Shown here: piece by piece, positions 1 to 42,671 of the stretch | Layout of the letters: every line of letters begins with the position of its first letter | Position numbering within the stretch: the first letter of the stretch is position 1 | Source of the DNA: Jatrophihabitans sp. | GTDB lineage: Bacteria; Actinomycetota; Actinomycetes; Mycobacteriales; Jatrophihabitantaceae | Reading direction: 5' to 3' | NCBI GenBank assembly: GCA_036399055.1 | Contig: DASWNX010000032.1 | Location: 1-42,671, forward strand | DNA: 42,671 nucleotides | Program-made: the position numbers and the translations under genes | The notes under the pieces: generated by a model | The model's database searches: none | The model's input: only the letters and a program-made list of their open reading frames with translations | What the model was told of the DNA's origin: nothing

Positions 1-37
1 GGCCAGGCCGGACCGAGCCGGGCCGTCGGCCGGCTGA

Positions 38-1018
38 ATGGTGATCGACACGATAGACACGCCTGCCGACGCCGCGCCGGTCAGCCGGCCGACGGCGGCG
101 GCTCGCGCGGTCACCAGCTACCTGGACCACCTGGCCGTCGAGCGCGGCTCCTCGGCCAACACCCTGAGCTCCTACCGCCGTGACCTGCGGCGCTACCTGC
201 GCTACCTCGACGAGCACGGCATCGACTCGCTGACCGAGGTCCGAGCCGCGACGGTGAGCGGCTTCCTGGCCGCACTGCGCGAAGGCGACTCAGATCATCC
301 GGCGCTGTCGGCGGCCTCGGCCGCCCGGGCGGTCGTCGCGGTCCGCGGCTTGCACAAGTTCGGCTACGCCGACGGCCAGCTGGCCACCGACGTGGCCCGT
401 GAGGTCAAGCCACCCGCGCCACCCCGCAGGCTGCCCAAGGCCATCGCCGTCGAGGACGTCGAACGGCTGCTGGACGCCGCCGACTTCGATCAGACGCCGT
501 TGTCGGTGCGGGACCGGGCACTGCTGGAAGTCCTCTACGGGACCGGCGCGCGGATCTCCGAGGCGGTGGGCCTGGACGTCGACGACCTGGATCTGCCTGG
601 CCGCAGCGTGCTGCTGCGCGGCAAGGGCGGCAAGCAGCGGCTGGTGCCGCTGGGCTCGTTCGCGGTCAAGGCGCTGTCGGCCTACCTGGTTCGAGTGCGG
701 CCCGAGCTGGCCAGGCAGGGCCGTGGCACACCCAAGGTGTTCCTCAACTCCCGCGGCGGGCCGCTGTCGAGGCAGAGCGCCTGGACGGTGCTGCGCAGCG
801 CTGCCGACAAAGCCGGCCTGGGCACCGACATCTCACCGCACACCCTGCGGCACTCGTTCGCCACGCACCTGATGGAGGGCGGCGCCGACGTGCGGGTGGT
901 GCAGGAACTGCTCGGCCACGCCTCGGTCACCACCACCCAGATCTACACATTGGTGACCGTTGACCAGCTTCGCGAGGTCTATGCCGGGGCCCATCCGCGC
1001 GCTCGGGCACGCCCGTGA
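38..1018 (+). CDS. xerD: Tyrosine site-specific recombinase XerD
   Basis: Tyrosine recombinase that, with XerC, resolves chromosome dimers at dif sites near replication termination. The 326-residue protein has an N-terminal SAM-like core-binding domain (about residues 22-115) and a C-terminal catalytic domain (about 135-315). The full catalytic set is visible: Arg172 in TGARISE, a Lys in GKGGK (196-200), His268 and Arg271 in HTLRHSF, His294 in LLGHAS and the nucleophile Tyr303. The tail [12 protein letters not shown] is typical of XerD. Gene order with parA, scpA and scpB downstream matches actinomycete chromosomes, so this is the housekeeping enzyme and not a phage integrase. The start is ATG 38; only 37 bases upstream are available, so an earlier start cannot be excluded. 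Confidence 0.93.
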
Positions 1019-1071
1019 TCGAGCGGGTCGAGGACCGAGCGGGGCCGCGCGGCGCAGGCGGGTCGCAGCCG

Positions 1072-1099
1072 TTCACCGGGACTCGCGGTGGGGTAACCT
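1072..1099 (+). promoter_or_regulatory. Possible promoter for parA-scpAB
   Basis: TTCACC (1072-1077) and TAACCT (1094-1099) are separated by 16 bases, in the 145-base gap between xerD and parA. The -10 fits the actinobacterial TANNNT pattern, but the -35 is only a partial match. This is a pattern call only. Confidence 0.3.
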
Positions 1100-1163
1100 C
1101 CGGACGGGTCAAGCAAGCTGCGCAGCGGCGCGGCAGGGCACTTGCGAGGAGCGCGCACTCTCT

Positions 1164-2120
1164 ATGACGACGTCCGATAGGCCCGGGACCGGACCCGCCG
1201 AGGCAGCGGCGTTCGAGTCGCTCCAGCTGCCGCTCAACGTGGGAGAGCCGGATGCGCGCGGCAGCGGTTCGGCCGATGCCGCGAAGTCGGCTGACCCGGC
1301 CCGGACCCGGCAACGCCGGCCGCTGGTCCAACCGGCGCCGTTGACCCAGCACGGCCCTGCCCGGGTGATCGCGTTGTGCAACCAGAAGGGCGGCGTCGGC
1401 AAGACCACCTCGACCATCAACCTCGGCGCGGCGCTGACTGAGTTCGGCCGCCGGGTGCTGCTGGTGGACTTCGACCCGCAGGGCGCGCTCAGCGTGGGGC
1501 TGGGAGTGCAGCCGCATCAGCTCGAGCGCACCACCTACAACCTGCTGATGGAACGCTCGGTCGGCATCGACGAGGTGCTGCTCAAGACCGGCGTGCCCGG
1601 CATGGACCTGCTGCCGTCCAACATCGACCTGTCCGCCGCCGAGGTCCAGCTGGTGAACGAGGTGGCCCGCGAGCAGACTCTGGCCCGCACCCTGGCGCCG
1701 CTGCTCAACGACTACGACTTCGTGCTGATCGACTGCCAGCCCTCCTTGGGGCTGCTCACCGTCAACGCGCTTACGGCGGCCAACGGCGTGATCATCCCGC
1801 TGGAATGCGAGTTCTTCAGCCTTCGCGGGGTCGCGCTGCTCATCGACACCATCGACAAGGTGCAGCAGCGGCTGAACCCCAACCTGCGGCTGGAAGGCAT
1901 CCTGGCGACCATGTACGACGGTCGCACGCTGCACGGCCGCGAGGTCTACAGCCGGGTGCTGGAAGCCTTCGGCGACAAGGTGTTCGACACCGTGATCTCG
2001 CGGACGGTCCGGTTTCCCGAGACGACCGTGGCCGGCGAGCCGATCACCACCTGGGCACCGACCTCCAACGGCGCCGTGGCCTACCGCGAGCTGGCGATGG
2101 AGGTCCTTTCCCGCCCGTGA
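1164..2120 (+). CDS. parA: ParA/Soj-family ATPase linked to the scpAB cluster
   Basis: Deviant Walker-type ATPase of the ParA/MinD family. In this position it is the Soj-like protein encoded with the SMC-ScpAB loader, probably acting in nucleoid organisation. The 318 residues include the deviant Walker A KGGVGKTT (75-82), DFDPQG (102-107) and the Walker B region VLIDCQPSLG (about 187-196). Residues 1-65 are a Pro/Ala-rich, probably disordered extension. ATG 1164 is chosen because longer in-frame options would overlap xerD and add low-complexity arginine-rich sequence; AGGA lies at 1147-1150, a rather long spacing. The stop overlaps the scpA start by four bases (GTGA), which implies translational coupling. 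No parB is present nearby, so this is not the parAB origin locus. Confidence 0.88.
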   Translation: MTTSDRPGTGPAEAAAFESLQLPLNVGEPDARGSGSADAAKSADPARTRQRRPLVQPAPLTQHGPARVIALCNQKGGVGKTTSTINLGAALTEFGRRVLLVDFDPQGALSVGLGVQPHQLERTTYNLLMERSVGIDEVLLKTGVPGMDLLPSNIDLSAAEVQLVNEVAREQTLARTLAPLLNDYDFVLIDCQPSLGLLTVNALTAANGVIIPLECEFFSLRGVALLIDTIDKVQQRLNPNLRLEGILATMYDGRTLHGREVYSRVLEAFGDKVFDTVISRTVRFPETTVAGEPITTWAPTSNGAVAYRELAMEVLSRP

Positions 2121-3265
2121 GCCGAACACCGCCGCAGGAGAGGGCCCGGCCCTTCGAGGCCGTCACAGGCCCGGCGGCGCCGGCTGACCCGGCCGGCTCA
2201 GCAGTGCCGGCAGGCGCGGCGCCGGCTGACCCGGCCGGCTCAGCGGTGCTGGCAGGCGCGGCGCCGGCAACCCCGGCCGGCTTGGCGGTGCTGGCAGGCG
2301 CGGCGCCGGCAACCCCGGCCGGCTTGGCGGTGGCCGATGAGTTGACGCTGGAGGACCTTCCCGAGGAATGGGACCTGCCGACTCAGCCCGAATCCCTGGC
2401 CGGCGGCAGCACCCGGCAGGTCTTCAGCGTCCGGCTGGACAACTTCGAGGGACCGTTCGACCTGTTGCTGACGCTGATCAGCCGCCGGCAGCTCGATGTC
2501 ACCGAAGTCGCGTTGTCCCAGGTGACCGATGACTTCATCGGCTACCTCAAGGCGGCCGGTGACGAGTTCGACCTGGGCCAGGCGACCGAGTTCCTGGTGG
2601 TGGCCGCGACCCTGCTCGATCTGAAGGCGGCGCGGCTGCTGCCTGCCGCCGACGTTGAGGACGAGGAGGACCTGGCGCTGCTGGAGGCGCGCGACCTGCT
2701 GTTCGCCAGGCTCCTGCAATACCGGGCCTACAAGCTGGCAGCCGCGCACCTCGGCGCGCTGGCCACGCAGGCCGGACGCAGGTTCGGCCGCGTCGCCGAG
2801 ATCGAGCCCCGGTTCGCCGCACTCAGCCCGGAGCTGCGGATCGGCGTCGATGTGCATCAGTTCGCCGCGATCGCGGCCCGCGCGCTGCGTCCCCGTGCGG
2901 TTCCCGTCGTCGGCGTGGAGCACCTGCACACGCCCAGAGTCAGCGTGCGTGAGCACATGACCGCGATGGCCGAGCGGCTGGCCCGCGTCGGATCGGCCAC
3001 CTTCCGGTCACTGGTCGCCGACTGCGGCTCCACCCTGGAAGTGGTGGCCCGGTTCCTGGGGTTGCTGGAGCTCTACCGCGACGGGGCGGTGAGCTTTGAC
3101 CAGGCCGAGGCGCTGTCGGAGTTGAGAGTTCGCTGGATCGGTGGCGCACGCGGCGCCGCCGAGCAGGACAACGCCGCCGAGCAGGACAACGCCGCCGAGC
3201 AGGACGGGTCCGGCCAGCCGACCAGGCCGCTGACCGGCGCCGACCCGGACGAGGAGTACGGCTGA
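2117..3265 (+). CDS. scpA: Segregation and condensation protein ScpA
   Basis: Kleisin subunit of the SMC-ScpA-ScpB condensin complex, bridging SMC heads. The conserved kleisin core begins near residue 98 (VRLDNFEGPFDLLLTLI) and continues through helices such as EFLVVAATLLDLKAARLL. The start used is GTG 2117, overlapping the parA stop, giving 382 residues. The first 95 residues are an unusual Pro/Ala-rich tail built from a 42-bp tandem repeat, and the C-terminus carries a separate 18-bp repeat. A later GTG in the tail (about 2330) would remove the repeats and cannot be excluded. The stop TGA shares one base with the scpB ATG (TGATG), so translation is probably coupled. Confidence 0.9.
   Translation: MSRTPPQERARPFEAVTGPAAPADPAGSAVPAGAAPADPAGSAVLAGAAPATPAGLAVLAGAAPATPAGLAVADELTLEDLPEEWDLPTQPESLAGGSTRQVFSVRLDNFEGPFDLLLTLISRRQLDVTEVALSQVTDDFIGYLKAAGDEFDLGQATEFLVVAATLLDLKAARLLPAADVEDEEDLALLEARDLLFARLLQYRAYKLAAAHLGALATQAGRRFGRVAEIEPRFAALSPELRIGVDVHQFAAIAARALRPRAVPVVGVEHLHTPRVSVREHMTAMAERLARVGSATFRSLVADCGSTLEVVARFLGLLELYRDGAVSFDQAEALSELRVRWIGGARGAAEQDNAAEQDNAAEQDGSGQPTRPLTGADPDEEYG
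2174..2333 (+). repeat. 42-bp tandem repeat in the scpA N-terminus
   Basis: Three full 42-bp units (2174-2215, 2216-2257, 2258-2299) and a fourth partial one (2300 to about 2333) follow head to tail. Each unit encodes a 14-residue block of the form AAPA(D/T)PAG(S/L)AV(P/L)AG. Units 1-2 and 3-4 form two subtypes (GCTGACCC versus GCAACCCC), suggesting stepwise duplication. The period is a multiple of three, so frame is kept. Confidence 0.9.
3155..3208 (+). repeat. 18-bp tandem repeat in the scpA C-terminus
   Basis: Three 18-bp units (3155-3172, 3173-3190, 3191-3208), GCCGCCGAGCAGGACAAC with the last unit ending in GGG, encode the acidic, polar repeat AAEQDN. They lie after the folded ScpA core, just before the stop. 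Confidence 0.9.
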
Positions 3266-3909
3266 TGACCCAGCCGCAGGACATCAGGCAAGACGACGGC
3301 TTCCGGTTGGCTGAGTCAGCCACCTCGGTCGACGCCGGCTCGGGCACCCCGTCGCTGGATCTGGCCGAGCCCGCGGTGCTGCGATCGGCGCTGGAGGCGT
3401 TGCTGTTCGTGGCCGACGGGCCGGTGCAGCTGAGCCAGTTGGCGGCGGCGGTCCAGCGCCCGGTGACCGAGGTCGCGCAGGCGCTGGCCGAGATCACCGC
3501 GGACCTGGATCGGCGTGGCGCCGGCTGGCAGCTGCGGCCGGCCGCCACCGGATTCCGGCTCTACACCCGGGAGCGTTACGCCCCGATCGTGGAGGCGTTC
3601 CTGCTCGACGGCCAGCGCAGCAAGCTCAGCCAGGCCGCGTTGGAGACGCTGGCCGTGGTGGCCTACCGGCAACCGGTGACCCGGGCCCGGATCTCAGCGA
3701 TCCGGGGCGTCAACGTCGACGGCGTGGTGCGTACCCTGCTGGCCCGGGAGCTGATCACCGAGGTGGGATCGGACCCCGAGACAGGCGGCGGGCTGTACCG
3801 CACGACCGACACCTTCCTGGAGAAGATGGGCATCACCTCGGTGGAGGAGCTGCCCTCACTGGCGCCGCTGCTGCCCGAACTGGACACCCTGGACTTCGAT
3901 GAGCTCTGA
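3265..3909 (+). CDS. scpB: Segregation and condensation protein ScpB
   Basis: Second SMC accessory subunit; it dimerises and binds ScpA to complete the bacterial condensin ring. The 214-residue protein contains the two winged-helix domains typical of ScpB: the first near residues 35-110 (LRSALEALLFVADGPVQLSQLA), the second near 115-185 (LSQAALETLAVVAYRQPVTRARI, a strongly conserved ScpB segment). ATG 3265 overlaps the scpA stop by one base. The ScpB end overlaps the pseudouridine synthase start by 11 bases, so scpA-scpB-rluB form one translationally coupled run. Confidence 0.93.
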   Translation: MTQPQDIRQDDGFRLAESATSVDAGSGTPSLDLAEPAVLRSALEALLFVADGPVQLSQLAAAVQRPVTEVAQALAEITADLDRRGAGWQLRPAATGFRLYTRERYAPIVEAFLLDGQRSKLSQAALETLAVVAYRQPVTRARISAIRGVNVDGVVRTLLARELITEVGSDPETGGGLYRTTDTFLEKMGITSVEELPSLAPLLPELDTLDFDEL

Positions 3910-4642
3910 GCAGCCCGACGAGGGCATCCGACTGCAGAAGGTGCTGGCCAGCGCCGGCCTGGGCTCCAGGCGGGCCTGCGAGCAACTGATCGCCGAGGGC
4001 CGGGTCACAGTGGACGGCCGCGGGGTGGCCGAGCTGGGGGCCCGGGTCGATCCGGAGACCTCGGTGGTGCGGGTGGACGGCAAGCGCGTCAACCTACGCT
4101 CAGACCAGGTCTACCTGGTTCTGAACAAGCCGCGTGGCGTGCTGACCGCGATGTCAGACCCGCACGGGCGCCCCACTGTCGGCGATTACGTCGCAGACCT
4201 GCCCGAGCGGCTGTTCCACGTCGGGAGGCTGGACGCCGACACCGAGGGCTTGCTGATCCTCACCAACGACGGGGAGTTCGCTCACCGGTTGGCCCATCCC
4301 TCGCATGAGGTGGTCAAGACCTACGTCGCCGAGGTGCCGGGCCCGGTGGACCGGTCGTTGGCCGGCAGGCTCAAGGCCGGCATCGAGCTCGACGACGGCC
4401 CGGTGAGCGTCGATGACTTCCAGCTGATCGACTACTCGGCCGGCCGCGCATTGGTCCAGGTGTCACTGCACGTGGGCCGCAACCACATCGTCAGGCGGCT
4501 GCTCGACGCGGTCGGGCATCCGGTGGACAAGCTGGTTCGGGTGGCGATCGGCCCGGTCCGATTGGGCGATCAACGACCCGGATCGGTGCGGGAGCTGACC
4601 GCCGTCGAACTAGGTGAGCTCTACCGCCAGCTCGGCCTCTAG
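3899..4642 (+). CDS. rluB: RluB/RsuA-family pseudouridine synthase
   Basis: RNA pseudouridine synthase of the RsuA/RluB/E/F family, probably modifying 23S rRNA. It has an N-terminal S4 RNA-binding domain (about residues 10-68, IRLQKVLASAGLGSRRACEQLI) and a catalytic domain with the signature GRLDADTEGLLILTNDG, in which Asp112 is the expected catalytic aspartate. Its 247 residues fit the family. The gene starts inside scpB at ATG 3899, and this scpB-rluB adjacency is widespread in Gram-positive genomes. The exact rRNA position modified cannot be read from sequence. Confidence 0.9.
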   Translation: MSSEQPDEGIRLQKVLASAGLGSRRACEQLIAEGRVTVDGRGVAELGARVDPETSVVRVDGKRVNLRSDQVYLVLNKPRGVLTAMSDPHGRPTVGDYVADLPERLFHVGRLDADTEGLLILTNDGEFAHRLAHPSHEVVKTYVAEVPGPVDRSLAGRLKAGIELDDGPVSVDDFQLIDYSAGRALVQVSLHVGRNHIVRRLLDAVGHPVDKLVRVAIGPVRLGDQRPGSVRELTAVELGELYRQLGL

Positions 4643-4694
4643 AGTCGTGTGCGACCAGGGTCGGCGAACCGGCCATACGCGAGGAAGGGCACCG

Positions 4695-5057
4695 GTGAGC
4701 GTTCGGGCAGTGCGGGGTGCGATCCAGGTTGAGCTGGACGAGAGGCAAGTGATCTTGGACGGCGTCTCGGAGCTGGTCAAGGAGGTGATGTCGCGCAATC
4801 AGATCGAGCCCGATCAGCTGATCTCGATCCTCTTCACGGCCACTCCGGACCTGAAATCGGAGTTTCCCGCCTACGCCGCCCGACAACTTGGGCTGATCGA
4901 CGTTCCGCTGATGTGCGCCAGTGAGATCGCGGTGCCCGGCGCGCTGCCCCGAACGCTGCGGCTGCTGGCGCACTTTGACACCGAGCTGCGCCGCGGTGAG
5001 ATCAGGCACGTCTACCTCCGCGGCGCCGCGGCACTGCGCACCGACCTGCCGCAATAG
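4695..5057 (+). CDS. aroH: AroH-type monofunctional chorismate mutase
   Basis: Converts chorismate to prephenate, the branch point to Phe and Tyr. The 120-residue protein resembles the trimeric Bacillus AroH class and not the all-helical AroQ class: VRAVRGAIQVELDE at the start, the middle SILFTATPDLKSEFPAYAAR, the active-site region VPLMCASEIAVPGALPR and the ending RHVYLRGAAALR. GTG 4695 is chosen because GAGGAAGGG (4681-4689) is a good ribosome-binding site and the protein begins at the conserved N-terminus. AroH-type mutase next to cytidylate kinase is a recurring actinomycete arrangement. No other aromatic gene is nearby. Confidence 0.87.
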   Translation: MSVRAVRGAIQVELDERQVILDGVSELVKEVMSRNQIEPDQLISILFTATPDLKSEFPAYAARQLGLIDVPLMCASEIAVPGALPRTLRLLAHFDTELRRGEIRHVYLRGAAALRTDLPQ

Positions 5058-5112
5058 GCGCGGCGGCTCCCAGGATAGGAGTCGAACCCCGCTGACCCCG
5101 TACTCTGGGACT

Positions 5113-5131
5113 GCCCGGCCTCCGGTCGGGC
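5113..5131 (+). terminator. Small GC hairpin between aroH and cmk
   Basis: GCCCGGCC (5113-5120) and GGTCGGGC (5124-5131) form an 8-bp stem with one G-T pair and a three-base loop. No T-tract follows, so it could be a weak terminator or an incidental hairpin. Confidence 0.25.
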
Positions 5132-5202
5132 TGGTTCGCCCGCTGACCGCGGTCGCGAACGCACCGCGCAGACATCTGTCGTGACCAGAGTGGACCGCCG
5201 GC

Positions 5203-5904
5203 GTGCCTACCGATTTCAGCGAAGCTCCCGAGTTTCGGGGAGTGGTGGCGCTCGACGGACCCTCGGGCACCGGAAAGTCCACCGTCGCCAAGCTGCTGGC
5301 CCGGCGGCTGCGGACCCAGTACCTCGACACCGGGGCGATGTACCGCGCTGCCACCGTGGCGGTCTTGCGAGCCGGCGTCGACCTCGAGGACCCGGTCGCG
5401 GTCGCGACTGAAGTGGCGGCTAGCCGGATCGACGTCGGCACCGACCCCTGGCGTCGCAGCATCCAGCTCGACGGCCGCGATGTCGAGCGCGAGATCCGGA
5501 CGGCGGCCACCACCGCCGCGGTGTCGGCGGTGTCGGCGGTCCAGGCGGTGCGCACCCAACTGGTCGCCCAGCAGCGGCTGATCATCGGCCGCGCGCCCAC
5601 GGTCGCCGAGGGCCGTGACATCGGGTCGGTGGTCTGGCCCGACGCCGAGTTGAAGGTGTACCTCACCGCCCGCGAAGAGGTGCGGGCCCGCCGGCGGGCC
5701 GGCGAGCTGGGAGACGAGGACCTGAACCGGGTGATCCAGTCCTTGCGGCGACGGGATGACTTCGACTCCAGCCGAGCGGCCAGCCCGCTGCGGCGGCCGG
5801 ACGGCTCGACCGAGGTGGACACCTCTGAGCTGACCATCGACGAGGTGGTCGAACTGCTGGCTTCGCTCGCGTTCCAGGCTGTCAGCACGGCAGACCGTGC
5901 CTGA
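5203..5904 (+). CDS. cmk: Cytidylate kinase
   Basis: Phosphorylates CMP and dCMP with ATP in pyrimidine nucleotide salvage and supply. It has the P-loop [10 protein letters not shown] (18-27), the CMP-binding segment [11 protein letters not shown] (40-50) and the lid arginines around [10 protein letters not shown]. At 233 residues it is normal for the family. The start is GTG 5203. The stop lies inside the start of der (8-base overlap), and cmk-der is a conserved pair. The short Val-Ser-Ala run at residues 105-113 comes from a small in-frame GGTGTCGGC duplication. Confidence 0.93.
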
Positions 5905-7351
5905 AGCCATGACAGATTCCGGAGCCATGTCAGATTCCGATGCGATGCCAGATTCCGAGGCCATGACAGATTCCGGAGCCATGTCCGACCCCGACGCGAT
6001 GCCAGATTCCGATGCCGACGCGGCCGAAGTCCTGCCGGTCACTCCGGTGGTCGCGGTCGTCGGGCGTCCGAACGTGGGCAAATCAACCCTGGTGAACCGT
6101 ATCCTGGGGCGCCGGGAAGCGGTCGTGCAAGACATCCCGGGCGTGACGCGGGACCGGATCGCCTACGACGCCTACTGGGGTGGCCGGCAGTTCACCCTGG
6201 TCGACACCGGCGGCTGGGAGCCCGACGCCACCGGCCTGCAGGCGATGGTGTCGCGGCAGGCCGAGCAGGCGGTCGTCACGGCCGACCTGGTGCTGTTCGT
6301 CATCGATTCGCGCACCGGCGCCACTGAGACCGACCTGGTGGTGGCCCGCACCCTGCGCCGCGCCGGGCGCCCGGTGGTGCTGGCGGTGACCAAGGTCGAC
6401 GACGAGCGCGGCGAGTCCGACGCGGCCGAGGCCTGGTCACTGGGGCTGGGAGAGCCCTACGCGGTCAGCGGGCTGCACGGGCGAGGATCGGGAGATCTGC
6501 TCGACGCGATCCTGCAGAAGCTGCCAGACGCCCCGCCCGAGCGTGAGCCCGTCGGCGGTCCCCGACGGGTGGCCTTGGTCGGACGTCCGAATGTCGGCAA
6601 GTCCAGCCTGCTGAACCGGCTCACCGGCGAGGAGCGCTCGGTGGTCGACGCGGTCGCCGGCACCACCGTCGACCCGGTGGACTCGCTGCTGGAGCTGGGC
6701 GGTGAGACCTGGCGGTTCGTCGACACCGCCGGCCTGCGCAGGCGGGTCACCAACGCCTCCGGCATGGAGTACTACGCCAGCCTACGCACCGCCAGCGCGA
6801 TCGAGTCCGCCGAGGTCGCGGTGGTGCTGCTGGACGCCTCGGAGGTGATCTCCGAGCAGGATCAGCGGGTCATCTCGATGGTCGTGGAGGCCGGCCGGGC
6901 GCTGGTGATCGCTTTCAACAAGTGGGACCTCGTCGATGAGGACCGGCGTCTGCAGCTGGAGAAGGAAGCCGACTGGGAGCTGCAGCGGGTGCAGTGGGCG
7001 CCTCGGGTGAACGTCTCGGCCAAGACCGGCCGCGCGGTGGAAAAGCTGTCCGGCGCGCTGCGCCTGTCGCTGGCGTCCTGGGACCGCCGGATCCCCACCG
7101 GCCGGCTCAACAGCTGGCTGACCGAAGTGGTGAACGCGACCCCGCCTCCCGGTCGCGGCGGAAAGCACCCCCGGGTGCTGTTCGCGACCCAGGCAGACAC
7201 TCGACCGCCCCGGTTCGTGCTGTTCACCACCGGCTTCCTGGAGGCCGGCTACCGGCGTTTCCTCGAGCGCAAGCTCCGGGAGGATTTCGACTTCCAAGGC
7301 AGCCCGATCGAGATCTCGGTACGGGTCCGCGAACGTCAACAGCGCAGCTGA
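5897..7351 (+). CDS. der: Ribosome-biogenesis GTPase Der (EngA)
   Basis: Double GTPase needed for 50S subunit assembly. Two G domains are seen: G1 motifs GRPNVGKS at 56-63 and again at 229-236, DTGG and DTAG switch motifs, TKVD (165-168) and NKWD (about 343) base-recognition motifs, then a KH-like C-terminal domain (about 395-480) ending in [12 protein letters not shown]. Total is 484 residues from GTG 5897, with ATG 5909 as an alternative four codons later. Residues 3-42 form a Met/Asp/Ser-rich extension made from a 54-bp duplication, absent from typical Der proteins. No gene follows directly; tRNA-Pro begins 83 bases downstream. Confidence 0.94.
5903..6010 (+). repeat. 54-bp tandem duplication in the der N-terminus
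   Basis: Two 54-bp units (5903-5956, 5957-6010) are nearly identical. Each is built of three 18-bp sub-units encoding a six-residue block with an AM-x-D core and a final Ser or Pro-containing variant, such as AMTDSG. The protein is therefore extended by about 36 acidic residues before the first GTPase domain, in frame. Confidence 0.9.
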
Positions 7352-7434
7352 GCCGCCCGCGCTGGCAGGACCGGCCGGCTGGGTGCGCTAAAGTTGCGGC
7401 GGTTCGCTCAGAGGTGTGACAACGCTGAGCGGAG

Positions 7435-7508
7435 CGGGCTGTAGCGCAGCTTGGTAGCGCACCTGACTGGGGGTCAGGGGGTCGCAGGTTCAAATCCTGT
7501 CAGCCCGA
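7435..7508 (+). tRNA. tRNA-Pro (GGG anticodon)
   Basis: A complete cloverleaf can be drawn: acceptor CGGGCTG (7435-7441) pairs with CAGCCCG (7501-7507), discriminator A7508, a D-arm with GCGCAGCTTGGTAGCGC, anticodon stem CCTGA/TCAGG with loop CTGGGGG giving anticodon GGG, and T-arm GCAGG-TTCAAAT-CCTGT. The 3' CCA is not encoded. It sits alone between der and a lipid synthase gene, with no integrase or attachment-site duplication beside it. Confidence 0.95.
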
Positions 7509-7608
7509 CATCGCCTTGCGCGAGACGGTGTCTTTTCCGACGATGTCGTCGGCGATCGCCTGCTGGCGGTGGTCGGTTGGAGTGAGGTTCGGCGGGAGGC
7601 CAGAACTC

Positions 7609-8214
7609 GTGAGTTCGCAGCCCTCGGCGGTGGCGCCCTCGGCCGCGTCAGGGCCGACGGTGTTCACCCTGCCCAACCTTCTCAGCTTCTCCAGGTTGCT
7701 CGGGGTGCCGCTGTTCCTGTGGTTGCTGCTCGGCCCCCATGCCGACGGGTGGGCGTTGGCGGTTCTGATGCTCAGCGGAGTCACTGACTGGGCAGACGGG
7801 GCACTGGCGCGCAAGCTCAATCAGATGTCGCGGCTCGGGGCGCTGCTGGATCCGGTGGCCGACCGGCTCTACATCCTGGCCACCCTGGTGGGGCTGGTGC
7901 TGCGGCATGTCATCCCGCTCTGGCTGGCGGTGGCGATCATCGGCCGGGACCTGGTGCTGGCGTGCACCCTGCCGGCCCTGCGCCGCCGCGGGCTGACCGG
8001 GTTGCCGGTGCACTACCTGGGCAAGGCCGCCACCTTCAACCTGCTCTACGCCTTTCCGCTGTTGCTGATCGGCTCGCAGCCCGGCGCCCTCGGCGCCGTG
8101 GCCAAACCGATCGCCTGGGCCTTCACGATCTGGGGCGCCGGGCTCTACCTATGGGCCGGCGGGCTCTACCTGATCCAATTCCGCCGAGTGATCACCGGGC
8201 AGGCGGCGGTCTGA
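7609..8214 (+). CDS. CDP-alcohol phosphatidyltransferase (PgsA-like)
   Basis: Membrane enzyme that joins a CDP-diacylglycerol-derived phosphatidyl group to an alcohol; likely a phosphatidylglycerophosphate or cardiolipin-type synthase. The CDP-AP motif D-G-x2-A-R-x8-G-x3-D-x3-D is complete in DGALARKLNQMSRLGALLDP plus VADR. About five to six hydrophobic segments follow, as expected for the family. The start is GTG 7609, with GGGAGG at 7594-7599; this gives 201 residues beginning VSSQPSAV. Synteny matches mycobacterial pgsA2, which lies before the same DUF881 genes. The true alcohol acceptor cannot be decided here. The DUF881 gene begins immediately after the stop. Confidence 0.85.
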   Translation: MSSQPSAVAPSAASGPTVFTLPNLLSFSRLLGVPLFLWLLLGPHADGWALAVLMLSGVTDWADGALARKLNQMSRLGALLDPVADRLYILATLVGLVLRHVIPLWLAVAIIGRDLVLACTLPALRRRGLTGLPVHYLGKAATFNLLYAFPLLLIGSQPGALGAVAKPIAWAFTIWGAGLYLWAGGLYLIQFRRVITGQAAV

Positions 8215-9147
8215 GTGGCCGGAGCGAACCAGCCGGGCGCCGCACCGGCGAGCCGGTCCAGCGCGATGCTCGACGACCTTCTCAACAACCCGCTGGATCC
8301 CGGTTACCGGCTCGCCTGGACCGAGGCGCCGCCAGGGCCGCGCCGCTGGTGGGACGGCCCACTGCTGTGGGTGACCTGCCTCGCGGTCGGCCTGCTGCTG
8401 GCGATGTCCTATCAGCTGCAGCACCGGTCCGCCCCTGCCCGCGAGGAGGCCCGCAAGGACCTGATCACCCGGATAGAGCGGCTCCAGGTGGCCGGTGACT
8501 CCCTGGACGCCCGGGCCAAGGCGCTGGCCGACGAGGTGGCCGGCCTGCGCAACGCGCAGCTGCCCGGCAACGGCGATGAGCTGAAGCGGCTGGAGCTTGC
8601 CTCGGGGGCCCTGGCCGTGACCGGTCCCGGGGTGCGGATCGAGCTGGCCGAGCCGGCGGCGCCGACCACGGCAGCCAGCGGGCGGCCGGGGGCCGCCGGA
8701 CCGAGCCAGGCCGCGGTGCTGCACGATCGTGACATCCGGGCGGTGGTCAACCAGCTGTGGTCGGGCGGCGCCGAGGCCGTGGCGGTGAACGGCCTGCGGC
8801 TGACCTCCACCTCGTTCATCCGGTTCGCGGGGGAGTCGGTGCTGGTGGACTTCCAGCCGCTCAGCCCGCCGTATGCGATCGAGGCGATCGGTGACCGCAA
8901 TGGCCTGCTGGTCGACTTCGCCGACTCCGGCATCGCCCGGCAGCTCAAGACGATGGCGGCGGTGGACGGCATCAGGTTCGAGTTCGCCGGCAAGTCCAGC
9001 CTGCGGCTGGAGTCGGTCACGGTGAGCCAGCCGAACTATGCGAGTCTGGGGGCCGGGGCCTCCGGCGCCAGCGCCGTCCCGTCCCCTTCCAGCACCCAGC
9101 CGCCTTCCAGCACCCAGCCGCCTTCCAGCACGGAGTCTCCTCGATGA
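8215..9147 (+). CDS. DUF881 family membrane protein (first copy)
   Basis: Function unknown; DUF881 proteins flank the small basic protein Sbp in most actinomycetes and are linked to the cell envelope and division region. The 310-residue protein has a cytoplasmic N-terminus, one membrane segment (about 45-63, LLWVTCLAVGLLLAMSY), a coiled-coil stretch (about 75-115) and the DUF881 fold with DIRAVVNQLWSGGAEAVAVNG. It starts GTG 8215, directly after the preceding stop. The C-terminal 18 residues are a Ser/Thr/Pro repeat. The stop overlaps the sbp ATG (ATGA). Confidence 0.85.
   Translation: MAGANQPGAAPASRSSAMLDDLLNNPLDPGYRLAWTEAPPGPRRWWDGPLLWVTCLAVGLLLAMSYQLQHRSAPAREEARKDLITRIERLQVAGDSLDARAKALADEVAGLRNAQLPGNGDELKRLELASGALAVTGPGVRIELAEPAAPTTAASGRPGAAGPSQAAVLHDRDIRAVVNQLWSGGAEAVAVNGLRLTSTSFIRFAGESVLVDFQPLSPPYAIEAIGDRNGLLVDFADSGIARQLKTMAAVDGIRFEFAGKSSLRLESVTVSQPNYASLGAGASGASAVPSPSSTQPPSSTQPPSSTESPR
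9085..9138 (+). repeat. 18-bp tandem repeat at the end of the first DUF881 gene
   Basis: Three 18-bp units (9085-9102, 9103-9120, 9121-9138) with unit CCTTCCAGCACCCAGCCG; the third is altered at its 3' end. They encode PSSTQP repeats in the external C-terminal tail, just before the stop. Confidence 0.9.
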
Positions 9148-9476
9148 TTGCCGCGATCGCCCTGGTCATCGGCGTGGTGCTGGGGCTGGTGTTCCGCCCG
9201 ACCGTGCCGCTGTGGCTGGAGCCCTACCTCCCGATCGCCGTGGTGGCCGCGCTGGACGCGGTCTTCGGCGGCATCCGGGCCAGGCTGGACGGCATCTTCG
9301 TGGCCAAGGTGTTCGTGGTGTCCTTCGTCTCCAACGTCCTGGTGGCCGCGCTGATCGTGTTCATGGGCGACAAGCTCGGAGTCGGCGGCCAGCTTTCCAC
9401 CGCGGTGGTGGTGGTGCTGGGCATCCGGATCTTCGGCAACGCCGCGGCCATCCGACGACACCTGTTCCGAGCCTGA
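9144..9476 (+). CDS. sbp: Small basic protein Sbp (DUF1290)
   Basis: Small integral membrane protein of 110 residues with three or four hydrophobic segments (IAAIALVIGVVLGLVF, LPIAVVAALDAVFGG, VFVVSFVSNVLVAALIVF and a last segment near 85-100). It matches the DUF1290 family found between two DUF881 genes in Gram-positives. Its role is not established beyond the division/envelope neighbourhood. ATG 9144 overlaps the upstream stop by four bases; the next DUF881 gene follows 16 bases after the stop, so the three genes are probably cotranscribed. Confidence 0.88.
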   Translation: MIAAIALVIGVVLGLVFRPTVPLWLEPYLPIAVVAALDAVFGGIRARLDGIFVAKVFVVSFVSNVLVAALIVFMGDKLGVGGQLSTAVVVVLGIRIFGNAAAIRRHLFRA

Positions 9477-9492
9477 GACCTGCGAGCCTGAG

Positions 9493-10245
9493 ATGGCAGA
9501 GCCCACCGTTCCCGACCCGACCGCCGCACCGGTCGCCGGCCCCCGCAGGCCGCCGCCGCTGTGGAGCCGCAATCGCGGCGCCACCGCCCTGATCGGCGCC
9601 CTGCTGGCGATTCTCGGCTTCGCGCTGGCCGTGCAGTTCCGGTCCAATTCCCAGACCGACGCGCTGGCCGGCGCGCGTGAGGCCGACCTGGTCCGGATCC
9701 TGGACGACCAGAACAGCCGCATCGACCGGCTGCAGGACCAGATCGTCGACCTGCAGACCGCGAAGCAACGGCTGTCCGACAGCGGCAGCGACAACGCCGA
9801 GGCGCGCCGGGAGGCTCAGCGCCAGGCTGACGCGCTGGCCGTGCTGACCGGGTCCGCACCCGCGCACGGGCCGGGAATCCGAGTGCGCATCACCGACCCG
9901 CAGCACGCGCTGCGAGCCGAGCAACTGCTCGACGTCGTCGAGGAGTTGCGCGGCGCCGGCGCCGAGGTGATCCAGTTCGGCCCGGTCCGGATCGGCGCCT
10001 CCAGCGCCTTCATCGACTCAGGTTCGGGGGTGTCCCTGGACGGGACCGCCCTGCAGGAGCCGTATGAGGTGCTGGCGATCGGAGAGCCCAAGACCATGAA
10101 CACCGCCCTGAACATCCTGGGTGGCGTCGTGAACACCGTGCACGCCGCCGGCGGCGAGATCGCCGTCGCCGAGCAGGCGCTGGTCAGCATCACCGTCACC
10201 CGGGCCATTCCGGCTCCCAAGTACGCCACTCCGACCGGTAAGTGA
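9493..10245 (+). CDS. DUF881 family membrane protein (second copy)
   Basis: Second DUF881 protein of the pair around sbp; 250 residues. It has one membrane segment (about 35-52, ALIGALLAILGFALAVQF), a long coiled coil (about 70-115, rich in Asp/Arg/Gln heptads) and the DUF881 domain (RVRITDPQHALRAEQLLDVVEELRGAGAEVIQFGPVRI). It is shorter than the first copy and lacks the repetitive tail. ATG 9493. The two copies share fold and topology but differ clearly in sequence, indicating an old duplication that probably gives a heteromeric complex with Sbp (inference). Confidence 0.86.
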   Translation: MAEPTVPDPTAAPVAGPRRPPPLWSRNRGATALIGALLAILGFALAVQFRSNSQTDALAGAREADLVRILDDQNSRIDRLQDQIVDLQTAKQRLSDSGSDNAEARREAQRQADALAVLTGSAPAHGPGIRVRITDPQHALRAEQLLDVVEELRGAGAEVIQFGPVRIGASSAFIDSGSGVSLDGTALQEPYEVLAIGEPKTMNTALNILGGVVNTVHAAGGEIAVAEQALVSITVTRAIPAPKYATPTGK

Positions 10246-10363
10246 TCTCCCCGCGCCGACCCGGTAAGGTCGCGGCGCACCGTGTGCGTGGCGCAGGCCG
10301 GCATCAGCGTCAGCACCGAGGCAGTTTTTTTCGCCCCTTTCTCAGCGACGAGGTGACCCGGAC

Positions 10364-10750
10364 ATGGCAGAGATTCCACCCGACCTGCGCTACACCAGCG
10401 ACCACGAGTGGGCGAAGGTGACCGAGGGCAACATCGTCCGGGTCGGCGTGACCGACTTCGCGCAGAACTCCCTCGGCGACATCGTCTTCGTGTCGGTGCA
10501 TGGCCTGGATTCCACGGTGGAGTCCGGGGACACCTTCGGTGAGGTGGAGTCCACCAAGAGCGTCTCCGATCTCTACGCTCCGGTCAGCGGCTCGGTGGTG
10601 GCCCGCAACGAGGCGCTGGACTCCCAGCCCGACCTGGTGAACTCCGATCCCTACGGCGCCGGTTGGATCGCCGAGATCGAGGTCGCCGACATCGCCGTGC
10701 TCGATTCGCTGCTGGACGCAGAGGCCTACGGTCAGGCCACGTCCGAGTGA
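10364..10750 (+). CDS. gcvH: Glycine cleavage system H protein
   Basis: Lipoyl carrier of the glycine cleavage complex, shuttling the aminomethyl group between P, T and L proteins. The 128 residues contain the lipoylation motif VESTKSVSDLYAP with Lys65 as the lipoyl-lysine, preceded by the HEWAK start motif of the family. It is encoded apart from gcvP, with garA, two MerR genes and bfn between; gcvT is not in the window. The region before it (10246-10363) contains a seven-T run but no convincing promoter and no glycine aptamer, unlike gcvP. Confidence 0.95.
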   Translation: MAEIPPDLRYTSDHEWAKVTEGNIVRVGVTDFAQNSLGDIVFVSVHGLDSTVESGDTFGEVESTKSVSDLYAPVSGSVVARNEALDSQPDLVNSDPYGAGWIAEIEVADIAVLDSLLDAEAYGQATSE

Positions 10751-10764
10751 ACCTCCACCTCGCG

Positions 10765-10794
10765 TTGACCCTTTAGCGCATGGCGAACTAGGCT
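10765..10794 (+). promoter_or_regulatory. Promoter for garA-ftsR
   Basis: TTGACC (10765-10770) and TAGGCT (10789-10794) are separated by 18 bases, in the intergenic gap before garA. Both boxes fit the housekeeping sigma consensus of actinomycetes. Predicted transcription begins near 10801, giving a leader of about 80 bases with a purine-rich ribosome-binding site AAGAAGAAAGGG near 10862-10873. Confidence 0.6.
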
Positions 10795-10883
10795 CGGCGA
10801 CACCGGCGATCGACAAGGCGCGCACCGTTGCCCGATCTGCGGCCTCGCTCGTCAGGCATTGAAGAAGAAAGGGCGTTTCCAGC

Positions 10884-11417
10884 GTGTTCTGCACCGCATG
10901 TGGCACCGAGAACTCAGCTGAAAGCCGGTACTGCGCGCAGTGTGGAGCGCCGTTGGCCGGCGCCAACCAGCCGGCCGGCGGCCGGCCGAGCGGTCCGGAC
11001 GTGACCTCGATCCTGTCCTCCGGGCTGGCCCCCGTCGGCGGGCCTGACACCGACGAGTTCTCTCCCGAGGTCCATCAGCGCGCCATCGACGCGCTGGCCC
11101 CCGGCTCGGCGCTGCTGGTGGTCAAGCGGGGTCCGAACGCGGGCAGCCGTTTTCTGCTCGATCAAGACGTCACCACAGCCGGACGCCATCCAGACAGCGA
11201 CATCTTCCTCGACGACGTCACGGTCTCGCGCCGGCACGTGGAGTTCCGGCGGGACGGCTCCGGCTTCGCCGTCCATGACGTGGGAAGCCTCAACGGCACC
11301 TACGTCAACCGGGAGCGGATCGACTCGGTGACCCTGGCCGGCGGTGACGAGGTGCAGATCGGCAAGTTCCGCCTGGTGTACCTGACCACGCTGACCCGAG
11401 GCGGAGCCGGTTCGTGA
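10884..11417 (+). CDS. garA: FHA-domain regulator GarA, with N-terminal zinc ribbon
   Basis: Forkhead-associated protein that, in mycobacteria and corynebacteria (there called OdhI), is phosphorylated by Ser/Thr kinases and controls 2-oxoglutarate and glutamate metabolism. The FHA domain spans about residues 78-166 with GRHPDSDIF, SRRH and GSLNGTYVN. Residues 3-20 form a CxxC...CxxC ribbon (Cys3, 6, 17, 20). The segment GPDVTSILSS (38-47) stands where GarA has its regulatory TT site, with Thr41 as the candidate phosphoacceptor. Start GTG 10884. The stop overlaps the next gene by GTGA. Confidence 0.87.
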   Translation: MFCTACGTENSAESRYCAQCGAPLAGANQPAGGRPSGPDVTSILSSGLAPVGGPDTDEFSPEVHQRAIDALAPGSALLVVKRGPNAGSRFLLDQDVTTAGRHPDSDIFLDDVTVSRRHVEFRRDGSGFAVHDVGSLNGTYVNRERIDSVTLAGGDEVQIGKFRLVYLTTLTRGGAGS

Positions 11418-12151
11418 ACGCCGCCAGCCTGCCCGCCAGGGGGACTCTGTCGATCGGCGAGGTGCTGGCCCAGCTGCGCGTCGACTTTCCCGACGTCACG
11501 ATCTCCAAGATCCGGTTCCTGGAGGATCAGGGGTTGGTGCAGCCGGACCGCACCCCCTCCGGTTACCGCAAGTTCTCCGGCTCCGACGTCGCCAGGCTGA
11601 AGTACGTGCTCAGCCAGCAACGAGACCACTACCTGCCGCTGCGCGTCATCAAGGATCAGCTCGAGGCGATCGACCGGGGGCACGGACACGGTCCGGTGCT
11701 GACCAACGCGGTGCCGCGCGCGGCCCACCCCGCCATCGTCGACAACGCCCCGACCCCGGAGCACTTCCGGTCCTCGGCCGCCGCGATGCGGTTGAGCCGC
11801 GAGGAGCTGCTCAACACCGCTGGGCTGCGGCCGGCCCAGCTTTCGGAGCTGGAGCAGTACGGCCTGATCAGCCAACGGGCCGGCGGCTACTACGACGACG
11901 ACGCGCTGGCGATCGCCCGGGTCGTCGCGGAGATGGCCAGGTTTGGCATCGAGGGCCGGCACCTGCGCGGCTTCAAGTCCGCCGCTGACCGTGAAGTCGG
12001 GCTGTTCGGCCAGGTCGCGGGCCCGATGGCCAAGCAGCGCAGCGGCGAGGGCCGGGCCCGCGCCGAAGAGACGGTGCGGGAGCTGGCCGCGCTGTCGGTG
12101 CGCCTGCACGCGGCTCTGGTGCAGATTGGGCTACGTGAGATCGTCGGCTGA
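11414..12151 (+). CDS. ftsR: MerR-family regulator, FtsR type
   Basis: DNA-binding regulator whose corynebacterial and mycobacterial relatives (FtsR; Rv1828 in M. tuberculosis) act on ftsZ expression. The winged HTH is at residues 13-75 (LSIGEVLAQLRVDFPDVTISK, then FLEDQGLVQPDRTPSGYRKFS). A second conserved block, about residues 123-185, carries MRLSREELLNTAGL and DDDALAIARVVAEMARFGIEGRHLRGF. 245 residues; GTG 11414 is coupled to the garA stop. No ligand-binding cysteines of metal-sensing MerR proteins are visible. The target in this organism is inferred from family and position only. Confidence 0.83.
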   Translation: MNAASLPARGTLSIGEVLAQLRVDFPDVTISKIRFLEDQGLVQPDRTPSGYRKFSGSDVARLKYVLSQQRDHYLPLRVIKDQLEAIDRGHGHGPVLTNAVPRAAHPAIVDNAPTPEHFRSSAAAMRLSREELLNTAGLRPAQLSELEQYGLISQRAGGYYDDDALAIARVVAEMARFGIEGRHLRGFKSAADREVGLFGQVAGPMAKQRSGEGRARAEETVRELAALSVRLHAALVQIGLREIVG

Positions 12152-12208
12152 GCGAGGAACCGGCTAGGCTCGAAAGGGTTACGTCTCACAACAGAGGAGG
12201 ACTGCCAG

Positions 12209-12712
12209 ATGACTCTGCATCCGTTGCAGGTTGTCGGCGTGCGGGTCGAGTTGCCCGCTAACCAGCCGGTCGTCCTACTCAAGGAGTCAGACGGAGCGCG
12301 TTACCTGCCGATCTGGATCGGCGCGGTGGAGGCATCGGCCATCGCCTTCGAGCAGCAGGGCGTCCAGACCCCCCGCCCGATGACACACGACCTGCTCCGA
12401 GACGTGATCGGCGCGCTGGGCGGGGAGCTCAAGCAGGTCTCGATCACCGAGCTTCGCGACGACGTCTTCTACGCCGAGCTGCAGTTCGCCGACGGCACCA
12501 CGGTCAGCGCCCGGCCTTCGGACGCGATCGCCCTGGCGCTGCGCACCGAGACTCCGATCGTCGGCGACGAGAGCGTGCTGGCCACCGCCGGCATCTCCAT
12601 CCCGGAGGAGGACGAGGACGAGGTCGAGCGGTTCCGGGAGTTCCTGGACACCATCTCCGCAGACGACTTCGCCGGCTCCGAGGGTGACGAGCCCCAGCCT
12701 GGAAGCAGCTGA
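12209..12712 (+). CDS. Bifunctional nuclease family protein (DUF151)
   Basis: 167-residue protein with the BFN/DUF151 domain spanning about residues 1-130: LKESDGARYLPIWIGAVEASAIA and FADGTTVSARPSDAIALALRTETPI are diagnostic. Plant members have DNase/RNase activity; the bacterial role is not settled. An acidic tail (EEDEDEVERFREFLDTISADDF) follows. ATG 12209 has a strong ribosome-binding site GAGGAGG upstream. It always lies in this garA-merR-bfn-merR block in actinomycetes, and the gap before it contains TAGGCT (12165-12170), a possible -10. Confidence 0.85.
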   Translation: MTLHPLQVVGVRVELPANQPVVLLKESDGARYLPIWIGAVEASAIAFEQQGVQTPRPMTHDLLRDVIGALGGELKQVSITELRDDVFYAELQFADGTTVSARPSDAIALALRTETPIVGDESVLATAGISIPEEDEDEVERFREFLDTISADDFAGSEGDEPQPGSS

Positions 12713-12782
12713 CCTTCCTGTTCCGGAAAAGTCTGCACCTGAACTCGACGGTTACTTTTTCGGTGCGATCCGGCGAGCCGCA

Positions 12783-12812
12783 TTGACCCGTGCAGCCACC
12801 GCGGCATACCGT
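12783..12812 (+). promoter_or_regulatory. Possible promoter for the second MerR gene
   Basis: TTGACC (12783-12788) and TACCGT (12807-12812) are separated by 18 bases, about 105 bases before the GTG start. The rest of the 206-base gap after the bifunctional nuclease gene shows no other feature. Confidence 0.45.
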
Positions 12813-12918
12813 CGGTAAATACCCACGGTGCAATTCGAGTGGGCGCCGCGCCTGGTTCACCAGAATCGGAGGCGGTTCAGGGGACCGCAGCGATGCGCGC
12901 AGCAGGTAGGAGATCGAC

Positions 12919-13470
12919 GTGCTGGACCATACGCCGGAGCAGGGCGAGCTGTTCTCCCAGCCGAGCATCGGCTCCGACGACTCGGTCGGATACCGCGGCC
13001 CCACCGCCTGCGCCGCCGCCGGCATCACCTACCGGCAGTTGGACTACTGGGCCCGCACCGAGTTGGTGGTGCCCTCGGTCCGCTCGGCGGCCGGGTCAGG
13101 CAGCCAACGGTTGTACTCGTTCAAGGACATCCTCGTCCTCAAGGTCGTCAAGCGGCTGCTGGACACCGGCGTCTCGCTGCAGAACATCCGGCTCGCGGTC
13201 GACACGCTGCGCGAGCGCGGCGTGGACGACCTGGCCCGGATCACCCTGCTCTCCGACGGCACCACGGTCTATGAGTGCACCTCCTCCGAAGAGGTGGTCG
13301 ACTTGCTGCGAGGTGGGCAGGGCGTGTTCGGCATCGCCGTCAGCGGCGCCTTGCGAGAGCTCGCGGGATCACTGGCGACGCTGCCGTCCGAGCGCACCGA
13401 CGGCGTGGTGAGCACCGAAGCCGCTGACGAGCTGACCCGGCGCAGGCAGCGCCGCACCGCCTCGGCCTAG
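12919..13470 (+). CDS. MerR-family regulator (Rv1830-like)
   Basis: 183-residue MerR-family protein with a winged HTH near residues 24-90 (YRGPTACAAAGITYRQLDYWA, then YSFKDILVLKVVKRLLDTGVSLQNIRLAVDTLR). It corresponds by position to mycobacterial Rv1830. The C-terminal half (VYECTSSEEVVDLLRGGQGVFGIAV) is a conserved non-metal domain of this subgroup. Start GTG 12919 has GTAGGAG upstream (about 12905-12911). It is probably transcribed alone, since it has its own promoter-like boxes and the next gene begins behind a riboswitch. Confidence 0.83.
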   Translation: MLDHTPEQGELFSQPSIGSDDSVGYRGPTACAAAGITYRQLDYWARTELVVPSVRSAAGSGSQRLYSFKDILVLKVVKRLLDTGVSLQNIRLAVDTLRERGVDDLARITLLSDGTTVYECTSSEEVVDLLRGGQGVFGIAVSGALRELAGSLATLPSERTDGVVSTEAADELTRRRQRRTASA

Positions 13471-13516
13471 GACGTTCGGGCCGACGGGCTGGTAGCCTTG
13501 CCAGTACCGCGACACG

Positions 13517-13622
13517 CGTACGGGAGAGTCCGTCCAGCCAGTTCTGGTCGGCGCCGAAGGGGCAATTTCCCCGCTAACCTCTCAGGCTGCAGGACCGTGC
13601 GTGCAGGTAGCTCTGAAGGGCG
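13517..13622 (+). ncRNA. Glycine riboswitch, single aptamer
   Basis: The leader of gcvP contains the conserved glycine aptamer blocks in order: CGGGAGAG (13521-13528), GGCGCCGAAGGGGCAA (about 13550-13565), CCTCTCAGGC (about 13578-13587), GGACCG (13592-13597) and CTCTGAAGG near 13611-13619. Only one aptamer copy is recognisable. Glycine binding is expected to raise expression of the downstream glycine decarboxylase. A possible -10, TAGCCT (13493-13498), lies just upstream. Confidence 0.85.
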
Positions 13623-13630
13623 CCCAGCCC

Positions 13631-13680
13631 GACAGAGGGGGAGTAGTCCGACCCATCGGCCGGGCTACTTCAGCCCTGTC
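13631..13680 (+). promoter_or_regulatory. Expression-platform hairpin of the glycine riboswitch
   Basis: A long imperfect stem-loop after the aptamer: GACA...GGG (13631 onward) with CCC-TGTC (to 13680), enclosing AGTAG/CTACT. There is no T-tract, so it may act on translation or on a Rho-type step and not as a simple intrinsic terminator. The gcvP ATG lies 19 bases after it. Confidence 0.45.
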
Positions 13681-13698
13681 TGAAGTTGGAGCGCCATC

Positions 13699-16575
<2,877 letters not shown>

Positions 16576-16666
16576 GACGAGGGCTGCTGTTTCGCAGACA
16601 GCTTGAGAGCGGCACGGCTTGGCCGCTCAGTCAGGGCCGGGCCGTCCGCCTCGCTGAGGTCGGCCG

Positions 16667-16744
16667 CCCGGTCTCCAGCCGTGTCCGGGCGGCCGCCGGT
16701 CGCCGGCCAGTCCGAGCAGCCCCGGTCTCCAGCCGTGTCCGGGC
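16667..16744 (+). repeat. Pair of identical 24-bp direct repeats downstream of gcvP
   Basis: The same 24 bases, beginning CCCGGTCTCCAG and ending GTGTCCGGGC, occur at 16667-16690 and 16721-16744, 54 bases apart start to start. Each copy begins with CCCGG and ends with CCGGG, so each can also fold on itself. They lie in the 261-base gap after gcvP, before the terminator, with no gene around them. Confidence 0.9.
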
Positions 16745-16750
16745 ATGCGG

Positions 16751-16779
16751 CTGCCCACCGGCCAAAGGCCGGTGGGCAG
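16751..16779. terminator. Perfect 13-bp hairpin between convergent genes
   Basis: CTGCCCACCGGCC (16751-16763), loop AAA, and GGCCGGTGGGCAG (16767-16779) form a perfect 13-bp stem. It sits between the convergent gcvP and DUF5999 genes and could end transcription from both sides. No long T-run follows, which is common in actinomycete terminators. Confidence 0.75.
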
Positions 16780-16836
16780 GAGGGGGTCAGGTAGCGGCGC
16801 CGCGCCGGCTTGGCCGCGCGGTTGCATAAGTTCGGG

Positions 16837-17115
16837 TCAGGCCACCCGGTGCAGCGCGGCCGCGGTCAGCTCGGCGCGGCGGGCATGCACGCAATGACCG
16901 TCGGGCAGGATCTCGCCGGAGTCGTCGAAGAGGACGATGCCGTTGCAGAGCAGGCTCCAGCCTTGCTCCGGGTGGCAGGCGATCACGTGCGCGGCGTCCC
17001 GGTCAGAGCCGTGAGCGTCGGGGCAGCGTGGCTCGTGCACGCATGCTCCGCGGGTCACCGGGTGGGTGGAGGTGACCTCGCGGTCCGGCTCCGGCAAGTT
17101 CTCGAAGTGACTCAT
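16837..17115 (-). CDS. DUF5999 family small protein
   Basis: 92 residues. The core CVHEPRCPDAHGSDRDAAHVI, followed by ACHPEQGWSLLCNGIVLFDDSG and ILPDGHCVHARR, matches the actinomycete DUF5999 family of unknown function. Conserved Cys and His residues in CVHEPRCP, CHPEQG and LLCNG suggest a metal-binding fold (inference). Start ATG 17115; a weak AGGGA lies 3 bases before it. It reads toward gcvP and ends 57 bases from the shared terminator. The residues before CVHEP are a short variable extension. Confidence 0.75.
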   Translation of the reverse strand: MSHFENLPEPDREVTSTHPVTRGACVHEPRCPDAHGSDRDAAHVIACHPEQGWSLLCNGIVLFDDSGEILPDGHCVHARRAELTAAALHRVA

Positions 17116-17335
17116 AATCCCTGCGTCCTAGCGTCGTGAGTGTCTATGTGGTTTTTAGCAGATCGTGTCGTAGCCCACACCTATGTTGGTCGATTCCGAG
17201 AGCGATTACAGGTTTATTCCCTCGATGTTCCGGAGGTCGTGCCCGAATTGCAATCTTAACGCGAAACCTACGTGGGGTTTGTCTCGGTTCGCGCAAAAGA
17301 ACCTCGGTTTTTCCTCAATTACGCGAGTTAGTCGG
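17116..17335. other. Low-GC intergenic patch
   Basis: A 220-base gap between the DUF5999 start and the HAD stop. By hand count 17161-17340 is about 51% G+C, against about 70% in the flanks. Short frames exist in it but none has a ribosome-binding site or recognisable product. It would carry the DUF5999 promoter, but no clear -35/-10 pair was found. Confidence 0.6.
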
Positions 17336-17806
17336 CTATGTGCGGCCGGCCTGATCCTGAGCTTCGGACAGGACCGGCGAAGAGGCCATCCAATCCGCCA
17401 GCACCGCTGGAAAGCCCGCCTCCTCGGCCGCCGCGATGACTCGTACGTCGTCGTCGACGAACAGCTCCACCTGTCGGGGACGGAGCTTGTTCAGCTCGTC
17501 GACCTTGAGCACCGGCGCCGGGCGGGAGTCCCGCTGACTACGCATGATCAGTTCGGTCACCGGCAGGCCGCGATCGGCCAGCCAGCTTCGGGTCACCGCT
17601 CGCAGCGAGTTCGGCCGTCCGGTGAGCCAGACGAGCTCGTGCTCGGCGGCAGCGGCCAGCGCCCGGTCGATGCCTTCCTCCAGACCCGGGTCATCGGCCG
17701 CCGCGGCGAAGAACCCCGGCCAGTCCTTGGGCCGGCGTTCCAGCAGGTGCAGGCGGTGCCGGACGTCGGCCACCACGCCGTCGATGTCGAAGACCGCGAT
17801 GCTCAC
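17336..17806 (-). CDS. HAD-family phosphatase
   Basis: About 156-residue haloacid-dehalogenase-fold hydrolase. Motif I is DIDGVVADV (nucleophile and acid Asp), motif II is LTGRP, and the C-terminal acidic motif is FVDDDVRVIAAA. No cap domain is evident, so this is a small cap-less phosphatase of unknown substrate. The start is uncertain: two GTG codons in a row occur (17809 and 17806). GTG 17806 is chosen because TACTGT lies on the minus strand at 17818-17813, exactly six bases before it, which fits a leaderless transcript. The gene is divergent from guaB1. Confidence 0.75.
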   Translation of the reverse strand: MSIAVFDIDGVVADVRHRLHLLERRPKDWPGFFAAAADDPGLEEGIDRALAAAAEHELVWLTGRPNSLRAVTRSWLADRGLPVTELIMRSQRDSRPAPVLKVDELNKLRPRQVELFVDDDVRVIAAAEEAGFPAVLADWMASSPVLSEAQDQAGRT

Positions 17807-17812
17807 CACTCC

Positions 17813-17818
17813 ACAGTA
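17813..17818 (-). promoter_or_regulatory. -10 element for a leaderless HAD transcript
   Basis: Minus-strand TACTGT ends six bases before GTG 17806. No clear -35 is seen. The spacing puts the first transcribed base at the start codon. Confidence 0.4.
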
Positions 17819-17895
17819 CGTAGCGCTGCCAGTGCCACTTGCCAAATATCCGCCGCCCCGGTGCTGAGGCGGCGTCCGGGCGGGGGCGTGGCGAC

Positions 17896-19347
<1,452 letters not shown>

Positions 19348-19400
19348 GGCCGGTCGGCGATATCGGGCCGGCGGAGGTCGGTCCTCCCGATCACCAGCAC

Positions 19401-19468
19401 GGTGAGCGGGCGCTAGTAGATGACCCGCGTCCTAGGGTGAGCGGGGCGCTAGTCGATGACCGCGCCCT
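19401..19468 (+). repeat. Imperfect 35-bp tandem duplication at the 3' end of the ABC exporter gene
   Basis: A block beginning GGTGAGCGGG and running through CGCTAGT(A/C)GATGACC occurs at 19401 and again at 19436, period 35. The second copy includes the stop codon and last codons of the minus-strand exporter gene, so the first copy is a duplicated gene tail including a second TAG. Confidence 0.75.
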
Positions 19469-22400
19469 GGGCCGGCACGGGCCCGGTCACCTCAGCAGAG
19501 CCGTCGAGCGCTGAGCCGCCGGAGTAGGAACGCCAGAGCCGGGCGTAGCTGCCGCCGGCGGCCAGCAGCCGCTGATGGCTGCCGTCCTCGATGATCCGGC
19601 CGTCGTGGAGCACCACGATCCGGTCCGCGCGCGCCGCGGTGGTCAGCCGGTGCGCGACGGTGACCGTCGTCCGGTGCCGGCTGAGCCGCTGGGTCGCCTC
19701 GGTCACCAGCGCCTCGCTTGCCAGGTCGAGCGCCGCGGTGGCCTCATCGAGCAACAGGATGTCGGGGTCGACGAGCTCAGCGCGGGCCAGCGCGATCAAC
19801 TGCCGCTGGCCGGCCGACAGGTTGCGGCCCCGCTCGCCCACCTGGTGCAGGTAACCGCCGCTCAAGCGCGCCACCATCTGATGCGCTCCGACCGCCTTGG
19901 CGGCCCGCTCCACCTCGGCGTCGGTGGCCTGCGGCCTGCCGTAGGCGATCGCGTCGCGGATCGTCCCCGGCGAGAGGTAGGCCTCCTGCGGGACGATGCC
20001 CAGACGCTGGCGGTAGCCGGGGAGTTCCAGCTCACGCAGATCCCGCCCGTCCACCTCGACCGCGCCCGCGGTCGGGTCGTAGAACCTGGCGATCAGCTTG
20101 ACCAGGGTGGATTTTCCTGCGCCGGTCTGACCGACCAGTGCCACCGACTGCCCGGCCGGGATGCGCAGGTCGATGCCGCTGACGGCCGGCTTGGCCGCCG
20201 AGGAGTAAGCGAAGCAGACATCGGTCAGGGTGATCTCGCCGCGCAGTGCCGGCACCGGCAGCGCGCCGGGCCGTTGCGGCGTGCCCGTCGGCGTGCGCAG
20301 CAGGTCCTTGAGCCGGGACAGCCCGACCGAGGCCTGCTGGTAGCCGTCGAAGACCTGAGACAGCTGCTGGACCGGTCCGAAGAAGGCGTCCAGGTACAGG
20401 AAGAAGGCGATCAGCGAGCCGACCGAGAGGTTGCCCTGGGCCAGCCGGTGCGCGCCGAAGGCCAGCACCGCCGCGCCGGAGAGGTCGGCGAGCAGCTGCA
20501 CGAACGGAAAGTAGGCCGCGATGTAGCGCTGAGCCCGCAACCGGGAGTCGCGGTAGCTCCGTGCGGCTCCCAGGAACGCCTGGGCGTTGTGCTTCTCGCG
20601 GCTGAACACCTGCGCCACCCGGACGCCGGCCACGTTCTCCTGGAACTGGGCGTTGACCGTGCTGACCCGCTCACGGGCCTCGAGGTAGGCAGGCGCGGAC
20701 AGCCGCCGGAACACCAGGGTGGCCGCGATCAGGACCGGCAGCACGACCACCAGCACCAACGCGAGCTCGGCGTCGAGCAGCAGCAGCGCGACCAGCACGC
20801 CGATCAGGGTCAGCAGGCTGATCAGCGCCGAGGCCAGGCCGGTCTGCAGGAAGTTCGACAACGCGTCCACGTCGGTCGTCATCCTGGTCATGATCCTTCC
20901 GCCCAGCTCGCGCTCGTAGTAGTCCAAGCTGAGCCGTTGCAGGTGCGCGAACGCCTTGACCCGCAAGGTGTAGAGCAGCCGCTCGCCGGTGCGCCCGGTC
21001 ACCCGCTGGCCGGCCGCGGCGACCGCCCAGTCGACCAACAGCACCCCGAAGGCGATCGCCGAGACGATAAACAGCACCTCTGAATGCCGCTCGGCGACGC
21101 CACGGTCGATGCCGGTGCGGATCAGGGACGGCAGGGTCAGCTGCAACACCGCGTCCAGCCCGATCAAGCCGATGCCGAGGGCGAAGGCCAGCCGCAACGG
21201 CGCCAGCAGCCTGCGCAGGGTGAACTGGGGATCGGCGGCCTGGGCCGCGGACTCGTCGATGCCCGGATCGTCAGTGGCCGGGGGCAATGCGGCGACCTTG
21301 GCCAGCAGGTCATCGGTGGCCGGGACGGCGTCGAACAGTCCGCGGCCGGCGCCCATCGGCCCGGTCTGGGCGGCCCGGCGCACCTGGCTCGTGGCCACCT
21401 CCACCGGGTCGGGCTCGACCGGCGGCTGCCACAGCGCGGTGCTCACCCCGTCGACGACCTCGGAGGCGACCGGCTCGGCGCGGGTCAGCTCACCGGCGTC
21501 GATGCCCTCAGCGTCCTCGCCGGGGCCGCCCAGCAGCAACCGGAACAGCGCCGATCGCCGCATCAGCTCATCGAAGCTGCCGATGTCAGCGACCCGGCCG
21601 TGCTCGAGCACCGCTATCCGATCAGCCAGTGCGAGCGTCGAGCGGCGGTGCGCGATCAGCAGCGTGGTGCGGCCCTGGATCAGCTGGCGCAGGGTGGCCA
21701 GGATCTCGGCCTCCACCCGGGGGTCGACCGCGCTGGTCGCGTCGTCGAGCAGCATGATCCGCGGGTCGGTGAGCAGCGCTCGGGCCAGCGCGATGCGTTG
21801 GCGCTGCCCCCCGGACAGCGTCAGACCGCGCTCGCCGACCACGGTGTCATAACCCTGCGGCAGGTCGGCGATGAAGCCGGCGGCCTCGGCGGCCTCGGCC
21901 GCGGCGACGATCCGCTCCGGGCTGGCGTCCGGGCGGCCATAGGCGATGTTGGCCGCGATCGTGTCGGAGAACAGGAAGCTGTCCTCGAAGACCATCCCGA
22001 TAGTGGCGCGCAGCTCGGCCAGCCGGACCTGGCGCACGTCGACGCCGCCGACGCTCAGCGATCCGGAGTGCGCGTCGTAGAAGCGGGGGACCAGCATCGC
22101 CAGAGTGGACTTGCCCGATCCGGCGCCGCCGACGATCGCGACGGTCTCACCCGGCTCGACGCTCAGGTCCAGGCCGCGCAGCACCGGGCTGGAACGGGTG
22201 TAGCCGAACTCGACGCCGGTGAACCGCAGGCCGAGCGGGCCGTCCGGCAGCGGCAGGGGCTCGGCCGGGTCGCGCACTTCGGGGGAGGAGTCGATCACCT
22301 CCAGGACCCGCTGCACGCCGGCCCGGGCCTGCTGGCCGATGGTCAGCAGCGCGCTCATGCCCCGCACCGGGCCGACCATCTGGCCGAGGTAGGTGGAGAA

Positions 22401-23264
22401 CGCCAGAAAGGTGCCCAGGGTGATCCGGCCGTGCAGCGCCAGCCAGCCGCCGACCAGCAGCACCCCGACCTGACCCAGCGCCGGCACGGCGGTCAGCGCC
22501 GTGGAGTACTTGGCTTGCAGCCGGACCACCCGCATCCGCTGCGCGAACAGGGTCCTGGCCCGGCTGCTGAGCTCGAGCACCTCGCGGTGCTCCTGGCCGA
22601 AGCCCTTGACCACCCGGACGCCGGTGACCGCGGCCTCTACCTGGCCGACCAGCTCACCGGCCTGCAGCTGGGCCGCCCAGTTGGCCGGAAACAGATCCCG
22701 CGAGGACAGCCGCGCGATGAGCCAGAGCGCCGGCACGATCCCCACCGCCACCAGGGTCAGCACCGGCGACAGCCACACCATGGCGACCAGCGAGATCAGA
22801 AACAGCAAGCCGTTTCCGGTCAGCACCGGCAAGAAGGACAGCAATCCCTGGACCAGGCCGACGTCGCTGATCGAGCGGCTGACCACCTGGCCGGTCTGCA
22901 GGGCGTCCTGGGCTGCGCCGTCCAGCCGCTGCATCGATTTGAAGACATCGGCGCGCAGGTCGTACTGGACGTCCAGAGAGAGCCTGCCGGCGGTGAAGCG
23001 GCGCGCGAAGGTCAGGGCGTACTGCAGCAGCGCGGCGCCGACCAGCAGGGCCACCCAGGGCGCCACCGAGGGCCGTCGCAGGCCCGGCTGAGGTGGCTGG
23101 CTGACGATGTCCACGACGTGCTTGACGATCAGGGGAACGGCTGCCAGCACCAGGGCGCCGGCCAGCGCCGCGCCGAAGGCGCCGAACAGGTCGAACCGGT
23201 GCCGCATGCAGTAACCGGCGAGCCGGCGAAGCCAGGACGGCGGACTGGGGGGTGTCGACGGCAC
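19449..23264 (-). CDS. Fused ABC exporter (TMD-NBD-TMD-NBD), Rv0194-like
   Basis: 1271 residues: both half-transporters in one chain, like mycobacterial multidrug transporter Rv0194. TMD1 is about 20-315, NBD1 about 345-580, a linker to about 680, TMD2 about 690-985, NBD2 about 1008-1250. NBD1 has Walker A GGAGSGKS (379-386), signature LSGGQ (483-487), Walker B LLDDAT with Asp508 in place of the catalytic Glu, and Glu427 where the Q-loop Gln is expected; H-loop His539. NBD2 has Walker A GQTGAGKS (1045-1052), Q1093, signature LSAGQ (1149-1153), catalytic Glu1174 and His1205. The deviations define one degenerate and one active ATP site. Start GTG 23264, six bases after minus-strand TAGGAT. Confidence 0.9.
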   Translation of the reverse strand: MPSTPPSPPSWLRRLAGYCMRHRFDLFGAFGAALAGALVLAAVPLIVKHVVDIVSQPPQPGLRRPSVAPWVALLVGAALLQYALTFARRFTAGRLSLDVQYDLRADVFKSMQRLDGAAQDALQTGQVVSRSISDVGLVQGLLSFLPVLTGNGLLFLISLVAMVWLSPVLTLVAVGIVPALWLIARLSSRDLFPANWAAQLQAGELVGQVEAAVTGVRVVKGFGQEHREVLELSSRARTLFAQRMRVVRLQAKYSTALTAVPALGQVGVLLVGGWLALHGRITLGTFLAFSTYLGQMVGPVRGMSALLTIGQQARAGVQRVLEVIDSSPEVRDPAEPLPLPDGPLGLRFTGVEFGYTRSSPVLRGLDLSVEPGETVAIVGGAGSGKSTLAMLVPRFYDAHSGSLSVGGVDVRQVRLAELRATIGMVFEDSFLFSDTIAANIAYGRPDASPERIVAAAEAAEAAGFIADLPQGYDTVVGERGLTLSGGQRQRIALARALLTDPRIMLLDDATSAVDPRVEAEILATLRQLIQGRTTLLIAHRRSTLALADRIAVLEHGRVADIGSFDELMRRSALFRLLLGGPGEDAEGIDAGELTRAEPVASEVVDGVSTALWQPPVEPDPVEVATSQVRRAAQTGPMGAGRGLFDAVPATDDLLAKVAALPPATDDPGIDESAAQAADPQFTLRRLLAPLRLAFALGIGLIGLDAVLQLTLPSLIRTGIDRGVAERHSEVLFIVSAIAFGVLLVDWAVAAAGQRVTGRTGERLLYTLRVKAFAHLQRLSLDYYERELGGRIMTRMTTDVDALSNFLQTGLASALISLLTLIGVLVALLLLDAELALVLVVVLPVLIAATLVFRRLSAPAYLEARERVSTVNAQFQENVAGVRVAQVFSREKHNAQAFLGAARSYRDSRLRAQRYIAAYFPFVQLLADLSGAAVLAFGAHRLAQGNLSVGSLIAFFLYLDAFFGPVQQLSQVFDGYQQASVGLSRLKDLLRTPTGTPQRPGALPVPALRGEITLTDVCFAYSSAAKPAVSGIDLRIPAGQSVALVGQTGAGKSTLVKLIARFYDPTAGAVEVDGRDLRELELPGYRQRLGIVPQEAYLSPGTIRDAIAYGRPQATDAEVERAAKAVGAHQMVARLSGGYLHQVGERGRNLSAGQRQLIALARAELVDPDILLLDEATAALDLASEALVTEATQRLSRHRTTVTVAHRLTTAARADRIVVLHDGRIIEDGSHQRLLAAGGSYARLWRSYSGGSALDGSAEVTGPVPAQGAVID

Positions 23265-23270
23265 CTGGCC

Positions 23271-23276
23271 ATCCTA
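23271..23276 (-). promoter_or_regulatory. -10 element for a leaderless ABC exporter transcript
   Basis: Minus-strand TAGGAT (23276 to 23271) ends exactly six bases before the GTG start at 23264, and no ribosome-binding site lies between. No convincing -35 was found. Confidence 0.45.
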
Positions 23277-23301
23277 AGTGCGTGATCGTTAGACAGATGA
23301 A

Positions 23302-23322
23302 CTAACCGCCGCGGGTTAGCCT
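23302..23322 (+). promoter_or_regulatory. Inverted repeat and -10 element before the 60-residue protein gene
   Basis: CTAACC (23302-23307), six bases, GGTTAG (23314-23319) form an inverted repeat. It overlaps TAGCCT (23317-23322), which ends six bases before ATG 23329. This suggests an operator over a leaderless promoter in the divergent gap shared with the ABC exporter. Confidence 0.4.
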
Positions 23323-23328
23323 TCAGCC

Positions 23329-23511
23329 ATGATCGCCGGGTTGTGCGCAGGGTGCGGGCATGCCCGGGTCAACCAGACCCGGCGCGGTCCCAGTTACCTG
23401 CGCTGCCAGCTGGCCAGTCTCGACGCGGCCTATCCACGCTATCCGCGGCTGCCGGTGCTGCGCTGCGCCGGATACCGGCCGGCCGAAGGAGCGACCGAGC
23501 GGCAGGGCTAG
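23329..23511 (+). CDS. Small cysteine-containing protein, unknown function
   Basis: 60 residues with CAGC near the start (Cys6, Cys9) and two later cysteines (about 26 and 46), in the pattern GLCAGCGHARVNQTRRG, YLRCQLA, PRYPRLPVLRCAGY. Similar short proteins are widespread in actinomycetes and look like a four-Cys zinc ribbon (inference). No function is known. ATG 23329 has no ribosome-binding site but is preceded by TAGCCT at leaderless spacing. It is divergent from the ABC exporter and convergent with the NHEJ polymerase gene. Confidence 0.72.
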   Translation: MIAGLCAGCGHARVNQTRRGPSYLRCQLASLDAAYPRYPRLPVLRCAGYRPAEGATERQG

Positions 23512-23533
23512 CGGCCGGCCGGGGTAGGCGGTC

Positions 23534-24448
23534 TCAGACGGGCAGCCGTGCCGTGCCGCTGAGCAACCCGGCTGCCAGGTCGCCCTCGGTCTCGACCCGG
23601 CGAAGCACCTCGGCGCTGTCGAGCTGGCTCAGCCCCGGCGCCGCGAGCTCCTGCCAGGTGCGTGGCGCGGCCACCCAGGGCCGGGCCCGGCCGCGCAGCG
23701 AGTACGGGCAGATGGTCGTCTTGGCAGGGTTGTTCTGGCTCCAGTCCAGCAGCACCTTGCCGTCGCGCAACGCCTTGGTCATGTTGGAGACCATCAGCCG
23801 CGGGTGGCTCTTGGCCAGCGACTCGGCCAGCCGCTTGGCGTAGCCGTTGACGACATCGGCGCTCTGCGAGCCGTCCAGCGGGACGTAGAGCTGCAGCCCC
23901 TTGCTGCCGCTGGTGACCGGAACGGCGGCCAGGCCGTCCTCGGCCAGCCGGTCCTTGATCAGATGGGCGGCCTCGGCGCACTCAGCCAATCCGGCCGGCG
24001 GACCGGGGTCGAGGTCGATCACCAACCGGCTCGGGTTGCGCACCGCGCCGCGCGGGCCGACCGTCCACTGCGGCACGTGCAGCTCCAGGGCGGCGAGGTT
24101 GACCATCCAGATCAGGTCGGCGGTCTGTCGCAGCACCGGAAAGACCAGGGTCTCGCGATTGCGGGACGAACCTGGGGTGGGGAGCGTGACGGTGCGCAGC
24201 CAGTCCGGCGCGTAAGCAGGGGTGTTCTTCTCGAAGAACGGCTTGCTGTCGGTGCCGTCGGGCCACCTGATCCGGGTCACCGGGCGGTCTGCCAGCTGGG
24301 GCAGCAGCACCGGCGCGATCCGGGCGTAGTAGTCGAGCACCTCTGCCTTGGTGGTGCCTGCCTCGGGATAGAGCACCTTGTCCAGGCGCTTGAGCTTGAA
24401 CTGGTGGCCGTCGACGTGGATCAGCTGCTCGTCTGGTTCAGGACTCAC
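23534..24448 (-). CDS. NHEJ primase-polymerase (LigD PolDom, stand-alone)
   Basis: 304-residue archaeo-eukaryotic-primase-type polymerase that fills or extends ends in non-homologous end joining. The domain begins LKRLDKVLYPEAGTTKAEVLDYY (residues 19-41). The metal-binding pair is in VIDLDPGPP (Asp145, Asp147), the third aspartate in VLLDWSQNN (Asp235). The usual SGSKGLH motif reads SGSKGLQ (Gln186). Start GTG 24448 overlaps the ligase end by 11 bases, so the two are coupled. This is the polymerase part of LigD as a separate gene; no phosphoesterase domain is seen. Confidence 0.9.
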   Translation of the reverse strand: MSPEPDEQLIHVDGHQFKLKRLDKVLYPEAGTTKAEVLDYYARIAPVLLPQLADRPVTRIRWPDGTDSKPFFEKNTPAYAPDWLRTVTLPTPGSSRNRETLVFPVLRQTADLIWMVNLAALELHVPQWTVGPRGAVRNPSRLVIDLDPGPPAGLAECAEAAHLIKDRLAEDGLAAVPVTSGSKGLQLYVPLDGSQSADVVNGYAKRLAESLAKSHPRLMVSNMTKALRDGKVLLDWSQNNPAKTTICPYSLRGRARPWVAAPRTWQELAAPGLSQLDSAEVLRRVETEGDLAAGLLSGTARLPV

Positions 24449-25370
24449 GCCGCACCTCAGCAGGCGTCAGGTCGGTCCGGACGCCGCGGAACACCGGCTG
24501 GCGCAACCGGTCGCCGGGCGTCCAGCCGAGGTGACGCACCTCGACCACGAGGGCCGGCTCGCACCAGGTGGCGCCAGCCGCGTCCAGCCGGGGCACCTCG
24601 GTGCTGAACGGCGACTGGGCCAGTCGCAGCGGCCCGAGCAACCGTGTCAGGTCCTGGCCCGTGGACCGGCTGATCCCGCTGCCGACCCGGCCGGCGAAGC
24701 TCAGGCCGCCGGCTCCGTCCGGCACGCCCAGCAGCAGCGCCCCGATCTGCTCGGCAGAGCCGGCCTCGGGCCGCCAGCCGCCGACCAGGCACACCTGGTG
24801 CAGGCGGTGCGCCGTCTTGACCCAGTCCGGGCTGCGCCGCCCGGGTTGATAGGTCGAGCGGCGGCGCTTGGCCACCACGCCTTCCAGCCCCTGGTCCAGG
24901 GTGGCCGCCAGCAGCGCCGGGCCGTCGGCGTAGATCGGTGAGCGGCGCCAGGTCTGCTCCGGCAGGCTCAGCCGGTCCAGGCTGGTCCGGCGCTCGGCCA
25001 GCGGCCGCTGGGCCAGGTCCACGCCGTAGAGCCTCAGCAGGTCGAAGGCCATCACCGTCACCGGCTGCGTCTGGGCCAGCTCGCGGGCCCGGCGCTCGTC
25101 GGCGACGTGCATCCGCTCGGCCAGCGCGGCGAAGGAGGGCGTCCCCTCCCGCAGCGCGATGATCTCGCCGTCGATCAGGGCGTCCTTGACGCCGGCCAGC
25201 ACCGAGTCCAGCTCGGGAAAGCTGACGGTCACGTCCCGGCCGGTCCGGGAGAACAACCGCAGGCCGGTTGCGCTGACATCGGCCAGCACTCGCATACCAT
25301 CCCACTTGACTTCGTGCTGCCAGTCCTCGCCAATGGGTTGTGGGCCGGGTGTGGCGAGCATCGGTCGCAT
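24438..25370 (-). CDS. NHEJ ATP-dependent DNA ligase (LigD ligase domain, stand-alone)
   Basis: 310-residue ATP-dependent ligase. The adenylation motif is EVKWDGMR with Lys22 as the nucleotidyl-lysine; later motifs are ALIDGEIIALREG (motif III region), GLEGVVAKR (motif IV) and PDWVKTAHR (motif V), followed by an OB-fold C-terminal part. ATG 25370 (MRPMLATPG) is preferred because it is the conserved family start and has AGGAAA about 10 bases upstream on the minus strand. It is divergent from ku with a 50-base shared gap. Confidence 0.9.
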   Translation of the reverse strand: MRPMLATPGPQPIGEDWQHEVKWDGMRVLADVSATGLRLFSRTGRDVTVSFPELDSVLAGVKDALIDGEIIALREGTPSFAALAERMHVADERRARELAQTQPVTVMAFDLLRLYGVDLAQRPLAERRTSLDRLSLPEQTWRRSPIYADGPALLAATLDQGLEGVVAKRRRSTYQPGRRSPDWVKTAHRLHQVCLVGGWRPEAGSAEQIGALLLGVPDGAGGLSFAGRVGSGISRSTGQDLTRLLGPLRLAQSPFSTEVPRLDAAGATWCEPALVVEVRHLGWTPGDRLRQPVFRGVRTDLTPAEVRRES

Positions 25371-25420
25371 AAGATCATGTTTCCTGTGAGGACGAGTCGC
25401 CGCCACCGTGAGGAGTGGGT

Positions 25421-26404
25421 ATGAGAGCCATCTGGAAAGGTGCGGTGTCCTTCGGGTTGGTGAACGTGCCGGTGCGGTTGTTCGCCGCCACCGAGGAGAA
25501 CGATATCCGGTTCCATCAGGTGCACCGCGAGGACGGCGGCCGGATCCGTTACAAGCGCACTTGCAGCGTGTGCAACGAAGAGGTCGCCTTCGACGCGATC
25601 GCCAAGGGCTATGAGACCAGCGACGGCCAGTTGGTGATCCTCACCGATGAGGACCTGAACCAGTTGCCGGTCGCCACCAGCCACGAGATCGACGTGGTGG
25701 AGTTCGTGCCGAGCAGCCAGGTCGACCCGATCCTGTTCGCCAAGACCTACTACCTCGAGCCGGACGCCAAGGCCGCCAAGCCCTACGCCCTGCTGCGCGA
25801 GGCGCTGATCGAGACCGAGCGGATGGCCATCGTGAAGGTGGCGCTGCGGCAGAAAGAGACGCTGGCGGTGCTGCGGGTGCGCGACAAGGCGATCCTGCTG
25901 CAGACCATGCTGTGGCCCGACGAGATCCGCAAGCCGGACTTCGCGGTGCTCGACACCGAGGTGGAGTTGCGCCCGCAGGAGTTGAAGATGGCCGCCTCGC
26001 TGGTCGAGAGCATGGCCGCCGACTTCGAGCCCGAGGGCTTCACCGACAGCTACCGCGAGGCGGTGGTCGAGCTGATCGACGCCAAGCTCGAGCGCGGCGA
26101 GTCCGCCCAACTGCCCGACACCGGCAAGAAGGAGAAGGCCGGCAAGACCAGCGAGGTGGTGGACCTGCTCACCGCGCTGCAGCGCAGCGTCGACCGGGCC
26201 CGGGGCGTGCCCGCCGACGGCGCGGCCGAGTCCGGCGACACGGCCAAGGCAAGCGAGCCGGCCGAGGCGGAGCCGGCGAAGAAGGCCGCGGCCAAGAAGT
26301 CCGCCCCGGCGAAGAAGGCGCCGCCTGCCAAGAAGGCGCCGGCGAAGAAGGCGGCGTCGAGCAAGGCCGCTCCAGCGAGGAAGGCCGCGTCCAAGAGCGC
26401 CTGA
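25421..26404 (+). CDS. ku: Ku, NHEJ end-binding protein
   Basis: Homodimeric ring that binds double-strand breaks and recruits the ligase and polymerase. The 327-residue protein starts MRAIWKGAVSFGLVNVPVRL, the canonical N-terminus, and contains the CNEEV region and the ring core to about residue 255. The C-terminus (about 276-327) is a lysine/alanine-rich tail with repeated KKA and KKAP blocks. Such tails in mycobacterial Ku bind DNA and influence NHEJ. ATG 25421 has AGGAG five bases upstream. Together with the divergent ligase and polymerase it makes a compact NHEJ locus. Confidence 0.94.
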   Translation: MRAIWKGAVSFGLVNVPVRLFAATEENDIRFHQVHREDGGRIRYKRTCSVCNEEVAFDAIAKGYETSDGQLVILTDEDLNQLPVATSHEIDVVEFVPSSQVDPILFAKTYYLEPDAKAAKPYALLREALIETERMAIVKVALRQKETLAVLRVRDKAILLQTMLWPDEIRKPDFAVLDTEVELRPQELKMAASLVESMAADFEPEGFTDSYREAVVELIDAKLERGESAQLPDTGKKEKAGKTSEVVDLLTALQRSVDRARGVPADGAAESGDTAKASEPAEAEPAKKAAAKKSAPAKKAPPAKKAPAKKAASSKAAPARKAASKSA

Positions 26405-26431
26405 GCGGCGCCGCGGTGGCGCGATCCTTGC

Positions 26432-26437
26432 TACCGT
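26432..26437 (+). promoter_or_regulatory. -10 element for a leaderless trpS leader transcript
   Basis: TACCGT ends six bases before the leader-peptide ATG at 26444. The intervening AAGGGC resembles a ribosome-binding site but lies too close to the ATG to act as one. No clear -35. Confidence 0.4.
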
Positions 26438-26443
26438 AAGGGC

Positions 26444-26494
26444 ATGTCCAGCTGCCTGGCGCCTGTCCAACGCAGCTGGCGGCTGTCCGGATAA
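26444..26494 (+). CDS. trpS leader peptide with one Trp codon
   Basis: A 16-residue open frame, MSSCLAPVQRSWRLSG, ends at TAA 26492-26494. The single Trp codon TGG is at 26477-26479, directly before the first arm of the attenuator. Placement of the Trp codon and the overlap of the stop with the hairpin loop fit ribosome-mediated attenuation, which has been described, as I recall, for the auxiliary TrpRS of Streptomyces coelicolor. Too short for family matching, so the call rests on arrangement. Confidence 0.7.
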   Translation: MSSCLAPVQRSWRLSG

Positions 26495-26559
26495 CGGACG
26501 GCGCCACACCCACCCTGATCAATCCAGCGAAGGGGCCGTCCTGCCGGACGGCCCCTTTT
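26478..26559 (+). promoter_or_regulatory. Transcription attenuator of trpS
   Basis: Four arms can be drawn. Arms 1-2: GGCG and GTCCG (26478-26489) pair with CGGAC and CGCC (26495-26505) across loop GATAA. Arms 2-3 (alternative): GGACGGC (26496-26502) pairs with GCCGTCC (26535-26541), extendable by GG/CC with one bulge. Arms 3-4: AAGGGGCCGTCC (26530-26541), loop TGCC, GGACGGCCCCTT with TTTT end (to 26559), an intrinsic terminator. A ribosome stalled at the Trp codon would cover arm 1, free arm 2 and block the terminator. The terminator alone is certain; switching is inference. Confidence 0.8.
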
Positions 26560-26603
26560 GCTGTGCTCCCGGCTGGATCGCCCCTCCTGTCAAGGAGGAA
26601 ACC

Positions 26604-27629
26604 ATGACAACGACGACGACCGTGCCGGCTGCCCGCACCGCGGCGGGGCCCGGGCTGCCGGCGCCGGGCCGGGTGCTGACCGGTGACCGCCCGACCGGCG
26701 GCCTGCACCTCGGGCACTACTTCGGCACGCTGGCCAACCGGGTCCGGCTGCAGCAGCAGGGATGCGAGCTGTTCGTGGTGGTGGCCGACTACCAGGTCAT
26801 CACCGACCGGGACCGGCCGGAAAACCTCGCGCAGCTTCGCACGTCAATGGTGCTGGACTACCTGGCCTGCGGCATCGACGCCGACAACAGCGTGATCTTC
26901 GCTCACAGCGCGGCGCCGGCCCTGAACCAGCTGCTGCTGCCGTTCCTGTCACTGGTGAGCACCGGCGAACTGGACCGCAACCCGACTGTGAAGGAGGAGA
27001 TCCGGATGGCGGGCCGATCTAAAGTCAACGGGTTGATGATGACCTATCCGGTGCACCAGGCCGCGGACATCCTTTTCTGCAAGGCGGAACTGGTGCCGGT
27101 GGGCAAGGACCAGCTGCCGCACCTGGAGCTGACCCGGTCCATCGCGCGCCGGTTCAACGACCGCTACGGCCCGGTTTTCCCTCTGCCCGAAGGGTTGCTC
27201 GGCGAGGTCGGCACGCTGCTGGGACTGGACGGCCGCAAGATGTCGAAGAGCCTGGGCAACGGCATCGCGTTGTCCGATGGCCCGGACCAGGTGGCGGCCA
27301 AGGTGCGAGCCGCCCGGACGGACTCCGAGCGGCGGATTAGCTATCACCCGCAGAGCCGGCCCGAGGTCGCCAACCTGCTCACCCTGGCCGGCCTCTGCCT
27401 GGGGGTGGCGCCGGCGGTGGTCGCCGAGCAGGTCGGCGCCGGGGGAGCCGCCGAGCTGAAGCGGGTGGTGACCGACTCGGTCAACAAGCTGCTGGCCCCG
27501 ATCAGGGCTCGGCGCGCCTCGTTCGGACCTGGGGACGCCGCCGAGATCCTGCGCCGTGGCGCTAGCCGGGCCCGCGAGATCGCCGACGCCACCCTGGCCG
27601 AGGTCAACGCCGTGATGGGTATGGGATAG
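26604..27629 (+). CDS. trpS: Tryptophanyl-tRNA synthetase, auxiliary type
   Basis: Charges tRNA-Trp. 341 residues with the class I signatures HLGH (35-38, in GDRPTGGLHLGHYFG) and KMSKS (212-216). The GDRPTG version of the first motif is that of the auxiliary, often indolmycin-resistant TrpRS group of actinomycetes, not the main bacterial TrpRS, which usually has GxxPSG. ATG 26604 has a strong AAGGAGGAAACC ribosome-binding site. It is preceded by a leader peptide and terminator/antiterminator, so expression should rise when charged tRNA-Trp is low. Another TrpRS is expected elsewhere in the genome (inference). Confidence 0.9.
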   Translation: MTTTTTVPAARTAAGPGLPAPGRVLTGDRPTGGLHLGHYFGTLANRVRLQQQGCELFVVVADYQVITDRDRPENLAQLRTSMVLDYLACGIDADNSVIFAHSAAPALNQLLLPFLSLVSTGELDRNPTVKEEIRMAGRSKVNGLMMTYPVHQAADILFCKAELVPVGKDQLPHLELTRSIARRFNDRYGPVFPLPEGLLGEVGTLLGLDGRKMSKSLGNGIALSDGPDQVAAKVRAARTDSERRISYHPQSRPEVANLLTLAGLCLGVAPAVVAEQVGAGGAAELKRVVTDSVNKLLAPIRARRASFGPGDAAEILRRGASRAREIADATLAEVNAVMGMG

Positions 27630-27657
27630 CACCTGCCTCGACGTAGGTAGCATGGTG

Positions 27658-27676
27658 TGCGCATACCTGCGCATAC
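27658..27676 (+). promoter_or_regulatory. Tandem TGCGCATAC boxes, possible autoregulatory operator
   Basis: TGCGCATAC occurs at 27658-27666 and 27668-27676, a period of 10 bases, about one helical turn. TACGAT (27673-27678) overlaps the second box and could be the -10 for the gene starting at 27693. Spacing in register with the helix is what ribbon-helix-helix repressors bind. Confidence 0.45.
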
Positions 27677-27692
27677 GATGAAGGTGGTTGTC

Positions 27693-29072
27693 ATGGGTCG
27701 AGCGAACGTCTACCTGCCCGATGATCTGGAACGCCGGGTGAAGGCGGCCCAGATCCCGATCTCAGAGGTGTGCCAGCGCGCGCTGCTGGCCGCCGTCGAG
27801 GCGGCCGAGGGGGGTAGCCACCCGTTCGGCCCGCAGATCAGCCAGCAATTCCAGCGAGGCTGGCAGGCCGGCCTGAGCTGGACGCGCCAGGCCTCGCCCG
27901 AGGAGCTGCTGACGCTGCTGCGTGACCAGCGGCTGGCAGAGATCCCGGCCGAGCTGCTGCCGGCCGATCAGTTCTCCCTCACCCAGGAGCAGGCGCTGGC
28001 CTGGGAGGCCGGTTTCATGGAGGGCGCTCGCGGCGCGGTCCGGATTCCGCGTCCGGCAGACACCACGGGAGCCACGGGGGCTGCAGGCGCCGCCGAGCCC
28101 GCGGCTGGGCAGCCGGGTCAGGCCTCAGGTCAGGCCGCGGCGTCAGGGGATGAGCCGGTTGAGGCCGCCGCCGAGGAGCCGGTGACCGTCTCAGCCACGC
28201 CGCGCCCCGAGGTGGACGAGCTTGGCGATGACTCAGGCTGCCAGATCGGGGTGACCCTCGACGGCAACCGGGTGTCCTTCGATCCGCACGCGGCCGTGCG
28301 AGCCGGCAAGAGCCCGGTGTTCGCCGTGCTGGGCCAGGCCGACGAGCGTGCCCGGCTGGTGCTCAGCGTGGCGCAGGACGCCGCGGCCCGGGGCACCGGC
28401 GTGGTGCTGGTCGACCTGTCCGGACAGCTCACCTCGCGGGCGGCCGGCCTGGGCAAGAACGTCCGGGTCCTGCGCCGGTCGCAGACCGCCGCGCCCCGGC
28501 TGGAGGACCTGGTGCAGGGGGCTGTCGGCCTGGGCGGGCTGTGGGACACCGTCGCCGGCCTGTCCCGCGGCGGCGGGCTGGCCGAGATGTTCACCGGCTC
28601 CTCGGATGAGCGGATCGAGCCCGGCTACGTCACGGTCATCGCGCTGTCCGGCGACAGCCTGGCCTCCGCGCTGCCCGCCATGCAGATCCTGGGCCAGCTC
28701 GCCTCCAAAGCCGACTTCCCCCGGCTGCTGCACGTGGACGTGCCGAGCGGCTTCAGCGTGCCGGCGCCGTTCGCGTCGCGGCTGGGCCGGATCGTGCGGA
28801 CCGCGCGGCAGCAGAACGCCGCCGTCGGGCTGTCGGCCGAGAACGCCGACACCATCGGCCAGCTCGCCAGTGGCGGCGCGTTGCTGTCCACCGCGATCGC
28901 CTTCGCCACCAGCAGCCCGGCAGAGGCCGACCGGTTGCGCAACCTGCTCGGGGTGGACGCCCCCATCCTGGTGAACCCGCCGGGCGCCTCGGTGCGTCAC
29001 AGCGACGAGACCTGGGCCGTGATGCGCGACCTGCACGGCCGGCTCGGCCAGGTCCGGATGGAAGGCTGGTGA
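27693..29072 (+). CDS. Ribbon-helix-helix protein with C-terminal P-loop-like domain, unknown function
   Basis: 459 residues. The N-terminus MGRANVYLPDDLERRVKAAQ, then IPISEVCQRALLAAVEAAE, is a CopG-type ribbon-helix-helix DNA-binding domain. A helical region (about 50-125), a low-complexity Ala/Gly/Glu linker (about 130-180) and a large C-terminal domain (about 200-455) follow. The last has the strand VFAVLGQADERARLVLSVA, the strand GVVLVDLSGQL and a late DVPSGFSVP strand, as in RecA/HerA-type ATPases, but no GK(S/T) is present after the first strand. No membrane segment. ATG 27693 is chosen over upstream starts because MGRANVYLP is the domain start. Function unknown; DNA binding and autoregulation are likely. 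Confidence 0.72.
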   Translation: MGRANVYLPDDLERRVKAAQIPISEVCQRALLAAVEAAEGGSHPFGPQISQQFQRGWQAGLSWTRQASPEELLTLLRDQRLAEIPAELLPADQFSLTQEQALAWEAGFMEGARGAVRIPRPADTTGATGAAGAAEPAAGQPGQASGQAAASGDEPVEAAAEEPVTVSATPRPEVDELGDDSGCQIGVTLDGNRVSFDPHAAVRAGKSPVFAVLGQADERARLVLSVAQDAAARGTGVVLVDLSGQLTSRAAGLGKNVRVLRRSQTAAPRLEDLVQGAVGLGGLWDTVAGLSRGGGLAEMFTGSSDERIEPGYVTVIALSGDSLASALPAMQILGQLASKADFPRLLHVDVPSGFSVPAPFASRLGRIVRTARQQNAAVGLSAENADTIGQLASGGALLSTAIAFATSSPAEADRLRNLLGVDAPILVNPPGASVRHSDETWAVMRDLHGRLGQVRMEGW

Positions 29073-29089
29073 AGCCGGCTAGGAACCCT

Positions 29090-29153
29090 GATTCTCTAGT
29101 CGGCTGATTCTCTAGTCGGCTGATCCTCTAGTCGGCTGATCCTCTAGTCGGTG
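29090..29153 (+). repeat. Four 16-bp tandem repeats at the 3' end of xthA
   Basis: GATTCTCTAGTCGGCT twice (29090-29105, 29106-29121), then GATCCTCTAGTCGGCT (29122-29137) and a final copy (29138-29153) that changes at its end. The fourth copy contains the minus-strand xthA stop (CTA 29144-29146). The others repeat that end, each carrying the same stop triplet. Confidence 0.92.
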
Positions 29154-29956
29154 AGGTCGAGCACCAGCGGCGCGTGGTCGGACGGGCCTTCGCCGCGCCG
29201 GGCGTCCCGGTCGACCCACGCTGACTGGACCCGCTGGGCCAGCGAGTCGTTGACCAGCGCGAGGTCGATCCGCATCCCGCGGCCCTTCTGGAACCCGAGC
29301 ATCCGCATCTCCCAGAAGGTGTAGGGCGGCCGGATGTCGGCGGGGTCGATCGAGGCGCGCGGCATCAGGTCGACCAGCGGGGCGCCCGGATCGGCCTGCT
29401 GGATGGCGGCGACCGCGGCGCGTTCGGGCGCGCTGACATGGGTGGACCCGGCGAAGGCCGCGATGTCCCAGACGTCCTGGTCAAGCGGCGCCACGTTGAA
29501 GTCACCGAGCAGCCCGTACGGCGCGTCGGCGCCCAGCGTGGCCCGCTCCGCCGCGCACTGGGCGCGCAGAGCGTCGAGGAACTCCAGCTTGTACTCGAAG
29601 TGCTGGTGCCCGACCGTCCTGCCGTTAGGGACGTACAGCGACCAGAGCCTGACGCCGGCGCAGGTCGCCCCGATCGCGCGGTCCTCCACAGCCCCGTCGA
29701 AGGACGGCTGGCCGGCCAGCCCGCGGGTCACATCGTCCAGCCCGACCCTGGACAGGATGCCCACCCCGTTCCACCGGCCGCTGCCCAGGTGCGCTGACTC
29801 ATAACCCGCCGCCTGCAGTTCGGCAGCCGGCCAGGACTGCTCGGTGGCCTTGGTCTCCTGGACCAGCAGGACGTCGGGCTGGCGTAGCTCCAGCCAGGAC
29901 AGCAGCCGCGGCAGCCGGGCCTTGACGGAGTTGAGGTTCCAGGTCGCGATGCGCAT
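29144..29956 (-). CDS. xthA: Exodeoxyribonuclease III
   Basis: AP endonuclease/3'-5' exonuclease in base-excision repair. 270 residues, with the conserved residues Asn7 in MRIATWNLNS, Glu34 in QETKATEQSW, Tyr109 in SLYVPNGR, Asp152 and Asn154 in GDFNVAPLDQDVWD, Asp in RIDLALVN and His261 in SDHAPL. Full length for the family. ATG 29956. The 3' end carries the tandem tail duplications. It is convergent with the preceding ribbon-helix-helix gene and divergent from the hydrolase gene. Confidence 0.94.
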   Translation of the reverse strand: MRIATWNLNSVKARLPRLLSWLELRQPDVLLVQETKATEQSWPAAELQAAGYESAHLGSGRWNGVGILSRVGLDDVTRGLAGQPSFDGAVEDRAIGATCAGVRLWSLYVPNGRTVGHQHFEYKLEFLDALRAQCAAERATLGADAPYGLLGDFNVAPLDQDVWDIAAFAGSTHVSAPERAAVAAIQQADPGAPLVDLMPRASIDPADIRPPYTFWEMRMLGFQKGRGMRIDLALVNDSLAQRVQSAWVDRDARRGEGPSDHAPLVLDLTD

Positions 29957-30050
29957 CTGTCGATACTGTCATCGCCCCGGCCCGGCACTGCAGGCTGGAT
30001 CGCCGGCTCAACGCTGTCGCAGCGGCGCGCCGTCGGGCAGAATCCGTTCG

Positions 30051-30938
30051 ATGGCGCACCGGTTGACGACGATCAAGGCCTCCGACGGGCGCGCGCTCGG
30101 CGTCGCGCAGTGGGGAGACCCGGACGGCTCTGCTGTGTTCGGGCTGCATGGCACTCCGGGCTCGCGGTTCGGCCGACCTCCGGACGAGGCAGGCCTCGCC
30201 CGCGCCGGGCTGCGGGTGCTGACCTATGACCGGCCGGGCTATGGGGTGTCCGAGCGCCGGCCCGGGCGACGGGTGGTCGACTGCGCTGAGGATGTCGCCG
30301 CCATCGCCGACGCCTTGGGCCTCGACCGGTTCGCGGTCACCGGCGGGTCCGGCGGCGGGCCGCACGCGCTGGCGGTGGCCGCCAGGCTCGCAAGCCGGGT
30401 GACGGCGGCCGAGTGCCGGGTCGGCGTCGCTCCCTTCGACGCCGAGGGCTTGGACTGGTGGGCCGGCATGGACCCGCAGAACGTCGAGGAATTCCGCTGG
30501 GCGCTTCAGGGCGAGCAGGTCCTGCGCGACAGGCTCGCGCCGCTGGCGGAGCAGGACCTGGCCCGGATCGCGAAGGATCCGTCGAAGATCCTGTCTGATG
30601 ACTGGCAGCTTGCCGACGCCGACCGGGAGAAGCTTGCCCGCCCTGACGTGCAGCGGGTGTTCTCAGAAGACATGCGTGCCGCGTACGCCGCCGGGGTCTG
30701 GGGTTGGGTCGACGACGACCTGGCGTTCGTCACCGGATGGGGCTTTGACCTTGAGGAGATCGCGGTGCCGGTCACCGTCCGCTACGGCGCGCAGGACGTC
30801 CTCGTCCCCGCCGGTCACGGCGCCTGGCTGGCCGCACACGTCCCCGGAGCGAGGGCCGTCGTCCACACCGAGGGCGGTCATCTGTCTGATCCCGACACCC
30901 GGGTCGAAGAGCTGCGCGCGCTGGTCGCGGCAGGTTGA
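30051..30938 (+). CDS. Alpha/beta hydrolase
   Basis: 295-residue hydrolase with the oxyanion motif HGTPGSRFG (33-41), nucleophile elbow GGSGGG with Ser100, an Asp in RYGAQDVLVP and the His in EGGHLSD. The substrate is unknown. ATG 30051 is chosen because the fold begins here; earlier in-frame starts would run through the xthA 5' region. There is no signal peptide, so it is probably cytoplasmic. It is divergent from xthA across a 94-base gap and possibly in the same direction as the phospholipase-D protein, but a 142-base gap separates them. Confidence 0.85.
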   Translation: MAHRLTTIKASDGRALGVAQWGDPDGSAVFGLHGTPGSRFGRPPDEAGLARAGLRVLTYDRPGYGVSERRPGRRVVDCAEDVAAIADALGLDRFAVTGGSGGGPHALAVAARLASRVTAAECRVGVAPFDAEGLDWWAGMDPQNVEEFRWALQGEQVLRDRLAPLAEQDLARIAKDPSKILSDDWQLADADREKLARPDVQRVFSEDMRAAYAAGVWGWVDDDLAFVTGWGFDLEEIAVPVTVRYGAQDVLVPAGHGAWLAAHVPGARAVVHTEGGHLSDPDTRVEELRALVAAG

Positions 30939-30967
30939 ACCGCCGTGACTTCGCACGGCGCTGGTCC

Positions 30968-31012
30968 CGGTGTATCAATCTTCGGTGGATCAAAACTCGG
31001 TGTACTAACTGG
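30968..31012 (+). repeat. Three imperfect 15-bp direct repeats
   Basis: CGGTGTATCAATCTT (30968-30982), CGGTGGATCAAAACT (30983-30997) and CGGTGTACTAACTGG (30998-31012) follow each other in the gap before the PLD gene. The shared core is CGGTG-(T/G)-A. This could be a binding-site array or a chance duplication; it lies about 70-115 bases before the GTG. Confidence 0.55.
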
Positions 31013-31080
31013 CCGGCGTTGGCCTCCTACACAGTGCTCGGCCATCACGGTGCGGGCGCCGACCCTGGCGGGAGGCCGCG

Positions 31081-32760
31081 GTGCGAGCACACGTTGAGAA
31101 CGGCGGGCTCACCACGCACGCCGTCGCCGGCAACCACGCGGTCTTCTTCGGCTTCGACCTGAGCGAGCAGGCCCGTGACGGCTGCCTGGGAATCGCGCTG
31201 CACCGCGAGGATCTCACCGACCACACCTCGCGCTGGCTGTCAGGGTTCAAGACCTTCAAGTCCCAGATTCCCACGCCGGCGCTGACCGCGGTCTATCAGA
31301 CCGAGGCGCAGCCGATCCAGGCGATGTGGTGGGGCGACTACACCGCCAAGCCCGCGCACCGTTACCGCTACACGGTGGTGCCGCGCTACGGCGTGCCCGG
31401 GGCGCTGACCAGCCGGGAGGCGGTCACGGCGACGGTCGAGGTCACCACTGACGACCCGGGCGCGGGCGTCCACGGGGTCTACTTCAACCGCGGCGTGGCG
31501 GCCAGCCAGGCCTACGCCGCCAGGTTCGGCGCCCCTCCGGACCAGTTGCCGCCCGACAAGCGCGCCGAGGCGATGAGGTGGCTCTCGCGTGGCTTGCACG
31601 AGGCGCTGATCGCCTTCCTCACTGACGGCGCGTCGGCGTCACTGGCCATCCGGGCCGCCGTCTACGAGCTCACCGAGCCGAGTGTGCTGGCTGCCTTCGC
31701 GCAGGCGCACGCCGCGGGCGCCGACGTCCGGATCGTCTATCACGCCAAGGGCGAGCAGGGGCAGCGCAACGAGGCGGCGATCCAGGCGGCCGTGCAGGCC
31801 TCGAACTTCGACCGCTCGATGCTGATTCCCCGCACCCGGGCGGTGATCGCCCACAACAAGTTCATCATCCGGGCCGACCGTGGGGCCGGCGGCGATGACA
31901 CGATCAGGCCGAGGCAGGTGTGGACCGGGTCGACCAACCTCACCCAGGGCGGCATCTTCGGCCACTCCAACGTCGGGCACGTGGTGCGAGACGCCGAGGT
32001 CGCGCAGCGTTTTCTCGACTACTGGACGCAGCTGTCGGCCGATCCGGCCCGTCCGGCGCTGAAGGAGTGGGTCGGCACGCACAGCGCCTTCGACGCAGCC
32101 GGGCTGGCGGGCGGTGGCATCCACTCGCTGTTCAGCCCGCGCACCGCCATCGACCCGCTGGACTGGTACGCGGCCGGCTTCGCCGCGGCGCCGTCGAGCA
32201 CCCACATCACGCTGCCCTTCGGGTTGGACGACAAGCACTTCGAGGCGCAGCTCGCCGACGCCCACACGCCGGGAGTGCTGCGCTTCGTGCTGCTCAACGC
32301 ACCGGACAACCACCAGCGCGTGTGGTCGAAGGACCCGATGGTGCAGCTGGCCGTCGGCGCGCTGGGCACACCCGACTCGCTCAGCGGGTGGGCGGCAGAG
32401 CACCTGACCGGCTTCAACGGCCACGTTCCCTACCTGCACACCAAGATCCTGCTGCTCGGCCCGCTGTCCGACACGCCCACCACCATCACCGGCTCGGCGA
32501 ACTTCTCCACCGCCTCGACGCAGGGCAACGACGAGAACATGCTCATCATCACCGGTGACACCGAGGTCGCCGATGTCTACTTCACCGAGTACAACAGGGT
32601 GTTCGACCACTTCTACGCCCGGTGGTGGGCTCAGCGAGTGCGGCAGAACGCCACCGACGCCCACGACTACCTCACCGAGGACGACAGTTGGCAGCGGCCG
32701 TACTGGCAGCGGGGGAGCCGCAAGAACGCCAAGCGGATCCTGTACTCGGGCAAGGGCTAG
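31081..32760 (+). CDS. Phospholipase D-like protein
   Basis: 559 residues with two phospholipase-D-type motifs: the first H-x-K is at residues 258-260 (IAHNKFIIR) followed by TGSTNLTQGG, the second at 453-455 (YLHTKILLLGP) followed by TGSANFSTAS. The trailing Asp of classical HKD is absent, but H-x-K plus the G-S-x-N element is kept, as in many PLD-fold nucleases and phosphodiesterases. Residues 1-150 have no recognised domain. No signal peptide or membrane segment. GTG 31081 has GGGAGG about seven bases upstream. Substrate unknown: it could act on phospholipid or nucleic acid; no toxin/immunity partner is adjacent. Confidence 0.8.
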   Translation: MRAHVENGGLTTHAVAGNHAVFFGFDLSEQARDGCLGIALHREDLTDHTSRWLSGFKTFKSQIPTPALTAVYQTEAQPIQAMWWGDYTAKPAHRYRYTVVPRYGVPGALTSREAVTATVEVTTDDPGAGVHGVYFNRGVAASQAYAARFGAPPDQLPPDKRAEAMRWLSRGLHEALIAFLTDGASASLAIRAAVYELTEPSVLAAFAQAHAAGADVRIVYHAKGEQGQRNEAAIQAAVQASNFDRSMLIPRTRAVIAHNKFIIRADRGAGGDDTIRPRQVWTGSTNLTQGGIFGHSNVGHVVRDAEVAQRFLDYWTQLSADPARPALKEWVGTHSAFDAAGLAGGGIHSLFSPRTAIDPLDWYAAGFAAAPSSTHITLPFGLDDKHFEAQLADAHTPGVLRFVLLNAPDNHQRVWSKDPMVQLAVGALGTPDSLSGWAAEHLTGFNGHVPYLHTKILLLGPLSDTPTTITGSANFSTASTQGNDENMLIITGDTEVADVYFTEYNRVFDHFYARWWAQRVRQNATDAHDYLTEDDSWQRPYWQRGSRKNAKRILYSGKG

Positions 32761-32781
32761 CGATAGAAGCAAGGGTTAGCG
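32750..32781 (+). repeat. Duplicated 3' tail of the PLD gene
   Basis: GCAAGGGCTAGCG (32750-32762) contains the PLD stop TAG. GCAAGGGTTAGCG (32769-32781) follows with a 19-base period. Confidence 0.75.
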
Positions 32782-32814
32782 CCCCGCGTCTGAGCCGGCT
32801 CGTCTCAGCGGGGC
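32781..32814. terminator. Bidirectional terminator between PLD and ROK genes
   Basis: GCCCCG (32781-32786) pairs with CGGGGC (32809-32814) and CTGAG (32790-32794) with CTCAG (32804-32808), with a 3-base bulge. It lies between two convergent genes, so it can serve both. No T-run. Confidence 0.65.
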
Positions 32815-32840
32815 AGCCCCTTCCGAGGCGCACCGCTGGC

Positions 32841-34127
32841 TCAGGCCGCGACGCCGCCGCCCGACAGGTCCGGGCGCCCGGCCGGCGAGCCGGCGGAGAT
32901 CCAGTGGACCAGGCATTCGGGGGAGAAGAGCTGGTCGGCTGCCAGGAACGCCGCGCCCAGCAGCCCGGCGCGGTCCCCGAGCGGCGAGGTCTTGATCCGC
33001 AGATCGCGCGCGCTCAGGGCGGTGGAGCGGCCGTAGACCGTCCGCCGCAGCTCACCGAGGAAGATGTCGCCGCCAGAGCTGACCTGGCCTCCGAGGACGA
33101 TGAGCGACGGGTTGTAGAAGTTCACCAGCGTCGCCAGGACGCGGCCCACCAACCGGCCCGACCGGGTGAGCAGGGCCAGGCTCGCCGGGTCGCCGGCGCT
33201 GGCGGCGGCCGTGACGTCGCGAGCGGTGATCGTGCCGGTGGCCTCCAGCACGGCGGCCAGCGCCGGGCTGCGGCCAGACCGGGCGGCCGCCAGTCCGTCG
33301 CGGCTGAGCGCGTACCCGCCGGCCAGGGCCTCCAGGCAGCCGGTGTTGCCGCAGCGGCACAGGACGCTGTCGTCGTCGAGCACCGACACGTGGCCGATGT
33401 CGCCAGCGGCGCCCTGCGCGCCGCGGTGCAGGCGCCCGGCGGAGATCAGCCCGGCGCCGATGCCGGTGCCCACCTTGACGTAGAGCAGCTCCAACTCGTT
33501 GCGCCCGATCCCGGTGCGCAGCTCGCCCAACGCCATGACGTTGACGTCGTTGTCGACCCAGGCCGGCGCCTGATAGGTGGCCGAGAGCCGGTCACGCACC
33601 GGGTAGTCATCCCAGCCGGGCATGATCGGCGGCGCGATCGGGCGGCCCTTGGAGAACTCGACCGGCCCGGGCAACCCGACGCCGACGCCCCACACCGGCG
33701 CCGCGACCAGCCGGGTGGCCAGCAGCTCGTTGAAGATCTGCTCGAGCCGGGCCAGCGTCGCTTCCGGGCCGCCCGCGACGTCGCAGGCCTCGGTGCGCTG
33801 GGCCAGCAGCACCCCGTCCAGATCGCTGAGGCCGGCCTGCAGCTCGGTGGCGCCCAGCTCGGCGACGAGCAGGCAGCCTGCCTCGGCGCGAAACCGCAGC
33901 TCGCGCGATGGCCGCCCTCCGGTGGACGGCGCCAGGCTGCCCTCGTCGAGCAGGCCCGAGTCGATCAGCTGGGTCACCCGCTGGCTCACGACGTTGCGGC
34001 CCAGGCCCAGATGCCGCGCGAGGTCGGGGCGGGTCCGCAGCCGACCCCCGCGCACGGCGGCGAGCACGGCGGCGAAGGAGTCGACCTGCTCAGCGGCCGG
34101 CCCCTCCGCAGGCAGCTTCGAGCTCAT
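32841..34127 (-). CDS. ROK-family transcriptional regulator
   Basis: 428 residues: N-terminal winged HTH (about 17-62, FAAVLAAVRGGRLRTRPDLA) and a ROK sugar-kinase-like domain. The latter has the phosphate motif VGVGLPGPVEF, DNDVN (192-196) at the kinase catalytic position, GDIGH (242-246) and the zinc motif CRCGNTGCLEA (Cys257, 259 and 264). ROK repressors release DNA on binding a sugar. ATG 34127 has GAGGTGA just upstream on its strand. It is divergent from the sugar transport operon and is the likely regulator of it. Confidence 0.88.
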   Translation of the reverse strand: MSSKLPAEGPAAEQVDSFAAVLAAVRGGRLRTRPDLARHLGLGRNVVSQRVTQLIDSGLLDEGSLAPSTGGRPSRELRFRAEAGCLLVAELGATELQAGLSDLDGVLLAQRTEACDVAGGPEATLARLEQIFNELLATRLVAAPVWGVGVGLPGPVEFSKGRPIAPPIMPGWDDYPVRDRLSATYQAPAWVDNDVNVMALGELRTGIGRNELELLYVKVGTGIGAGLISAGRLHRGAQGAAGDIGHVSVLDDDSVLCRCGNTGCLEALAGGYALSRDGLAAARSGRSPALAAVLEATGTITARDVTAAASAGDPASLALLTRSGRLVGRVLATLVNFYNPSLIVLGGQVSSGGDIFLGELRRTVYGRSTALSARDLRIKTSPLGDRAGLLGAAFLAADQLFSPECLVHWISAGSPAGRPDLSGGGVAA

Positions 34128-34171
34128 GCGTCACCTCATCTCTCCACGATCTCGTGTTAGCAGCAAAGGCC

Positions 34172-34200
34172 CTACTTAGGCTGTTCAGAGGCAAAAGTAG
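34172..34200. promoter_or_regulatory. Second inverted repeat in the divergent gap
   Basis: CTACTT (34172-34177) and AAGTAG (34195-34200) are inverted across 17 bases, nearer to the ROK gene. A weaker candidate operator than the palindrome at 34239. Confidence 0.3.
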
Positions 34201-34238
34201 CAACGAAACTATCGGCAACTTCCATCCATACTGAAGAA

Positions 34239-34281
34239 TCTAGCGCTAGAGGATTGACTTTCGCCTCTCGGATGCAATACT
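34239..34281 (+). promoter_or_regulatory. Palindromic operator and promoter of the sugar operon
   Basis: The perfect 12-base palindrome TCTAGCGCTAGA (34239-34250) sits three bases before TTGACT (34254-34259). A -10 follows at AATACT (34276-34281, 16-base spacer) or TACTTC (34278-34283, 18-base spacer). The palindrome overlaps where RNA polymerase would contact DNA upstream, as expected for a repressor site in the divergent ROK/sugar gap. Confidence 0.6.
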
Positions 34282-34409
34282 TCGAGCATCCTGCGATACC
34301 TCTCAGGCAGCTGCTTCGGATGAAAGGCAACCGTAATGGCGCCGATCTCGACACATGCGGACCGCCTCCGCGGCCTTGGCGCCCCAACCGGCGCGGATCG
34401 GCCGCGCGG

Positions 34410-35504
34410 ATGAGGGCCGGCGTCCAGGCGGCGATCATCGGAACCGGCTTCATCGCCGGCGTGCACGCGCATGCGGTCCGGGCGGCGGGCGGCGAGGTGG
34501 TGGCCGTGCTCGGCAGCGGCGCGGCCACGACGGCCGCCGGCGTTCAGGCCATGGGCGCCCGGCGTGGCGCGGCGGACCTCGCCGAGTTGCTGGCAGCGCC
34601 GGAGATCGACGTGGTGCACATCTGCACGCCCAACCGCACCCACACCGAGATGGCACTAGCCGCGCTGGCCGCAGGCAAGCACGTGATCTGCGAGAAGCCG
34701 CTGGCGACCTCCGTCGCCGACGCACGCCGGCTGACCGAGGTCGCCGGTGACGCCGGACGGGTGGCCAGCGTGCCGTTCGTCTACCGCTTCTACGCCTCGG
34801 TCCGCGAGGCCAGGAACCGGATCGCCCGCGACTCGGCCGGCCCGCTGTGGCTGTTGCACGGCACCTACCTGCAGGACTGGTTGTCTGCCCACGACGCGAC
34901 CAACTGGCGGATGGACCCGGCCCTCGGCGGCGCGTCGCGGGCTTTCGGCGACATCGGGGTGCACTGGTGTGACCTGATGGAGTTCACCACCGGGCACCGG
35001 ATCACCCGCCTCGCCGCGCAGCTGGGCAGCGCCTACAAGGAGCGAAGCGTCGCAGACTCGCTGGCCGACCCTGGCACCGAGGACGGCGCGGTGGTCGTCT
35101 TCCAGACCGATCGCGGGGCCATGGGGTCAGTGGTCGTGTCCCAGGTGACTCCCGGTCGCAAGAACCGCCTGTGGTTCTCCTTCGACGGCCCCGACGCCTC
35201 GTACTCCTTCGACCAGGAGGCGCCCGAGGCGCTGTTTGTCGGCGGGCGCGAGCAGAACGTCGTCCTGATGCGCGGCACGGACGTCTTCGGACAGCCTTCC
35301 TCGACCTACTCACGGCTGCCGGCCGGCCACCCGCAGGGTTATCAGGACGCCTTCAACGCCTATGTCAGCGACGTCTACGCCGCCATGGACGGCAGCGCCC
35401 CCGACGGGCTGCCGATGTTCGACGACGGGCTGCGCGCGGCGGTCCTGACCCAGGCGGTGGTGGAGGCCGCGGCGTCGCAGACGTGGATAGAGGTGCCGGC
35501 GTGA
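34410..35504 (+). CDS. Gfo/Idh/MocA family oxidoreductase
   Basis: 364-residue NAD(P)-dependent sugar dehydrogenase-like protein. The Rossmann motif is AAIIGTGFIAGVHAHAV (residues 7-23) and the conserved EKP is in HVICEKPLATS. A C-terminal alpha/beta domain follows with the GGASRAFGDIGVHWCDLM segment typical of the family. ATG 34410 is chosen at the Rossmann fold; earlier frames add a Pro/Arg-rich stretch. No clear ribosome-binding site precedes it. It overlaps the ATPase gene by four bases (GTGA). It probably oxidises or reduces the imported sugar or its derivative; substrate unknown. Confidence 0.86.
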   Translation: MRAGVQAAIIGTGFIAGVHAHAVRAAGGEVVAVLGSGAATTAAGVQAMGARRGAADLAELLAAPEIDVVHICTPNRTHTEMALAALAAGKHVICEKPLATSVADARRLTEVAGDAGRVASVPFVYRFYASVREARNRIARDSAGPLWLLHGTYLQDWLSAHDATNWRMDPALGGASRAFGDIGVHWCDLMEFTTGHRITRLAAQLGSAYKERSVADSLADPGTEDGAVVVFQTDRGAMGSVVVSQVTPGRKNRLWFSFDGPDASYSFDQEAPEALFVGGREQNVVLMRGTDVFGQPSSTYSRLPAGHPQGYQDAFNAYVSDVYAAMDGSAPDGLPMFDDGLRAAVLTQAVVEAAASQTWIEVPA

Positions 35505-37162
35505 GCGACATGACCGAGGGCCGCCCGAGCGCCGATGGAGCCGCTCAGAGTGCCGCTCACGGCGGCGCCGAGCCGCCGCTGCTGCAGCTCAAGGGCATCG
35601 TGAAGACCTTTCCCGGCGTGCGGGCCCTCGACGGCGTGGAGCTGGAGGTGCTGGCGGGCGAGGTGCACTGCCTGCTGGGGCAGAACGGCGCAGGCAAGTC
35701 GACCCTGATCAAGGTGCTGGCCGGCGTGCACCGCCCGGACTCGGGCTCCTTGCTCTGGCATGGACAAGAGACCTCGTTCAACGGGCCGCAGGCAGCCACC
35801 AAGGCGGGCATCGCCACGATCTACCAGGAGCTCGACCTCGTCGATGACCTGACGGTGGCTGAGAACATCTTTCTGGGGCACGAGCAGGCCGCCGCCGGCT
35901 TCGTGCGCCGCGGCCGGATGCGCGCCGAGGCCACCGCCGTCCTGCGCCGGCTCGGCCACGGCGACATCCCGGTGAACCGCAAGGTAGGACGCCTGCCGGC
36001 CGCGGCCAAGCAGATCGTGAGCATGGGGCGGGCGCTGTCGCACGAGGCTCAACTGCTCGTCATGGACGAGCCCAGCGCTGTCCTGGCCCACGACGAGGTG
36101 GCCAACCTGTTCCGCGTCATCCGCGAGTTGACCTCGCGCGGCATCGCGGTCGTCTACATCTCTCACCGGTTGGAGGAGATCCGCGAGATCGGTGACCGGG
36201 TGACGGTGCTCAAGGACGGGCGCACCTCGGCGGTCAACCTGCCGGCGCGCACCACGAGGACCGATGACCTGGTCACGCGGATGACCGGACGCAGCATCGA
36301 GTACGTCTTTCCCGAGCGGTCCCGGCGCGCCGAACTCATCGAACGCGCCGATGACAGCTCGACCCCGGCGCTGCTCGAGGTGACGGGACTGACCCGGCCG
36401 GGGGAGTTCGCCGACGTGTCGCTGTCGGTCCGCGAGGGCGAGATCGTGGGCATCGCGGGGCTGGTCGGGTCGGGGCGCTCGGAGTTGCTGGAGACCATCT
36501 ACGGCGCTCGCAAGTCCGCCAGTGGCGAGGTGCGCTTGAGTGGCCGCCGGCTGCCGCCGGGCCGGGTCACCGGCGCCGTGCGGGCCGGGATCGGCCTGGC
36601 GCCTGAGGAGCGCAAGAGCCAGGCGCTGCTGCTGGAGGACAGGATCTACCGCAACGTCACCCTGGCCACGTTCGGCCGTTACGCCTCGGCCGGGCTCACC
36701 CGCGCCTCCGCCGAGCGCGCCGCCTCCGCCGAGATCGCCGACGTGCTCGCGCTGCATCCGCGCGGTGTCGACCGGCCGGTGAAGACGCTGTCCGGCGGCA
36801 ACCAGCAGAAGGTCGTCCTCGGCCGCTGGCTGCTGGACCCCTCGAGCCCGACGGCGCCTGAGCAATCCGGGCGGTCACGGCGGTCCTCGGGCACCCGCCT
36901 GCTGCTGCTCGACGAGCCGACCCGCGGTGTGGACGTCGGCGCCCGGGCAGATCTGTACCGGGTCATCCGCCGGATGGCCGATGACGGCATGGGCGTGCTC
37001 ATGGTCTCTAGCGAGGTGCCTGAGGTGCTGGGGCTGGCCGACCGCGTGGTCGTCATGCGCGAGGGCCGCGTCGTGCGCGAGGCGCCGGCCGGTGAGCTGA
37101 ATGAGGAAACCGTCCTCGATCTCGTCATGGCGGGATCGCTACTGGAAGTGGACAGCCCATGA
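35501..37162 (+). CDS. Sugar ABC importer ATPase (RbsA/MglA type)
   Basis: 553 residues, two fused ATPase domains as in ribose/galactose importers. NBD1: Walker A GQNGAGKS (60-67), Walker B LLVMDEPSAVL, with LPAAAKQ in place of the usual signature. NBD2: degenerate Walker A GLVGSGRSE, signature LSGGNQQKV and Walker B LLLLDEPTRGVDVG. These asymmetries are normal for the family. Between the NBD2 signature and Walker B there is an extra Ser/Arg-rich insert (near 36836-36898) of about 18 residues, unusual at that site. GTG 35501 overlaps the upstream stop; ATG 35510 is an alternative. It energises the permease and lipoprotein encoded next. Confidence 0.9.
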   Translation: MSDMTEGRPSADGAAQSAAHGGAEPPLLQLKGIVKTFPGVRALDGVELEVLAGEVHCLLGQNGAGKSTLIKVLAGVHRPDSGSLLWHGQETSFNGPQAATKAGIATIYQELDLVDDLTVAENIFLGHEQAAAGFVRRGRMRAEATAVLRRLGHGDIPVNRKVGRLPAAAKQIVSMGRALSHEAQLLVMDEPSAVLAHDEVANLFRVIRELTSRGIAVVYISHRLEEIREIGDRVTVLKDGRTSAVNLPARTTRTDDLVTRMTGRSIEYVFPERSRRAELIERADDSSTPALLEVTGLTRPGEFADVSLSVREGEIVGIAGLVGSGRSELLETIYGARKSASGEVRLSGRRLPPGRVTGAVRAGIGLAPEERKSQALLLEDRIYRNVTLATFGRYASAGLTRASAERAASAEIADVLALHPRGVDRPVKTLSGGNQQKVVLGRWLLDPSSPTAPEQSGRSRRSSGTRLLLLDEPTRGVDVGARADLYRVIRRMADDGMGVLMVSSEVPEVLGLADRVVVMREGRVVREAPAGELNEETVLDLVMAGSLLEVDSP

Positions 37163-38244
37163 CCGAACCCGTGAAGGTCGCCGTGCCGCCGGCTGAGGGA
37201 TCCCCGGCCGAGGGATCACACGCAGGGGCCTCGGCGCAGCCGCCATCGGGCGGATCTTCCCTGCGTCGCTGGTTCCGCGACGACGCCAGCGAGCCGGTGC
37301 GCCGCAACCTCGGCCTGATAGCGGTGCTGATCGCCCTGTACGGGATCGGGGCGTGGAGTCGGCCGGACATCTTCTTGCACGCCGACCGGCTGTGGAGCAA
37401 CGAGCTGACGGTGCTCACCCTCGCCTCGAGCATCGGCGTCGTGGCGATCGGGATGACCTTCGTCATCATCAGCGGCGGCATCGACCTCTCGGTGGGAGCG
37501 CTGCTGGCCCTGGCCAGCGTCTGGGCCACGACGCTGTCGACCCAGTCCTACGGCGCGGTGATGATGGTCTTCGTCGCCCTGATCGTGGGCACGGTCGCAG
37601 GACTGGCCAACGGCTTTCTCATCGCCTACGGCCGGATGGCGCCCTTCATAGCGACGCTGGCGACGATGGTGGCCGCCCGCGGCCTGGCCCAGAAGATCTC
37701 GGGCAAGCAGACCCAGGTGGTCAGCGTCAACGGCATCACCGACATCGCGCAGCGCAAGTTCCTCGGCGTCCCGTGGTTGGTCATCATCTTCGCCGTGGTC
37801 GCCGCGCTGGCCTGGGTGCTGCTCAACCGGACCACCTTCGGACGGCGCAGCGCCGCGATCGGCGGCAACGGCGAGGCCGCGCGCCTGGCCGGCATCAGCG
37901 TCCGCCGCACCCAGGTGATCATCTACGCGCTGTCGGGCCTGTGCTGCGGCATCGCCGCCCTGATGGTGACCGCGCAGGCCAACTCCGGCTCCTCCGACCA
38001 CGGCAACCTCTATGAGTTGCAGGCCATCGCGGCGGTGATCATCGGCGGCACGGCGCTGGCCGGCGGGCGGGGCACCATCGTCGGCTCGGTGTTGGGCGTG
38101 CTGGTGTTCAGCCAGATCACCAACCTGTTCATCGTGAACAACCTGGCCATCGAGTACCAGTTGATCGCCCAAGGCGTGATCATCGTCGCCGCGGTCCTCA
38201 TCCAGCAGTTCCGGGTCGGCTCACTACGGCGGCGTCCGGCGTGA
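37159..38244 (+). CDS. Sugar ABC importer permease (RbsC type)
   Basis: 361 residues, BPD_transp_2 family. After a disordered N-terminus (about 1-45) come about eight to ten membrane segments, with the family hallmark SGGIDLSVGALLAL, the coupling region GGNGEAARLAGI and the end segment GGTALAGGRGTIVGSVLG. ATG 37159 overlaps the ATPase stop by four bases (ATGA). One permease gene only, as in homodimeric systems. The N-terminus holds a small PAEGS duplication. Confidence 0.91.
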   Translation: MTEPVKVAVPPAEGSPAEGSHAGASAQPPSGGSSLRRWFRDDASEPVRRNLGLIAVLIALYGIGAWSRPDIFLHADRLWSNELTVLTLASSIGVVAIGMTFVIISGGIDLSVGALLALASVWATTLSTQSYGAVMMVFVALIVGTVAGLANGFLIAYGRMAPFIATLATMVAARGLAQKISGKQTQVVSVNGITDIAQRKFLGVPWLVIIFAVVAALAWVLLNRTTFGRRSAAIGGNGEAARLAGISVRRTQVIIYALSGLCCGIAALMVTAQANSGSSDHGNLYELQAIAAVIIGGTALAGGRGTIVGSVLGVLVFSQITNLFIVNNLAIEYQLIAQGVIIVAAVLIQQFRVGSLRRRPA

Positions 38245-38332
38245 GCGCCCGCCGACCGTTTCTCACCCACGCCGCTCCGGCGTCACCACGCTCAACGTCA
38301 GCAGCACACCCATCTCAACCGCGGAGGACGCA

Positions 38333-39418
38333 GTGAACTATCACAAGGACCATGAGCACGGCGGCAGCCGTCGTCGGCTATTCACCGGCGTCGTCGCCAT
38401 CGCCGCCGCCGCGGGTGTGGTGCTGACCGGCTGCACCAGCAACACCCCCAAGCCGGCCGCCAGTTCCGCCGGAGGCTCGACAGCGGCGGCGCCGGCCGGC
38501 AACAGCGGTGGCGCGCAGGCGCCGGGCAAGAAGGTCCGGATCATGTTCTCCGGCCCGGTCGCCGACCACGGTTTCCTCGCGGCCATCAACCGGTTCGCCA
38601 AGGAGCAGGCGGCCAAGTACCCCGACGTCACCTTCACCGCGCTCGAGGCCGCGCCGGACGCACCGTCCCAGATCGCCGCGGTGCAGACCGCCATCGCCGA
38701 GAAGCCGGACGCGCTGATCATCTTCCCCCAGGACGGTGACCAGCTGACCGGCGTGGGCAAGGCGGCCACCGCCGCAGGCATCCCGGTGATCAACCTGGAC
38801 CGCAAGTTCAACGACCAGAGCGCCTACCGGATGTTCCTGGCCGGCGACAACTACAAGGTGGGCTTCAACGCCGGCACCTACATCGGCAACAAGCTCAAGG
38901 GCAAGTCCGACGCCGTCATCGGCGAGATCACCGGCATCGCGACCCTGGCCCTGACCCGCGAGCGCTCCGAGGGGTTCAAGGACGCGCTGGCCATCCACGG
39001 CCTCAAGGTGACGCGGCAGGTCAACGCCTCGTTCACGGTGCAATCGGGCCAGGCGGCCATGGCCAACCTGCTGGCCGCGGCCCCGAAGCTCGACGCGGTG
39101 TTCAACCACGATGACGACCAGAACATCGGCTCCGAGGCGGCCGCCGCCCAGGCCAACCGCAAGGAGTTCTTCATCGTCGGCACCGCGGCCTCGAACACGA
39201 TGCTCAAGCACATCAAGAACGGCGACGCCCGCATCGAGGCCGATGTGACGTTCACCCCGGCGATCGCCGCGACCGCGGTGTCGATGGCACGCCTGATCGC
39301 GCAGGGACGCTCCTCCGACGACCTGGCCGGCCTGCCGCTGCCCAGCAACATGCTCATCGACTCTGAGCTGGTCACCAAGGACAACGTCGCCCAGTACGAG
39401 AAGTTCGGCTGGGACTAG
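38333..39418 (+). CDS. Sugar-binding lipoprotein of the ABC importer
   Basis: 361-residue periplasmic-binding-protein family 4 protein. The signal sequence has SRRRLFTGVVAIAAAAG and the lipobox VLTGC with Cys34 as the lipid-anchored residue, then a Ser/Ala/Gly-rich linker. SRRRLF resembles a twin-arginine signal, which would mean export folded; the match is partial. The mature domain carries the typical phrases PDALIIFPQDGDQL, GIPVINLDR and DAVFNHDDDQNIGSEAA. GTG 38333 has CGGAGGA upstream. A strong hairpin follows its stop at 39447. Confidence 0.9.
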   Translation: MNYHKDHEHGGSRRRLFTGVVAIAAAAGVVLTGCTSNTPKPAASSAGGSTAAAPAGNSGGAQAPGKKVRIMFSGPVADHGFLAAINRFAKEQAAKYPDVTFTALEAAPDAPSQIAAVQTAIAEKPDALIIFPQDGDQLTGVGKAATAAGIPVINLDRKFNDQSAYRMFLAGDNYKVGFNAGTYIGNKLKGKSDAVIGEITGIATLALTRERSEGFKDALAIHGLKVTRQVNASFTVQSGQAAMANLLAAAPKLDAVFNHDDDQNIGSEAAAAQANRKEFFIVGTAASNTMLKHIKNGDARIEADVTFTPAIAATAVSMARLIAQGRSSDDLAGLPLPSNMLIDSELVTKDNVAQYEKFGWD

Positions 39419-39446
39419 TCGTCAGCCAGCCTCGATAGAGTTCCCC

Positions 39447-39484
39447 GCCGAGGCTGACCCGGACGCGTCCCGGTCAGCCTCGGC
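39447..39484 (+). terminator. Terminator hairpin after the lipoprotein gene
   Basis: GCCGAGGCTGACC (39447-39459) and GGTCAGCCTCGGC (39472-39484) form a perfect 13-bp stem around a 12-base loop. No T-run follows, so some readthrough into the isomerase gene is possible, and expression could differ between the importer and that gene. Confidence 0.65.
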
Positions 39485-39565
39485 GCCTAGCTTTCTGGTT
39501 ATGTTCACTGGCTTCATCGCCTCACCTGCCATTACTGCTCGATCGCTTGAGAACGGGAGTCTTCA

Positions 39566-40591
39566 GTGCGTCGGCCCATCACGCTGTTCACCGGCCAGTG
39601 GGCCGACCTGCCTTTCGAAGAGGTGGCCCGGCTCGCGGCGAGCTGGGGCTACGACGGGCTGGAGATCGCCTGCTGGGGCGATCACCTCGACGTGGCAAGG
39701 GCGATCGCTGACCCGGCGTACCTGCAGACCCGGCGCGACATCCTCGACGCCCATGGGCTGAAGGTGTACGCCATCTCCAACCACCTCGCCGGGCAGGCGG
39801 TGTGCGACGACCCGATCGACGCCCGGCACCGCGACATGCTGCTGCCGGCTATCTGGGGAGACGGTGACCCCGAGGGCGTGCGGCAGCGGGCCGCGCAGGC
39901 GCTCAAGGACACCGCGGTGGTGGCGGCCAGGCTCGGCGTGGACACGGTGGTCGGGTTCACCGGCTCGGCCGCGTGGAAGTACGTCGCGATGTTCCCGCCG
40001 GTGTCGCAGGCTTTGATGGACGCGGCTTACCAGGACTTCGCCGACCGGTGGAACCCGATCCTCGACGTGTTCGACTCTGAGGGTGTGCGGTTTGCCCACG
40101 AGGTGCACCCGAGCGAGATCGCCTATGACTACTACACCACCGAGCGGGCGCTGGAGGCGATCGGGCACCGGCCGGCCTTCGGGCTGAACTGGGACCCGAG
40201 CCACTTCGTCTGGCAGGCCCTGGACCCGGTCATGTTCATCTGGGACTTCCGGGACCGGATCTATCACGTCGACTGCAAGGACACCCGGCTGCGGACCGGC
40301 AACGGCCGCCGGGGGGTGCTGGGCTCGCACCTGCCGTGGGCAGACCCGCGGCGGGGCTGGGACTTCGTCTCCACCGGCCACGGCGACGTGCCGTGGGAGG
40401 ACTGCTTCCGGATGCTGAACACCATCGGCTACACCGGCCCGCTGTCCATCGAGTGGGAGGACGCCGGCATGGACCGCCTGGTCGGCGCGCCGGAGGCTCG
40501 CGAGTTCGTCGCCAATCTGGCCTTCGACCCGCCGTCCGCGGCCTTCGACGCCGCGTTCGCCAGCGCCAAGGACGACTCGCCCTCCGCGTGA
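39566..40591 (+). CDS. Sugar isomerase/epimerase-like TIM-barrel protein
   Basis: 341 residues of the xylose-isomerase-like/AP-endonuclease-2 superfamily. The metal-binding set is consistent with conserved EVHPSEIAYD, NWDPSHF, YHVDCKD and EWEDAG motifs. The family includes inositol/keto-sugar isomerases and lyases; the substrate is not readable. GTG 39566 has GGGAG eight bases upstream. It lies after the importer terminator but on the same strand. Together with the Gfo/Idh oxidoreductase it suggests an oxidised-sugar pathway (for example a 3-keto-sugar type step), which is inference. Confidence 0.82.
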   Translation: MRRPITLFTGQWADLPFEEVARLAASWGYDGLEIACWGDHLDVARAIADPAYLQTRRDILDAHGLKVYAISNHLAGQAVCDDPIDARHRDMLLPAIWGDGDPEGVRQRAAQALKDTAVVAARLGVDTVVGFTGSAAWKYVAMFPPVSQALMDAAYQDFADRWNPILDVFDSEGVRFAHEVHPSEIAYDYYTTERALEAIGHRPAFGLNWDPSHFVWQALDPVMFIWDFRDRIYHVDCKDTRLRTGNGRRGVLGSHLPWADPRRGWDFVSTGHGDVPWEDCFRMLNTIGYTGPLSIEWEDAGMDRLVGAPEAREFVANLAFDPPSAAFDAAFASAKDDSPSA

Positions 40592-40618
40592 AGGCCCCGG
40601 TCTTGAATTCGCTTGCGC

Positions 40619-41005
40619 TTACTGGGGGAACAGGTCGCCAATCGGCGCGATTATGTCGAACTCGCCGCAGACCCACACCGCGACGCCATCGCGCAGTCGG
40701 GCATTCAGCGGATGGGTGTTGGGATGCCTGGGGCAGTGCGGCCACACCGCGGGACGGCCCGCGAACCAGAGCGCCTCGACCTCGCCCTCCTGGAACTGAT
40801 CAGCCAGGTGCACGACTCGGGCGGCCAGTGGCTGGTGTCGCGGCACGCTGATCCCGGCGCCGGTGCCGTCCTCCCACGACACCATGGCGCAGGCCTGTGA
40901 CTCCTGATCGTCCCAATCGTTCGGTGACACCATCGGAACGATCGCGTCCGGCGTCTTCAGGTCGCGAGCGACGATCTCCCAGGCTTCCCATAATTCCGGA
41001 GCCAT
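40619..41005 (-). CDS. Conserved hypothetical protein with WPHCPRHP motif
   Basis: 128 residues, beginning MAPELWEAWEIVARDL. The C-terminal half has EALWFAGRPAVWPHCPRHPN and HPLNARLRDGVAVWVC, ending near a third cysteine; CP..HP and the later Cys suggest a small metal-binding site (inference). Similar short proteins occur in actinomycetes with no known role. ATG 41005 has a weak CAGGGA upstream. It is preceded on the same strand by another small frame. Confidence 0.65.
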   Translation of the reverse strand: MAPELWEAWEIVARDLKTPDAIVPMVSPNDWDDQESQACAMVSWEDGTGAGISVPRHQPLAARVVHLADQFQEGEVEALWFAGRPAVWPHCPRHPNTHPLNARLRDGVAVWVCGEFDIIAPIGDLFPQ

Positions 41006-41023
41006 CCATTCCCTGAGGGTGGC

Positions 41024-41140
41024 CTAGTCCGGCGGCGGGGGAATAGGTCGCCACGGAAACGGCAGGTCGTCGACCGTGCCACCGGGGATCGCCACGGTGG
41101 TGACCTCGACTCGGACATAGCCGCCTTGGTGTTCCTCCAT
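41024..41140 (-). CDS. Putative 38-residue protein
   Basis: Frame beginning MEEHQGGYVRVEVTTVAIPG and continuing to PFPWRPIPPPPD, then TAG at 41026-41024. Third codon positions are mostly G/C, as in real genes here. A GGATGA-like sequence lies before ATG 41140. It ends 18 bases before the 128-residue protein start and could be cotranscribed with it. No family recognised; it may be too short to be sure. Confidence 0.4.
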   Translation of the reverse strand: MEEHQGGYVRVEVTTVAIPGGTVDDLPFPWRPIPPPPD

Positions 41141-41220
41141 GCCGTCATCCAAGCACTCAGCCGGGAGCTGCCGCTCACAATCGGCTTGCTTGCGCTGCGC
41201 GGTGCCGCGAGCATGAAGGC

Positions 41221-41772
41221 ATGACCAAGCCCCAGCACCGCGCCGACATGTTTATGGATCTCGACAAGGACCCGCGCGAGGGCGGGACATCGCTGGGCGA
41301 CGAGCGGGCGACGCTGACCGAGTTCCTGCGCTGCCAGCGGCTGACCCTGCAGCTCAAGTGCGAGGGCTTGGACGCCGAGCAGCTCGCTAGGCGTTCGGTC
41401 GAGCCGTCGACGATGTCGCTGCTCGGGCTGCTCCGGCACATGGCCGAGGTCGAGCGCAGCTGGTTCCGGCGGCGGTTCGCAGGTCAGGATGTGCCCAAGC
41501 GCTACCAGTCCGATGACGAGCCCGACGGCGACTTTGACGGAGCGGCGCCCGATCAGGCGGTCGTGGATGAGGCGTGGGCCGCCTGGCGTGAGGAAGTCGC
41601 CTTCGCTGAGCAGTACGCGCGTGACACCGACCTGGGTTTCGTCGGCCACGCCAGCGACGGCACTCCCATCTCCTTGCGCGAGATGCTGGTTCACATGATC
41701 GAGGAGTACGCCCGCCACAACGGCCACGCGGACCTGCTCCGCGAACGCATCGACGGCCGCCTCGGCCAGTAG
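41221..41772 (+). CDS. DinB-like protein (DUF664 type)
   Basis: 183 residues of the DinB/YfiT four-helix family, which binds a metal through histidines; roles vary (thiol transferases, hydrolases). Conserved elements are LLRHMAEVERSWF (His73) and the late HMIEEYARHNGHADLLRERI with His158, His166 and His169. ATG 41221. The partner thiol and reaction are unknown. A weak hairpin (41780-41795) follows, then the composition drops. Confidence 0.83.
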   Translation: MTKPQHRADMFMDLDKDPREGGTSLGDERATLTEFLRCQRLTLQLKCEGLDAEQLARRSVEPSTMSLLGLLRHMAEVERSWFRRRFAGQDVPKRYQSDDEPDGDFDGAAPDQAVVDEAWAAWREEVAFAEQYARDTDLGFVGHASDGTPISLREMLVHMIEEYARHNGHADLLRERIDGRLGQ

Positions 41773-41930
41773 GAGCCCGCCGGTTGCTCGACCGGTTACA
41801 AGGCTTAAATGCCACTCGCCCGTCGAACGCGGCACGGCGATGCGCTGTGGCAACGTTCAGTCAGACACCTTCTGGTGTGCTATTGGCTGTTCGGTAGCCT
41901 CATCACGAGACGTGCGATTCGCTTACAAGG

Positions 41931-42671
41931 ATGATCCCACCTGTGGTAATTCCAGACACGATAGATGATGGACAGCGAGCACTGTTGCAGTCGGTGTGGC
42001 AGCTCACCCTGCAATATGAACGTTGGCCGACGTTCGCTGAGGTCGACCGGCATCTATACCGCTCTCTAAGCCTTGATGCCCATGTCACGATGCAGGGCTT
42101 ACCTCGCGAACTGCTCTACCCCGTGGCGAGGGAATTGCCATTGCAACCTGGGGAAGCACTACGGCTCACGGTCGCGGGAGCATCCACTTGCACGGGACCT
42201 GCCGAGACGCTCAAGTTGTTCGTTGATGTGGTTCGACTCGCGGCTGATCTGGAGCGTGACTGGATCGGACTTCCAGCAGAGCAAGACACTGAGCCCACAC
42301 TGTCGAGCGCTGACCTAAGGAACCATCTCGTGCTACCCGCTGCAGGACGCGAAGCTCTGCTTCGCCAAGTGGGGCATTTTCTCTCCGTTGAACCTTGGGG
42401 ATGGACAAGCGGCGGCTCAGATGGGAACGGTGGATGGCGGTTCTCGTTCGATCGACGCGTCCGACGGTTCCGTGACGTAACGGACCTTCAGGATTACTGG
42501 AGCCGGCGGATGACGCAGGCTGACATCCGCCAACGTTCACCTCAAATAGGGGAGGGATCTGTGCCCGCTACCGGAGACTCGACACAAGTAGCCCTCTCGC
42601 AATCTGCCGTAGCTTCGACTGAAGAAGAACAGTGGCTGGATCCTGTTTCTGAGGACGCCCTGCGGGCTGTC
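41931..42671 (+). CDS. Partial unknown protein, runs off the window
   Basis: An uninterrupted frame of 247 codons from ATG 41931 to the last base, with no stop. An internal GTG 41943 is an alternative start with AAGGA 11 bases upstream. The N-terminal part reads LLQSVWQLTLQYERWPTFAEVDRHLYRSL..., then LPAAGREALLRQVGHF and PWGWTSGGSDGNGGWRFSFD. It resembles N-terminal regions of uncharacterised actinomycete proteins, sometimes attached to effector domains, but no function can be assigned. G+C is about 57% by hand count (42001-42120) against about 70% elsewhere, and codons such as TTG, CTA and CAA are frequent, suggesting foreign DNA. Confidence 0.68.
   Translation, partial: MIPPVVIPDTIDDGQRALLQSVWQLTLQYERWPTFAEVDRHLYRSLSLDAHVTMQGLPRELLYPVARELPLQPGEALRLTVAGASTCTGPAETLKLFVDVVRLAADLERDWIGLPAEQDTEPTLSSADLRNHLVLPAAGREALLRQVGHFLSVEPWGWTSGGSDGNGGWRFSFDRRVRRFRDVTDLQDYWSRRMTQADIRQRSPQIGEGSVPATGDSTQVALSQSAVASTEEEQWLDPVSEDALRAV

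Follow-up and report, generated by a model that had tools for sequence, protein, structure and literature searches.

A predicted trp-type attenuator with a probably leaderless leader peptide before an auxiliary tryptophanyl-tRNA synthetase gene of Jatrophihabitans sp.

Results

Our analysis points to a trp-type ribosome-mediated transcription attenuator, with a leader peptide read from leaderless RNA, that would control an auxiliary and probably indolmycin-insensitive tryptophanyl-tRNA synthetase (TrpRS) in Jatrophihabitans sp., a reading to which we give a probability of roughly 0.88. The element lies in the window, by which we mean the whole stretch of 42,671 nucleotides that was analysed (assembly GCA_036399055.1, contig DASWNX010000032.1), and its parts follow one another on the plus strand:

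26432-26437, plus strand: -10-like hexamer TACCGT, read from the sequence
26444-26494, plus strand: leader peptide frame MSSCLAPVQRSWRLSG of 16 codons, from ATG 26444 to the stop TAA 26492-26494; predicted transcript start at its first base
26477-26479, plus strand: candidate regulatory Trp codon TGG, codon 12 of 16 and the only Trp codon of the window's leader
26477-26489, plus strand: arm 1, pairs with arm 2
26495-26506, plus strand: arm 2, of which GGACGGC (26496-26502) also pairs with arm 3
26532-26541, plus strand: arm 3, the 5' half of the terminator, of which GCCGTCC (26535-26541) pairs with arm 2
26546-26555, plus strand: arm 4, the 3' half of the terminator, pairs with arm 3
26556-26559, plus strand: T-run of four, TTTT, read from the sequence
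26592-26599, plus strand: Shine-Dalgarno sequence AAGGAGGA of trpS, 7-base core match, duplex -11.2 kcal/mol
26604-27629, plus strand: trpS, auxiliary TrpRS (TrpRS II-like), 341 aa, TIGR00233 at 2.8e-75

The trpS gene starts at ATG 26604, and its product is closest among solved chains to 1yi8 and to 2a4m, which bears the name Tryptophanyl-tRNA synthetase II. The same genome encodes a second TrpRS (G000:C30) with 38% identity to the auxiliary enzyme. Together with the TIGR00233 match, these relatives and the second gene bear out the auxiliary type that an earlier sequence-only reading had proposed for the enzyme; the trp-type attenuator that it placed before the gene is supported as well. No such leader was found in the 420 bases before the housekeeping TrpRS match. 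The auxiliary enzyme carries Gln64, invariant in 16 aligned sequences (the window's included), where the housekeeping copy has His. By motif we take this site to be that of His43 in the Bacillus stearothermophilus enzyme, and from the Gln/His difference together with this presumed correspondence the window's TrpRS is likely to be indolmycin-insensitive. The accessible part of a report on the B. stearothermophilus enzyme ties His43 to indolmycin sensitivity and names Asn, not Gln, as the resistant form (PMC4899734).

Stretches resembling trpS (60-80% DNA identity) occur in 17 plasmid-collection records, including those of Streptomyces, Microbacterium and Rhodococcus. Just after trpS lies a 471-aa frame (27657-29069) with no Pfam match at E <= 0.001. 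On the other side, at 23537-26404, Ku is divergent from two genes with LigD primase-polymerase and ATP-dependent DNA ligase domains, in what looks like a non-homologous end-joining cluster. The window further holds a tRNA gene (7435-7508, RF00005), a glycine riboswitch aptamer (13511-13607, RF00504, 58.1 bits) and a 1271-aa protein (19452-23264) that combines two ABC transmembrane stretches with two ABC ATPase stretches in a single chain.

The 16-codon frame, its one Trp codon and a TACCGT ending six bases before the ATG had been described in the sequence-only reading, and all three can be read directly in the sequence. The six bases between TACCGT and ATG 26444 are AAGGGC, and a TGC directly 5' of the hexamer could serve as an extended -10. 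Across both strands of the window, 5 of 2171 ATG or GTG triplets have TANNNT six bases upstream. The duplex energy check found no Shine-Dalgarno sequence at the leader start (+0.6 kcal/mol, vs -11.2 kcal/mol at the trpS start). A promoter consensus scan of 26300-27700 listed nothing, so TACCGT comes without a -35 consensus; because of this empty scan, our claims on the promoter and the terminator rest on comparison. The mean distance from the -10 to the transcript start in S. lividans is given as 6.3 nt in the part of the study available (PMC8079986).

Arms 1 and 2 form a helix of 12 pairs with one bulged G (-20.9 kcal/mol), starting at the Trp codon, and GGACGGC in arm 2 is complementary to GCCGTCC in arm 3 over seven bases. 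Sequence and folding thus agree with the hairpin and the seven-base alternative pairing proposed earlier. The terminator stem (26532-26541/26546-26555) consists of 10 perfect, G+C-rich pairs at -22.7 kcal/mol and is followed by TTTT. The earlier description of a strong terminator with a T-run therefore holds for the stem, but the run is of four T only, and the terminator scan of 26300-27700, which asked for at least 5 T in 8, listed nothing. The leader RNA as a whole folds at -63.0 kcal/mol, compared with -43.96 (sd 3.76) for shuffled sequences (z -5.06; 0 of 200 as low). When the whole window was searched against Rfam release 15 at gathering score no match was obtained at the attenuator, and a search of 26400-26620 at E <= 1 gave no relevant family, the best being symR at 21.3 bits against the 61 needed for gathering.

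The pairings 1-2, 2-3 and 3-4 are mutually exclusive. The ribosome edge lies about 12 bases past the first base of the A-site codon in E. coli, and we used this value in folding; with such edges, a stall at TGG would free arm 2. The stretch of RNA between 26490 and the last base of arm 3 adopts the 2-3 helix (-17.7 kcal/mol). With TAA in the A site the RNA is free from 26505, so that arm 2 is no longer available and the RNA folds as 3-4. A ribosome on the start codon leaves the RNA free from 26460, and both 1-2 and 3-4 form; the unbound leader RNA has 3-4, the inner part of 1-2 and a stem at the 5' end. The folding comparison proposed earlier thus comes out in two parts: the 2-3 helix does form up to the end of arm 3, but once arm 4 has been made 3-4 is the predicted minimum in every case folded, whatever the ribosome covers. 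The switch must therefore be kinetic, with timing deciding as in known attenuators. The 5' stem of the unbound RNA (26448-26455/26472-26479, CCAGCTGC with GCAGCTGG) sequesters the Trp codon, in competition with the outer pairs of 1-2.

The strongest case against chance comes from comparison with relatives, for which we collected up to 420 bases upstream of 111 TrpRS matches. Thirty-one were genome-search loci, drawn from lists capped at the best matches (30 in one of them), and include the housekeeping TrpRS copy of the window's own genome (L002); the other 80 came from named genomes and were taken from 584 relatives. The search rule asked for a short Trp-containing frame preceded at 4-8 bases by TANNNT. 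It was satisfied by 59 of the 111 regions, compared with 3 of 111 reverse complements and with 92 of 2220 shuffled regions (about 4%). Three hits (L068, L075, L094) were dropped as chance-like, each having one Trp, a longer frame and a record titled Bacillota, Tamlana or Spirochaetaceae. They show gaps of 6, 5 and 5 and begin with TTG, ATG and TTG, respectively, which means that dropping them accounts in part for the clean spacing and the absence of TTG reported below. Four leaders (L019, L020, L025, L027) were added by eye in a second look that covered 27 of the 52 rule negatives, three of them with CACNAT seven bases before the start and L027 with TAGCGT nine bases before it. After these changes, 60 Trp-codon leaders were counted before 110 genes of the auxiliary TrpRS type, the window's included.

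Leaders were found in 26 of the 30 genome-search loci of auxiliary type, with none detected at the remaining L014, L016, L018 and L031, and in 34 of the 80 named loci, many of which are non-actinobacterial. Named genera with a leader include Streptomyces, Kitasatospora, Saccharopolyspora, Actinomadura and Nonomuraea, and also Microbispora, Cellulomonas, Microbacterium, Cryobacterium and Propioniciclava. The 60 leaders run to 9-18 codons, start with ATG (52) or GTG (8) and have their first Trp codon at codon 6-12. One, two or three Trp codons occur in 5, 45 and 10 of them, the presence of Trp being a search condition; the window's leader has one, whereas 55 of the 60 have two or three. In the window's genus (L001, L003, L004) the leader reads Trp-Arg (TGGCGG), compared with two Trp in 45 and three in 10 of the 60 leaders.

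Of the 60 leaders, 56 have TANNNT ahead of the start codon at a gap of 6 bases (42 leaders) or 7 bases (14). Trp and a -10 are selected for by the search rule, which leaves spacing and structure as independent results. A Shine-Dalgarno core of at least 5 bases was found at none of the 60 leader starts, a weak contrast by itself with the 4% seen in shuffles. The leader transcript might instead carry a 5' leader of its own, by readthrough from the Ku gene or from a promoter further upstream, with the same attenuator and an incidental -10. Ku does lie on the same strand, ending at 26404, 27 bases before the -10, and no -35 consensus was found. We nevertheless hold such a transcript to be unlikely, given that TANNNT keeps its 6-7 base distance in 56 of 60 leaders with differing upstream sequences, that the window's leader start lacks a Shine-Dalgarno sequence, and that the S. 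lividans counterpart is listed as leaderless in the portion of the paper at hand (PMC8079986). On the same grounds the window's leader peptide is probably read from a leaderless RNA, as the sequence-only reading had supposed.

Covariation was assessed in an alignment (A2) of 29 of the 60 leaders, chosen by eye for a similar arrangement of the arms, and the counts apply to these 29 alone; A2 misaligns arm 1, and the counts cover the 2-3 and 3-4 helices. Over the seven pairs of the 2-3 helix, 92.6% of 203 cells were paired, a level that none of 500 shuffles attained (mean 89.4), and 15 cells were doubly changed against a shuffled mean of 6.1 (again 0 of 500 as high). Controls slid by 1-3 columns reached 28-56% pairing. 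At one pair of the helix, 13 loci carry A-U and 12 carry G-C. Two of the five measures were not outstanding: the 2 pairs with a double change were equalled or exceeded in 30 of 500 shuffles, and the 3 further pair types in all 500. Part of the 2-3 pairs fail in L071, L101 and L106. In the 3-4 helix 92.1% of 290 cells were paired and doubly changed cells numbered 15, compared with 5.8 in shuffles (none of 500 as high), while pairs with a double change and further pair types were reached by 49 and 60 of 500 shuffles. The shuffles keep relatedness, and the covariation figures are therefore support rather than proof. The Trp codon and the 2-3 pairing, whose conservation in relatives had been named as a check, are thus kept in most loci (leader in 26 of 30) but not in all.

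These data also bear on two other explanations of the conserved frame. A plain terminator between Ku and trpS with a short frame by chance, and no regulation, could appeal to the commonness of short frames and to the shuffled upstream regions, of which about 4% (92 of 2220) show the pattern. Yet the pattern turned up in just 3 of 111 reverse complements, as opposed to 59 of 111 real regions, and with the 2-3 covariation added we find this explanation scarcely credible. Alternatively the frame could be kept for a peptide acting in trans rather than for stalling, and the Sinorhizobium meliloti trp leader peptide has been reported to act beyond attenuation (PMC7298713, in the part available). The RNA pairing is kept through double changes, and the peptides, compared by eye, have little in common apart from the Trp codons and the residues that arm 1 specifies, which makes a role in trans very improbable. 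Ribosome stalling within an attenuator remains the reading we prefer.

Several relatives depart from the window's layout. A strong hairpin (script-picked) with no T in the next ten bases follows the leader in L013, L015, L019 and L077, so the way of termination may differ there. In L007 (1366-1410) the stop codon comes after an arm-2-like GGACGGC, the arm is translated and the stop-in-loop layout is lost. The automatic hairpin picker often took hairpins longer than the core and its medians carry no weight; at short stop-to-hairpin distance it yielded no usable 2-3 duplex.

Presence of the leader goes with the number of TrpRS genes. Among 50 named genomes searched for TrpRS, whose completeness is unstated, 34 have two or more and 16 have one (G235 is counted among the latter because its second match is weak), and the leader is present in 31 of the 34 against 2 of the 16. 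With the genome-search loci added and L108 left out, the figures are 56 of 63 genomes with two or more TrpRS against 2 of 16 with a sole TrpRS (Fisher p 9e-9). On the tree the sole-TrpRS state needs only two changes, and an independent-pairs test of leader against second TrpRS found two pairs and no support. The association may therefore be a single evolutionary event and no law.

Discussion

What we infer for Jatrophihabitans sp., from the start site through stalling and termination to induction and drug insensitivity, would fit together as follows. Transcription would begin at the leader ATG or within a base of it, so that the ribosome would load on the 5' end without a Shine-Dalgarno sequence. 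With charged tRNA-Trp plentiful, the ribosome would reach TAA 26492 and cover arm 2, and the 3-4 terminator would stop transcription. With charged tRNA-Trp scarce, through Trp starvation or inhibition of the housekeeping TrpRS, it would stall at TGG 26477 and mask arm 1; arm 2 would then pair with arm 3 and RNA polymerase would read on into trpS. Without translation, 1-2 and 3-4 would be expected to form and transcription to stop. A spare, probably drug-insensitive TrpRS would in this way switch on only when tRNA-Trp charging fails, and the sensor would be a ribosome starting at the very first base of the RNA.

It had been suggested that a ribosome initiating at the first base would be positioned differently. 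We do not share this view: the stall is set by TGG however the ribosome started, so a leaderless start would change loading only. Leaderless loading might still be a selected part of the attenuator, beyond a habit of the lineage. A start codon at the first base would then tie ribosome entry to the 5' end as it leaves RNA polymerase, and the switch would also answer to conditions that alter leaderless initiation, such as the balance of initiation factors. Fifty-six of 60 leaders, from many actinobacterial genera and with varied promoter sequence, keep the spacing of 6-7 bases, which is compatible with such selection. Leaderless leaders are, however, common in S. lividans anyway, going by the leaders listed in the section available (PMC8079986), which favours the plainer view, and we consider selection rather doubtful. 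The comparative set makes it testable whether attenuation needs, or gains from, leaderless initiation.

For the window itself we have, above all, a sound account of a regulatory element that lacks an Rfam family. The breadth of the 6-7 base spacing across relatives, which we read as predicted leaderless starts, is what our analysis adds; we met no description of it over the whole family in paper titles and abstract openings, a source that leaves subscription papers largely uncovered. It also adds the apparent tie of the leader to a second TrpRS, which is clade-bound and may be one event.

Among known systems, the S. coelicolor TrpRS1 is like the window's enzyme a second TrpRS. Attenuation of its gene is reportedly the subject of a 2010 paper. 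TrpRS1 is induced and indolmycin-resistant according to the parts available of two reports (Kitabatake et al. 2002; Vecchione and Sello 2009), whereas for the window's gene these properties are predicted from sequence. The trpS2 gene of Streptomyces avermitilis likewise has a predicted classical attenuator before a TrpRS gene; we liken it by description, not sequence, and the word leaderless is absent from the main text as available (PMC1262725).

The closest counterpart is trpL2-trpS of S. lividans TK24. In the part of that study at hand, trpL2 (MMTRTCTQLWRAA) stands before trpS with a leaderless transcription start (PMC8079986, Table 4), so what had seemed an added twist of the Jatrophihabitans leader was already on record. 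As in the window, a short frame with a single Trp codon, there too followed by Arg, precedes a TrpRS gene with hairpins after the frame; unlike the window, the peptide is another one and there is no U-rich stretch where the window has TTTT (PMC8079986). Six of the seven other leaders listed there, before trpE, leuA, leuS, ilvB, metN and thrS, are also leaderless, while for the seventh, alaL, no such statement was met in the section available; leuL1, leuL2, trpL1, ilvL, metL and thrL thus resemble the predicted leader of the window in being leaderless leader peptides (PMC8079986). The ilvB leader of Corynebacterium diphtheriae and the mycobacterial cysteine-rich uORFs similarly place a regulatory frame, or a candidate for one, at the very 5' end. 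These other leaderless actinobacterial leaders differ from the window in amino acid or gene, and termination is unclear in several. Relatives of the attenuator occur in many actinobacteria, and a Streptomyces provides a published precedent both for the switch and for its leaderless start.
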